DNA of 39,494 nucleotides from a virus: positions 1-39,494 of IMG/VR virus record IMGVR_UViG_3300048996_000037, one strand, 5' to 3'. The notes under the pieces are model-generated. The model worked only from the letters and a program-made list of their open reading frames with translations, was not told the DNA's origin and did not search any database. Below, piece by piece: positions 1 to 39,494 of this stretch (positions within the stretch are counted from its first letter, which is position 1; every line of letters starts with the position of its first letter). Both the position numbers and the translations under genes were made by a program.

Positions 1-474
1 CCGACCGAAGCCGATTGCCACCCGACTTGTGGCTATATCGGTGCCGATTGCAACTATCCGGCGTGCAAGTTGAGCTTTGCCAGCAATGCCGCAACCGCCG
101 CACCGGGCGATCTGCCGCCGCTGCCAAAGCCAATAGTTGCAACGCGACACGGCACGCCCTGCTACACGGTCGGCCAGATGATGGACTACGGCAGAGAATG
201 TCTCGCCAGCAGTGCTGGGACCGCGCCAGGGATGCCGCTCGCGCACGGCCACCGCGACGACTTTTACCTGATGGCGAACGGGCGGCGCATTGCGCAGCAC
301 CCGATCAGCATGATCCGCACGATGCCGAATTGGGCGCTTGCCTCGGAACTGTTCGCCACTGGCAGCAACAGCGCGCGCCAGATTTGTCAAGACGCCGGGA
401 TCGACCCTGACGCCTGCACGATTGGTCGCGCCCCATCTAATCCGCCGGTAGGCGCAAAGGAGCAAGCCAAGTGA
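1..474 (+). CDS. Early-operon protein, 5' end outside the window
   Basis: The frame is open from base 1 with no ATG before a possible internal TTG at 70, so the gene starts upstream of the window. The visible part has 157 codons and stops with TGA at 472-474. It begins with a cysteine-rich stretch (CHPTCGYIGADCNYPAC) and continues as a polar protein rich in Met and Gly. I do not recognise its family. The cysteine spacing resembles short metal-binding segments in modular early phage proteins, such as the one starting at 39007, but that is inference. It is the first visible gene of a tightly coupled operon: its stop overlaps the next GTG by 4 bp and an AAAGGAG lies at 456-462. Confidence 0.7.
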   Translation, partial: PTEADCHPTCGYIGADCNYPACKLSFASNAATAAPGDLPPLPKPIVATRHGTPCYTVGQMMDYGRECLASSAGTAPGMPLAHGHRDDFYLMANGRRIAQHPISMIRTMPNWALASELFATGSNSARQICQDAGIDPDACTIGRAPSNPPVGAKEQAK

Positions 475-656
475 AAAAATACGTTGCAGCATTTGTGTTT
501 TCAGTAGTGCCGGGCCTCACCGCCTTCGTGCTGCTCGCGGCGCTCGGTCTTGACCAATTACTCGCCGGGATCGTCGGCGGCGCGCTGACCGGCTTCGGCC
601 TCGATGTGTGCCTCAACAGCTCTGAGCCGGTAGGCGCAGAAAGGAAAGCACCGTGA
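471..656 (+). CDS. Small hydrophobic membrane protein
   Basis: 61-residue protein starting at GTG 471 (GTGA overlap with the previous stop, AAAGGAG 9 nt upstream). After a KK start, residues 4-23 and about 28-47 are hydrophobic and glycine-rich, giving two likely membrane segments; the tail is polar. No family is recognised. The position inside the early operon, with 4-bp overlaps on both sides, supports real translation. Small membrane proteins of phage early operons can act on host membrane physiology or superinfection, but nothing here shows which. Confidence 0.65.
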   Translation: MKKYVAAFVFSVVPGLTAFVLLAALGLDQLLAGIVGGALTGFGLDVCLNSSEPVGAERKAP

Positions 657-1102
657 GCCTCCCATATTCCAACGCCACTAGCGGCGGTGCCGCACTGGAC
701 GAGATCGGCAAGATCCTGACCCGGTTCGGCGCCTCGCGCTTCGGCACCATGACCGACAACGCCGCTGGCGAGCTGCTGGTGCAGTTCACGCTGCGCGGCA
801 CCGATGTATCGGTCAAGGCCAGCTATCGCGGCTACGCGGCCGCCTGGCTGCGCGAGAACCCGTACAGCGCGCGCCGCAAGGCCACGAAGGCGCAGCACGA
901 AGCCAATGCCATTGAGCAGGCCAAGATCAGCGTGTGCTCGATCCTGCGCGACTGGATCAAGGGCCAGGTAACGGCGATCGAGGTCGGCATCCTGACATTC
1001 GAGGGCGCGTTCCTCGGCCAGATCATGCTGCCGAATGGTAAATCCGTGCTGGAACAGGCTACTGCCGCCGGCTTCCTCAAGATCGAAGGGAGTCCAGCAT
1101 GA
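653..1102 (+). CDS. Conserved-type phage early protein, unknown function
   Basis: 149 residues from GTG 653, which overlaps the previous stop by 4 bp (AGGAAAG upstream). The central part is basic (RENPYSARRKATKAQ), followed by a helix and a segment reading IEVGILTFEGAFLGQIMLPNG. This layout (N-terminal beta region, basic linker, helix with a 'TFE..FL..I.LP.G' ending) is one I associate with a widespread family of uncharacterised phage proteins, but I cannot assign a function. It sits in the operon leading to integrase. Confidence 0.7.
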   Translation: MSLPYSNATSGGAALDEIGKILTRFGASRFGTMTDNAAGELLVQFTLRGTDVSVKASYRGYAAAWLRENPYSARRKATKAQHEANAIEQAKISVCSILRDWIKGQVTAIEVGILTFEGAFLGQIMLPNGKSVLEQATAAGFLKIEGSPA

Positions 1103-1644
1103 GCACCGAATCGAACGAGCAGTACCGCGCAGGCTTCGAGGCGGCAGCTCGTCGCATTACGCATGTCAAGGATTTCTTGCGCGCGAGCGACGGCGACGGA
1201 TACCGCGACTACGTTCTGGAAACCTACTGGCAATTTTGGACCGCCAGCAAGCGCGGAGCCAGCACCGAGCCGAGCGCGCTGGTGGAAAGCCTGCGGGCGG
1301 CGCTCCGTTCGGTTAACGCGGTAGCCATCGAGCGCGGCGACAAGTACGGCGCATGCGATCAGATCGACAACGCCGGCGGCCCGTACCAGAGCGCGTGGTT
1401 CGCCAAGCTGCTTGCGGACCAGGCGGCCGGTGCGCTGACGGATGATGCGAAGGACGCAGCGCCGGCCGAGGACGAACTGATATACCAGTCGATGTGTGGC
1501 GAGTTCGGTGGGTATTGGCAAGACAATTCTGATGCGAAAGAAGAATTCGAGAGATACGGAATCGGCTACCGCATCGTGCGCATTGTTGCCGAGGTCCGGG
1601 CGCCTGATGATGACGAGGAAGCACACACCAAGGAGCAAAAATGA
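1099..1644 (+). CDS. Hypothetical early phage protein
   Basis: 181 residues from ATG 1099 with an ATGA overlap to the gene before. The protein is acidic and helical; residues 1-90 are rich in Ala, Arg and Glu, and the C-terminal third carries many Asp and Glu (APDDDEEAHTKEQK at the end). No signal peptide, membrane segment or known motif is visible. Its stop overlaps the next ATG by 4 bp. The translational coupling and codon use support a real gene; the function is unknown. Confidence 0.7.
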   Translation: MSTESNEQYRAGFEAAARRITHVKDFLRASDGDGYRDYVLETYWQFWTASKRGASTEPSALVESLRAALRSVNAVAIERGDKYGACDQIDNAGGPYQSAWFAKLLADQAAGALTDDAKDAAPAEDELIYQSMCGEFGGYWQDNSDAKEEFERYGIGYRIVRIVAEVRAPDDDEEAHTKEQK

Positions 1645-1865
1645 AAGTCATCGAAGGCGGTTTCGGCCGCCAGCCGTGCGCCAACCTGGCCGCTGACCTG
1701 CGCGAAATGGCTGATGCCGTCGAGCGCGGCGAACTGGTCGATCTGGTGGCCTGCTACACGCAGAACGGCGAATACCAGACGCTGTATGCCGCCAGTCTGG
1801 AATCGTCCGTTTTCCTGGCTACGCTGCTGCACCGCCGATCCATTGACCGCTGCATAGAAGGATAG
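1641..1865 (+). CDS. Small hypothetical early protein
   Basis: 74 residues, start ATG 1641 overlapping the previous stop (ATGA) with AAGGAGC just upstream. An amphipathic helix (NLAADLREMADAVERGELVDLVACY) is followed by a beta-like stretch. I recall proteins of this form (MKVIEGGF...) in early regions of proteobacterial phages but know no function for them. Confidence 0.65.
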   Translation: MKVIEGGFGRQPCANLAADLREMADAVERGELVDLVACYTQNGEYQTLYAASLESSVFLATLLHRRSIDRCIEG

Positions 1866-1867
1866 CC

Positions 1868-2026
1868 ATGAAATGCCGCAAAAAGAAGTGTTCAGGAACC
1901 GGGCGCGCAACGACTGCATCCTATTTGGGTCTGCCTGTATACCAGTGCAAAGCCTGCGGCCGGAAATGGGCTGTCGGTCGCATCTCAGCGCACACGAAGG
2001 CCGGGAGCGGGAAAGGGGAGGGATGA
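1868..2026 (+). CDS. 52-residue zinc-ribbon-like peptide
   Basis: ATG 1868 to TGA 2024-2026. The sequence has two cysteine pairs, C3-x4-C8 and C27-x2-C30 (YQCKACGRKW), the layout of a short zinc ribbon, and a basic Lys/Arg-rich composition typical of nucleic-acid binding. It lies 2 bp after the previous gene and its stop overlaps the next ATG by 4 bp, so it fits the operon exactly. Zinc binding is inferred from the cysteines only. It is short enough for automatic gene callers to miss. Confidence 0.6.
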   Translation: MKCRKKKCSGTGRATTASYLGLPVYQCKACGRKWAVGRISAHTKAGSGKGEG

Positions 2027-2301
2027 TGGGAGAATTGAACAGGCAGCAGATTTGCGCCGCCCTGGGGGTGAGCGAATCGACGATCCGGAGGCTGGAACAT
2101 GAGGGCCTGCCGTTTACTCCGGTCGGGTCGAGGTCGAAACGTTATGATCTTGCTGAGTGCAAGGTTTGGTTAAAGGAGAATCAGCAGTGTCAATCTGGGA
2201 CGACAAAAAGGGTCGCAAGCACGTCGGCATCATGGTCGCCGGGAAAAGAGTTCACCGAATACTGCCGGAAGGTGCAACTGCGAGTGATGCCAAACTCGTA
2301 G
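2023..2301 (+). CDS. AlpA/excisionase-like HTH DNA-binding protein
   Basis: 92 residues if started at ATG 2023 (or 91 from ATG 2026), preceded by a strong AAAGGGGAGGG. Residues about 5-58 form a MerR/AlpA-type winged helix-turn-helix: LNRQQICAALGVSESTIRRL, then a wing with VGSRSKRYDL and a closing helix ECKVWLKE. Such proteins next to integrase commonly act as recombination directionality factors (excisionase) or regulators of excision. The gene overlaps the start of integrase by about 115 bp in another frame, so the two are likely translated from one message. A role in prophage excision is inferred from the fold and the position. Confidence 0.75.
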   Translation: MMGELNRQQICAALGVSESTIRRLEHEGLPFTPVGSRSKRYDLAECKVWLKENQQCQSGTTKRVASTSASWSPGKEFTEYCRKVQLRVMPNS

Positions 2302-3203
2302 AGGCCGAACTCCGGGCCGCCGTGGCTCGTGCGCCCAAGATGGTGCGCATTCCCGGCGACCCGCCGATGCTGCAGATCATCCAGATCTACATCAACCATT
2401 CGAAGACCCTGCGCAGTTCTGAAACGTCGGAGTTTCACGCTGCGCGACTTATCCCATGGGCTGACAAATTTCGGGCAAGCCAAGCCCAGGAGTTTGCCGA
2501 TCACGTGATTGCCAATCTCAGCAAGCTAGTCCTGCACGAGAAAACGCAGACGATGAGGCCGGCATACGCGCAAGCCACGATCAATCGATCGCTGGCTTGT
2601 GCGAAAAAGGGGCTAGAACTCGCATGGCGCCAGAGGATAATTCCAGAAAATTACGGTGCGCGCATCCAGCCAGTGCAGGTGAATAACAAACGAGAGGTGT
2701 TCCTGGCCGTCGAGGAGGTGCAGGAGATTGCGCAGCACTGTTCCACTCAGGCCCAGGCCGCAATCTGGTTCGCGCTACTGACCGGCGCGCGCCGCGGCGA
2801 AATTTTCAAGATAAAGCCAGAACACATCCTCGACGAAACAATCCTGCTTCCAGCAAGCCACACGAAAACTAACCGGATGCGAGTGATTCCGATCATCCCC
2901 GCGCTGAGACCGTGGCTGGAGCACTTTCCGTTATCGATTACGATCGACGGCGTAAAGTCGGCGTGGCGCCGAGCACGCGTGACAGCTGGCATGGAGCATG
3001 TGAACTTCCACGACCTGCGACACTCGTGTGCGAGTATCATGCTGGGGCTCGGCGTTGACCTCTATACAATCAGCAAAGTGCTCGGCCACAGCAACGTGGC
3101 GACCACTCAGCGTTATGCTCACCTTCAAGTGGATGCGCAGCGGGTAGCGCTCGAAAAGATCGGGGCCTTGACTGCGAACATGGCGCCAAAGAAGTCTGTG
3201 TAA
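2187..3203 (+). CDS. int: Tyrosine-family site-specific integrase
   Basis: 338 residues from GTG 2187, chosen because AAAGGAG (2172-2178) lies 8 nt upstream; an upstream GTG at 2157 would lack this site. The catalytic residues of tyrosine recombinases are present: Arg202 (LLTGARRGE), Lys227 (SHTKTNR), His275 and Arg278 (HDLRHS), His301 (LGHSN) and the nucleophile Tyr310 (TQRYAHL). The N-terminal half should hold the arm-binding and core-binding domains. The enzyme catalyses phage integration and excision between attP and attB. The gene points at the tRNA-derived att core 100 bp downstream, the usual arrangement, and its stop codon lies inside the first putative arm site. Confidence 0.96.
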   Translation: MSIWDDKKGRKHVGIMVAGKRVHRILPEGATASDAKLVEAELRAAVARAPKMVRIPGDPPMLQIIQIYINHSKTLRSSETSEFHAARLIPWADKFRASQAQEFADHVIANLSKLVLHEKTQTMRPAYAQATINRSLACAKKGLELAWRQRIIPENYGARIQPVQVNNKREVFLAVEEVQEIAQHCSTQAQAAIWFALLTGARRGEIFKIKPEHILDETILLPASHTKTNRMRVIPIIPALRPWLEHFPLSITIDGVKSAWRRARVTAGMEHVNFHDLRHSCASIMLGLGVDLYTISKVLGHSNVATTQRYAHLQVDAQRVALEKIGALTANMAPKKSV

Positions 3204-3299
3204 AAACGGGTGTAAAACCATTGAATTTATGGCTCATTCACAGTGTCGCTGAGCTCGTCCATCCTATGAGGCCCCTGCGAAAATAAGCATTCACTGGCA

Positions 3300-3344
3300 T
3301 TCACACTGCAGGGGTCGCAAGTTCGAAACTTGCACTTCCCACCA
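3300..3344 (+). other. 3' portion of a tRNA gene, read as tRNA-Val(CAC), att core
   Basis: Reading in tRNA order: anticodon loop TTCACAC (anticodon CAC, 3300-3306), anticodon stem 3' strand TGCAG, variable loop GGGTC, T stem GCAAG / loop TTCGAAA / CTTGC, acceptor 3' strand ACTTCCC (3334-3340), discriminator A and CCA (3342-3344). Upstream of the anticodon loop the match to a tRNA breaks down (the 5' anticodon strand is imperfect and no D arm or acceptor 5' strand is present), so this is a fragment, not a working tRNA. Phage att cores commonly copy a tRNA 3' end so that integration rebuilds the host gene. The valine assignment rests on the CAC anticodon. Confidence 0.75.
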
Positions 3345-3374
3345 GAATTTAGCTGATAAATCAGCGACTTAGGA

Positions 3375-3408
3375 AGAGCCGGAGCAAATCGCTACCGGCT
3401 CTTTTTTT
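3375..3408 (+). terminator. Intrinsic terminator beyond the att core
   Basis: Stem AGAGCCGG / CCGGCTCT with a 12-nt loop, followed by seven T residues (3402-3408). It would end transcription coming from int. A smaller perfect hairpin (GCTGAT-AA-ATCAGC, 3352-3365) precedes it. It may also be the terminator that follows the host tRNA, carried along with the core. Confidence 0.8.
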
Positions 3409-3492
3409 GCCTGTGTAATTTGTCGGTGTAATTCGGTTTGCACATTTGAGCCCGATCGATGCAGTGCGGCCCGGCCAGTGCACCATTTACAC

Positions 3493-3690
3493 ATGCAAAA
3501 CCGCACCGACACCCTCACCGCCAGCCGGGTCGACCTGGCCCTGGTCTTGCTGCCGTCGATCACCTGGCTGGAGGCGTCGTGCATGCTCGCGCTCAGCGGG
3601 GTGCCGGCGGAGGTGGCGGCGCGGGTGCTGGCTCTGCCGGGGGCGCGACGGGCGCCGGATGAAGAAACGCCCGGCCGTCCTGAGCGCTGA
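3493..3690 (+). CDS. Small hypothetical protein beside attP
   Basis: 65 residues from ATG 3493 to TGA 3688-3690. A hydrophobic, helix-prone centre (DLALVLLPSITWLEAS, then VPAEVAARVLAL) is flanked by polar ends; the composition looks protein-like rather than random. No Shine-Dalgarno sequence is obvious. It faces the late operon and overlaps the opposite-strand ORF 3593-3733 tail to tail by about 98 bp, so perhaps only one of the two is real. No function can be assigned. Confidence 0.45.
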   Translation: MQNRTDTLTASRVDLALVLLPSITWLEASCMLALSGVPAEVAARVLALPGARRAPDEETPGRPER

Positions 3691-3733
3691 ACAGGTACAG
3701 GTCGCCCTCTGGCGTGGCGAGGTGGAAGTCCAT
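3593..3733 (-). CDS. Proline-rich 46-residue peptide at the end of the late operon
   Basis: The ATG at 3733-3731 shares a base with the holin stop (TGATG), as expected for translational coupling. The protein starts MDFHLATPEGDLYLFSAQDG and ends in a Pro/Ala-rich tail (PPAEPAPAPPPPPAPR). There is no signal peptide or lipobox, so it is not an obvious spanin. It would be the last gene of the lysis cassette. Its tail overlaps the opposing ORF 3493-3690. Confidence 0.45.
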   Translation of the reverse strand: MDFHLATPEGDLYLFSAQDGRAFLHPAPVAPPAEPAPAPPPPPAPR

Positions 3734-4257
3734 CAGGGCCCCGACAGTTTGCTGATCGTGTCGTCCTTCGCCTTGCTCGCGCGCGTGGTGCCGAACTCGA
3801 AGCTGAACAACTGCTCAACCCAGCCCAGCGCGCGGCCCAGGATCAGGCTGATCGTTGCCTTGGCGAAGTCGTCGGCGCCGGAGCTCCAGATGACGATGAA
3901 CAGGCAGACGACCACGAGCAGCAGCGCGGCGCCGGCCAGGACGTTGGCGCGGTGGTTCTTGATGCCGGCCTTGGCCAGCTCAACGTCGCGCGCGCGGGCG
4001 CTCTGCGTGTCGGCCAGGTACATGCGTTCGAACTCGGCCTGCTGGGCGTTCATGGCAAGCTGGAACTCGGCCGCCTTGGCCGGGTCCATCTGGATCGTCG
4101 TGACAACCGTTTGCGGATCATCGATGCCGGTCACTGCGCATGCCACATCGACGACCTTGCCGGCCACTTCGCCGGCCTTGTCGCTGCCGGTCAGCAGCTT
4201 GATGATGTTCGGCGCGTACTGCGCCAACTGCATTGCGATCGGGATCAGGGGAATCAT
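3733..4257 (-). CDS. Holin, 3TM/GTA-holin-like
   Basis: 174 residues. It begins with a hydrophobic/amphipathic stretch (IPLIPIAMQLAQYAPNIIKLL), followed by a polar helical middle (residues about 25-110) with many Ala and Glu, then two membrane-type segments: about 113-133 (VLAGAALLLVVVCLFIVIW) and about 141-160. This layout matches the 3TM holin family found in phages and gene transfer agents. It would form membrane lesions at the end of infection so that the endolysin reaches the cell wall. It overlaps the endolysin gene by 4 bp (ATGA), giving a lysis cassette. Confidence 0.8.
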   Translation of the reverse strand: MIPLIPIAMQLAQYAPNIIKLLTGSDKAGEVAGKVVDVACAVTGIDDPQTVVTTIQMDPAKAAEFQLAMNAQQAEFERMYLADTQSARARDVELAKAGIKNHRANVLAGAALLLVVVCLFIVIWSSGADDFAKATISLILGRALGWVEQLFSFEFGTTRASKAKDDTISKLSGP

Positions 4258-4799
4258 GCGGCCTCCACTCGGTTAAAAATCCAGCCAAAAAAGAACTCTT
4301 CGTTCGCCGCGCGGCGCTCGGTGATTTCCATGTAGTAGACGGCCTGCAGGCTGTTGAGGCAGCGCAGGAGCACCTTCTCGCCGTCCGCACCGCGCTGCTT
4401 GAGGAAGACCTGCAAAGCGAATTGCGTGGCGGGGCCCAGCTTCCCGTCGACGACCAGGTCGGGGAACAGCTTCGCCTCGCGGTTCAGCAGATTGAGCGTG
4501 CGCTGCAGCCAGGGACCAGGCCGGCCGGGCCCGCAGTTCACGCCCGAATCGACCAGCTCAGCGCCGATGGCGGTGTTGATCGCGGCGATGCGCATGAAGC
4601 CGGGCGCGACGACGTAGTCCTGGAAGTAGATCTTCGCGGCCAGTTCGCGCGGCAGGTCGCGCATGGCACCGGTGTAGCCGCACTTCCTGGCGACGGCCTC
4701 CGTGATGCCCCAGCAGGTCGGGCCGCCGCGGTCGTTCGGGTTGTCGACGAACCCGCCTTCGCGCTCAACAACCCCTTCGATAATGGCTTGGATGGTCAT
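4254..4799 (-). CDS. Endolysin, GH108 N-acetylmuramidase with C-terminal PG-binding domain
   Basis: 181 residues. The N-terminal motif VEREGGFVDNPNDRGGPTCWGIT (residues 11-33) is the hallmark of glycoside hydrolase family 108; Glu14 in the EGG motif is the expected catalytic acid. The C-terminal half (about 95-181, containing DGKLGPATQFAL) corresponds to the peptidoglycan-binding domain usually fused to it. It cleaves the glycan strand of peptidoglycan for host lysis. No signal peptide is seen, so export depends on a holin. It lies between two holin-type genes with 4-bp overlaps on both sides. Confidence 0.93.
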   Translation of the reverse strand: MTIQAIIEGVVEREGGFVDNPNDRGGPTCWGITEAVARKCGYTGAMRDLPRELAAKIYFQDYVVAPGFMRIAAINTAIGAELVDSGVNCGPGRPGPWLQRTLNLLNREAKLFPDLVVDGKLGPATQFALQVFLKQRGADGEKVLLRCLNSLQAVYYMEITERRAANEEFFFGWIFNRVEAA

Positions 4800-5032
4800 G
4801 GCTTCAGTCCCAGCGCGGCCAAGCGCGCAACGGCTTCACGCTCGGCCAGCTCGGCCACACGCGCCTGCTGGTCGGCCAGTCGCTGCTCGCGGACGTTCTT
4901 CTGGCGGGTGTACCAGACGTTCAAACCGAAGGTGAGTAGCGCTGTGAAGATACCGATCAGGATGCCCCAGTCGGTAAGGGTGAGCGCGCTGCCGATCGAC
5001 GCCGCGCCGCCGGCGTAGCTTAATTTGTTCAT
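4796..5032 (-). CDS. Small holin, HP1/class II-like
   Basis: 78 residues from the ATG at 5032-5030. Residues about 11-42 are hydrophobic (IGSALTLTDWGILIGIFTALLTFGLNVWY), followed by a charged coiled-coil-like tail (RQKNVREQRLADQQARVAELAERE). This matches the phage HP1-family/class II holins, often annotated as Phage_holin_2_3. It would act with or control the larger holin 3733-4257. Its end overlaps the endolysin start by 4 bp. A longer upstream frame exists, but the conserved holin begins at this Met and a terminator lies just upstream, in 5054-5076. Confidence 0.8.
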   Translation of the reverse strand: MNKLSYAGGAASIGSALTLTDWGILIGIFTALLTFGLNVWYTRQKNVREQRLADQQARVAELAEREAVARLAALGLKP

Positions 5033-5053
5033 GGTTGCCTTTTTAATGGGCGT

Positions 5054-5076
5054 AAAAAAAGCCGCCCGGAGGCGGC
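5054..5076 (-). terminator. Intrinsic terminator between tail and lysis genes
   Basis: On the minus strand, GCCGCC / GGCGGC is closed by a short loop and followed by seven T residues (plus-strand A run 5054-5060). It lies after the stop of 5082-5564 and before the small holin, so lysis genes need readthrough or their own start. Confidence 0.85.
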
Positions 5077-5081
5077 ATGGA

Positions 5082-5564
5082 TTAGAGAGAGCCGTTCGCC
5101 CACTGAAGGGATGCTGAGATGTTGTCCAGGACCACAATGCCTGATGCGCCATCCCTGACTGTGCATCGCAGCGTTGCAGACGCGCCGCCGCTTGAGCCCT
5201 TCGTGAAGGTGTGTGATACCGAGCAAACTGAAGAGGTAGAGCCCGAGAGGGAACAGCCGCTCGGATTGCTTGTAAACTCCCAGAGGTAAGTGATCGTCCC
5301 AGTACCGCCCCCAGCGACAACTTGGGGCGAACACGAGACAGTGCCCGCGCCGTTCTGGGTATCTGCTTCCGCGCTGTCACCGTACGCTGTTGCAGTCAAG
5401 GGAGTGGCTGCGCTCTTGCCGCGCAGCTGGCCAAGGCTGATTGGCCCAGATGCGACGCCAGCCAGCGTCCGCACGCGGGAATCGCCCAGGGATAGCGGGA
5501 GGCCGATGCCCAGCTCAGCCGCGACCTGGCCGAGCGTGATTGCGCCGGAGGTGGGCAGGGTCAT
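5082..5564 (-). CDS. Virion-associated protein with Ig-like C-terminal region
   Basis: 160 residues from the ATG at 5564-5562, overlapping the tail-fibre stop by 4 bp. Residues 1-50 (MTLPTSGAITLGQVAAELG ... ISLGQLRGKS) match a short module often found in phage proteins encoded beside tail fibres. The rest is Ser/Gly/Thr-rich with alternating beta-strand character (GTITYLWEFTSNPSG, TLRCTVRDGAS) like a single Ig-like or PKD domain. It is likely a fibre-associated or surface-binding protein. The function is inferred from place and composition. Confidence 0.7.
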   Translation of the reverse strand: MTLPTSGAITLGQVAAELGIGLPLSLGDSRVRTLAGVASGPISLGQLRGKSAATPLTATAYGDSAEADTQNGAGTVSCSPQVVAGGGTGTITYLWEFTSNPSGCSLSGSTSSVCSVSHTFTKGSSGGASATLRCTVRDGASGIVVLDNISASLQWANGSL

Positions 5565-6799
5565 TGCGCCTCCAGCTTCGCAATGCGAGCGCGCAGGTCG
5601 ACCACCGCACGCGCCAGCTCGACGGCCGACACCAGCGCCGCGGCGCCGTACTGCACCGTCTTGGCGCCGCGATCGTCCGTGCGGACCGCGTCGGGCAGGA
5701 TCTGCTCGAGCGATTGCGCACCGACGCCGAGTCCACGCGCGCCGCCTCGCTTCCATGTGAACAGGCCGGCCTTACGGATGCCAGCCAGCTTGCCGATGAA
5801 GTCGCCCGGCAGGCGCTGCCAAGCCTTTTTCTTGCGCTCGTCAGAAGACTCCGTGATGACGGTGGCCGAGAACGCGCCCGTATCGCTCAGCACGGCGTTC
5901 ACCACGGTCCCGGCCGCATTGAACCAGCGGGAACCGGAAGGGGCGCCGTAGTAATTTAACCAGTTGTTGTCGCCCAGGAACGCAACATTACGAACCGTGC
6001 CTCCGGCATCGGTCATTTTGATGCCGATGTTACTTGGGAAGATCAGCCAATTTTTTTGGTAGACATTGCCGGTGTCGTCGATGTTCCACACGACGGTTGT
6101 GGCAGCCTGATTAAATATCCGAATACCGGGCCCCCCTCCGTTGTAAATATTTGTCCAGTTGTCAGCGCCCAAAAAGACAAATTTGCGCGTCGAGCCGTCT
6201 GCAAGATTGAACTGGATGCCGGGGCCGTTGTTGGCGAACGTGATGTTGCCAGTCATTGCGCCGCCGGCTAAAGGCAAGCACTGACCCGCAGCCTGCTTAT
6301 TGGCGAACGACGTCCAGTCAGTAGCGCTCAGATAACCGTCGCGCGTGGCGCTGGCTGGGAACGGACCCGTGCCGGAGATACGCTGGTAGGCCGTGCACTT
6401 CCAGTTGCCGCCGCCGAGGCTCTTGAAGATGGCTAGATCGCCGGCGGCGGTGGCGATGTTCGCGGCGCCCGGCAGTTGCAGGCTGGCCGCGTTGTGCGTC
6501 AGCGTGAGCGCGCCGGCAAAGGTCACCCAGCGCAGCGTGCCCTCGGCGACGTTGTCGAATGCGGCGATCGTGGTCGTGCCCGTGATCGAGATGTTCGCCG
6601 ACCCGGCAAAGCCGATGTTCACGGTCGCGGCCGAGGCCAGGACCACAGTCGGCCCGCCGGCCAGGTCGGCCAGCTGCCGGATCAAGGCAAAGGCCACGCG
6701 CAGGTAATCGTCAATCGTTCCCTTGACCGATTCGGTGCCTGCCGGGCTGTTCTCCGACGCGACCTTGCTCAAGTCTGAAATAGTGGATGGGACTGGCAT
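5561..6799 (-). CDS. Tail fibre/spike protein with S74 chaperone domain
   Basis: 412 residues. The N-terminal 130 residues form a Ser/Ala/Thr-rich beta region that probably attaches to the tail; the middle (about 160-310) has short repeats with N-W motifs (NNGPGIQFNLADGS, LGADNWTNIYNGG, LGDNNWLNYYG) typical of trimeric fibres. Residues about 314-412 are an intramolecular chaperone of the peptidase S74 type: ITESSDERKKK with the self-cleavage serine, GVGAQSLEQILPDAV, and a terminal coiled coil (ELARAVVDLRARIAKLEAQ). It would recognise the host surface; the C-terminal part helps trimerisation and is then released. Confidence 0.88.
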   Translation of the reverse strand: MPVPSTISDLSKVASENSPAGTESVKGTIDDYLRVAFALIRQLADLAGGPTVVLASAATVNIGFAGSANISITGTTTIAAFDNVAEGTLRWVTFAGALTLTHNAASLQLPGAANIATAAGDLAIFKSLGGGNWKCTAYQRISGTGPFPASATRDGYLSATDWTSFANKQAAGQCLPLAGGAMTGNITFANNGPGIQFNLADGSTRKFVFLGADNWTNIYNGGGPGIRIFNQAATTVVWNIDDTGNVYQKNWLIFPSNIGIKMTDAGGTVRNVAFLGDNNWLNYYGAPSGSRWFNAAGTVVNAVLSDTGAFSATVITESSDERKKKAWQRLPGDFIGKLAGIRKAGLFTWKRGGARGLGVGAQSLEQILPDAVRTDDRGAKTVQYGAAALVSAVELARAVVDLRARIAKLEAQ

Positions 6800-6819
6800 T
6801 GTGTTATGCTCCAGGTAAT

Positions 6820-6847
6820 AAAAAAGCCTGCACGAGGCAGGCTAAAA
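6820..6847 (-). terminator. Intrinsic terminator before the tail-fibre gene
   Basis: Perfect 7-bp stem AGCCTGC / GCAGGCT (6825-6831 with 6837-6843), flanked by A-runs on both sides, so it can work on both strands. It separates the ejection-protein genes from the tail fibre. Confidence 0.85.
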
Positions 6848-6920
6848 ATGAGGCTGATATATGTCTTTTGATCCGATCGCGCTCGGCGCCGCCGTCGCTT
6901 ACCTCATCAACGCATGGCTG

Positions 6921-9059
6921 TCATCGCGGGAAAAGTAAGCCCCGCTTCTTCTCGTCTTCGTCCTCGGCCATCAGGATCGCGGGCGAGGCAAGCATTCCGA
7001 CTGGCTGGCGCGGGCGTGCGAGCTGCGGCACAGTCAGCGAACGCGGAACATCGAGCGCGCGCCCGGCCTTCAACCCGACCGAAATGTTCTGCAACGGGTC
7101 GCCGATCGCGGCCTGGCCGAACGGGATTTTCGACAGCACCGACTGACTGAACACACGTTCGAGCAGGGCGCCGGCGGCGCCCGCCGTGTTCGAGTTGTTC
7201 ACCGCGCTGCCGGCCGGCTGGAACTGCTCGTAACTGGCCACGCGCGCGAGCGCCTTCATCTTGTCGATCTCCGGCTGCGAGAAGAACAGGCGCAGCTTCC
7301 GCTCACCGATCGCGTTCAGCGCCTTGTTGTAGCCGGCCTGGCTGAACCGACCTACCTCATCCTCGGCACTGCTCAGTGCGCGACTCTTCAAGTGCGCCGC
7401 GATCTGTTCCCGCACGGCCTGCATAGCAACAGGATTCGACTTAATCGAATGTTTCAGCTGGGCCACGCCTGTGACGCTGGAATCCTTTCCGGCGCCGACG
7501 ATGAACTGCTGCACGAACTTGTCAGGCTCGATCCCGTCGCGCACCGCTTGCAGGGCCGGTGTGCGCTCGACGATCTGCATCCAAGTGCGGTTCACCCGGC
7601 GCGCCCTGTTGAATGCGTCGATTGCCTCCTGGCCCAGGCCCTGCGCCGGTTGGCCGCTTGTCACTGTGAGCTGGTTGCCGCCGACCGCCGCGGGCGTGCC
7701 GCCAATGAGCGGCGTTTCGTCCAGCGCCTGCCGAACCGCGCCCAGGGCGTAGCGCACGTTCCCGTCCGTGCTACTGCGTTGCAGCCGGCCTATGCTCGTC
7801 TTGAACTGCTCGGCGATCTCGACCGTCAGCGGAATGGTGCTGTCAGCGAAGTCGTTCAGCTTGTTCCGGATATCCGGCGTCAGGAAGCTCTCGACGTTCG
7901 CTTCGTGCAGCAGGTTGCCTGCGCGCTGGGTGAACGCGTGCGGGTCCAGTGCGGCGCTGCGTCCGCCCGAGTCACGCGCACGGTCATACAGGCGGCCAAT
8001 GATGTCTTTCGCCCGCTCGTCTCGGCGCTCCAGGGCCCCGATAATGCGCGTCGCGCCGGCATAGGCATCGTCGGCAGTAGCGGCGCCCAGGTTGTTCAGT
8101 CCGGACGTCAGCAGCCGGTTGTTCAGGTTCTCGGTTTGGCCGAGCTGCTGCCCGACCTGGTCGCGACTGTTAATACCCAGCTTCGCCAGGTTCTTCTGCC
8201 GGCTGACGATCGCCGGGTCCAGCGTCAGCCCGGCGGCCGTCGGCGTCAGCCCGGTCATGCGGTAGTCGGCGAGGCGCCGCACCGCGTCGGGCGAAACCTG
8301 GTCGCTGGTCTTGAACGCCTTCGCAACGTCGTCGCGGATGCTTTGCGCCACCTGGGCGGACAGCTTTTCCAGCGTGAGGCCGGACTGCTGCAGCGCGTTG
8401 TTGATCGTGATGTTGATCTGCTGCTGGTCCGCTGGTGCGATCCGGTTATTCAGGCGCTTCGCCAGGCCGGCCACCTTGTTGGCGGCGAACGGGGTGGCCA
8501 CGCCAGCGGCGAGAGACGCAGCGAACTGTGCGCCATCGTTGCCCCCGGTCTCGCGCGTGTAGCCGCCCGCGGCGCCGGCAGCACCGGCCGAGGCCAGCTG
8601 CTGCGCCGGGTTGGCTGCGAGTGCCTTGGCAACGGACTTGGTGACGCCGGAGGCGCCTTGCGCGATGCGCGCGCCAGCCGCGATCGGGACCACGCCGCCG
8701 GCGACCATGCGCGTCGCGTCGCCGATCACGCGCTCGTTGGCGGTGGCCGGTTTCGGCAGGCGCGCCAGGTCGGCGATTGCGCCGCCGGTGTCCGCTGTCG
8801 GTTTGTTGCCGAAAATCGGAGCCGCCAGCGTGCGCACCGGGTTACCGACCAGGGCGTCGAACATGCCGCCGACGCCTTCCAGGCCGTAGCGCGCGGTCAA
8901 GCCGACCTGGCGCGGGACATCGGCGATCGCGTCGTTCAGCTGCTTGCCGAACGGCTTGGCAAGTGCCCGGGCTGGCGCGCGCGCTGCAGATTCCGCCTCG
9001 AGGCGCGCGCGGAATTCGAACTCTTCTTGCTCGGTCATTTGTTCTGGCTCCGTTTCCAT
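6921..9059 (-). CDS. Large internal virion / DNA-ejection protein
   Basis: 712 residues, largely helical and Ala-rich, with an acidic start (METEPEQMTEQEEFEF) and Ala/Gly-rich hydrophobic stretches around residues 120-210 (VVPIAAGARIAQGAS, AGAAGAAGGY, AASLAAGVATPFAAN) that could insert into membranes. A long helical region follows, and the end is charged (MAEDEDEKKRGLLFPR). Size, composition and place between the other Ala-rich proteins and the tail fibre match the ejection (pilot) proteins of P22-like and BcepC6B-like podoviruses, which form a channel for DNA entry. The start overlaps the previous gene by 25 bp. The function is inferred. Confidence 0.75.
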   Translation of the reverse strand: METEPEQMTEQEEFEFRARLEAESAARAPARALAKPFGKQLNDAIADVPRQVGLTARYGLEGVGGMFDALVGNPVRTLAAPIFGNKPTADTGGAIADLARLPKPATANERVIGDATRMVAGGVVPIAAGARIAQGASGVTKSVAKALAANPAQQLASAGAAGAAGGYTRETGGNDGAQFAASLAAGVATPFAANKVAGLAKRLNNRIAPADQQQINITINNALQQSGLTLEKLSAQVAQSIRDDVAKAFKTSDQVSPDAVRRLADYRMTGLTPTAAGLTLDPAIVSRQKNLAKLGINSRDQVGQQLGQTENLNNRLLTSGLNNLGAATADDAYAGATRIIGALERRDERAKDIIGRLYDRARDSGGRSAALDPHAFTQRAGNLLHEANVESFLTPDIRNKLNDFADSTIPLTVEIAEQFKTSIGRLQRSSTDGNVRYALGAVRQALDETPLIGGTPAAVGGNQLTVTSGQPAQGLGQEAIDAFNRARRVNRTWMQIVERTPALQAVRDGIEPDKFVQQFIVGAGKDSSVTGVAQLKHSIKSNPVAMQAVREQIAAHLKSRALSSAEDEVGRFSQAGYNKALNAIGERKLRLFFSQPEIDKMKALARVASYEQFQPAGSAVNNSNTAGAAGALLERVFSQSVLSKIPFGQAAIGDPLQNISVGLKAGRALDVPRSLTVPQLARPRQPVGMLASPAILMAEDEDEKKRGLLFPR

Positions 9060-10429
9060 TCTTGGTAGCGCCGTTCCTTCTCCGTGTCCGAGAAGGCCTG
9101 CGGGGTGGCCGCCTTCTTCGGCAGGTCCTTGACCGCTTTCACCGGCGTCTCGATTGCTGCCTCGGCCGCCGGGCCAGCGCGACCCGCTGCAATCTTGGCG
9201 GCGGCGATGACGTTGCGCAGGCGCTCCTGTTTCTCGGCGATGTTCTTCGGCTTATCACCAAGCTGTGGAAAGTACGATTTGCGATAGCTTTCCAGCTGCT
9301 CGCGCGTGTACGCGGCGCCGGTGCCGAGGGTAAGCGCGGAGTCCAGGATGTCGAGCTGCGCCGCCTCGACGCGCTGGCGGGCCTCGCCGGTGCTGCTGTT
9401 GGCCAGCGTCTCGCCGCCCATAGCCCGGAGGCCTGACGAAATGAGCCCTGGCTTGTCAGCGGATGGATCAGCCTTCAGCGCGTCCTGCAGCTGTCGTTCC
9501 GATCCTTCCATGCGCATCAGCAGGGTTGCGGCCTTGCGCTCGCCTTCGGTGCTGGTCGCCGACTTGCTGGCCGGGCCGCCAGGGATGGACTCAAGGCTCT
9601 TCCCGTCAGCGGCCCACCGGTAGCCCTGCGGCGCTTTCGTCGCGTTGGTATCGCGCGCACGCGCATCGGTCATGTTCTGGCCGCGCATCTGCACCGCCAC
9701 GCTGGCGCGCGAGTCGGGCGACTGGGTGTTCTGGATCGTGTTGGCCGGCTTGCCCGTGAACTGGTCCAGGGCGACCGTAGCGCCGCCGGTGTTCGCGAAG
9801 TGCAGCCTCTCGGCATCGGGCGCGAAGCCGTCGACGCGCTCCGTGCGGCCGTCCTCGTAGACGTTCGCCATCACGCGCTGGCCGTCGACCATGCGCGCCT
9901 CTTGCGCTTTCAGCTTCGGGCGCAGCTTTTCGGCCATGTCATAGTAGGGCTTGGCCTGCGCCACGCGGCCGGCTTGGGTCAGTCGCTCGGCGTAGCCCAT
10001 CAGGGTGGCGTATTGGTCGGCGGGCGCTGCTGGCGCGATCGTGGGCGCCGGTGCCGCGCCGGTAGTTCCGCTGGCTGATGGGGCGCCGCCAATGCGCGGC
10101 AGCCCCGGCGGTGGCCCCATCGGCGCAGACTGGCCGCCGGAGAGGATCTTCTGCAGCTGCATCGGCTCGTCGGCAGCGGCTTGCAGCTTCTGGTTTTCCA
10201 ACCCGATCTGCTTCATCTGCGCCTGGCGGAGCTGATCCTGTTGACGCTGCTGCATCGCGCCCTGGTAGCCTTGCGTGCCCGCCATCAGGCCGCCGCCCAG
10301 GATCTCGCCCAGGTTGCCGCGTCCGCCCATCAGCGCACCGCCCAGGGCCAGCAGGCCTTGGCGCGCCGCTGCTTTCTTGTCCTGGTCTTCCGGCAGCCAG
10401 TTCGGCATGTATTGGCCCAAAGGTCCCAT
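9035..10429 (-). CDS. Internal virion / DNA-transfer protein
   Basis: 464 residues. The N-terminus (MGPLGQYMPNWLPEDQDKKAAARQGLLALGGALMGG) has a glycine-rich hydrophobic segment, followed by a Gln-rich region (residues about 55-75, AMQQRQQDQLRQAQMKQ), Pro/Ala-rich linkers and a helical C-terminal half. I have seen this N-terminal form in ejection-type proteins of podoviruses. It lies in a run of three similar low-complexity virion proteins. Role in DNA delivery is inferred. Confidence 0.7.
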   Translation of the reverse strand: MGPLGQYMPNWLPEDQDKKAAARQGLLALGGALMGGRGNLGEILGGGLMAGTQGYQGAMQQRQQDQLRQAQMKQIGLENQKLQAAADEPMQLQKILSGGQSAPMGPPPGLPRIGGAPSASGTTGAAPAPTIAPAAPADQYATLMGYAERLTQAGRVAQAKPYYDMAEKLRPKLKAQEARMVDGQRVMANVYEDGRTERVDGFAPDAERLHFANTGGATVALDQFTGKPANTIQNTQSPDSRASVAVQMRGQNMTDARARDTNATKAPQGYRWAADGKSLESIPGGPASKSATSTEGERKAATLLMRMEGSERQLQDALKADPSADKPGLISSGLRAMGGETLANSSTGEARQRVEAAQLDILDSALTLGTGAAYTREQLESYRKSYFPQLGDKPKNIAEKQERLRNVIAAAKIAAGRAGPAAEAAIETPVKAVKDLPKKAATPQAFSDTEKERRYQEWKRSQNK

Positions 10430-10438
10430 GTTCTCTCC

Positions 10439-11212
10439 TTAAAAACCGCGTTGGCGGCGGCGCGCAATGGCGGCCAGTACTGCGTTCTGGTTTGGCGGGG
10501 GCTGTCCACCCATGCTGGATGCGATCGGCGCTTGCTCGCCCTGGAAGACCGGGCGACCTGCCGGGGCCTGATGCTGCGGCTGCCCGCCTCCCATGGCCCT
10601 GTTGACAGTGTTGTAGTTCGAAGCCGCCTTCATACCGTTCTTTGCGTACCCGCCTGCTTGAGAGAACATTCCGGGCTGCGGCGCAGCTGCTGCGGCGCCA
10701 TTGGCCTCTGCCAGCATGGCGGGAGTCCCATAGTCCATGCTCGTGCCAGCGAGCGAGCCGGACAACCCTCCAGTCCCGCCAGTACCTGCCGCTCCTGCCT
10801 CGGCACCGGCGAGCATGCCGCCTTGGGTAACCGATGGCGTCACGAACGTCATGGCACCGGGCGCGGCGGCACCTTCTGCCGCGAGCATCCCTGCGCCGAC
10901 TCCTTCGCCCGCCATGCCGGCACCGTATGCGGCAAGCGCCGCATCAGCAGCGGCCGCGCCGGTACCAGCCATGGCGCCCGCGCCAGCACCTGCACCGAGC
11001 ATGCCCGCGCCTGCGCCGGCCGCCCCAGCCGCACCCACGGCGCCGGCCGCACCGGCGGCACCAGCACCGGCTGCGCCTGCAGCGCCTGCACCTGCAGCAG
11101 CGCCGCCAGCGGCCGCCGCTCCACCCGCTGCAGCACCACCTGCTGCTGTTCCACCTGCGGCCGCGCCGCTACCTACAGCGCTGAGCGCCGCTGCTGTTTC
11201 GATTCCTGACAT
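10439..11212 (-). CDS. Ala/Gly-rich low-complexity virion protein
   Basis: 257 residues; residues about 10-130 are almost entirely Ala and Gly in short alternating blocks, with no aromatic or charged residues for long stretches. The C-terminal third is ordinary (MFSQAGGYAKNGMKAASNYNTVNRAMGGGQPQHQ ...). Such helix-prone Ala/Gly tracts occur in podovirus ejection proteins that must unfold to leave the virion and insert into the envelope. It lies between two other probable ejection proteins with correct spacing. Because low-complexity GC-rich DNA keeps several frames open, the choice of frame rests on context: the operon direction and the C-terminal part. Confidence 0.65.
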   Translation of the reverse strand: MSGIETAAALSAVGSGAAAGGTAAGGAAAGGAAAAGGAAAGAGAAGAAGAGAAGAAGAVGAAGAAGAGAGMLGAGAGAGAMAGTGAAAADAALAAYGAGMAGEGVGAGMLAAEGAAAPGAMTFVTPSVTQGGMLAGAEAGAAGTGGTGGLSGSLAGTSMDYGTPAMLAEANGAAAAAPQPGMFSQAGGYAKNGMKAASNYNTVNRAMGGGQPQHQAPAGRPVFQGEQAPIASSMGGQPPPNQNAVLAAIARRRQRGF

Positions 11213-11221
11213 CTTGTCTCC

Positions 11222-12184
11222 TTAATTGCCGAGCATTCCGTAAAGTGCAGCAGCACCGCCAGCGGCCTGCGCATATGGGTTCGCGCCTGGTGCGCTCTGG
11301 CTGACCGTCGAGCCGCCGCCGACGGCCGCGCGGATCGAGTTGCCGAGAACGTCCAGCTGCTTGTACGGCGACTGTGCCCTCTCGTTGAAATAGTCCATCT
11401 GGTCCGTGAGCTGCTGCTGGTCGGCGCTGTACTGGATCTCGCCAACACCTTGCAGCTGCGCGGCGTCGGTGTACGCCTGGTTGCCGTACTGGAGGGCCAG
11501 CGGCAGGCCGGCCATCTGGCGCGCGCGCTCACCCTCGAAGGCGGCTTGATCGCGCGCTAGACCAGTGTCAGCAAGCCCGGCATTCGTCTGCCACGCCTGC
11601 TGTCCGCGCGCAAGGGCGTTCTCGGCCAAGCCCGCGCTCTGGTTGTAGTTCTGCATCCGCATCGATGTCGCCGAGTCCGAGAGACCCTGCGCCAGGTTGC
11701 GCGAATTTCCTTCCTGCGCCTGCTGCCAGGCCGAGCCGCCGAACGCACCAGCGCGCGCCATCGTGGCGTCGGTACCGTTCACAGCTCCGTTGTAATTGCG
11801 TGTGATGTCGCCCGCCGCCTTGTCGATCGAGGCTTGCAGGTATGGGTTGTCGCCCATGTATGCGTTGGTGCCGGCTGGCTGCGCGCCCATGTACTGGTTG
11901 CTGCCGGTGTCGCGCCCCAGGTATTGGCCGCCGAGCGTACCCTGCAGCGCCTGGCTGCCGGCGTTGATCTCGCTGGATCCGCTCATGGCGCGGTCCGTCG
12001 CCATTCCCATACCCATCTTCTGGAAGTTGTTCAAACCCGCCGAGCGCTGGCCGGCGTAGACCGGCATTTCCTTCATCGACAGGGCGGAGCCGCGGTCGAG
12101 CAGGCTGCGGGCGGAGGACCGCGCCCACTCGGGCAGTTCGGTGGTGGTCTTGCTGGTGGTGTTTGATGGAGTGCTGCTGCCCAT
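11222..12184 (-). CDS. Virion structural protein, probable ejection/tail accessory protein
   Basis: 320 residues from the ATG at 12184-12182, chosen because AGGAGCAACC directly precedes it; the frame is open further upstream but without such a site. It starts with a Ser/Thr-rich tail (MGSSTPSNTTSKTTTELPEWA), and residues about 90-250 are Gln/Ala/Asn-rich helices (NSRNLAQGLSDSATSMRMQNY, LAENALARGQQAW). The C-terminus is Gly/Ala-rich. It fits the internal-core protein group of short-tailed phages. Confidence 0.72.
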   Translation of the reverse strand: MGSSTPSNTTSKTTTELPEWARSSARSLLDRGSALSMKEMPVYAGQRSAGLNNFQKMGMGMATDRAMSGSSEINAGSQALQGTLGGQYLGRDTGSNQYMGAQPAGTNAYMGDNPYLQASIDKAAGDITRNYNGAVNGTDATMARAGAFGGSAWQQAQEGNSRNLAQGLSDSATSMRMQNYNQSAGLAENALARGQQAWQTNAGLADTGLARDQAAFEGERARQMAGLPLALQYGNQAYTDAAQLQGVGEIQYSADQQQLTDQMDYFNERAQSPYKQLDVLGNSIRAAVGGGSTVSQSAPGANPYAQAAGGAAALYGMLGN

Positions 12185-12192
12185 GGTTGCTC

Positions 12193-12606
12193 CTAAAGTG
12201 GGTAGTGATAGGTGACTTTGGCCCGGTGAAATCCAAGCCGCCGCGCGGCGGCCTCCCATTCGTCTCGGGCCGAAGCAAACGAAATCAGCGTGGCGCCTAC
12301 GTTGCGCGCCACCGCCTGCACATGCGGGAAGAAGCGGCGCATCAGGGGCCGTTTGCTTGCCGAATAAGCGCACCAGACCTCGACCATCTTGCTGTGGAAG
12401 GTAGGTACCAGGCGCAGCACCAGGAAGCCCACATACTCGCCAGCAGCATCGGTCCCGATGTACAGCGTGGAGTGGCCCTGGCGCAGCGACATGTACACGT
12501 CCTCCGGCAGCCAGTCATCCGTCGTGGCCTTCTTGACCTCGACCAGGCCGACGCGCACGCGCTCCCACTCGGCGGCCACGTGTTGCGGTTCGATTGCGCG
12601 CAGCAT
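12193..12606 (-). CDS. GNAT-fold acetyltransferase-like protein in the virion cluster
   Basis: 137 residues. The order of elements resembles a compact GNAT domain: substrate-side helices, beta strands YIGTDAAGEYVGFLVLRLV, a helix with the RRFFPHVQAVARNVGA segment, then FASARDEWEAAARRLGF and a last strand AKVTYHYPL. The EWEAAARRLGF helix and the following strand are typical of GNAT C-termini. Comparable proteins sit next to tail genes in other phages. Enzymatic activity is not proven: the acetyl-CoA loop (Q/R-x-x-G-x-G/A) is not clear. Confidence 0.65.
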   Translation of the reverse strand: MLRAIEPQHVAAEWERVRVGLVEVKKATTDDWLPEDVYMSLRQGHSTLYIGTDAAGEYVGFLVLRLVPTFHSKMVEVWCAYSASKRPLMRRFFPHVQAVARNVGATLISFASARDEWEAAARRLGFHRAKVTYHYPL

Positions 12607-12912
12607 TCAGTTCCCCGTTAAAAAGCGCTTCTGGACAAAGGTGGTCGGCGCCGCGGTGCAGATCCAGCCCTCAATGACGAATTTGCTGCCGGCGGCGCCC
12701 AGCTCGACCGGGGCGCTGTTGCGCACGAAGTCGCCCGGGGTGTAATTCCCGGTGGCCGGCGGCGCGGCGGCCGCGTTCGTGCAACCGCGCATCGATCCCT
12801 CGGCCAAGAAGTTCAGCTGGTTGACGATGTCGCGCACCAGCTCAACCAGGCGCAGTTTCAGGTTGCGCACATCATCGGCCTGCGGCAGCCGCGCATCATT
12901 GGAAAGTCTCAT
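12607..12912 (-). CDS. Small phage structural-region protein
   Basis: 101 residues. An N-terminal helix (residues 10-40, LPQADDVRNLKLRLVELVRDIVNQLNFLAEG) is followed by a beta-rich C-terminus (GDFVRNSAPVELGAAGSKFVIEGWICTAAPTTFVQKRFLTGN). The C-terminal pattern 'GDFVRNS.P.E......VI.GW.C' recurs in small virion-associated proteins of tailed phages. It overlaps the next gene upstream by 4 bp. Function unknown. Confidence 0.68.
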   Translation of the reverse strand: MRLSNDARLPQADDVRNLKLRLVELVRDIVNQLNFLAEGSMRGCTNAAAAPPATGNYTPGDFVRNSAPVELGAAGSKFVIEGWICTAAPTTFVQKRFLTGN

Positions 12913-14366
12913 TCGTAGCCGTCCGGGGTGAGGGCCGGCGTGAAGCCGACCAGTTCGAAATCACCCTGCAGCTCGATGCGTACGCGGTGGTAGCGCCCCG
13001 AGGCCAGGGTGTCGTAGTGGCTGCCGGAGAGCGCATTGCTGCCGCGGTTCTCCAATGCGTCGCCGTCGAAATTGCGCGTGTAGTGCGTCAGGCTCGATGC
13101 GGTTGGGCGCGCGGTGAAGCGCGGCGTGATGCGGCCCAGCGTCGTGTACTGCTCGTCGTCGCCGAAATCGCCGGTTGTCAGCGAGGCGGCGCCGCACGGG
13201 CCGGTGACCGTCTTGATCTTGTGATCCATGGCCACGACACCCATCGCCGAACTACTGGTGTCGAATGCGGGCGAGTCGAAGGGCAGGTCGGGTAGCGTGT
13301 CGTATGTCACCGCAGCGTCGGCCGGCCAGTTGTCGTAATTCGCCTCAGCGCCCTGGTACTGGAACACGGTCTCGATCGGCAGGGATACGCGGCCCCAGCG
13401 CTCATTGTTCAGGTTGTAGACCAGCGCGTCGGTGAGCATCCCGCCCGAGCCAGGGGTAGGGTAGAACCACCAGCACAGGCCCTTGGCCTGGTCGAAGTGC
13501 GAGCGGATGCGGTAGCGGTAGGTCGCGTCCGAGTTGGCGAAGAACCATTCCTTCACTGGCGCGCCGATCGGGCGAGGCCGCGAGCCGTCGAACAGCCAGA
13601 AGTCGTCCCGGCCGATGAATACGTGCGCGGTGCCCGTGTCGATGACCGCTTCCGCGCTGATAGCGCCCACGTTCGATGCAATCAGGTCCCACTGCCAGAT
13701 CACCGGCGGTCCCACGTAGCGCCCCAGGTACAGTGAGCGCTCCTTGTAGACCGCGACGTCCTTGCCTAGGCGCTTTGCCGCGCGAATGTCGCCTGGCGTG
13801 TCGAGCAAGTAGCCGTACGCCGCCTGATTGGTCGACGCCGGCGCCCAGGTCAGGTGGTCATAGATGTGCGAACAGGCCCAGGCGTCTGGCCGATCGCCGC
13901 CCACATAGGTAGCGTTCAGGCCGAAGCCCAGCACGAAGCCCGACGCGGTCTCGATGATGCGCGCCTTGGGCGATTGCGGGATGTCGGCGAACGCCGTTCC
14001 GGTGCCGGTGGAAACCTGGATCAACTCGGTTTCGTTGCATGCGAGCGAGGCGTTGCCGAACTGGGCGAATCGCCAGCGGTTCTCGACGCTGCCGGTGTAG
14101 CCGCCCGCGCGCGACTGGTCGACAAACGATGTGCTCGAGAGCTCGTACAGCGTCGTGCGGGTGCCAGCGAACACGCGGTTCAGCTTGTCCAGGCGGGTGA
14201 GCACGGCGCCGCCGCGGCATTCAGTCGGCAGGGCGGCGAGGCCAGCGTCGAGCGAGGAGGGCGCGCCGGCCATGCCGCGCAGCGTGGGAATCACGTTGGT
14301 GCAGTCCATCAGGGCGCCGGGCGCCGTGCTGTCGGCGTCAGGCGCGAAGCCGATCAGCGGGATCAT
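12909..14366 (-). CDS. Packaged-DNA stabilisation / tail hub protein, P22 gp10-like
   Basis: 485 residues from the ATG at 14366-14364, overlapping the adaptor stop by 4 bp; the same frame stays open further upstream inside the adaptor gene, but that is a shadow. The protein is rich in beta strands with recurring W and Y motifs (SVENRWRFAQFGNASLACNE, RDDFWLFDGSRPRPIGA, LVYNLNNERWGRVSLPIE), consistent with a propeller-like fold. Size and position directly after the adaptor match the P22 gp10-type head-closure proteins, which plug the portal after packaging. Confidence 0.75.
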   Translation of the reverse strand: MIPLIGFAPDADSTAPGALMDCTNVIPTLRGMAGAPSSLDAGLAALPTECRGGAVLTRLDKLNRVFAGTRTTLYELSSTSFVDQSRAGGYTGSVENRWRFAQFGNASLACNETELIQVSTGTGTAFADIPQSPKARIIETASGFVLGFGLNATYVGGDRPDAWACSHIYDHLTWAPASTNQAAYGYLLDTPGDIRAAKRLGKDVAVYKERSLYLGRYVGPPVIWQWDLIASNVGAISAEAVIDTGTAHVFIGRDDFWLFDGSRPRPIGAPVKEWFFANSDATYRYRIRSHFDQAKGLCWWFYPTPGSGGMLTDALVYNLNNERWGRVSLPIETVFQYQGAEANYDNWPADAAVTYDTLPDLPFDSPAFDTSSSAMGVVAMDHKIKTVTGPCGAASLTTGDFGDDEQYTTLGRITPRFTARPTASSLTHYTRNFDGDALENRGSNALSGSHYDTLASGRYHRVRIELQGDFELVGFTPALTPDGYE

Positions 14367-14971
14367 CGCGCGCTCCCCATGGTCAGGGTGGAGCCGCTGT
14401 GTCGCTCGGCCTGGTCGGAGTCGATCAGGGCGTTCGCAGCCGCGGCGTACATGCGCGCGGCCGTCGGGATGCGCGCGTCGTCCTTTAGGTGCGCGTAGGC
14501 CTCGATCAGCGCCGAATACAGGTACAGGTTCGGGAAATTGGTCAGCAGCCAGTTCGTGTCGCTGTCGGCGGCCAGGGCCGGGAATTTCTTGTAGTAGGAC
14601 AGGGCGAACACAGCCGGCGTGCCACCCTCGATCGCAATGCCGCCGTCCTGGTGGGTGTAGTGGCGGGCAAAGCCGGTCGGCGCCAGGTCGGCGAACCGCT
14701 CCGGCGTGACGTACTCGAGCGAGCGCGGGCCGGCGCCGTCGTTCACGGTCAGGCGTTCGGCAGCCAGGAAGCCCGCGGGCAGGGCCGCAAGGGATGCGGT
14801 TTCGCGCGCCAGCATCGAGCGCAGGCGCAGCGGCGCCACGGTCACATCGATGTCGCGGAAGCCGTGGTACAGGCGCGGCTCGCCCAGGGCGACAAAATCC
14901 GGGATCACGGCGGTCAGGTTGGTGCGGCCCAGGCGATTCGCGATCGCGGCCTTCAGTTCGCCGTAGTTCAT
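14363..14971 (-). CDS. Head-to-tail adaptor protein (gp4/SU10-adaptor-like)
   Basis: 202 residues. It begins MNYGELKAAIANRLGRTNL, a start typical of phage adaptors that bind the portal ring, and has a helical N-terminus, a beta-rich middle (AERLTVNDGAGPRSLEYVT, IEGGTPAVFALSYYKKFP) and C-terminal helices (NLYLYSALIEAYAHLKDDARI, ARMYAAAANAL). This matches adaptors in short-tailed phages of the SU10 kind. It overlaps both neighbours (TGATG and ATGA). Confidence 0.82.
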   Translation of the reverse strand: MNYGELKAAIANRLGRTNLTAVIPDFVALGEPRLYHGFRDIDVTVAPLRLRSMLARETASLAALPAGFLAAERLTVNDGAGPRSLEYVTPERFADLAPTGFARHYTHQDGGIAIEGGTPAVFALSYYKKFPALAADSDTNWLLTNFPNLYLYSALIEAYAHLKDDARIPTAARMYAAAANALIDSDQAERHSGSTLTMGSAR

Positions 14972-15282
14972 CAGATGCGTCCCTCGTGGATGCGGCAGGC
15001 GGTATGCTCTGCCAGGAATTCATCAAGCTTCTTGTCGTCGGCGGCGATCATTTCCCAGCTCACACCGTACTTGCGCATGCCCCAGCTGTTGAGCAGGTCG
15101 AGCGGGATGGATGCGGCGTAGTGGTCGCCGTCGCGCGTCTTCGTCATGCCGGCGCGGCGCAGTTCTTCGTTCCGGCGCATGGCGCCTGAAACGTCGGTCG
15201 ATTGAACGATCATGCCGGAGCCGTCGCCGTGCTCGGTCATGGTGAGGCGGCTGTTGGCGGTGGCGTCGAGAATGAGGCTCAT
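14971..15282 (-). CDS. Small protein between capsid and adaptor genes
   Basis: 103 residues from the ATG at 15282-15280. Polar and slightly basic, with a helix near the C-terminus (ADDKKLDEFLAEH). It carries 'NEELRRAGMTKTRDGDHYAASIPLDLLNSWGMRKYG', a form I associate with small proteins encoded after the capsid gene in podoviruses. It may be a head-completion or decoration factor, but this is inferred only from position. Confidence 0.65.
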   Translation of the reverse strand: MSLILDATANSRLTMTEHGDGSGMIVQSTDVSGAMRRNEELRRAGMTKTRDGDHYAASIPLDLLNSWGMRKYGVSWEMIAADDKKLDEFLAEHTACRIHEGRI

Positions 15283-15296
15283 AGGTGTCCGGAAAT

Positions 15297-15325
15297 GAAA
15301 AAGGGCCCTCCGAAGAGAGCCCTTT
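15297..15325 (-). terminator. Intrinsic terminator after the capsid gene
   Basis: On the minus strand an AGGGCTCTC-TTCG-GAGGGCCCT hairpin with a UUCG-type tetraloop and a T run. It follows the major capsid stop by about 20 bp, a common way to raise capsid message over downstream genes. Confidence 0.88.
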
Positions 15326-15347
15326 GGGGTTACAGCAGGGGAGCAGA

Positions 15348-16289
15348 TCAGCTCAGGTCGAGCACCGCGCCATGCGCTTTGGTGTTCTTGTTGATCAGGG
15401 TCCACTCGGTGTTCACCAGCACGTTGCGGGTGTCACCGATCTTAGCCAGCTCGGTGTCCTTCATGGCGCGCAGCGTCCCCAGGGCCAGGTAGTCCGGGTT
15501 GATGACCGCGACTTCACGTTGGCGCATGTGGCGGGCGTTGACCGCCTTCACGCGGCCGAATGGGCCGATGTAGACCTCGAGCGTTGCGGTCAGGGTCTTG
15601 TCTTCGGCCTTGTCGAAGCGCGTCTGGCCGGCCAGGAACGTGTCGAACACGGTACGCTGGGACGACGGCAGCAGCAGGTAGCAGCTGTCGAGGTCGGCGC
15701 CGTTGTCGAACATGCTCTGCAGCACGCCCTTGAGCAGGGTCTCGGTGAACGCGCGCTGGGTGCCGTCGACAGCCGCGGTGTTCGTGACCGGATTGGCTGC
15801 AACGCCGGTAGCGCCCAGGGCGACATTGTTGTCCATGAAGCCGAACAGGCCGCGCGCCTGCGGTGCGACGCCAGCCGAAGCGGGAATGGCGGTCGTATTC
15901 TGCAGGCAGCCGAACTCGACGTCCTTCTTCAGTTCGACCATTTTCTTCGCCAGCTGGTAGCCGTAGTCCGACTTCTGGCCGGCCTTCTCGACTTCTTCCT
16001 GGGTGCCGGTGATGCCGAAGGTTTTCTCCGAGATCTGCGTGCGGTTACCCAGGCGGACGGTCGGGGTGACCGCGTTGACGACCGACTGGTTACCCTGCTC
16101 GACCTTGTTGGCCGCGCCCGGTGCGTAGCTGTCGGTGTTCCATTCGACGAACACGCCGTCGACTTTTTCTTTGCCGATCAGCTTTACGAATGGGGTTTCC
16201 GAAACGGACACGTTCCAGATGTTGTTCATCAGCTGCTCGCGGTTGCGGGTGCTGTTGAACGTTGCGAAGGTGTTAGCAACTTGTGGCAT
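15348..16289 (-). CDS. Major capsid protein, SU10-type HK97 fold
   Basis: 313 residues. The sequence has the layout of the SU10-like major head protein family (DUF5309): N-terminal TFATFNSTRNREQLMNNIWNVSVSETPFVKLIG, the E-loop region with VEWNTDSYAPG and TQISEKTFGITGTQEEV, then a central YQLAKKMVELKKDVEFGCLQN helix and the C-terminal NPDYLALGTLRAMKDTELAKIGDT. About 415 such subunits would form the T=7 head. It is encoded just after the scaffold and followed by a strong terminator, which fits high expression. Confidence 0.9.
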   Translation of the reverse strand: MPQVANTFATFNSTRNREQLMNNIWNVSVSETPFVKLIGKEKVDGVFVEWNTDSYAPGAANKVEQGNQSVVNAVTPTVRLGNRTQISEKTFGITGTQEEVEKAGQKSDYGYQLAKKMVELKKDVEFGCLQNTTAIPASAGVAPQARGLFGFMDNNVALGATGVAANPVTNTAAVDGTQRAFTETLLKGVLQSMFDNGADLDSCYLLLPSSQRTVFDTFLAGQTRFDKAEDKTLTATLEVYIGPFGRVKAVNARHMRQREVAVINPDYLALGTLRAMKDTELAKIGDTRNVLVNTEWTLINKNTKAHGAVLDLS

Positions 16290-16300
16290 GGTGAATTCCT

Positions 16301-17257
16301 TTAACGGGTAGCCGACAGCAGAGCAGCGAAGTCCTTCACGCTGCCGGTCTGCTGGAGACGGCGGGTTTGTTTTTCAATTTGGAGTTGCGCAGCAGGCTTC
16401 GCGGCCGGCGGGGCTTTCGCTGCCTTGGTGGGCAGTGCCGAGACCGCCTTGATGGCCTTCTGCGTGGTGTTTTGCTGCTTGTCGAACTGCGACGCCTTCC
16501 AGAGCACTTCCAGCATGCGTTTGTCGGTGACCTGGGCCAGCTCGGCGGCGGTGAAGCCTGCCTTCGTGCCGATGGCCTTCATCTGCTCGATGTGCTCCTT
16601 GCCGAAGCCGGGAACGAGCGTGGCCATGTGCGCCGCAGCTTCCTGCGCCTGCTGGGCGACTGCCTGCTGCTGCGCTGCGGTCAGCGACTGCTGCTTCTGG
16701 ACGATCCCGCGCTCGACTTCGCCGCGGCGCGCCTGCATGCGGTTAAAGTCGGCCATGTGGATGCCGTAGGAAACAGGGTCGTCATCGCGCAATGCGTCCC
16801 AGTCGACCTGGCTGTATTCTTTCAGGGCAGCGTCGATGCTGTTCAGCTGGCCGATCTCGGCGCTGTACTGCTGAACTTCGGCGGCCTGGCGCGCCACGTG
16901 CTGACCCCACTCCTGACGCTCTTGGGCGAGCCGCTGGGCTTTCTGCGTGTAATCCTGCTGCCGCAGATAGCCGTTTTTGGCCTCGTCCTTCGATACCTGG
17001 ACCTTTTCGCCATTGATTTCCAGCTCGAGGAACGCTTCGGCTGAGTCCTTTTCAGGTTGTTCGGCCGGCTCTTCGTCTGCTGCTTCGTCGGCGCCTACTT
17101 GCTCGCCTTCGTCGTCGCCTTCTTGAGCGGTTTCTTCGACTGCTTCCTGGGCGTCGTCGGCGCTTTGCGAGTCCGATTGCTCGGTTTGCTCGTTGTCGCC
17201 GGGGCCGCTCAGCATTTCCGCGAAATTGTCGGTGTTCAGGGGTTGGTCTTCGTCCAT
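16301..17257 (-). CDS. Capsid scaffolding protein
   Basis: 318 residues. The first 75 residues are very acidic (EEAQ, EGDDEGEQ, DEAADEEPAEQPEKD); the middle is a long Gln/Ala-rich coiled coil (YTQKAQRLAQERQEWGQHVA, QQQAVAQQAQEAAAHMA); the C-terminus is basic (KAAKAPPAAKPAAQLQIEKQTRRLQQ). This acidic-helical-basic order, and the position just before the capsid gene, are typical of scaffold proteins that direct procapsid assembly through a basic C-terminal end and then leave. Confidence 0.88.
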   Translation of the reverse strand: MDEDQPLNTDNFAEMLSGPGDNEQTEQSDSQSADDAQEAVEETAQEGDDEGEQVGADEAADEEPAEQPEKDSAEAFLELEINGEKVQVSKDEAKNGYLRQQDYTQKAQRLAQERQEWGQHVARQAAEVQQYSAEIGQLNSIDAALKEYSQVDWDALRDDDPVSYGIHMADFNRMQARRGEVERGIVQKQQSLTAAQQQAVAQQAQEAAAHMATLVPGFGKEHIEQMKAIGTKAGFTAAELAQVTDKRMLEVLWKASQFDKQQNTTQKAIKAVSALPTKAAKAPPAAKPAAQLQIEKQTRRLQQTGSVKDFAALLSATR

Positions 17258-17294
17258 GGGGATGTTTTCTCCGTGAGGTGTGAGTTCAGAAATG

Positions 17295-17320
17295 AAAAGG
17301 CCACCTCAGCGGGTGGCCTT
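17295..17320 (-). terminator. Intrinsic terminator before the scaffold gene
   Basis: Minus-strand hairpin AAGGCCACC-CGCTGA-GGTGGCCTTTT. The next gene (scaffold) starts about 40 bp further on, so scaffold and capsid probably depend on readthrough or a separate promoter; none is obvious. Confidence 0.82.
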
Positions 17321-17376
17321 CTGATTGTTCCTAACTCGACGGGCAGCGTTCAGGGGCACGCTGCCAGCCCTCAAAA

Positions 17377-17769
17377 TTAGATGCTGGAGCCGTCCGAGAG
17401 CAGGGCGGCCGGGGTGTCGCCGCACACCAGGCGGATGCCGGCGTACTTGCCGATGTGGATCGCGCCGTCCTTGGCGTCCGGATGCGTGATCTGGCACACC
17501 GGGAGCGGCTGTGCGGCTTCCTCGATGCGCGCGGCGTAGGCGGCGAGCGATTCGACCTCGGCGGGCGCCGGGGCCGGTACCGGGTCAGGATCGGGTGCCG
17601 GCGGCGTTTCCACAACCGGCGGCTGCGCGGCTTCCTCGATGGCGGGCGTCTCGACTTGCTCGAGCGCGGGCGGCGCCGGGTCGGCTGGCGGCTGCTCCAT
17701 CGACTGTACTGGCTGTTCGACTGGTTGCTCGATGACCGGCGCGGCCGGCTGCGTTTTCCTCTTAACCAT
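17377..17769 (-). CDS. Pro/Glu-rich protein of the head module
   Basis: 130 residues from the ATG at 17769-17767. Residues 8-80 are a Pro/Ala/Glu/Gln linker (QPVEQPVQSMEQPPADP ...); the C-terminal 45 residues are folded-looking (VCQITHPDAKDGAIHIGKYAGIRLVCGDTPAALLSDGSS). Its start overlaps the preceding gene by 8 bp. Function unknown; long disordered N-termini of this sort are common in small head-associated phage proteins. Confidence 0.65.
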   Translation of the reverse strand: MVKRKTQPAAPVIEQPVEQPVQSMEQPPADPAPPALEQVETPAIEEAAQPPVVETPPAPDPDPVPAPAPAEVESLAAYAARIEEAAQPLPVCQITHPDAKDGAIHIGKYAGIRLVCGDTPAALLSDGSSI

Positions 17770-18058
17770 TGATCCTCCGTTTGACGGCTTCCGCCTTGGT
17801 TTCCATGTTTTCGCGCAGCAAAATCTCGTGCTGTGCAACCGTTGCGCCGCCCATGAGCGACGTAAAGATGGCCTCGAACTGGTTTGCCGCCCACAGGAGG
17901 CGCTTCAGCTCTTCGGCCTGGGCCTTGTTCTCGACCGGGAGCGCGGTCCAGGCGTCGATGACGGCCTGGCGGGTCTCGCGCATCGCCTCCTGGAAGAGTG
18001 GGTCATCCAGGAGGCGCTTCGCGTGCTCGCCCCGTGCAATCTGTTGTTCAGGTGTCAT
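17762..18058 (-). CDS. Small helical protein of the head module
   Basis: 98 residues from the ATG at 18058-18056, 1 bp after the previous stop. Almost entirely helical and charged (MTPEQQIARGEHAKRLLDDP, FQEAMRETRQAVIDAWTAL, AEELKRLLWAANQFEAIFTSLM). Proteins with the pattern '..GE.A..LL.dp.f.ea......' occur near capsid genes in many phages and are of unknown function, perhaps assembly factors. The C-terminus is basic (AEAVKRRING). Confidence 0.7.
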   Translation of the reverse strand: MTPEQQIARGEHAKRLLDDPLFQEAMRETRQAVIDAWTALPVENKAQAEELKRLLWAANQFEAIFTSLMGGATVAQHEILLRENMETKAEAVKRRING

Positions 18059-18059
18059 G

Positions 18060-19454
18060 TCATCCCAGCAGTAAAAGTTCGGTTTCGAATTCGTCTTCCA
18101 GCTCGGCCAGCAGCCGCTGGTGAGCGAGCCATTCGGCGACCCGGGCGCGCACATCGGCGACGACAGCGGGCGGCAGTGTGGCCGGACGAGGGCCGTACAC
18201 GGGCGCCCACGTTGCCGGCGGCAGCTCGCGTGCCACGATCTGGGCGAGCACCGGCGCAACACGCTCGGCGGCCGGCTCGTCGGGCAGCAGTTCCAGCACC
18301 GCAGACTCGATGGCCAGCTTCCGGCGCTTCTTCTCACCCTTCGTCGGCTTGCGCGCGCGGTCGAGCTGCGCGGCGAAGTCTCGGACCTCGCGCACGCTGC
18401 CGGCACCGCCACCGCCGCCTGATCCTTCTGGAGTAGGGCGCATGGTCCCAGCGGTCAGGGTGTCGGGCGCCTCGCTAGCCTGCATGCTGCCTGTGATCGC
18501 GGACAGCACCGTGCCGACGGAAGCCGCCGTATCCGGGCCCTCGCTTGCCGCTGCAGTTCCAGTGACAGGGCTGAACGTCGCCTCACCAGCTGCAATCAGC
18601 GTATCGGACCGCTCGCTGCTGCTGGCCGCGCCGGTGATCGGAGCGAACGAAGCCCCGCCTGCAGCTGCCAGAATGTCGGCAGCTTCCGATGCGGAGAACG
18701 TGCCCGTGATCGGCCCGACCGGTGCAGCGGCAGCCCATATGCGGCGCGCCGGTGCCTTGAATATCTGCCAGGGGTTCGCGTAGAAGCTGGCAAGCTCGGC
18801 CGGCGACAGCGCGCGGTTCCAGATGGCGAAGTAGTACGCCGACCCGTTGCCTGCGGCCGTGCCCCCATTGTTCTTTGCCCCGATGGCGACAGGGATCGTC
18901 GAATTGGTGATCGTCCCGCTGATGGCCTGGCTCGCGCTGCGCGAGCCGTTGGTAACCGCCCAAAACGTCGAGCCGTCGAATGTGAATCCGACTTGCCCGG
19001 TTTGCCCTGCGTTTAACGTCGAAGGTTGATCCGCCCATGCCGACCCGACGCGCAGGTATGGGCGCATTGCGGCGCCAGAACCAGCGTTATATACGCCCCA
19101 GCCATCATTGCTATTCTCACACCCGAATGCGTAGGTGACAGAGCCACTGACAGACGTCATGCCGCCATCCATCAGGACGGTGATCGCGGCGGTCGGCTTG
19201 ATGCGCGCGTCGTTCGGCAGCGTCGCCGCCATCGCAGTCGAGCTCACACCCAGCCGTCGGCCTTTCGGGGCGGCGCTTACCGCTCCGGCAGCGGCGATGG
19301 TCGCGGCGGGTATGTTCGGGAGGGAAGACCGGAAGCCGTTCCCGTTAGGCAGCCAGAAGCCGACCAGCCCGCGCGTCAGCGGGTGGCTCCAATCGATTGG
19401 CATCACCTGCTGCGGCTGCTGTTGCAGGCGATGCGGCAGGATCAGCGCGCCCAT
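18060..19454 (-). CDS. LamG/concanavalin-like virion protein with four ITG-type repeats
   Basis: 464 residues. Residues about 20-235 look like a LamG/concanavalin-A-like jelly roll (HPLTRGLVGFWLPNGNG ... YYFAIWNRALSPAELASFYANP is the usual end of such domains, followed by WQIF). Residues about 245-345 hold four degenerate repeats of about 24 residues with the core (P/A)-(I/V)-T-G ... S-E-..-D-T-L. The C-terminal part is helical and charged (KPTKGEKKRRKLAIESAVLEL). It is likely a head or tail decoration protein that binds sugars on the cell surface; that role is inferred. It overlaps the gene before by 1 base. Confidence 0.78.
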   Translation of the reverse strand: MGALILPHRLQQQPQQVMPIDWSHPLTRGLVGFWLPNGNGFRSSLPNIPAATIAAAGAVSAAPKGRRLGVSSTAMAATLPNDARIKPTAAITVLMDGGMTSVSGSVTYAFGCENSNDGWGVYNAGSGAAMRPYLRVGSAWADQPSTLNAGQTGQVGFTFDGSTFWAVTNGSRSASQAISGTITNSTIPVAIGAKNNGGTAAGNGSAYYFAIWNRALSPAELASFYANPWQIFKAPARRIWAAAAPVGPITGTFSASEAADILAAAGGASFAPITGAASSSERSDTLIAAGEATFSPVTGTAAASEGPDTAASVGTVLSAITGSMQASEAPDTLTAGTMRPTPEGSGGGGGAGSVREVRDFAAQLDRARKPTKGEKKRRKLAIESAVLELLPDEPAAERVAPVLAQIVARELPPATWAPVYGPRPATLPPAVVADVRARVAEWLAHQRLLAELEDEFETELLLLG

Positions 19455-19921
19455 CAGCTTATGTCGCCAGTCTGGACCGCCGTGTAGGCGTCATGGCCCG
19501 ATGCTGCGAAGGCCGCGCCCGATTCGTTCTTGACGATCAGGCGCGAGGCGAACGGCAACACGCCACCGAAGGCGGCGGCCAGCGAGAAGACCCGGCCTTG
19601 CAGTGCCGCGTTCGTGCCCAGCGGGATCGTGCCGACAAAGACCAGGTTGGCTTCATCGGTGGCGACCGTACCCGACGCCGGGCCGGAGCTGAAGTTCGTG
19701 CCGTCGAGCGATGCCTGCGCGTAGAGAATCGCCTGCTTGTTGCCTGCCACGGTGCCGGGCGTCACCGAGAGTTCGACCAGGCAGTCGAGCGGCGCCTTGC
19801 CGCTGGCGTTGTGCGTGATGGTGCCGATTGTGGCAAAGGCGGTCGATGCCAGGTTGGCGAGTGCCGCCGCAGCGCCGCTGATCTGCGTGCGCGCGCCCTG
19901 TGTAATCAGTGCGGTCGCCAT
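19454..19921 (-). CDS. Probable decoration/minor structural protein
   Basis: 155 residues, low in charge, rich in Ala, Gly, Ser and Thr with strand-like segments (FATIGTITHNAS, LDCLVELSVTPGTVAGNKQAILYAQASLDG, SRLIVKNESGAAF). The pattern resembles small beta-sandwich virion proteins encoded between the portal and capsid genes of podoviruses. No catalytic motif is visible. Confidence 0.7.
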   Translation of the reverse strand: MATALITQGARTQISGAAAALANLASTAFATIGTITHNASGKAPLDCLVELSVTPGTVAGNKQAILYAQASLDGTNFSSGPASGTVATDEANLVFVGTIPLGTNAALQGRVFSLAAAFGGVLPFASRLIVKNESGAAFAASGHDAYTAVQTGDIS

Positions 19922-19923
19922 GG

Positions 19924-20223
19924 TTAGCCGATCGCGATGATGGCGTCAAGCACCGAGTTGACCTGGAACTGGATGTCGCCGTCAGGGGCAGTGGCCGGGA
20001 TCGCCGCGATCTGCGCATTGCGCAGCACCTGCATTGCGAGCTGACGGTCGGTGATGTTCGTCTTGTCGGTCAGCACGCGGGACGCCCAGTCCATGCGCAT
20101 TGCGTGATTCCCCGTCGCCGGGTCCTCGCTGGCGATGTCCTGCGCGGCCTTCCACGTGGCGACGCGGCAGCGGCTCTGGAACGCGACGTCGTTTGCCGCG
20201 CTGAAGATCGAGAGATAGTCCAT
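19924..20223 (-). CDS. Small structural-region protein
   Basis: 99 residues. Helical, ending in beta-like DIQFQVNSVLDAIIAIG. 'RVLTDKTNITDRQLAMQVLRNAQI' suggests a compact helical domain. It is adjacent to other portal-side genes with spacing of 2 and 9 bp, so the operon context is strong. Function is unknown. Confidence 0.68.
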   Translation of the reverse strand: MDYLSIFSAANDVAFQSRCRVATWKAAQDIASEDPATGNHAMRMDWASRVLTDKTNITDRQLAMQVLRNAQIAAIPATAPDGDIQFQVNSVLDAIIAIG

Positions 20224-20232
20224 GTTATTTCC

Positions 20233-20637
20233 TTACACCGGCTGGCCGGTAATGACGAACGACGAAATGTTGACGGCCTGGCCGGCTGTGAGCGAGGTGC
20301 TCGACAGGTTCAGGTCGGCGCCCGAGGTGCCTACGTCGCCGTCGACGCATGCGCTGGTGCCGTCCGCCTTGAACACGCGGAACCAGGTCGCGGTGCCGGT
20401 GGCATCAGCCGCGGAGTCGCCGGCGATGGCGCCTGCAGTGAGCGCGCCACCGGACACCGAGCCGAACGCCGTAGCGTTGCCGATCAGCTCAGCGAGCAGG
20501 GTTTGACCGCTGACCGCCGTATTGACGCTGGCGGGCCGTGTGCCGTTGTAGATGCGGATCTTCGCGCTCGCGCCGATGTCCGAGTTGACCGCGGCGAGGC
20601 GGGCGGCAATGATCGCCGTGCTGTATTTGATGCTCAT
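20233..20637 (-). CDS. Structural-region protein, beta-rich
   Basis: 134 residues. The start MSIKYSTAIIAARLAAVNSDIGASAKIRIYNGTRPAS, and WFRVFKADGTSACVDGDVGTSGADLNL in the second half, follow a pattern seen in small virion-associated phage proteins whose domain begins 'KIRIYNGT.P'. A likely decoration or tail-associated protein. It overlaps the portal stop by 4 bp. Confidence 0.7.
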   Translation of the reverse strand: MSIKYSTAIIAARLAAVNSDIGASAKIRIYNGTRPASVNTAVSGQTLLAELIGNATAFGSVSGGALTAGAIAGDSAADATGTATWFRVFKADGTSACVDGDVGTSGADLNLSSTSLTAGQAVNISSFVITGQPV

Positions 20638-22787
20638 GCTTGATCCTGTTCAGGGTTGAATTGCTGCGGCAGCACCTTGACGGTGTGCGACGCCTTGCCG
20701 TCCGGGCCGCGCACGATGTGCGTTTCCATCTGCGCGATGTCTTCCAGCTTGCGATGCAGGTCCACGATGAGCTGCAATGCGCCTGGCGCGCCACCTTCCA
20801 CGTGAGCCGTTCCCTCGGCAGCCATGCGGTTGCGCATCTCGAAGTCCTTGAGACCGAGTTCGATTTCCTTGATGCGGACTTCCTTCTCCTTGAGCTGCAG
20901 GTCGAGCAGCTTGAGCTGGCTGTTCGCCGCCAGGGTCGCGGCGTCCGCTTCGCGCTTGTACTCGGCGTCGCGCGCCTTGCCCTTCTGGCGCATGGTTTCG
21001 AGCTCCATTTCCATCTTGGCCAGCACCTGCTCGGGCGACTCCTGCGGCGGCGCAGGCGGCGTCGTGCTCGGGTCCGTCAGCAAACGCGTCTCGCCGCCCT
21101 GGATGTTGCCGGCCTTCAGCAGCATCTTGCCCAGGTTGTAGACGTTCTCCGGCGTGACCACGCCCAGCGGCGCGGCCTGCTGGAAGTACATGCCCATCAT
21201 CGACAGGAACTGGATCGTCTTCGACTTGTCGCCGGTGCCCAGGCCCACGTTGATGTTGACGTCCATTTCGCTGGACCAGCCGCGCGGGTCGTATTCCACC
21301 CACTTGTTGCGCAGGCGGATCGTGGCCGGCTTGTCCTGGTACTCGCATGTCAGCTTCAGCAGGCGGCGGCACAGGTCCTTGCAGCCCGTCTCGGCGAACA
21401 CGCGCAGCATCATCAGCGCGCGCTTCTGGTCGCGCGTGTTGGCGATCTGCGCGCCGGTGGCAGTCTTGTTCAGGCTGTCGGCGTCGAGGCCCTGGTTCAG
21501 GCGGCTGATGCCGATACGCTCTTCGCGCACCGTGTTCATAAGCTCTAGACCCTGAAGCGACTCATTCGCGACGAGCGAGGTTTGCAGCGGTCCGGCGGCG
21601 CCGATCTGCTTCACGCGCACCACCTTGCCGATACGCGTGCTCAGCAGGTCGTCGAGGTTGACTTGTCCTTCGAGCGCGTACGTGGTCGGGTTATTCGCCT
21701 GGTACAGCGAATCCAGGTACTGACGCTGCAGCGAGGTCTTCGTGTCCTGAATCGACACGACCGGATCGGCCAGGGCCATACCGATGATGCGGTGCGGCAG
21801 CAGGATCGGCGACCACAGGCTGTACTCGTGGTCGTCTACTTCCTCGTTCTCCAGGATGTCGTTCCCGGCCATGAAGACGCGGCGCCATTCGGCAATGCCG
21901 TCGCCGTCGAAGTCGAGCTTCACGAAGCCGAAGAACAGCGTGATCTGCTGGTTGGCGCCTTCGCCGACGTCACCCGGCTGCGGGTGGTCAGCATCGAGCG
22001 CGAACGCATCCGGCGCGGCCTGGTAGTCGGACAGCTGTTCGACGCGCGAACGGGCGAAGCCCATGCCGACCAGGTCGGAGCGGGTGTACTGGCGCAACTC
22101 GCCGAAAATCCCGGATTCCTCCATCGTCTTGGCACGACGCGACAGGATGAAAGAGTTTGGGTCGACGTTGTCAATGCGAATGCCGCGCGGGCCGCTGTCG
22201 ATCACGACGTCGATGTCATGCAGCATCTGCGGCGGCTGGGCCAGCGCGTTTTCCACCTGCTGCTGATCCGGGTCCGGCACTTCGTCGTGGGTCAGAATCG
22301 TAATGCGCGGATCGTTGACCATCTTTACCAGCTGCGCGTCGGTCAGGCCGGTGTAGCTGGCCTTTTTGACCTTTTTCGTCTTGTCCTGCCACGAGCGAAC
22401 GATGCCAACCTTTGCCAGCAGCCCGTCCTTGATCCACGTGCTGAAGATCAGGAAGCCCGGATTCTTCTTCTTGATCAGGTGATTGATGACGTCGGTGGCT
22501 TGTTCGTTGTATTCCTCGTCGCCCGGCTCAACCGGTTCGAACTCGCAGATGTGGTCGCCAGCGAAGAACGGCTCGAGCAAGTCGGGCAGGGCGCTCTCGA
22601 CCACTTCAAACACATCCCAGCTCACCACCTGGCTGCGGCCGTCGACCTCGTTGCCCATCGGCAGGCCGTGGTAATAGGCGAGGTTGCGCTCGCGGTCGGC
22701 GGCCAGCTGCGAGCCGGTCCAGGCGGCGGACTCGCTCACCTCGTGGTCGACCGCGCTGCGCAGCTCGTCGTCGGTCATTTTGGTCAT
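20634..22787 (-). CDS. Portal protein (large, P22/SU10-type)
   Basis: 717 residues, the size of P22-like portals. It begins MTKMTDDELRSAVDHEVSESAAWTGSQLAADRERNLAYYHGLPMGNEVDGRSQVVSWDVFEVVESALPDLLEPFFAGDHICEF, the classic portal start: a YY-containing helix, then strands, then D-V-E/D-W motifs. Later come a wing, the crown core (ITLFFGFVKLDFDGDGIAEWRRVFMAGNDILENE) and a barrel-like C-terminal helical region (ETMRQKGKARDAEYKREADAATLAANSQLKLLDLQLKEKEVRIKEIELG). The protein forms the dodecameric DNA gate and binds terminase. Its start overlaps a 41-residue upstream gene. Confidence 0.95.
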   Translation of the reverse strand: MTKMTDDELRSAVDHEVSESAAWTGSQLAADRERNLAYYHGLPMGNEVDGRSQVVSWDVFEVVESALPDLLEPFFAGDHICEFEPVEPGDEEYNEQATDVINHLIKKKNPGFLIFSTWIKDGLLAKVGIVRSWQDKTKKVKKASYTGLTDAQLVKMVNDPRITILTHDEVPDPDQQQVENALAQPPQMLHDIDVVIDSGPRGIRIDNVDPNSFILSRRAKTMEESGIFGELRQYTRSDLVGMGFARSRVEQLSDYQAAPDAFALDADHPQPGDVGEGANQQITLFFGFVKLDFDGDGIAEWRRVFMAGNDILENEEVDDHEYSLWSPILLPHRIIGMALADPVVSIQDTKTSLQRQYLDSLYQANNPTTYALEGQVNLDDLLSTRIGKVVRVKQIGAAGPLQTSLVANESLQGLELMNTVREERIGISRLNQGLDADSLNKTATGAQIANTRDQKRALMMLRVFAETGCKDLCRRLLKLTCEYQDKPATIRLRNKWVEYDPRGWSSEMDVNINVGLGTGDKSKTIQFLSMMGMYFQQAAPLGVVTPENVYNLGKMLLKAGNIQGGETRLLTDPSTTPPAPPQESPEQVLAKMEMELETMRQKGKARDAEYKREADAATLAANSQLKLLDLQLKEKEVRIKEIELGLKDFEMRNRMAAEGTAHVEGGAPGALQLIVDLHRKLEDIAQMETHIVRGPDGKASHTVKVLPQQFNPEQDQA

Positions 22788-22909
22788 ACGATTCCCATGA
22801 GTTTTCGGGCGGCTGCCCGCAATTTCGCGTCAATCGATCGCTTCCATTTGCGGACCGCGATGCGGCGCGCATGCGAGTTGCCGCCGTGTTTCGGCGCTCT
22901 GAATTGCAT
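22784..22909 (-). CDS. 41-residue basic protein between terL and portal
   Basis: ATG at 22909-22907 shares one base with the terL stop (TGATG), and its TGA overlaps the portal ATG by 4 bp, so the ORF fills the gap exactly. The product starts MQFRAPKHGGNSHARRIAVR and ends RAAARKLMGIV, with 13 Arg/Lys residues: strongly basic, probably helical. A function with DNA or portal is plausible but unproven. The exact coupling on both sides argues for real translation. Confidence 0.62.
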   Translation of the reverse strand: MQFRAPKHGGNSHARRIAVRKWKRSIDAKLRAAARKLMGIV

Positions 22910-24162
22910 CAGACGATTCCCAGTGATTGATAGTTGAGGGCGCCGCCCCAGTCCTCGTTGCTCATCGCCTCAGCGTTGATCGCGATGTAGCGGAGGTTGT
23001 CGGCGCCGTGGCTCCACTCGTCGTGCAGCGGCGCGCCGGCTTCCTGCGTCTGCTTGTTGATCGCGCGCCGGTAGCGCTTGGCGCACTGCACAATGCGTGC
23101 GGCCTTGGTCTTGTCGAAGTAGATGCGCGGGAAAGCCATGCGGGTCAGGCGGATGCCGTCCTCGATGCTCATGTTCGGCGTGATCGCGACCGTCCAGCCG
23201 AACGCCTGCATGATCTCCTCGGCGCTCTTGCCGGTCTTGAAGTCCCTGTGGCGGCCGTCGTGCGGCAGGAACAGCGTGCCCCAGTTCAGGCGCTTCTCGC
23301 GCAGCATCGCGGAGTAGTGGTCGAGCGTCTTGTGGCTGTCCTCGATGTTCTCGATGACGCGCAGCTCGGAGCCGTGACGCTGCACCAGGCTGATGGACAT
23401 CGCGTCGTTCCAGCCCAGGTCGACGACCACGTGCACCTTGAGCAGCGGATCGTATGGCACGTTGCAGATGCGCCGCTCTTCCGTGGCCTTGGTGACCTCG
23501 TCGTAGTAGATCGCGCCAGTGACGGCCGGCTTGCACTTGCCTTCCCAGATGTTCAGGTACTCGGCCTCGGGCAGCGTCGCCTTGGCGTGCAGCCGCTCCT
23601 TCTCCAGCACATCGGGGAACCACGGATTGTCCGTGTAGTTCATGTCGACGATGATTGCGTCCTCGGGCTGGTTCGTGATGAACCGGTCGTAGGTCTCGTC
23701 GGTGTCGAGCTCGGGATTGAACGACAGCCAGATTTCGGAGCTGGGCTTTCGGATCGTCGGGATCAGCACTGACCAAGAGCGCTTGCTCACCGTCTGCGCT
23801 TCCTCAACCCACACAATGTCAGCACCCTCAAACGATTTGATGGAATCGACGGTTTGCTCGGATAGGCCGGAGAAGCTGAACTCGGAACCGTTCTTGCCGC
23901 GAATCTCGGTCTCGAGCACCTGGTAGAAGCTGGACAGGCCGAGCGCCTCGATCTGGTCCTTCAGCAGCTTGTGCACCGACTGCTTGATCGACTTCTGCAC
24001 CTCGCGCGTGCACAGGATGCGCAGCTTCGTGGTCGAGCCCAGGATCAGCAGGGCGCGCGCGATGCTCCACGACTTCGCAGAGCCGCGGCCACCCTTGGCG
24101 CCCTTGTAGCGGGCCTTCTTCGTCAGCAGGAACTGGAGCTTCTCGGGGAAATCAACGTTCAT
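22909..24162 (-). CDS. terL: Terminase large subunit (PBSX/Terminase_3 type)
   Basis: 417 residues. Walker A GGRGSAKS at 24-31, Walker B DIVWVEEA at 115-122 with catalytic Glu, and coupling motif SFNP (147-150). The nuclease domain starts with VVVDLGWNDA (Asp248) and contains VIENIEDS and DEWSHGADNLRY with further acidic residues, as in the RNaseH-like fold. It packages DNA into procapsids by ATP hydrolysis and cuts the concatemer. Its start overlaps terS by 11 bp. The PBSX-type family is common in SU10/Sf6-like genomes with headful packaging, but packaging mode cannot be proven from this. Confidence 0.96.
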   Translation of the reverse strand: MNVDFPEKLQFLLTKKARYKGAKGGRGSAKSWSIARALLILGSTTKLRILCTREVQKSIKQSVHKLLKDQIEALGLSSFYQVLETEIRGKNGSEFSFSGLSEQTVDSIKSFEGADIVWVEEAQTVSKRSWSVLIPTIRKPSSEIWLSFNPELDTDETYDRFITNQPEDAIIVDMNYTDNPWFPDVLEKERLHAKATLPEAEYLNIWEGKCKPAVTGAIYYDEVTKATEERRICNVPYDPLLKVHVVVDLGWNDAMSISLVQRHGSELRVIENIEDSHKTLDHYSAMLREKRLNWGTLFLPHDGRHRDFKTGKSAEEIMQAFGWTVAITPNMSIEDGIRLTRMAFPRIYFDKTKAARIVQCAKRYRRAINKQTQEAGAPLHDEWSHGADNLRYIAINAEAMSNEDWGGALNYQSLGIV

Positions 24163-24655
24163 CGCCGGGCTTCACGAAGTTGATCTGCCAGTTCATGTTC
24201 AACGGATTGCCATCCTGGCCGCCATGGTTCAGGTCGACCCGCTCGCCGTAGCGCTTCGGGTCCCACTTGGCCAGCAGCTTGAGGCGCGTCTCGACGCGGA
24301 GCTTGGAGCGGGTGATCCATTCCGAGTTCGGGCGGTCACCTTCCTTGCCGCACACGGTGTCGAATGCCGTCTCGTCGGCGATCTCCAGGCACTCCTCGGC
24401 GATGGCGTCGAAGCCAGCCTCGCGCGCGCCCGCGATGCGTCTCGAAAAGCCCTCGTCGTCAGCCTTCCACCGGTAGACGGTTTGCCAAGATGGCATGCGT
24501 TCGTCCCGGCAGATTTGGCGTAGCGGCTCGCCTTGCGACAGACGCTCACAGATCTCGTCCGCAATCTCTTGCGTGAACGTGCTTGGCCTCCCTGGCGCCT
24601 TGGCCTCAGCCGGCGCCGCAGGCTTGCGGGTCTTCTTGGCTTTGGTTTCGGTCAT
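24152..24655 (-). CDS. terS: Terminase small subunit
   Basis: 167 residues from the ATG at 24655-24653. A basic N-terminus (KAKKTRKPAAPAEAKAPGRPS) leads into an HTH region (TFTQEIADEICERLSQGEPLRQICRDERMPSWQTVYRWKADDEGF), the DNA-recognition domain of Sf6-like small terminases. The C-terminal helices SEWITRSKLRVETRLKLLAKWDPKRYGERVDLNH match the oligomerisation core. It recognises the packaging site and presents DNA to TerL. The terminator 24666-24691 ends only about 10 nt upstream of its start codon, and the Shine-Dalgarno sequence is poor. Confidence 0.9.
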   Translation of the reverse strand: MTETKAKKTRKPAAPAEAKAPGRPSTFTQEIADEICERLSQGEPLRQICRDERMPSWQTVYRWKADDEGFSRRIAGAREAGFDAIAEECLEIADETAFDTVCGKEGDRPNSEWITRSKLRVETRLKLLAKWDPKRYGERVDLNHGGQDGNPLNMNWQINFVKPGDER

Positions 24656-24665
24656 GGTGGCGGAA

Positions 24666-24691
24666 TAAAAAAGCCCGACACGTGGCCGGGC
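24666..24691 (-). terminator. Intrinsic terminator immediately before terS
   Basis: Minus-strand hairpin GCCCGGC-CACGTG-TCGGGC followed by six T residues. Its 3' end is about 10 nt from the terS ATG. Any late transcript must pass it, which is the arrangement used by lambdoid late leaders controlled by antitermination. Confidence 0.82.
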
Positions 24692-24695
24692 GAAG

Positions 24696-24843
24696 CTCCC
24701 TTGCGGGAGTGGAGACGTTAGGAGTGGTGAGACGCAACGCTTTGGGCGCCACTTGGGCGCGGGGAGGTTGGTCGTGCGTTCACCACACGGAAGCCTCAGC
24801 GCGGGGCCTGGCTTTCGTGTGGTGCCCGGGTATTTCACCGGGC
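24696..24843. repeat. Cluster of inverted repeats in the terS leader
   Basis: No convincing ORF is present in 24692-24851. Three hairpins can be drawn: CTCCC-TTGC-GGGAG (24696-24709); a 15-bp inverted repeat CACCACACGGAAGCC (24781-24795) with GGCTTTCGTGTGGTG (24810-24824), one wobble pair, 14-nt loop; and CCCGG / CCGGG around 24825-24842. The middle element is related in sequence to the longer inverted repeat at 32919-32998. Possible roles: packaging site, antiterminator loading site or RNA structure. None is proven. Confidence 0.6.
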
Positions 24844-24851
24844 AGGCGGGA

Positions 24852-25262
24852 TTACTCGACTATCAGCCAGTCCTCGGCCATCACGTCACCGATCGACGGA
24901 ACCCAGGTGGAAATGCTGCCATCCGCGCCCTTGATGTCGATGTGCGGGCGGTAGGTGATTGGCGTGCCCTCGGGGTAGATGCCGAGCAGTGGCGCGCGGT
25001 TGACGGTGAACTGGCTGCCGGGCACGAGGAACACGAACATGCCTTTGCCGTTCCAGCCTGTGCGTGCGACCTTGGCGCCACCCTTGAGTGCGACGAGGGC
25101 ATCACCGAACGTCAGGCCGGTGAAGGCGGGCGCGTCTGCCAGCGGCGAATGGTCGGGCAACGGCGCGGTGCCGGTGAAGCTCGAACCGTCGGCGTATGTT
25201 TTCGTTTCCACCTTGAAGCTTGGCAGCGGGCCGCCTGCGTCGCCGAAATAACCTGGTTGCAT
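24852..25262 (-). CDS. DUF2829/Tad2-like protein, candidate anti-Thoeris factor
   Basis: 136 residues from the ATG at 25262-25260 with GAAGGAGAGC upstream. Residues 50-136 have the signature of DUF2829: LTFGDALVALKGGAKVARTGWNGKGMFVFLV, then NRAPLLGIYPEGTPITYRPHIDIKGADGSISTWVPS and the closing MAEDWLIVE. DUF2829 defines the Tad2 family, whose tested members bind and sequester the signalling nucleotide of Thoeris defence. The first 49 residues are an added Gly/Pro/Ser-rich segment. The gene sits alone between two terminators and between the early and late operons. Family assignment is firm; the anti-defence role is inferred. Confidence 0.8.
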   Translation of the reverse strand: MQPGYFGDAGGPLPSFKVETKTYADGSSFTGTAPLPDHSPLADAPAFTGLTFGDALVALKGGAKVARTGWNGKGMFVFLVPGSQFTVNRAPLLGIYPEGTPITYRPHIDIKGADGSISTWVPSIGDVMAEDWLIVE

Positions 25263-25292
25263 GTGCTCTCCTTCGTTATGTGCCCAGAACGC

Positions 25293-25320
25293 AAAAAGCC
25301 CGCGACCTTTCGGGGCGGGC
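25293..25320 (-). terminator. Intrinsic terminator upstream of the DUF2829 gene
   Basis: Minus-strand GCCCGC / GCGGGC stem with an 11-nt loop followed by five T residues. It would end leftward early transcription coming from Cro/PR about 30 bp before the DUF2829 gene. Confidence 0.82.
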
Positions 25321-25402
25321 TCGGGTACTCCAGGGCTATGTGCCAAGTGAGTAAAATGTTAATTGTTTCCAAGACGCAGTGTTGACATCTAGCACGGATA
25401 TC

Positions 25403-25807
25403 CTAATGGAAATATCGTCTCGTGGCAACATTTTTCAGCATCTTTACCGACAAAATCGCCTCGGCAGCAACAAGAGTATCGGCCAGCGATTTATCCGGGT
25501 AAATCCACGCTGTAGCCAGCCCAAACGCCTTACGAATCGCCCAGCGATAGTGGATCGGCAACTCATCGATCATGACGTCGACCGCTTCCCCGCACGCCAT
25601 GAATTCCTTGACGTCTTGAGGGTTCGCGAGACCGTGCGAATGCTGCTCGTCGGCCAGGCTCATCCAGCGCGCCCAAGTCTTCATCACGGCGCTGTAGGGG
25701 GTGTCGGCCTTTGGGGCCTTTTCGGTTTGATTGGCTGCGGTCTCGTTCATGGGGCTTCCTTCAGTTGTCTCGTTCTTCTCGCGGCGCTCGATCATCTGCT
25801 GCGTCAT
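25403..25807 (-). CDS. Early protein of unknown function near the late region
   Basis: 134 residues, ATGA overlap with the gene before. The N-terminal 35 residues are polar and probably disordered; the remainder is helical (YSAVMKTWARWMSLADEQH, KEFMACGEAVDVMIDELPIHYRWAIRKAFGLATAWIYPD). The last part (a VD..I..LP...RWAI pattern) resembles small helical proteins that close the PR operon in some beta-proteobacterial phages. As the last gene before the late region it is the best positional candidate for a Q-like antiterminator, but no sequence signature supports that. Confidence 0.6.
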   Translation of the reverse strand: MTQQMIERREKNETTEGSPMNETAANQTEKAPKADTPYSAVMKTWARWMSLADEQHSHGLANPQDVKEFMACGEAVDVMIDELPIHYRWAIRKAFGLATAWIYPDKSLADTLVAAEAILSVKMLKNVATRRYFH

Positions 25808-26328
25808 GGGTGTTCTCCAGCCGTCTCAAGCAGAAACGTGACCATTTCGCCGTTACCCCAGCGTGTCATTGAGTCAACATCTGCCTCGGACATTTTGAAT
25901 GGGCCGGCTGCCGCAGCTGCCAGATTGCGTTTGCTCTTGAGCCTATATCGCATGTCTTCGTACCTGCTGACTGCGCTTTGACGAGTGCTTCGCGGAAGCA
26001 GAATCGATGGGCCCAAATCAATTGGAGGCCAAGGCACCACAGGTTTCGGTCCTCGAAAGAAAGAATTGGAGCGCTCCCAGTCGATGAGCTTCTGCTTTTG
26101 TACCTCCCATTTCTCAAACTTGGCAGCGCGTGCCTTATCCCACTTTTCCCACGCCTGCTTTCGCAATTCGTCAATCTTCGCCTCTTGATCTGCGTGCTCT
26201 GCGTCCTTCGCTCGCGCAATCTTCATTAGGCGAGGCCAAGCTTTTTCGAGGTCGCTCAAGCCACGGCTGTAGGCGGCAAGGGCAAATTCAGGCTTGACGT
26301 CGACCGCGATTATGTAGTGGTGCGTCAT
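25804..26328 (-). CDS. Hypothetical early protein with coiled-coil middle
   Basis: 174 residues from the ATG at 26328-26326, chosen because it overlaps the upstream stop by 4 bp; an upstream GTG at 26352 would extend it. The middle is a charged helix (KIARAKDAEHADQEAKIDELRKQAWEKWDKARAAKFEKWEVQKQKLIDWERS). Base composition is clearly lower in GC than that of its neighbours, suggesting later acquisition. Family not recognised. Confidence 0.65.
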   Translation of the reverse strand: MTHHYIIAVDVKPEFALAAYSRGLSDLEKAWPRLMKIARAKDAEHADQEAKIDELRKQAWEKWDKARAAKFEKWEVQKQKLIDWERSNSFFRGPKPVVPWPPIDLGPSILLPRSTRQSAVSRYEDMRYRLKSKRNLAAAAAGPFKMSEADVDSMTRWGNGEMVTFLLETAGEHP

Positions 26329-26651
26329 GGCGCCCCCCCAAACATTGCCCACAGCAGCGGGTCACGCGGCGGGATCGGCACCGGGGGCAGGGCGTCGCAC
26401 CGGGACCAGATGCGGCCAGGGATGCCGTGCACGGTTACGTGGTGCTCGCGCACGCTGGCGACCTTGCCGGACTTCTCCAGGCTGATCAGCGCGCGGTAGA
26501 CTGCCTGCGGATCTTCTTCCACGATGGCGACGACCTGCTTTGTCGTGCGGCTGACGGCTTTTAGGGCGTCGAGCACCCCCGCGCGCAGGGCTGCAGCGCG
26601 CTCCTCAGGTGCGCCGCGCGGGGTGGCGCGGGGCTTTCTTGTGGCTGCCAT
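26325..26651 (-). CDS. Winged-helix-like DNA-binding protein
   Basis: 108 residues. After a basic Pro/Arg-rich tail, residues about 25-85 look like a winged helix: GVLDALKAVSRTTKQVVAIV, EDPQAVYRALISLEKSGKVASVREH, HGIPGRIWS (wing). Small wHTH proteins of this shape are frequent in phage early operons. Target unknown. Overlaps: TAATG with ninG stop, ATGA with the next gene. Confidence 0.65.
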   Translation of the reverse strand: MAATRKPRATPRGAPEERAAALRAGVLDALKAVSRTTKQVVAIVEEDPQAVYRALISLEKSGKVASVREHHVTVHGIPGRIWSRCDALPPVPIPPRDPLLWAMFGGAP

Positions 26652-27244
26652 TACGCGGTCTCCTTCATTCGTTTGAGCTGGGCGCGGAAGTCCGCTTTCA
26701 GTGCCAGCAGTTCGGGGATCGTCCAGCCGCCTCCGGATTGGTCAGACTCGAGCGCCTCTACGAACGCCAGACCGAAGCGCGCGATCAGGCCGATGCGGTA
26801 GTCGGCTGCGTTGCCGGCGCGGTAGCGGTTGCACTTCTTGCACTGACCATGGGCGTTGCGCAGGTCGAAGCGCAGGTGCGACGCGCTGCCGCGGCTCCTG
26901 TAATGGCCGCAGTCGTAGCCGCCGCCGGGCTGGTCGGCGAGCGTCGAGAGCTGCGTAGGGCAGCTGATGCACACCTCATTGCGGTCGCGGTAGCGCACCA
27001 GGGCGTTGAACGCCACCTGTGTGTCGGCGATGTGCTGGCCGCGCGTCTTGACCTTCTGCTTGCGCTCGCGGGTCTGCTTGGCGTCCAGGCGCTTGCGTTC
27101 GGCGACGGCGTGTGCGGCCGCGCATTCCGGGCCGCAGGCCTTCGCCCAGGTCGAGCGCGGGACGAACTTCTCGCGGCAGATCGTGCATTTCTTCGGGCGC
27201 GCGGGCTTGAGAGTGCCAGTGCGGGAGATGGGGGAGCGGATCAT
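26651..27244 (-). CDS. ninG: NinG/Rap recombination protein
   Basis: 197 residues from the ATG at 27244-27242 (the frame continues upstream, but this Met has a 4-bp overlap with the methyltransferase-like gene). The N-terminal zinc-binding segment CTICREKFVPRSTWAKACGPEC, a basic helix (RKRLDAKQTRERKQKVKTRGQ) and the central motif DCGHYRSRGSASHLRFDLRNAHGQCKKCNRYRAGN are those of the NinG/Rap family. Lambda Rap is a structure-specific endonuclease that cuts recombination intermediates. With NinB, RecT and YqaJ it completes a phage recombination set. Confidence 0.93.
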   Translation of the reverse strand: MIRSPISRTGTLKPARPKKCTICREKFVPRSTWAKACGPECAAAHAVAERKRLDAKQTRERKQKVKTRGQHIADTQVAFNALVRYRDRNEVCISCPTQLSTLADQPGGGYDCGHYRSRGSASHLRFDLRNAHGQCKKCNRYRAGNAADYRIGLIARFGLAFVEALESDQSGGGWTIPELLALKADFRAQLKRMKETA

Positions 27245-27903
27245 GCAGCCTCCAGCAGCCGCGCCATGACGTCGCCACCCCACTGCGCGGCGAAGGCTTC
27301 GGCGATCGCCGGGTCGGTGCGGCTGCGCTCCCGCTCCCGATTCGGGCCGGGCGGCATCATGTGGCAGGCCGCGGTGATCGTCTCGAAGTCGGTCTTCTTG
27401 TGCGTCGGGACCAGCGGCTGGACACCCTTAAGCCACAGCGCCGCGGCCTTCGTGAATGGCGAACCGAACATCCAAGGTTGTACTGCCTGGTCATAGCGGC
27501 CGATATGCTGCATCGCAAGCCCGTGCGGCATCGAGTTCTCAAGGACGATCTTCGGGATGTCGCAGTTCTTGAGTGCATTGAAGAATTCGACGCCGGCCAG
27601 AAAGTCGTCCATCCGGTTCGGGAAATCCGGATGCCGGCGGCGCTCGGCCGCGGGTAGGTGCGTATCCTCCGGGTGGTACATCCAGCGGATGCCGGCCAGA
27701 TTGTTGAACGTGCAGTACGGGTGCGCGATCATCATGTCGAAGCTCTCGGCGCCAGACTTGATCACTTCCAGCAGGTCGCCTTGAATGTGCCACCCGTGCG
27801 GCGCTTCGGTGGCGCGCAGATCGCAGGACACCGCGGTGTGACCCAGGCGGGCGAACGCGTCACGCACGCGACCAGAGTATTCGCAGCCAATCAGGATTTT
27901 CAT
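27241..27903 (-). CDS. Phage C5-cytosine-methyltransferase-like protein
   Basis: 220 residues. MKILIGCEYSGRVRDAFARLGHTAVSCDL corresponds to the SAM-binding motif I region of C5 DNA methyltransferases. DMMIAHPYCTFNNLAGIRW is in the place of the catalytic P-P-C motif, with Tyr replacing the second Pro, and KIVLENSMPHG stands for the E-N-V motif. No target-recognition domain follows. Small proteins of this kind are common in phage early regions, annotated as DNA cytosine methyltransferase. It may modify phage DNA against restriction or act on another base substrate; activity is inferred. Confidence 0.75.
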   Translation of the reverse strand: MKILIGCEYSGRVRDAFARLGHTAVSCDLRATEAPHGWHIQGDLLEVIKSGAESFDMMIAHPYCTFNNLAGIRWMYHPEDTHLPAAERRRHPDFPNRMDDFLAGVEFFNALKNCDIPKIVLENSMPHGLAMQHIGRYDQAVQPWMFGSPFTKAAALWLKGVQPLVPTHKKTDFETITAACHMMPPGPNRERERSRTDPAIAEAFAAQWGGDVMARLLEAA

Positions 27904-28103
27904 GCTCGGTTCCTTCGTTGATTCGTTGGTTCAGCCTTCCGGCGCAAGAACAGCACGCAAGGCGCCTGGTCGTGCCGCACGAACTGCTCTGGCTGGCCGT
28001 CGTTGTCGAAGCCGGTGCAGCGGCCCATGCCGGCGGCTGCCTGCTGGTCGTAGCCGGCGGTGGTGAAGCGCGAGCACATGGCGCAGGGGTCGCGCGGTTT
28101 CAT
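27900..28103 (-). CDS. Small Cys-containing early protein
   Basis: 67 residues from the ATG at 28103-28101 with GGGGAGGTCGACC upstream. Contains CAMC (residues 7-10), a third Cys in GRCTGF and a fourth in APCVLF, so one zinc ion could be bound. The tail is basic (RRKAEPTNQRRNRA). No family recognised; overlaps both neighbours by 4 bp. Confidence 0.62.
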   Translation of the reverse strand: MKPRDPCAMCSRFTTAGYDQQAAAGMGRCTGFDNDGQPEQFVRHDQAPCVLFLRRKAEPTNQRRNRA

Positions 28104-28273
28104 GGTCGACCTCCCCACTGGAATGCTCGACCTCCCCACTGGATGCGCAACGGCCCAGCCTCGAAAATCCACGACGGTGGGCGTCGGCCGATATGAGAGA
28201 CCAGCGTGCTAAACCGCATGCCGAGGAATTCGCGGTAGCGATAGGTGTGCTGCGGAGGGGTCGTCCAGCTCAT
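28100..28273 (-). CDS. 57-residue early protein
   Basis: ATG at 28273-28271, stop overlapping the next ATG by 4 bp. MSWTTPPQHTYRYREFLGMRF, ending in IQWGGRAFQWGGRP, where the QWGGR repeat comes from a 21-bp tandem duplication in the DNA. Function unknown. Good operon coupling. Confidence 0.58.
   Translation of the reverse strand: MSWTTPPQHTYRYREFLGMRFSTLVSHIGRRPPSWIFEAGPLRIQWGGRAFQWGGRP
28106..28143. repeat. Tandem 21-bp duplication carrying a Shine-Dalgarno sequence
   Basis: TCGACCTCCCCACTGGA occurs at 28106-28122 and 28127-28143 (17 identical bases, 21-bp period). On the minus strand each copy contains GGGGAGG; the second copy is the ribosome binding site of the gene starting at 28103. 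Confidence 0.85.
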
Positions 28274-28437
28274 TGGAAGCCTCCCCGCGTGCTCGCCATC
28301 TCGCGCGCCAGGCTGCGGACCACGATCAGGTCGAGCTGGATGCGCAGCTCGGCGGCGCGTTGCGCGTGGGCGGCCATGAGCGTGATTTCCTGGGGCGTTG
28401 GGCGCGGCGTGGCGCGGGCGTCTTGGTGGTTGTTCAT
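28270..28437 (-). CDS. 55-residue early protein
   Basis: From the ATG at 28437-28435 to the TGA at 28272-28270, with ATGA overlaps at both ends. The product has a polar start (MNNHQDARATPRPTPQ) and a helix (EITLMAAHAQRAAELRIQLDLIVVRSLAREM). No known family. Short enough to be skipped by gene callers. Confidence 0.6.
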   Translation of the reverse strand: MNNHQDARATPRPTPQEITLMAAHAQRAAELRIQLDLIVVRSLAREMASTRGGFQ

Positions 28438-29135
28438 GCTCCAGCTCCCATGGCTTCCTGCGCAAACTTGATCTGGATCGGCATCAGCGTCTTGTCGCCG
28501 CGCGCCAGGCGCTCGAGGATCGCTTTGGCCCAGCGCTTCGGATCACGCCCGTCGATCGGCGTGCTGATGACGGTGGTCGCCTTCAGCTTGCGCAGCATCT
28601 GCGCCGCTTCTTCGCGGGATGGCACCGACTTGCCGGGTGCGGCGAGGGCCAGCATCGGCTGCGGGATCTCGGGCCATTCGCCCTTTTCGAGCTGCTCGGC
28701 GAGCGCCGCTTCCCAGCGCGGCTTGATCTGGCTGTACGTCTGGCTGCCCAAGTCGAACGAGAGCGGCATGGCGGCCCAGTAGATGGCCGGGTGGGACCAT
28801 TTGCCGTACTCGCCGGCGGTGCGCGCCTGAGTGCCGGCAATCGCCTCGTAGTAGGCCTTCATCGCGTCGATCGGCGCGCGGCACAGCTTCTTGAACTCGG
28901 GCAGCGTTGGCGGCCAGTCGCGCGTTTCCAGCGCCTTGAGGCCGCGTGCGATCTCCAGCGGCAGGTAGCCGGCCAGTTCCTGCGCCCAGTGCTCGACCAG
29001 CTCGTCGGTCGTGGTGGCGCCCCACTGGTCGGTGAACTTCTTGCCGTAGCTCAGCAGCATCTTGTGCAGCAGCTTTTCGACCCAGCTAGCGGGAAGGGGC
29101 GTCGTTGAGGTCGATGATGCGGTGGTCAGGTTCAT
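28434..29135 (-). CDS. Replication protein P-like helicase loader
   Basis: 233 residues from the ATG at 29135-29133. The stretch SWVEKLLHKMLLSYGKKFTDQWGATTTDELVEHWAQELAGYLPLEIARGLKALETRDWPPTLPEFKKLCR (about 17-86) is characteristic of lambda P-type phage replication proteins. Such proteins bring host DnaB helicase to the initiator complex at the origin. It directly follows the O-like gene and overlaps its end by 50 bp, the classical O-P arrangement. Confidence 0.85.
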   Translation of the reverse strand: MNLTTASSTSTTPLPASWVEKLLHKMLLSYGKKFTDQWGATTTDELVEHWAQELAGYLPLEIARGLKALETRDWPPTLPEFKKLCRAPIDAMKAYYEAIAGTQARTAGEYGKWSHPAIYWAAMPLSFDLGSQTYSQIKPRWEAALAEQLEKGEWPEIPQPMLALAAPGKSVPSREEAAQMLRKLKATTVISTPIDGRDPKRWAKAILERLARGDKTLMPIQIKFAQEAMGAGA

Positions 29136-29934
29136 GGCTTCGGTTCTTTCCGGTAAGGCTGTCGGCCCAGGCTTTGGCTTTGTCGTTCGAGGTCTGGTAG
29201 GGCGGCGCAGGCCCGGCACGCTGATCCTTGAGCACCCATTCGGCCTCGAACCCAGCCCAGCCCCTGGTGCAGCAGATCGACAGCACGCCATCCAGCGACA
29301 GGCCGGCCTTGCCAGCTTCGGCAATCAAGGTCTTCAGGACGGTCGAGGTAACGGCAGCGCGCTTGGCCTTGCGGAGGGTGAGCCAGTCGGCAGCGGTTTG
29401 AGGGGTGACGCCTTGAGCGAGCAGGGCGGGAAGAGGGTCGAACGTCGGCGCAGCCGGCGGCTTTGTTTTTGACTTTGCCTTTGGTTCTTCTCTTTTCTCT
29501 TCTTCTCTACTCTTCTCTTCTCTAGGCGTGACTTGGTGTGACGCGGCGTGACATTGCTCGGATTGGCTTTCCGTGGCTTCGCGTTCGCGCTGTTGGCGTT
29601 TGCGTTCGGCAGCGGTGTTGTCTTCGCGTTCGCGCTTCGGTTGGCGAGCATCCCAGCGCGCAACACGACCATCGGCGAGCAGGCCGCGACCTTCCATGGC
29701 GCTCAGGATGCGTGCGGTGGTGCCATCTTCGGCGCCTAGGAGGAAGTCGGTTGTCTCGTGGTCGATCTCGTCGACCTGGCCGCGCTCCTGATTAGCGCTT
29801 GCCAGCTCCAGCACCAGGGCCCACACGGCAATCACGTCCCCCACGCGCGCGCCGGCCTTCTTGGCCACGAGGCCGAACTTGGGGTCGTTCACGCTGCCGT
29901 GGTGCCAGCGGAACCAGTCGATACCGTTGGCCAC
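29086..29934 (-). CDS. O-like replication initiator
   Basis: 282 residues from GTG 29934, preceded by GAAGGAG. The N-terminal domain (residues 1-105: WFRWHHGSVNDPKFGLVAKKAGARVGDVIAVWALVLELAS ... LLADGRVARWDARQPKRE) is a DnaD/winged-helix type domain found in phage initiators. A charged linker rich in Arg and Glu (PREEKSREEEKREEPKAK) follows, then a helical C-terminal domain that should contact the P-like protein. The DNA that encodes the linker contains iterons and a polypyrimidine tract, as in lambda O. Confidence 0.82.
   Translation of the reverse strand: MANGIDWFRWHHGSVNDPKFGLVAKKAGARVGDVIAVWALVLELASANQERGQVDEIDHETTDFLLGAEDGTTARILSAMEGRGLLADGRVARWDARQPKREREDNTAAERKRQQREREATESQSEQCHAASHQVTPREEKSREEEKREEPKAKSKTKPPAAPTFDPLPALLAQGVTPQTAADWLTLRKAKRAAVTSTVLKTLIAEAGKAGLSLDGVLSICCTRGWAGFEAEWVLKDQRAGPAPPYQTSNDKAKAWADSLTGKNRSHEPDHRIIDLNDAPSR
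29485..29554. other. Putative phage replication origin inside the O-like gene
   Basis: Three tandem 10-bp units GGCGTGACTT, GGTGTGACGC, GGCGTGACAT (29525-29554; consensus GGYGTGAC) lie next to a 39-nt polypyrimidine tract (29485-29523, one purine). Lambda ori has the same order: iterons for O followed by a strand-asymmetric, easily melted stretch. The assignment is by analogy. Confidence 0.62.
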
Positions 29935-29935
29935 G

Positions 29936-30073
29936 TCAGTGCTCCTTCTCGAGCACGAGCTGCGTCAACGCGACAGGTGCGGCCGACGCAAGGTCAGCGC
30001 GGCCAGGTGCGGCAGAATTGATGATGGAAAAGTGCAGGCTCCACGAACGGAGCGCAATGAAAAGCGCGGTCAT
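29936..30073 (-). CDS. 45-residue early protein
   Basis: ATG at 30073-30071 overlaps the previous stop by 4 bp; its TGA ends 1 bp before the initiator GTG. The product has a moderately hydrophobic start (MTALFIALRSWSLHFSIINS) followed by an Ala-rich part and ends LVLEKEH; the end of its coding DNA provides the ribosome binding site for the initiator. Function unknown; translational coupling may be its main effect. Confidence 0.5.
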   Translation of the reverse strand: MTALFIALRSWSLHFSIINSAAPGRADLASAAPVALTQLVLEKEH

Positions 30074-30252
30074 GGCTGACCCGCCTTCGCGTTGTCGATG
30101 ACGCGGCGCAGTTCCCGGCGCGCGTGGCGCTCGGCCTCCTGCTTGAGCGGATCGCCGCGGTTGACGATCGCATCCTTGTCGACGAGGCGCCAGATGCGGG
30201 CGGCCACTTCGATTTTGCTGCTCTCCTGCTTTTTGGGTCGTGGGGTAGTCAT
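30070..30252 (-). CDS. 60-residue basic early protein
   Basis: From the ATG at 30252-30250. Basic and helical (PRPKKQESSKIEVAARIWRLV, QEAERHARRELRRVIDNAK). Could bind nucleic acid. No family recognised. Linked to the next gene by a 4-bp overlap. Confidence 0.6.
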   Translation of the reverse strand: MTTPRPKKQESSKIEVAARIWRLVDKDAIVNRGDPLKQEAERHARRELRRVIDNAKAGQP

Positions 30253-30294
30253 GGTGCTCTCGGTTTGATCGGGTTGATGTCCCACTGACCGGCC

Positions 30295-30537
30295 TCAAAG
30301 ACGCATCCGCAGTTGCGGGCGTGCTGCGCGACCGGGCAGCAACATGGCCACGTTCTGGCCATAACTCGGCCGTTCCACTTGCTGTTTTCGGCGCGTATCA
30401 TTCCGGTCAGCAAGCCAGCCCTTCGCCAGGTTGCGCAGCAAGGTGCTGTGCTTGACGTCGGCTGCGGCGCATTCCTGCTGCAGGGCGATGAACTCGTCTG
30501 CGTTGAACAGGGTTTTTACTTCGATGTTTCGTGGCAT
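30295..30537 (-). CDS. Ribbon-helix-helix-like regulator
   Basis: 80 residues with CCAGGAG before the ATG. Residues 1-47 fit a ribbon-helix-helix fold: strand NIEVKTLFN, helix ADEFIALQQECAAA, turn, helix KHSTLLRNLAKGWLADRND. Such Arc/CopG-like proteins often repress phage early promoters. It is the first gene after cro and its terminator, comparable to the position of CII-type regulators. Target unknown. Confidence 0.65.
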   Translation of the reverse strand: MPRNIEVKTLFNADEFIALQQECAAADVKHSTLLRNLAKGWLADRNDTRRKQQVERPSYGQNVAMLLPGRAARPQLRMRL

Positions 30538-30622
30538 GGCGTTACTCCTGGGGTGGTTCGGGTGGGGCGCTTCGATACTTCGGTGATGCTGGTAAATGGA
30601 CTGCTGGCAACTTTTTGGGCAT

Positions 30623-30647
30623 GGAAAAAGCCGCCGGATCAGGGTGG
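30623..30647 (-). terminator. Terminator overlapping the end of cro
   Basis: Minus-strand AGCCACC-CTGATCC-GGCGGCT, then TTTTT. The stop codon of cro (30641-30639) lies in the loop. It would attenuate PR transcription right after cro, like lambda tR1. Confidence 0.7.
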
Positions 30648-30842
30648 CTGCTCAATGCTGACGCCGCTCTCTGCGGCCAGCTTTTCCAGGCCGAGGATCA
30701 CCTGGTGAGACGGACGTTTAACCCCGGCTTTGCCCGAAGCCATCTCGCTGATCGTCGGCTGCTTGAGCCCGATAGCGTTGGCAATCTGGGTCTGCGTAAG
30801 CCCGGCCTTTTGAAGTTCGGAGAGGATGTGAGGGATGTTCAT
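30639..30842 (-). CDS. Cro-like XRE-family repressor
   Basis: 67 residues from the ATG at 30842-30840. HTH: LTQTQIANAIGLKQPTISEMASGK (about 15-38), followed by VKRPSHQVILGLEKLAAES. Size and divergent position from cI match Cro. It should bind the operators between cro and cI to switch off cI during lytic growth. The -10 of its promoter ends only 7 nt before the ATG, so the transcript is predicted to start at or 1 nt before the start codon (leaderless). Confidence 0.85.
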   Translation of the reverse strand: MNIPHILSELQKAGLTQTQIANAIGLKQPTISEMASGKAGVKRPSHQVILGLEKLAAESGVSIEQPP

Positions 30843-30849
30843 GGATACG

Positions 30850-30878
30850 ATTATAGGAACTCCGATTTTAGAAGTCAA
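30850..30878 (-). promoter_or_regulatory. PR-type promoter for cro
   Basis: On the minus strand: -35 TTGACT (30878-30873), 17-bp spacer, -10 TATAAT (30855-30850). Near-consensus sigma70 promoter. Two operator-like sites overlap its spacer/-10 and its -35. Confidence 0.88.
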
Positions 30879-30923
30879 TCGGTATTCCGATCTAATGCCC
30901 ATCGATAATATCGGGATGTCTAT
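30853..30923. promoter_or_regulatory. Operator cluster of the genetic switch (OR-like)
   Basis: Three related 14-bp sites: ATAGG-AACT-CCGAT (30853-30866), ATCGG-TATT-CCGAT (30878-30891, perfect palindrome) and ATCGG-GATG-TCTAT (30910-30923). The first lies on the cro promoter -10/spacer, the second between the promoters, the third on the cI start. The perfect form recurs at PL. Presumed targets of CI and Cro. Confidence 0.82.
30904..30916 (+). promoter_or_regulatory. PRM-like promoter for leaderless cI
   Basis: -10 GATAAT (30904-30909) puts the transcription start at 30916, the A of the cI ATG. No good -35 is present (GGTATT at 17-bp spacing), so activation by bound repressor is possible. 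Lambda cI from PRM is also leaderless. Confidence 0.6.
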
Positions 30924-31641
30924 AGGATCAAGAATTAAAGAAGCGCGTCGTGCTGCGAAGCTGACGCAGAAGGTGCTTGCCCAAAAAGTGGGTATGGCTC
31001 AAGCATCGCTTTCGGAGCTCGAGACTGGGGAATCCCAGGGCACAACCATGATCGGGTCGCTCGCGGCCGCCTTGGGCGTCAGCGCTCTATGGCTGGAAAC
31101 GGGCAAAGGCGCGATGGTGACAGGCGAGCCAACGTTGCAGTTGGTCGAATCGGACTCGCCCTTCATCGAGGCGCCGGCGGCGGGGCCAGGCGGCGCCGTG
31201 CGCGCAGGGGAGGGGCCAAATACGGTCGCAATCCCGCGCATCAAACTCCGACTGCGCGCCGGTGTGGCGAATTACGACACCGAACCAGACATGGACGGTG
31301 ATGGGTATGTGCACGTACCCCAGGAGGTGTTAGATGAGGCGCGGGTGGATCCAGCAAACTTGCGGGTCCTGCGCGTGCGCGGCCCGAGCATGGAGCCGCT
31401 GATGTTCGAGGATGACCCTGTAGTGGTCGATCTGTCAGACCGGAAGCCGCAACACAAGGAAATCTATGCGATTAACTGGAACGGCGAGGCCGTCATTAAG
31501 CAGCTGATATGTCGCGGGAAGGAATGGTATCTGCATTCGATTAACGTCGATTTTGGCCCGGTTAATGTTCGGAGTGGCCAATGCAGCATCGTAGGACGTG
31601 TGGTCATTCAGCCAACGCGGGTTTTAACAGGCCGACTGTGA
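30916..31641 (+). CDS. CI-type repressor with S24 self-cleaving domain
   Basis: 241 residues from ATG 30916, chosen because the -10 box predicts transcription starting there; in-frame upstream codons (30895, 30835) lie inside the operators. N-terminal XRE HTH: LTQKVLAQKVGMAQASLSELETG (about 17-40). C-terminal S24/LexA-like domain: Ser158 in VRGPSMEPLMFEDD and Lys195 in AVIKQLI, 37 residues apart as in LexA (S119/K156). The probable cleavage region is the linker 90-125 (candidates AG in RAGEG or RAGVA). It maintains lysogeny and would be inactivated by RecA-stimulated self-cleavage after DNA damage. Confidence 0.93.
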   Translation: MSIGSRIKEARRAAKLTQKVLAQKVGMAQASLSELETGESQGTTMIGSLAAALGVSALWLETGKGAMVTGEPTLQLVESDSPFIEAPAAGPGGAVRAGEGPNTVAIPRIKLRLRAGVANYDTEPDMDGDGYVHVPQEVLDEARVDPANLRVLRVRGPSMEPLMFEDDPVVVDLSDRKPQHKEIYAINWNGEAVIKQLICRGKEWYLHSINVDFGPVNVRSGQCSIVGRVVIQPTRVLTGRL

Positions 31642-32204
31642 GAAAAATGCGGAAAATTATTGGTGTGATGATCGTCGGCGTGCTGTCGGCATGCGCGACG
31701 CAGCACGATGTGACTAAAGCGTTCCAGGCCCAGGAGAAGAAGGTCGCGGACATGTGCTTAGTTCCGGTGATGCAACTGCCGGCAGAGGCGCGGACGGTGG
31801 TCGACGCTCGTACCGGCCGATCGGCTCTCACCAACGCGGCCTGGTGCTACTCCAACCAGATCAAGTCAGTGGCACGCATGACCAACTACCCGCACGCTGC
31901 GCTGGTGGGCGATTTCGCCGACTACCTGACCCGGCTAACCACTGCCCGCGATCGGGGGATCGTGTCGACGCCGATTGCCGTGGCGGCGTACCAGCAGACC
32001 GCCGGGCTGTTCCGCCAGTCGATCGTTGACGCGGACGCCCGTCTTGAGGCCCAGGCACGCAAGCAAGTCGCCGACCGGATCGCAACATTCGGCCTGCTCA
32101 TGGCAGCCGTCTCCGCTGAGCAGGATCGCCAGCGCGCGGCAAACCGGCCGGTGGTGTGCTCCCTCACCGGCGTCTACGTGCAGAACACAGTGGTCTGCAA
32201 CTAG
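31638..32204 (+). CDS. Prophage lipoprotein co-transcribed with cI
   Basis: 185 residues from ATG 31647, or 188 from GTG 31638, which overlaps the cI stop by 4 bp; I list the longer form. The signal peptide MRKIIGVMIVGVLSAC has a clear lipobox (LSA|C, Cys16 from the ATG). The mature part is helical with three or four further cysteines (MCLVP, WCYSN, VVCSL, VVCN) that could form disulfides in the periplasm. Being in the repressor operon and followed by its own terminator, it should be expressed in lysogens, like superinfection-exclusion or lysogenic-conversion lipoproteins. That role is inferred. Confidence 0.78.
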   Translation: MRKMRKIIGVMIVGVLSACATQHDVTKAFQAQEKKVADMCLVPVMQLPAEARTVVDARTGRSALTNAAWCYSNQIKSVARMTNYPHAALVGDFADYLTRLTTARDRGIVSTPIAVAAYQQTAGLFRQSIVDADARLEAQARKQVADRIATFGLLMAAVSAEQDRQRAANRPVVCSLTGVYVQNTVVCN

Positions 32205-32225
32205 GAATATCCCGTTAATATAGAT

Positions 32226-32251
32226 GAGCCCGCCTCGAGCGGGCTTTTTTT
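32226..32251 (+). terminator. Terminator of the cI-lipoprotein operon
   Basis: AGCCCGC-CTCGA-GCGGGCT followed by seven T residues. It insulates the repressor operon from PL, whose operators start 18 bp downstream. Confidence 0.9.
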
Positions 32252-32268
32252 CGCCTGCCAGAAAAAAT

Positions 32269-32310
32269 ATCGGTAAACCTATTGACACGTAATATCGGAA
32301 CCCCGATACT
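32269..32310 (+). promoter_or_regulatory. PL promoter with two operators (OL-like)
   Basis: -35 TTGACA (32282-32287), 17-bp spacer, -10 GATACT (32305-32310); start predicted near 32317. Two operator sites: ATCGG-TAAA-CCTAT (32269-32282) and ATCGG-AACC-CCGAT (32294-32307, perfect). Their starts are 25 bp apart, the same spacing as sites 1 and 2 of the cro/cI cluster. Confidence 0.87.
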
Positions 32311-32363
32311 ATCTCCAACGAGACGAGCTCAGCAAACGCCGAGCCGCCGAACTGGAGAGAGCG

Positions 32364-32561
32364 ATGTCCACCCCGATTCCACAACCCCACGCTGGCCAGG
32401 TCTTCCTACTGAGCCCTGACGGCCGCGACGCCGAATGGGTCGCCCCGGCGAATATCCCGGCGCGCTGCGCAGCCTGGACTGACGTGACCGATCTCGATAT
32501 AGCCGACCTACAGATTGTGGCCTCGATGCGCATGCAGCAGAACCCACAGTGGGGGATCTGA
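32364..32561 (+). CDS. First gene of the PL operon, unknown function
   Basis: 65 residues, ATG 32364 with GGAGAGAG upstream, about 47 nt after the predicted PL start. MSTPIPQPHAGQVFLLSPDGRDAEWVAPANIPARCAAW..., ending with a helix DLQIVASMRMQQNPQWGI. Position equals that of lambda N, but the sequence is not Arg-rich and shows no N-like motif, so I do not call it N. The 5' leader (32317-32363) shows no clear boxA. Confidence 0.6.
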   Translation: MSTPIPQPHAGQVFLLSPDGRDAEWVAPANIPARCAAWTDVTDLDIADLQIVASMRMQQNPQWGI

Positions 32562-32563
32562 CC

Positions 32564-32803
32564 ATGGAACTCCACGTCCAGCGCTCCGACTTCAACGTGC
32601 GCATCAAATTCGACAACGGCGTGTTCAAGGTGAAGGTCAATACGACGAGCGGACAGCGCGCGTACGAGCTTGCCCTGATCGACGCCCGGATGGGCAACCC
32701 GCTCGAAACGTATGCCGGCCCGGTGCTGAGCTGGGAGGCGGTGCCGGCCCGCGCAGGGCAGCAGCCGCAGCGCGAAATCTGGAACCGGCGCCTGTACCCC
32801 TGA
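32564..32803 (+). CDS. Small early protein, unknown function
   Basis: 79 residues from ATG 32564, 2 bp after the previous stop. Beta-rich start (VQRSDFNVRIKFDNGVFKVKVNTTSG), helical middle and an Arg-rich end. Family not recognised. Operon context supports translation. Confidence 0.6.
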   Translation: MELHVQRSDFNVRIKFDNGVFKVKVNTTSGQRAYELALIDARMGNPLETYAGPVLSWEAVPARAGQQPQREIWNRRLYP

Positions 32804-32918
32804 CCGATTTACCGAAGCGGCGCACCTCGGAACACAACGTGCGCTTTGCCCTGAATCTCGGGTCAGGAAATAGAGGGAGTACGGATCTCGAATGCCGCTG
32901 ACAGCCTGGAAAGACAGG

Positions 32919-32998
32919 CACCACACAGAAGCGCCCCGCTGAGAAGGTCATTCCGATCAACCAGTGTTTCGGGGGAAAAAGGGCGCTTCTGTGTGGTG
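32919..32998. repeat. Perfect 18-bp inverted repeat with 44-nt loop
   Basis: CACCACACAGAAGCGCCC (32919-32936) pairs perfectly with GGGCGCTTCTGTGTGGTG (32981-32998). It lies in a 239-bp non-coding gap (32804-33042) inside the PL operon, where I see no other gene. No T-run follows on either strand, so it is not a simple terminator. Its outer part resembles the repeat at 24781-24824. It could form an RNA hairpin, a protein-binding site or the trace of a small mobile palindrome. Confidence 0.85.
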
Positions 32999-33042
32999 AA
33001 ACCGAAGCCGGCCGCGCCGGCGCCAATAACAAGGAGAGCAGG

Positions 33043-33306
33043 ATGGCAATGATTTTTACACCGATGCGCGGCGCAGAAAGCGTCGTCATCTTGGCTGGGA
33101 ATACCGGCGGCTTCGATGTGCGGAAGTGCCCGAATAGTGCAGAGCTCGCGGCGTTCATCCGTCTCGCCTGCAACTCGCACCACGAGCTGCGCAGCCTCCT
33201 GGAAGAGGCGGCCCGCCGCGTGCGGGAAGACGCTGCCGGAGACCATGGTCTGGCTGATCGCATCGACGCCGCACTCCTCAGCCTCGCCGCCCGAGGTGCC
33301 GCATGA
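33043..33306 (+). CDS. Small early protein, unknown function
   Basis: 87 residues from ATG 33043 (AAGGAGAGCAGG upstream; a second Met codon two codons later). N-terminal beta-like segment (AMIFTPMRGAESVVILAGNT) and C-terminal helices (ELAAFIRLACNSHHELRSLLEEAARRVRED). The ATGA at its end couples it to the next gene. Confidence 0.62.
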   Translation: MAMIFTPMRGAESVVILAGNTGGFDVRKCPNSAELAAFIRLACNSHHELRSLLEEAARRVREDAAGDHGLADRIDAALLSLAARGAA

Positions 33307-33473
33307 ACACCGGGCTCCTGATCTGGATGGGTCTTATGGTGGTCGTCGCCTTTGGCTGGGACAGGTGGCTTTCGAAGCGGGACCGGTCTGACGAGAGCGT
33401 AAAGCTGTCGCTTCTCACGGTCGCCGGCATCGCCCTGGTCTCGCTAGTGATCCTGATGGCGGTGTCGAAATGA
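33303..33473 (+). CDS. 56-residue double-spanning membrane protein
   Basis: From ATG 33303 to TGA 33471-33473, ATGA overlaps on both sides. Two hydrophobic segments: about 4-19 (GLLIWMGLMVVVAFGW) and about 36-54 (LLTVAGIALVSLVILMAV), separated by a charged loop (DRWLSKRDRSDESVK). Probably an inner-membrane hairpin. Early membrane proteins may affect superinfection or host physiology; no family recognised. Confidence 0.62.
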   Translation: MNTGLLIWMGLMVVVAFGWDRWLSKRDRSDESVKLSLLTVAGIALVSLVILMAVSK

Positions 33474-33682
33474 CCGCCGCCGTGATCCGCGTCCCGCGCC
33501 GCCTGGTGCGCAAGCTGCTCAAGCCGCTGGTCCTGCGCCTCAACGCCTACCGCTTCTGGGTGTCGGAGCAGGAAGCCTACCGCCTGCTGGTGACCGCTGA
33601 ATCGCTGCGCCGCGCCGGTGGCCGCGAGTACCGCAAGCAGGTGAAGCTGATGCAGCAGCGCCGTGAAGTGGAGGGCTGGTGA
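33470..33682 (+). CDS. Basic early protein, unknown function
   Basis: 70 residues, strongly basic and helical (VPRRLVRKLLKPLVLRLNAYRFW, AYRLLVTAESLRRAG, KQVKLMQQRREVEGW). Could bind nucleic acid. Overlaps both neighbours. Confidence 0.6.
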   Translation: MTAAVIRVPRRLVRKLLKPLVLRLNAYRFWVSEQEAYRLLVTAESLRRAGGREYRKQVKLMQQRREVEGW

Positions 33683-33798
33683 TGATCGCCCGCTTCCGCC
33701 ACCACTACCGCACGCAGTACCGCCTGTCGCTGCTCGCCGGCTTCGGCCCGCGCAAGGCCAGGACCCGCGCACTGCGCACCTACGTTTTTGGATTTTAA
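33682..33798 (+). CDS. 38-residue basic peptide before recT
   Basis: ATG 33682 shares a base with the previous stop (TGATG); TAA at 33796-33798 is 9 bp before recT and the stop overlaps the recT Shine-Dalgarno (TTAAGGA). MIARFRHHYRTQYRLSLLAG... with 10 Arg/Lys residues. Small basic peptides at this spot are usual in PL operons. Function unknown. Confidence 0.5.
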   Translation: MIARFRHHYRTQYRLSLLAGFGPRKARTRALRTYVFGF

Positions 33799-33807
33799 GG
33801 AACCGCC

Positions 33808-34773
33808 ATGAGCAATGCATTGACCCTGATCACCAGCGAGATCAACGCCGCCCGGGAAGACTTCATGACCCTCCTGTCGGATCGGTCGATCAAGTTCGAG
33901 CAGGAGGCTGGCTTTGCCATCCAGGTGCTCAGCAATAACGACTATTCGCTCAAGATCGCGATGAATAACCGCGCTTCGATCGTCAACGCGGTCAAGAACA
34001 TCGCCGCGATCGGCATCAGCCTGAACCCGGCCAAGAAGCAGGCGTACCTGGTGCCACGCGGCGGTGCCATCTGCCTCGACATCAGTTACATGGGGCTCAT
34101 GGATCTGGCGATGGCTACAGGGTCGATCAAATGGGCTCAGGCCGAGCTGGTGCGCGCCAATGATGGATTTGCACGCGGTCGCTTCGATCAGCCTCCGACG
34201 CACACCTTCAACCCCTTCTCGAAGGAGCGGGGCGAGATCGTCGGCGTGTACGTGGTCGTGAAGACCGCCGACGGCGACTACCTGACCCACACGATGGAAA
34301 TCGGCGACGTGTACGACATTCGCGACCGCTCCGAAGCGTGGAAGCGCAACGGCGGCGGGCCATGGAAGACCGACCCGGGCGAGATGATCAAGAAGACGTG
34401 CGTGAAGCAGGCATACAAATACTGGCCGAAGACCGAGCGCCTGGAAACGGCGATCCACCACCTGAACACCGACGGCGGGGAAGGGCTGGTCGACATCAGC
34501 GCGCGCACCGAGAGCCTGGTCGACGTCAATCCGGTGATCGCTGCCGCGCTGCGCACCACGACGGACGCCGACGCGCTCAAGTTCTGGCGCGAGAACAACG
34601 CCGCGTTCGCGAAGCAGCCGGCCGACCATGCGAAGCTGAAAGACGCCATCGCCGGGCACAGGGCCCGCATGAAGGCGGGCCAGGAAGCGGCTGATGCTGA
34701 GCGGACCCTGGAAATGGAACCGCCGACGCTCACGCCGGAAGAACTCGACGCACAACGGGAGATCCCAGCATGA
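33808..34773 (+). CDS. recT: RecT-family single-strand annealing protein
   Basis: 321 residues. RecT/Bet-family signature: [59 protein letters not shown] (about 46-106), then [21 protein letters not shown] and [33 protein letters not shown]. The C-terminal tail is acidic and variable. RecT binds ssDNA exposed by the partner exonuclease and anneals complementary strands, giving phage recombination and repair. It overlaps the exonuclease gene by 4 bp (ATGA), the usual pair. Confidence 0.95.
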
Positions 34774-35441
34774 AATTCATCGAATGCCCACAGGGCACCC
34801 CCGAGTGGCACGCCGCCCGCTGCGGCAAGATCACCGCCAGCTGCTTCGCCGACGCCATCAGCCGCTGCACGCGCAAGTCTGGCGCGCGTGATGTTGGCGA
34901 TCCGACGGCGGTAGCCGAGCGTTACGCCGCCGACCTGGCGATCGAGCGAATCAGCGGCCAGATGCACGGCGAGCCGCCGAAGGCCTGGGTACTCGAGCGC
35001 GGGCACAAGATGGAAGCCGCGGCGCGCATGCACTACGAGGCGCGCACCGGCTCATTCGTGACCGAGGCCGGCATCTGCGTCACCGACGACGGCATCTTCG
35101 GCTACAGCACCGACGGTCTGGTCGATGACGACGGCCTCATCGAGGTCAAATCGCCGATCGACAGCGCGAAGATCCTGGCGATGTGGGCGACCGAAGACAC
35201 CTCGGAATATGACCACCAGATGCAGGGCGGCATGTGGATCACCGGGCGCAAGTGGTGCGACTTCATCATGTACGTGCCGGACCTGGCTGCCGTCGGCAAG
35301 GATCTGTTCGTCAAGCGCGTGCACCGCGATGACACCTTCATCGACGCAATGGCGCGGCAGCTCGCGGCGTTCGACAGCTTGGTCGCGGCCAATGTGGCGA
35401 TCCTGCGCGCCGGCACGCCAGCGCTGAAGGAGGCAGCATGA
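34770..35441 (+). CDS. YqaJ/lambda-Exo-type exonuclease
   Basis: 223 residues. [16 protein letters not shown] (9-24) is the typical N-terminal motif. The active site D-x(n)-E-x-K is Asp115, Glu125, Lys127 in [18 protein letters not shown] further conserved stretch is [24 protein letters not shown]. The enzyme degrades one strand from DNA ends, producing ssDNA for RecT. It is the partner of the gene just upstream. Confidence 0.94.
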
Positions 35442-35614
35442 ACGCCGCCGATCACGGCCATCTGGTCGACCTCGCCGACGCGGCCGCCGCTGCGCTGACC
35501 GATGTGCAGATTGTCGACGCCTTGGTCGAGGCTTTCGACCTGCCGCCGGCCGCAGTCATTGAGCGCCTGATCTGCATGGACTTCGTTGCCGTGCGCCAGT
35601 TGGTGACGCCATGA
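35438..35614 (+). CDS. 58-residue helical early protein
   Basis: ATG 35438 to TGA 35612-35614, ATGA overlaps at both ends. [49 protein letters not shown]: helices with a possible HTH (VIERLICMDFVAVRQLV). Acidic, so DNA binding is doubtful. Family unknown. Confidence 0.6.
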   Translation: MNAADHGHLVDLADAAAAALTDVQIVDALVEAFDLPPAAVIERLICMDFVAVRQLVTP

Positions 35615-36063
35615 CGGCGCGCCGCACGTTCGTCCTGGCGCATGACCAGGCCCGCAACAACGCCGCGCGCTGCGTGATGGATGCGCCGCCTGGCTTCATG
35701 GTGGTGATCTCCGAACCGGCCAAGAAGCGGATTCAGGAAGAGAAGTACCACGCCATGATTGCCGACATCGCGCGCCAGGTGGAGCACATCGGCCGCAAGT
35801 GGGACGCCGACGATATGAAGCGCCTGCTGATCGACGAGTTCGCCGACGAGATGCGCGCCGCCGGCACGCCGGTGCACCACGACGCGCGCGTGGTCCCGAG
35901 CTTCGACGGCCGCCGCATCGTGCAGCTGGGGATTCAGTCGCGCGACTTCTACGTGAAGGAAGCCGCGCAGTTCATCGAGTTCCTGTACGCCTTCGGCTCG
36001 GCGCGCGACGTGGAGTGGAGCGAGCCAGTCTATAAAAATCAACCCATGGGAGAACCTGCATGA
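35611..36063 (+). CDS. ninB: NinB recombination mediator
   Basis: 150 residues. The segment QEEKYHAMIADIARQVEHIGRKWDADDMKRLLIDEFADEMRAAG (about 40-84) followed by VVPSFDGRRIVQLGIQSRDFYVKEAAQFIEFLYAFGSARDVEWS is the NinB/Orf family pattern. Lambda Orf (NinB) binds ssDNA and SSB and can replace RecFOR functions. Placement right after recT and the exonuclease completes the recombination block. Confidence 0.94.
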   Translation: MTARRTFVLAHDQARNNAARCVMDAPPGFMVVISEPAKKRIQEEKYHAMIADIARQVEHIGRKWDADDMKRLLIDEFADEMRAAGTPVHHDARVVPSFDGRRIVQLGIQSRDFYVKEAAQFIEFLYAFGSARDVEWSEPVYKNQPMGEPA

Positions 36064-36863
36064 ACGACATCTACACGATGCGCACCGAGCTGGCGAACGA
36101 CTTCGCTGTGGCCGGCGCCAAGCTGCTGAGCTTCACCGCGACTGCCGGCGCGCTTGCAGCCATTCCGGAGACCGAGCCGCAGCAGTACGTCGTGGCCGGC
36201 ACCCTGGAGAGCATCCAGAAAGTGCTGCCGGCCGATGAGCCGAGCCACCCACAACGCCGCCTGCGCCGCGGCGACCGACCGGCCGAGCCGCTGAGCTTTG
36301 ACGAGGCAGCCCCTGCTGCGCCAGACGGCCTGAACGCAGAACGGATTGTGGAAATCTACCGCGATACGTTCAACAACATGCCCGGCGCTGCACGCGAAGC
36401 GCCGCGCAATGTGCCTCCGCTAGTGGTCGAGTTCGGCAGGGCAATTGCGAAGGAATGCGTCGCCTCTGTCGCGCCAGCCGAGCCGGTTATCCCTGCGCCG
36501 AGCGTGAAGCCGTGGCACGAGCGCACATCGCAATACGAGACGCCAGAATTCAGCCAAATCGAGCGCATGGAAGCCGAGATTGCCGAGTTGCGTCATTTGG
36601 CCAACTATCGACTGCAACGAGTAAACGCTCTCGCGGATCAAATTCAGGCGTATAGCGACGAGATTGCACGCCAGGCGCAGCCGACCGGCCGCGATGCCGC
36701 GCGGAATGCGGCACTGGAAGAAGCCGCAGCGATTGTCGACGCTGAACATGGAAAGCAGCACTGGTCATCGTGGCATCTGTTCAAGCCGATGTCCGAGGCT
36801 ATCCGCGCCTTGAAAGGCAAGTCGGGTAGCGGCAAGCCATCTGCCGACGAACAAGGAGAATAA
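36060..36863 (+). CDS. Modular early protein with coiled coil
   Basis: 267 residues. An N-terminal domain (about 1-60), a Pro/Ala linker, a middle helical part (GLNAERIVEIYRDTFNNMPGAAREA), a linker ending in the motif VKPWHER, then a coiled coil (IERMEAEIAELRHLANYRLQRVNALADQIQ) and a C-terminal ARNAALEEAAAIVDAEHGKQHWSSWHLFKPMSEAIRALKGKS domain. The last piece is a module I recognise from many phage early proteins. The same VKPW-coiled-coil module appears in the gene starting at 39007. Function unknown. Confidence 0.72.
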   Translation: MNDIYTMRTELANDFAVAGAKLLSFTATAGALAAIPETEPQQYVVAGTLESIQKVLPADEPSHPQRRLRRGDRPAEPLSFDEAAPAAPDGLNAERIVEIYRDTFNNMPGAAREAPRNVPPLVVEFGRAIAKECVASVAPAEPVIPAPSVKPWHERTSQYETPEFSQIERMEAEIAELRHLANYRLQRVNALADQIQAYSDEIARQAQPTGRDAARNAALEEAAAIVDAEHGKQHWSSWHLFKPMSEAIRALKGKSGSGKPSADEQGE

Positions 36864-36865
36864 AA

Positions 36866-37213
36866 ATGAGCGATACCTACCAAGCAGTCTACGACGCGGT
36901 GCGCAGCAGGATTAGCGGTGGCGATATCGGAGCCGCTGTCGAATCAGCAATGCGGTCGGCGGACATCGACGGTTGCGCGCAGCGTGCGATGCAGTCGATT
37001 CAGTCAGCGGCTGCGCAGTACGAAAGCCCGGCAGCGATCTACCGCCCGGCGCTGAGCATCGACGGAAACCAGTGGTGCGCTCTCTACGGTGCGGACCTTC
37101 AGTGCGGCGTTGCAGGATTCGGCGACAGTCCGGCGCTCGCGATGGAGGACTTCGACCGCAACTGGTTCGCCAAGCTGCCGGGCAAGTCGGGTAGCGAAGG
37201 AGCGGCATCATGA
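36866..37213 (+). CDS. Early protein with DUF-like C-terminal domain
   Basis: 115 residues, start ATG 36866 with AAGGAGAAT upstream. N-terminal helices (VYDAVRSRISGG, AVESAMRSADIDG) and a conserved-looking C-terminus (RPALSIDGNQWCALYGADLQCGVAGFGDSPALAMEDFDRNW), a short domain I have seen at the ends of phage early proteins, of unknown function. Confidence 0.7.
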   Translation: MSDTYQAVYDAVRSRISGGDIGAAVESAMRSADIDGCAQRAMQSIQSAAAQYESPAAIYRPALSIDGNQWCALYGADLQCGVAGFGDSPALAMEDFDRNWFAKLPGKSGSEGAAS

Positions 37214-37761
37214 TCCTCGCAACCGGATCGGATCTGACCGACGACACATTCAACGACTTCGTGCAGCGCCTGCGCCATCATGTGCGCGGTGAGGGTGTCA
37301 GCTGGCACCACACCGCCGACGCGATGTTCACCGTGCAGGCTCGGAAGATCATCTTCGGCATCGACCCGGCGTACACCGAAAAGCTAGCCGTTGCCATCGA
37401 GGACAGCATGTTTTTCAGCCCGCAGGAATATTGGGACGACTGCGACGAGCAATGCCGGGCACGCCTGGACGAGCAGGCGCAAGAGGATCACGACGGCCCG
37501 TTCCTTTCGCTGGATGCTTGCGACCAGTGGGAGATTCTTGCCGCGCTGGACGATCACACCGTCTCGGGCTGGGATGAGCGCTGGGAGTTCGTCTGCGCCC
37601 ACTTCACGAAAGAGGCGGCCGAGGCGTTCATCAATCGCAAGAAGCACGACTACCGCGACGGCATGCGCGTCTACGTCCAAGCCCAAGTCTACTGCTGGGA
37701 GTTCAACGCCATCATCAACGGCCTGCTCGACGGCCAGATCAAATTTTCGGAGTCACCATGA
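37210..37761 (+). CDS. Acidic early protein, unknown function
   Basis: 183 residues, overlapping neighbours by 4 bp on both sides. Acidic (many Asp/Glu) with aromatic clusters (FFSPQEYWDDCDEQC, DERWEFVCAHF, VYCWEFNAIINGLLDG). Contains GEGVSWHHTADAMFTVQARKIIFGIDP at the N-terminus. Its acidity and size recall DNA-mimic anti-defence proteins, but no signature backs this. Confidence 0.7.
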   Translation: MILATGSDLTDDTFNDFVQRLRHHVRGEGVSWHHTADAMFTVQARKIIFGIDPAYTEKLAVAIEDSMFFSPQEYWDDCDEQCRARLDEQAQEDHDGPFLSLDACDQWEILAALDDHTVSGWDERWEFVCAHFTKEAAEAFINRKKHDYRDGMRVYVQAQVYCWEFNAIINGLLDGQIKFSESP

Positions 37762-38798
37762 CCGACACCCAACCATCTGGCGCAGAGAGCGCCCTTGACC
37801 TAGAAAAGCTTCTGCCGTGTCCGTTTTGCGGCAGCGCGAATATCGACCCCGCCGGCTGGTCCGGAATTGACGAGAAAGGCGGCCCAGGCTGCGGCAACTG
37901 CGGCGCGCTGGCCGACAGCGCCGAACTTTGGAACCGCCGTGCTACCGCTCCCCATGCTGGACCAGGGCCGGCCGAGATCCGCAACATCACGCAGATCGAG
38001 CGCTCGAGCGATCAAAGCGTGCGCGTCACCTTCACCTCGGCGCGTGCGGCCAGCGCGTTCTCGGCAAGTCTTGCCCATACGCAAGCAGCACTCTCCGCCC
38101 ATCCCACCCATCCCGCCGAGCCTGTATGCACGGTTTGCGAGGATGCCCCTGCTGAAATCGGCGGAGCCTGCGCCTTATGCCACTGGAAAACGCCGGTCGG
38201 ACCTGGGGGCGGCGCACTGGTGGCGATGTCCGAGTGGGAAGCAGGCAGGGAGGATGCTGACGGCAATCTGCTGGTTACTCGGCGCGCCGACGAACTTGTC
38301 GCCGCCGCAGACTTTATGACGCAAGGCGCGCTTGCATCGGTACGCATCGACGGCCGTGTTGTTCGCCGCGAAGAACTTGCCGAACGTTTCAGATCGTTTT
38401 CCGAGGTCGCCACCCCTACTGGCGCATTGGTGGCGAAGGCCGACTTTGACCGCGAAGAATTCATGCGGCAAGTGCTGGAAAGCGCCTGTGAAATTCCAGA
38501 CCGCAACAGCCCCGAAGATCAACCGGAAATGCTCCTTCTGACCACCGAAGAACTGGAGAACATCATGCGCAGCGCGTTCGAGTTGATCGACGAAGAAGCG
38601 GAATTGGCAGACGAGAGCGCAGCGGCACCGGCAGAGGTAATCGCGGATCGTCAGTATCTAGACGGGTTCGATGCGGGTTTCATGGCTGGCGAAGCGGGCG
38701 ACCACGAAAAGCGCGCCAGCGTTCATGCGGCCCGCCGCGCCGGAATCCGCGAAGCTCTCACCACCCATCAGCCTTCTACCAAAGGAGAGAAATCATGA
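37758..38798 (+). CDS. Lar-like zinc-finger protein with added early modules
   Basis: 346 residues. Residues about 17-60 (LLPCPFCGSANIDPAGW ... GPGCGNCGALADSAELWNRRA) match the Lar restriction-alleviation zinc-finger module. After a Pro/Ala linker comes a beta-type part, a second Cys cluster (VCTVCEDAPAEIGGACALCHW, about 120-140), then helical parts with acidic patches (TTEELENIMRSAFELIDEEAELADE). Lar proteins relieve type I restriction of phage DNA; here the module is only the first sixth of the protein, so that role is inferred. ATGA overlaps at both ends. Confidence 0.72.
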   Translation: MTDTQPSGAESALDLEKLLPCPFCGSANIDPAGWSGIDEKGGPGCGNCGALADSAELWNRRATAPHAGPGPAEIRNITQIERSSDQSVRVTFTSARAASAFSASLAHTQAALSAHPTHPAEPVCTVCEDAPAEIGGACALCHWKTPVGPGGGALVAMSEWEAGREDADGNLLVTRRADELVAAADFMTQGALASVRIDGRVVRREELAERFRSFSEVATPTGALVAKADFDREEFMRQVLESACEIPDRNSPEDQPEMLLLTTEELENIMRSAFELIDEEAELADESAAAPAEVIADRQYLDGFDAGFMAGEAGDHEKRASVHAARRAGIREALTTHQPSTKGEKS

Positions 38799-39010
38799 GC
38801 ACTCAAAAACTGTTCGACAAGGTGCAGCAGGCAGAGGACGCGTTTGAGTCTGCACAGAGCAAGCTACTGCGCGCGACGGGCTGGGCCTTCAAGTGCGATC
38901 TGCCGGGTTCACTGTGGCTGTGGCAGAAGACTATGCCGGATGGCCGTATCGTTGCGTGCGCGGCGAACACCGCTATCCGCATTCAGGAAAATATCGGAGA
39001 CGCAGTATGA
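38795..39010 (+). CDS. Small early protein, unknown function
   Basis: 71 residues. MSTQKLFDKVQQAEDAFESAQSKLLRATGWAFKCDLPGSLWLWQKTMPDGRIVACAANTAIRIQE. A helix followed by a small beta domain; W and K pattern (GW.FKCDLPGS.WLW.K...DGR) is a recurrent early-phage fold of unknown function. ATGA overlaps on both sides, AAAGGAGA before the start. Confidence 0.68.
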   Translation: MSTQKLFDKVQQAEDAFESAQSKLLRATGWAFKCDLPGSLWLWQKTMPDGRIVACAANTAIRIQENIGDAV

Positions 39011-39494
39011 CCACCACCCCCACCCCCGCCTCGCAGCCTTCCCCGGCGCTCGACCGGACCGACTACAGTACGCGCGTCGTCCAGACGAACACAGCGACTA
39101 TCCCCGGCATGGTCTACGTCTGCCCTGAGCGCGACATCGAGTGCGGCAGGAATCCGAAAAGCTGGTGCGCGACCTGCCCGCAGCAGCCATCCCCGGCGCG
39201 TAGCGACCTGATGGGCCAAGATATTGAAGCCGCTGAGCGCCAAGCCGCGCTTTACGACGGCGACGACCGTGAGTGCATCAAGACTGACGTTATCAACTCA
39301 TTCTATGCAGGAATTGCCTACGAGCGGAAGCGTACAGCCCCGGCGCGTAGCGACAAGGATGCAGATCACGTGAAGCCGTGGCAGGAGCGCGTTGACCCTG
39401 CGTACAGCGTCTACAAGAAGTTCACAGCTGCGCAGCAAGAAATCGCCGAGTTGCGCGCCCTTCTCGCAGTCCAGTCCACACGCGCAGGGGAGGC
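39007..39494 (+). CDS. Modular early protein, cut by the window end
   Basis: Open from ATG 39007 to the last base (162 codons). N-terminal Pro/Thr-rich tail, a Cys-rich patch (VCPERDIECGRNPKSWCATCP), a DRECIKTDVINSFYAGIAYERKR helix module, then VKPWQER and a coiled coil (AAQQEIAELRALLAVQS). The modules are joined by PARSD-type linkers encoded by near-identical DNA (39191-39207 and 39338-39354). The VKPW-coiled-coil part matches the gene at 36060. 3' end unknown. Confidence 0.7.
   Translation, partial: MTTTPTPASQPSPALDRTDYSTRVVQTNTATIPGMVYVCPERDIECGRNPKSWCATCPQQPSPARSDLMGQDIEAAERQAALYDGDDRECIKTDVINSFYAGIAYERKRTAPARSDKDADHVKPWQERVDPAYSVYKKFTAAQQEIAELRALLAVQSTRAGE

Follow-up and report, generated by a model that had tools for sequence, protein, structure and literature searches.

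A Tad2-family gene carried as exchangeable cargo ahead of the terminase genes of a temperate podovirus-like phage

The phage genome analysed here carries a gene for a Tad2-family protein between orfA and the gene of the terminase small subunit (TerS), and this gene is the occupant of an exchangeable cargo slot which in related phages is empty or holds a gene of another sponge family. Proteins of the Tad2 family soak up the signalling molecules with which Thoeris, a bacterial defence, raises the alarm. Taken as a whole, we consider it likely that the protein is a Tad2-family sponge for a Thoeris signal, carried as exchangeable cargo and provided with a chimeric N-terminus. The window, meaning the whole stretch of 39,494 nt that was analysed, is a single linear IMG/VR record with no host given.

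The Tad2-like gene and its predicted fold

The gene was found on the minus strand, at the positions given by an initial sequence-only reading of the window. Its open reading frame has 136 codons with an ATG start, and AAGGAG stands 5 nt upstream of the start. The plus-strand reading of the same positions was discarded as unrelated to the Tad2-like protein.

24852..25262, minus strand: tad2-like coding sequence, 136 aa (translation; PF11195 81.9 bits; phrog_872 98.7 bits)
24855..25115, minus strand: Tad2-like domain, residues 50-136, 87 residues (Pfam, PDB sequence matches, AlphaFold2 model)
25268..25273, minus strand: ribosome-binding site AAGGAG (sequence)

The sequence-only reading had recognised a full DUF2829 pattern, and every motif that it quoted is present in the protein. 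The search with PF11195, proposed there as a check on a family now called Tad2-like, gave a match to residues 51-135 that covers the whole domain (profile positions 2-73 of 73) with 81.9 bits against a curated cut-off of 25 bits (E 4.9e-23), and the N-terminal segment of 49 residues, described as an extra, indeed lies outside this match. The same residues are covered by PHROG families 872 and 1048, which have no assigned name, and the sequence matches in the PDB are ModTad2 (E 4.5e-23), SPO1 Tad2, SptTad2 and HgmTad2/AcrIIA7. All eleven columns that are invariant in an alignment of 77 homologs are kept (F52, G62, R67, G69, W70, N71, G72, F76, W120, D131 and W132).

An AlphaFold2 model, built from 77 homologs and for the monomer only, reached a mean pLDDT of 90 and exceeded 94 in the domain. 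Its overlay on solved structures, the second check proposed, corroborates the HMM result in that the monomer superposes on Tad2 structures with Z scores of 10.4-12.2. The best match was ModTad2 with His-ADPR (9eib; Z 12.2, Foldseek E 1.3e-10), the other solved Tad2 structures gave Z 10.4-11.8, and the first unrelated chain, the neck protein of phage 812, gave Z 5.4. By HMM and predicted fold the gene product is a Tad2-family domain.

Comparison with characterised proteins places the window protein closest to ModTad2 of a Myroides odoratus prophage (9eib/8v3e), its best match in both sequence and fold, with 48-49% identity in the domain. Like the window protein, ModTad2 has an aliphatic residue at position 124 and is without the long insertion, but it is only 88 aa in length, has no N-terminal segment, belongs to another branch of the tree and differs in the stretch 88-97 (NRAPLLGIYP versus QTDVIKNTF). 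SPO1 Tad2 (gp34.65; 8smf/8smg/8wje) shares the fold (Z about 11-11.8) and the invariant residues at about 43% identity, but has Gln at position 124 and a shorter stretch after strand 2. SptTad2 and HgmTad2/AcrIIA7 (8wjd, 8kbi-8kbm, 9kzr) also share the fold (Z 10.4-11.6), and 9kzr has, like the window protein, an N-terminal segment, of 48 residues; unlike the window protein, however, both have an insertion that is 10-15 residues longer and Gln at position 124. P015 of Sinorhizobium phage AP-20-A (PMC13299392) is likewise a podovirus Tad2-like domain that is closest to ModTad2, although it has 97 aa and comes from a lytic rhizobiophage.

It had been anticipated that a Tad2 in this phage would extend the known range of the family, but this expectation does not hold, since Tad2 homologs are widespread and a rhizobial podovirus with Tad2 is already published (PMC13299392). 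Homologs were found in 388 of 50,697 phage records (E 1e-3 or better), homologs are numerous in IMG/VR as well, 135 Tad2 stretches were confirmed in prokaryote genomes, and Burkholderia, Comamonas, Janthinobacterium and many other genomes also carry homologs. The Tad2 of the window is one further member of a large family.

The cargo slot and its occupants

The slot lies between orfA and TerS and comprises the following features.

25403..25807, minus strand: orfA, left-hand flank of the slot (homologs in L233, 64%; L308, 66%; L279, 66%)
25293..25321, minus strand: upstream intrinsic terminator GAGCCCGCCCCGAAAGGUCGCGGGCUUUUUG (RNA fold; kept at the same place in L233, L308, L312, L313 and L315)
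24822..25286, minus strand: cargo insert, about 465 nt (absent in L308/L311/L279/L280 and L315; PF13876 gene instead in L233, L310, L312, L313 and L314)
24782..24823, minus strand: strong hairpin CACCACACG...CGTGTGGTG directly 3' of the cargo (fold z -3.8; eight contig stretches)
24667..24691, minus strand: downstream intrinsic terminator, 5' of TerS (terminator scan; fold; kept in related phages)
24152..24658, minus strand: Sf6-like terminase small subunit, right-hand flank of the slot (PF20901, 131.5 bits)
22909..24162, minus strand: terminase large subunit, TerL (query for close relatives, 90-94% identity)

The gene had been described as standing alone between two terminators, and both are there: GAGCCCGCCCCGAAAGGUCGCGGGCUUUUUG upstream, whose T-tract ends 30 nt from the start codon, and GCCCGGCCACGUGUCGGGC-UUUUUU downstream, each of them found again at the same place in related phages. 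The further description of a position between early and late operons stands in part. A middle or regulatory block (methyltransferase, NinG, orfC, orfB and orfA) does lie upstream and the packaging and head genes from TerS onwards lie downstream, but the neighbours on both sides are on the same minus strand. The hairpin between cargo and TerS is without a T-tract and is conserved in the eight contig stretches. Rfam gave nothing above gathering on the window or on the slot; a betaproteobacterial sRNA family at 24666-24717 was rejected as below threshold (20.9 bits, gathering 50). A search of NCBIfam gave no match.

Relatives were collected by TerL at 90-94% identity and their upstream regions compared, and further copies of the slot were sought in IMG/VR through exact matches to the sequences of hairpin and terminator; the resulting counts rest on few, mostly short contigs, several of them from neighbouring samples. 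The relative L233, with TerS 91% and TerL 90% identical, shares the orfA homolog, the terminator and the hairpin, and its cargo is a 122-aa PF13876 protein (105.2 bits). PF13876 ("N4 Gp49/Sf6 gp66") is the Acb4 family of cyclic-dinucleotide sponges, in which all eight tested homologs bind 3'3'-cGAMP (PMC11722364), and the L233 protein matches the Acb4 structure 9e4w (E 4e-4). A PF13876 gene occupies the slot in L233/L309, L310, L312, L313 and L314, with scores of 120.6 bits in L283/L310, 115.2 in L312 and 105.8 in L314 against a cut-off of 27, while the assignment in L313 is by our own HMM only. Acb4 (PF13876; SPO1, 9e4w) is, like Tad2, a family of signal sponges, but its fold and its ligand, 3'3'-cGAMP, are unrelated to those of Tad2 and it is absent from the window; its homologs sit in the same slot and are fused to Tad2 elsewhere.

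No cargo is present in L308/L311, two contigs of identical sequence at this site that were also retrieved as L279/L280, nor in L315. A three-way alignment shows that at the empty site the terminator runs directly into the hairpin, and the bounds of the cargo, about 24822-25286, are set accordingly. The tad2-like gene is thus seen to occupy an exchangeable cargo slot, and its likeness to a cargo gene, proposed from the window alone, has stronger support than was first supposed. The emptiness of the slot in some relatives marks the gene as dispensable, as would be expected of a decayed or neutral passenger without function; yet the frame is open, the ribosome-binding site is good and all family-invariant residues are kept, which makes a passenger very improbable. 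Two other contigs share the upstream terminator: at the cargo position of L317 lies a small hydrophobic ORF, and in L316 no gene can be clearly recognised there. The slot of L230, with terminator and hairpin, has no assigned cargo; a sponge gene is therefore not present in every copy of the slot. The slot offers a means of finding sponge genes by position, as different occupants between the same flanks.

The promoter scan found no promoter between the upstream terminator and the gene, and the sole promoter-like match on the minus strand in this region is located at the end of orfA, before the terminator is reached (one found, 0.6 expected). The gene would be expressed by read-through of the upstream terminator. 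No Pfam match was obtained for orfA, and the gene upstream of the slot in L230 has a sub-threshold match to antitermination protein Q; that orfA might be a Q-like antiterminator is a guess. The arrangement of promoter, terminator, cargo and packaging genes resembles, we suggest, the start of a late operon under Q-type antitermination, in which case synthesis of the sponge would precede that of the capsid. The capsid protein triggers Thoeris (PMC12043709), and since the genes for packaging and head follow immediately after both kinds of sponge, either could be made before this trigger. The cargo is one of at least two alternative sponge genes, of the Tad2 or the Acb4 family, in a terminator-insulated slot that precedes the genes for packaging and head.

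The pocket loop and the candidate ligands

By homology, the protein is expected to assemble as a tetramer with interface pockets that would bind the ADP-ribose-type signal of Thoeris TIR proteins. The sequestered signal would be kept from the ThsA effector, and the infected cell would not abort.

The walls of the gcADPR pocket include the loop β4-α3 and helix α3 of one protomer (PMC12043709). Position 124 lies within this loop between strand 4 and helix 3 and is Gln in SPO1 Tad2, SptTad2, HgmTad2 and 119 of 159 homologs, whereas it is Ile in the window protein and Val in ModTad2, a binder of His-ADPR (PDB title of 9eib; PMC13299392). The pocket-loop residue suggests a ligand of the His-ADPR type (type II Thoeris) somewhat more than gcADPR (type I). 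As judged from sequence, a sponge for a Thoeris signal is favoured, and a His-ADPR-type signal appears somewhat more likely than gcADPR, with low certainty. It must be noted that the criterion at position 124 is our own, drawn from four characterised proteins and a reading of the review PMC12043709, and is unproven.

That the protein prefers gcADPR, position 124 being irrelevant to the ligand, is possible but somewhat unlikely. This ligand is bound by most characterised Tad2 proteins, and the nearest neighbours outside the protein's own small clade, for example that of Oxalobacter (L143), carry the gcADPR-type Gln; the loop itself, however, reads STWVPSIGD and is closer to ATWTPSVSD of ModTad2 than to HAWVPSQTD of SPO1. 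On the tree, three changes suffice to explain the non-Gln residues at position 124, against a mean of 36 after shuffling, and these residues form about three clustered groups. Since ModTad2 and the window protein are found in different non-Gln groups and on different branches, their shared aliphatic residue would be convergence, on a tree with weak support (7 of 155 branches starred). The pattern at position 124 could serve as a cheap and testable rule for which Thoeris signal a given Tad2 binds.

A Tad2-fold sponge directed mainly at a cyclic dinucleotide (CBASS or cGG), after the manner of SptTad2 and HgmTad2, would fit the ligands of those two proteins (PDB titles; PMC12043709) and the Acb4-family, anti-CBASS genes that relatives hold in the same slot. 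Binding of cyclic dinucleotides has been tied to a long insertion between strands 2 and 5 (PMC12043709), and the insertion of the SptTad2 and HgmTad2 type is absent in the window protein, whose domain of 87 residues compares with 85 in ModTad2 and 84 in SPO1 Tad2 as against 97 in SptTad2 and about 102 in HgmTad2. SPO1 Tad2, moreover, does not bind 3'3'-cGAMP (PMC11722364). These observations render a dinucleotide sponge improbable, and a Thoeris signal is the ligand that we favour for the window protein.

The N-terminal segment, sponge pairs and host context

Two parts of the N-terminal segment recur outside the Tad2 family.

25143..25211, minus strand: residues 18-40, a peptide module of 23 residues, VETKTYADGSSFTGTAPLPDHSP (shared by many phage proteins)
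25227..25262, minus strand: residues 1-12, MQPGYFGDAGGP (another gene, in L089, begins with the identical residues)

The module, with the consensus [IV]ETKxYADGTxATGPAPLPDxSP, was found by a protein-level DNA pattern in 46 IMG/VR stretches, including L094-L138, and it precedes Tad2, precedes or follows Acb4, follows a "GRIVWVR...EWMPYQ" domain or sits at the ends of low-complexity proteins. Among 399 Burkholderiales genomes, 2 contain the module and none contains the reversed control pattern. A tblastn search of named phages with the N-terminal segment or the consensus peptide gave no usable match. What is conserved is the peptide: synonymous codons vary freely, even between both serine codon families, and selection therefore acts on the peptide. 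The free synonymous sites and the switches of serine codon family rule out the module as a DNA element such as a packaging or regulatory site. The L089 gene that shares residues 1-12 is closely followed by a gene with the module. In the tree, the window's Tad2 domain clusters with L002-L004 and apart from L038 and L082, which are Tad2 proteins that carry the module. N-terminal additions are common among Tad2 homologs, a type of about 75 residues ("YIGTK...WSP") being frequent, and most homologs are without the 23-residue module.

Judged by these matches, the N-terminal segment is a chimera of the start of another gene and a recurrent peptide module. In the simplest account three genes would have contributed, one its start, another the module and the last the Tad2 domain, brought together by deletion or recombination. 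The 49 residues may be a chimeric leftover or a linker outside the pocket. If instead the module were functional in docking, localisation or virion attachment, the protein would be more than a signal sponge. Conservation of the peptide across unrelated proteins with free synonymous sites speaks for this, as does the hairpin predicted by AlphaFold2 in the window protein (pLDDT about 88), but the module has the low confidence of a disordered linker in the L128 fusion described below (pLDDT 42-47) and is missing from most Tad2 homologs, and we regard a functional module as rather doubtful.

Acb4 and Tad2 also occur joined in one protein.

L128:1551-2285, L088:1462-2238, L174:9725-10267 and L183:9689-10273: Acb4-Tad2 fusion ORFs (both domains by Pfam)
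L325:1498-2055: Acb4-Tad2 single CDS of Pasteurella phage Pmp13 (alignment only)

L174 belongs to Psychrobacter phenylpyruvicus and L183 to a Campylobacterota MAG, and the model of the L128 fusion matches ModTad2 and Acb4 structures alike. Separate Acb4 and Tad2 genes are neighbours at most 40 nt apart in L132, L166, L179, L196, L206 and L208. Eight Acb4 matches were found in 80 genome loci (1.35 Mb) that had been retrieved through their Tad2, and every one of them is fused to Tad2 or lies within 300 nt of it; were these eight placed at random, the product of the probabilities would be about 4e-9. Among named phages, 90 records have Acb4 and Tad2 in one joined place, and in E. coli phage Huey the order is antiterminator Q, lysis genes, Tad2, Acb4, TerS, TerL and portal. 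No Acb4 was found in the 80 IMG/VR loci nearest to the window's Tad2, and the clade of the window is thus tied to Acb4 only through the slot.

On balance, and with moderate confidence, we hold that the site ahead of the terminase is an exchangeable sponge slot and that Acb4 and Tad2 are repeatedly paired as counter-signalling proteins, be it as slot alternatives, as neighbours or as two-headed fusions, of which the window is one state with its Tad2 domain shuffled at the peptide module. If this is true, fused and adjacent sponges are predicted to counter two signalling defences simultaneously, and the two-headed fusions would block CBASS and Thoeris together. In the part of the literature naming both families that was accessible to us, no mention of Acb4-Tad2 fusions was found, although they may have been reported elsewhere.

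Some side observations concern these sponge loci. In Huey (L326 / PQ850609.1, 37079-38194) both Tad2 and Acb4 are annotated "anti-CRISPR protein", at a location as in the window. Two of 65 genes around the peptide module in L094-L132 match Acb2_Tad1_hairpin (PF24729), another sponge family. One ORF, L136:153-1208 (minus strand), has an Acb4-family domain followed by a crAss001_48 domain (PF21825), and the latter domain may have a counter-defence role.

An integrase gene at 2157-3203 and the gene of an S24/HTH repressor at 30835-31641 mark the phage as temperate. The sequence-only reading had taken it for a podovirus of a probable beta-proteobacterium. The Sf6-like TerS, SU10-type portal, head scaffold and DNA-ejection protein are podovirus-like and bear out the first part, whereas the proposed host found little support: of 399 Burkholderiales genomes, no more than 2 carried a relative of the portal, with identities of 38% and 27%. 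A Tad2 ORF lies near the portal of the one Burkholderiales prophage with a clear portal relative (L226:3922-4599). Thoeris effectors were rare but present in the Burkholderiales sample, with type II ThsA_Macro and type I STALD each in 2 of 300. Type II Thoeris was not found in 16 host genomes of Tad2 prophages, a search in which the control gave no signal either. The window holds further possible counter-defence genes, namely a match to Lar-like restriction alleviation at 37758-38798 (plus strand) and a phage DNA methyltransferase at 27241-27903 (minus strand).
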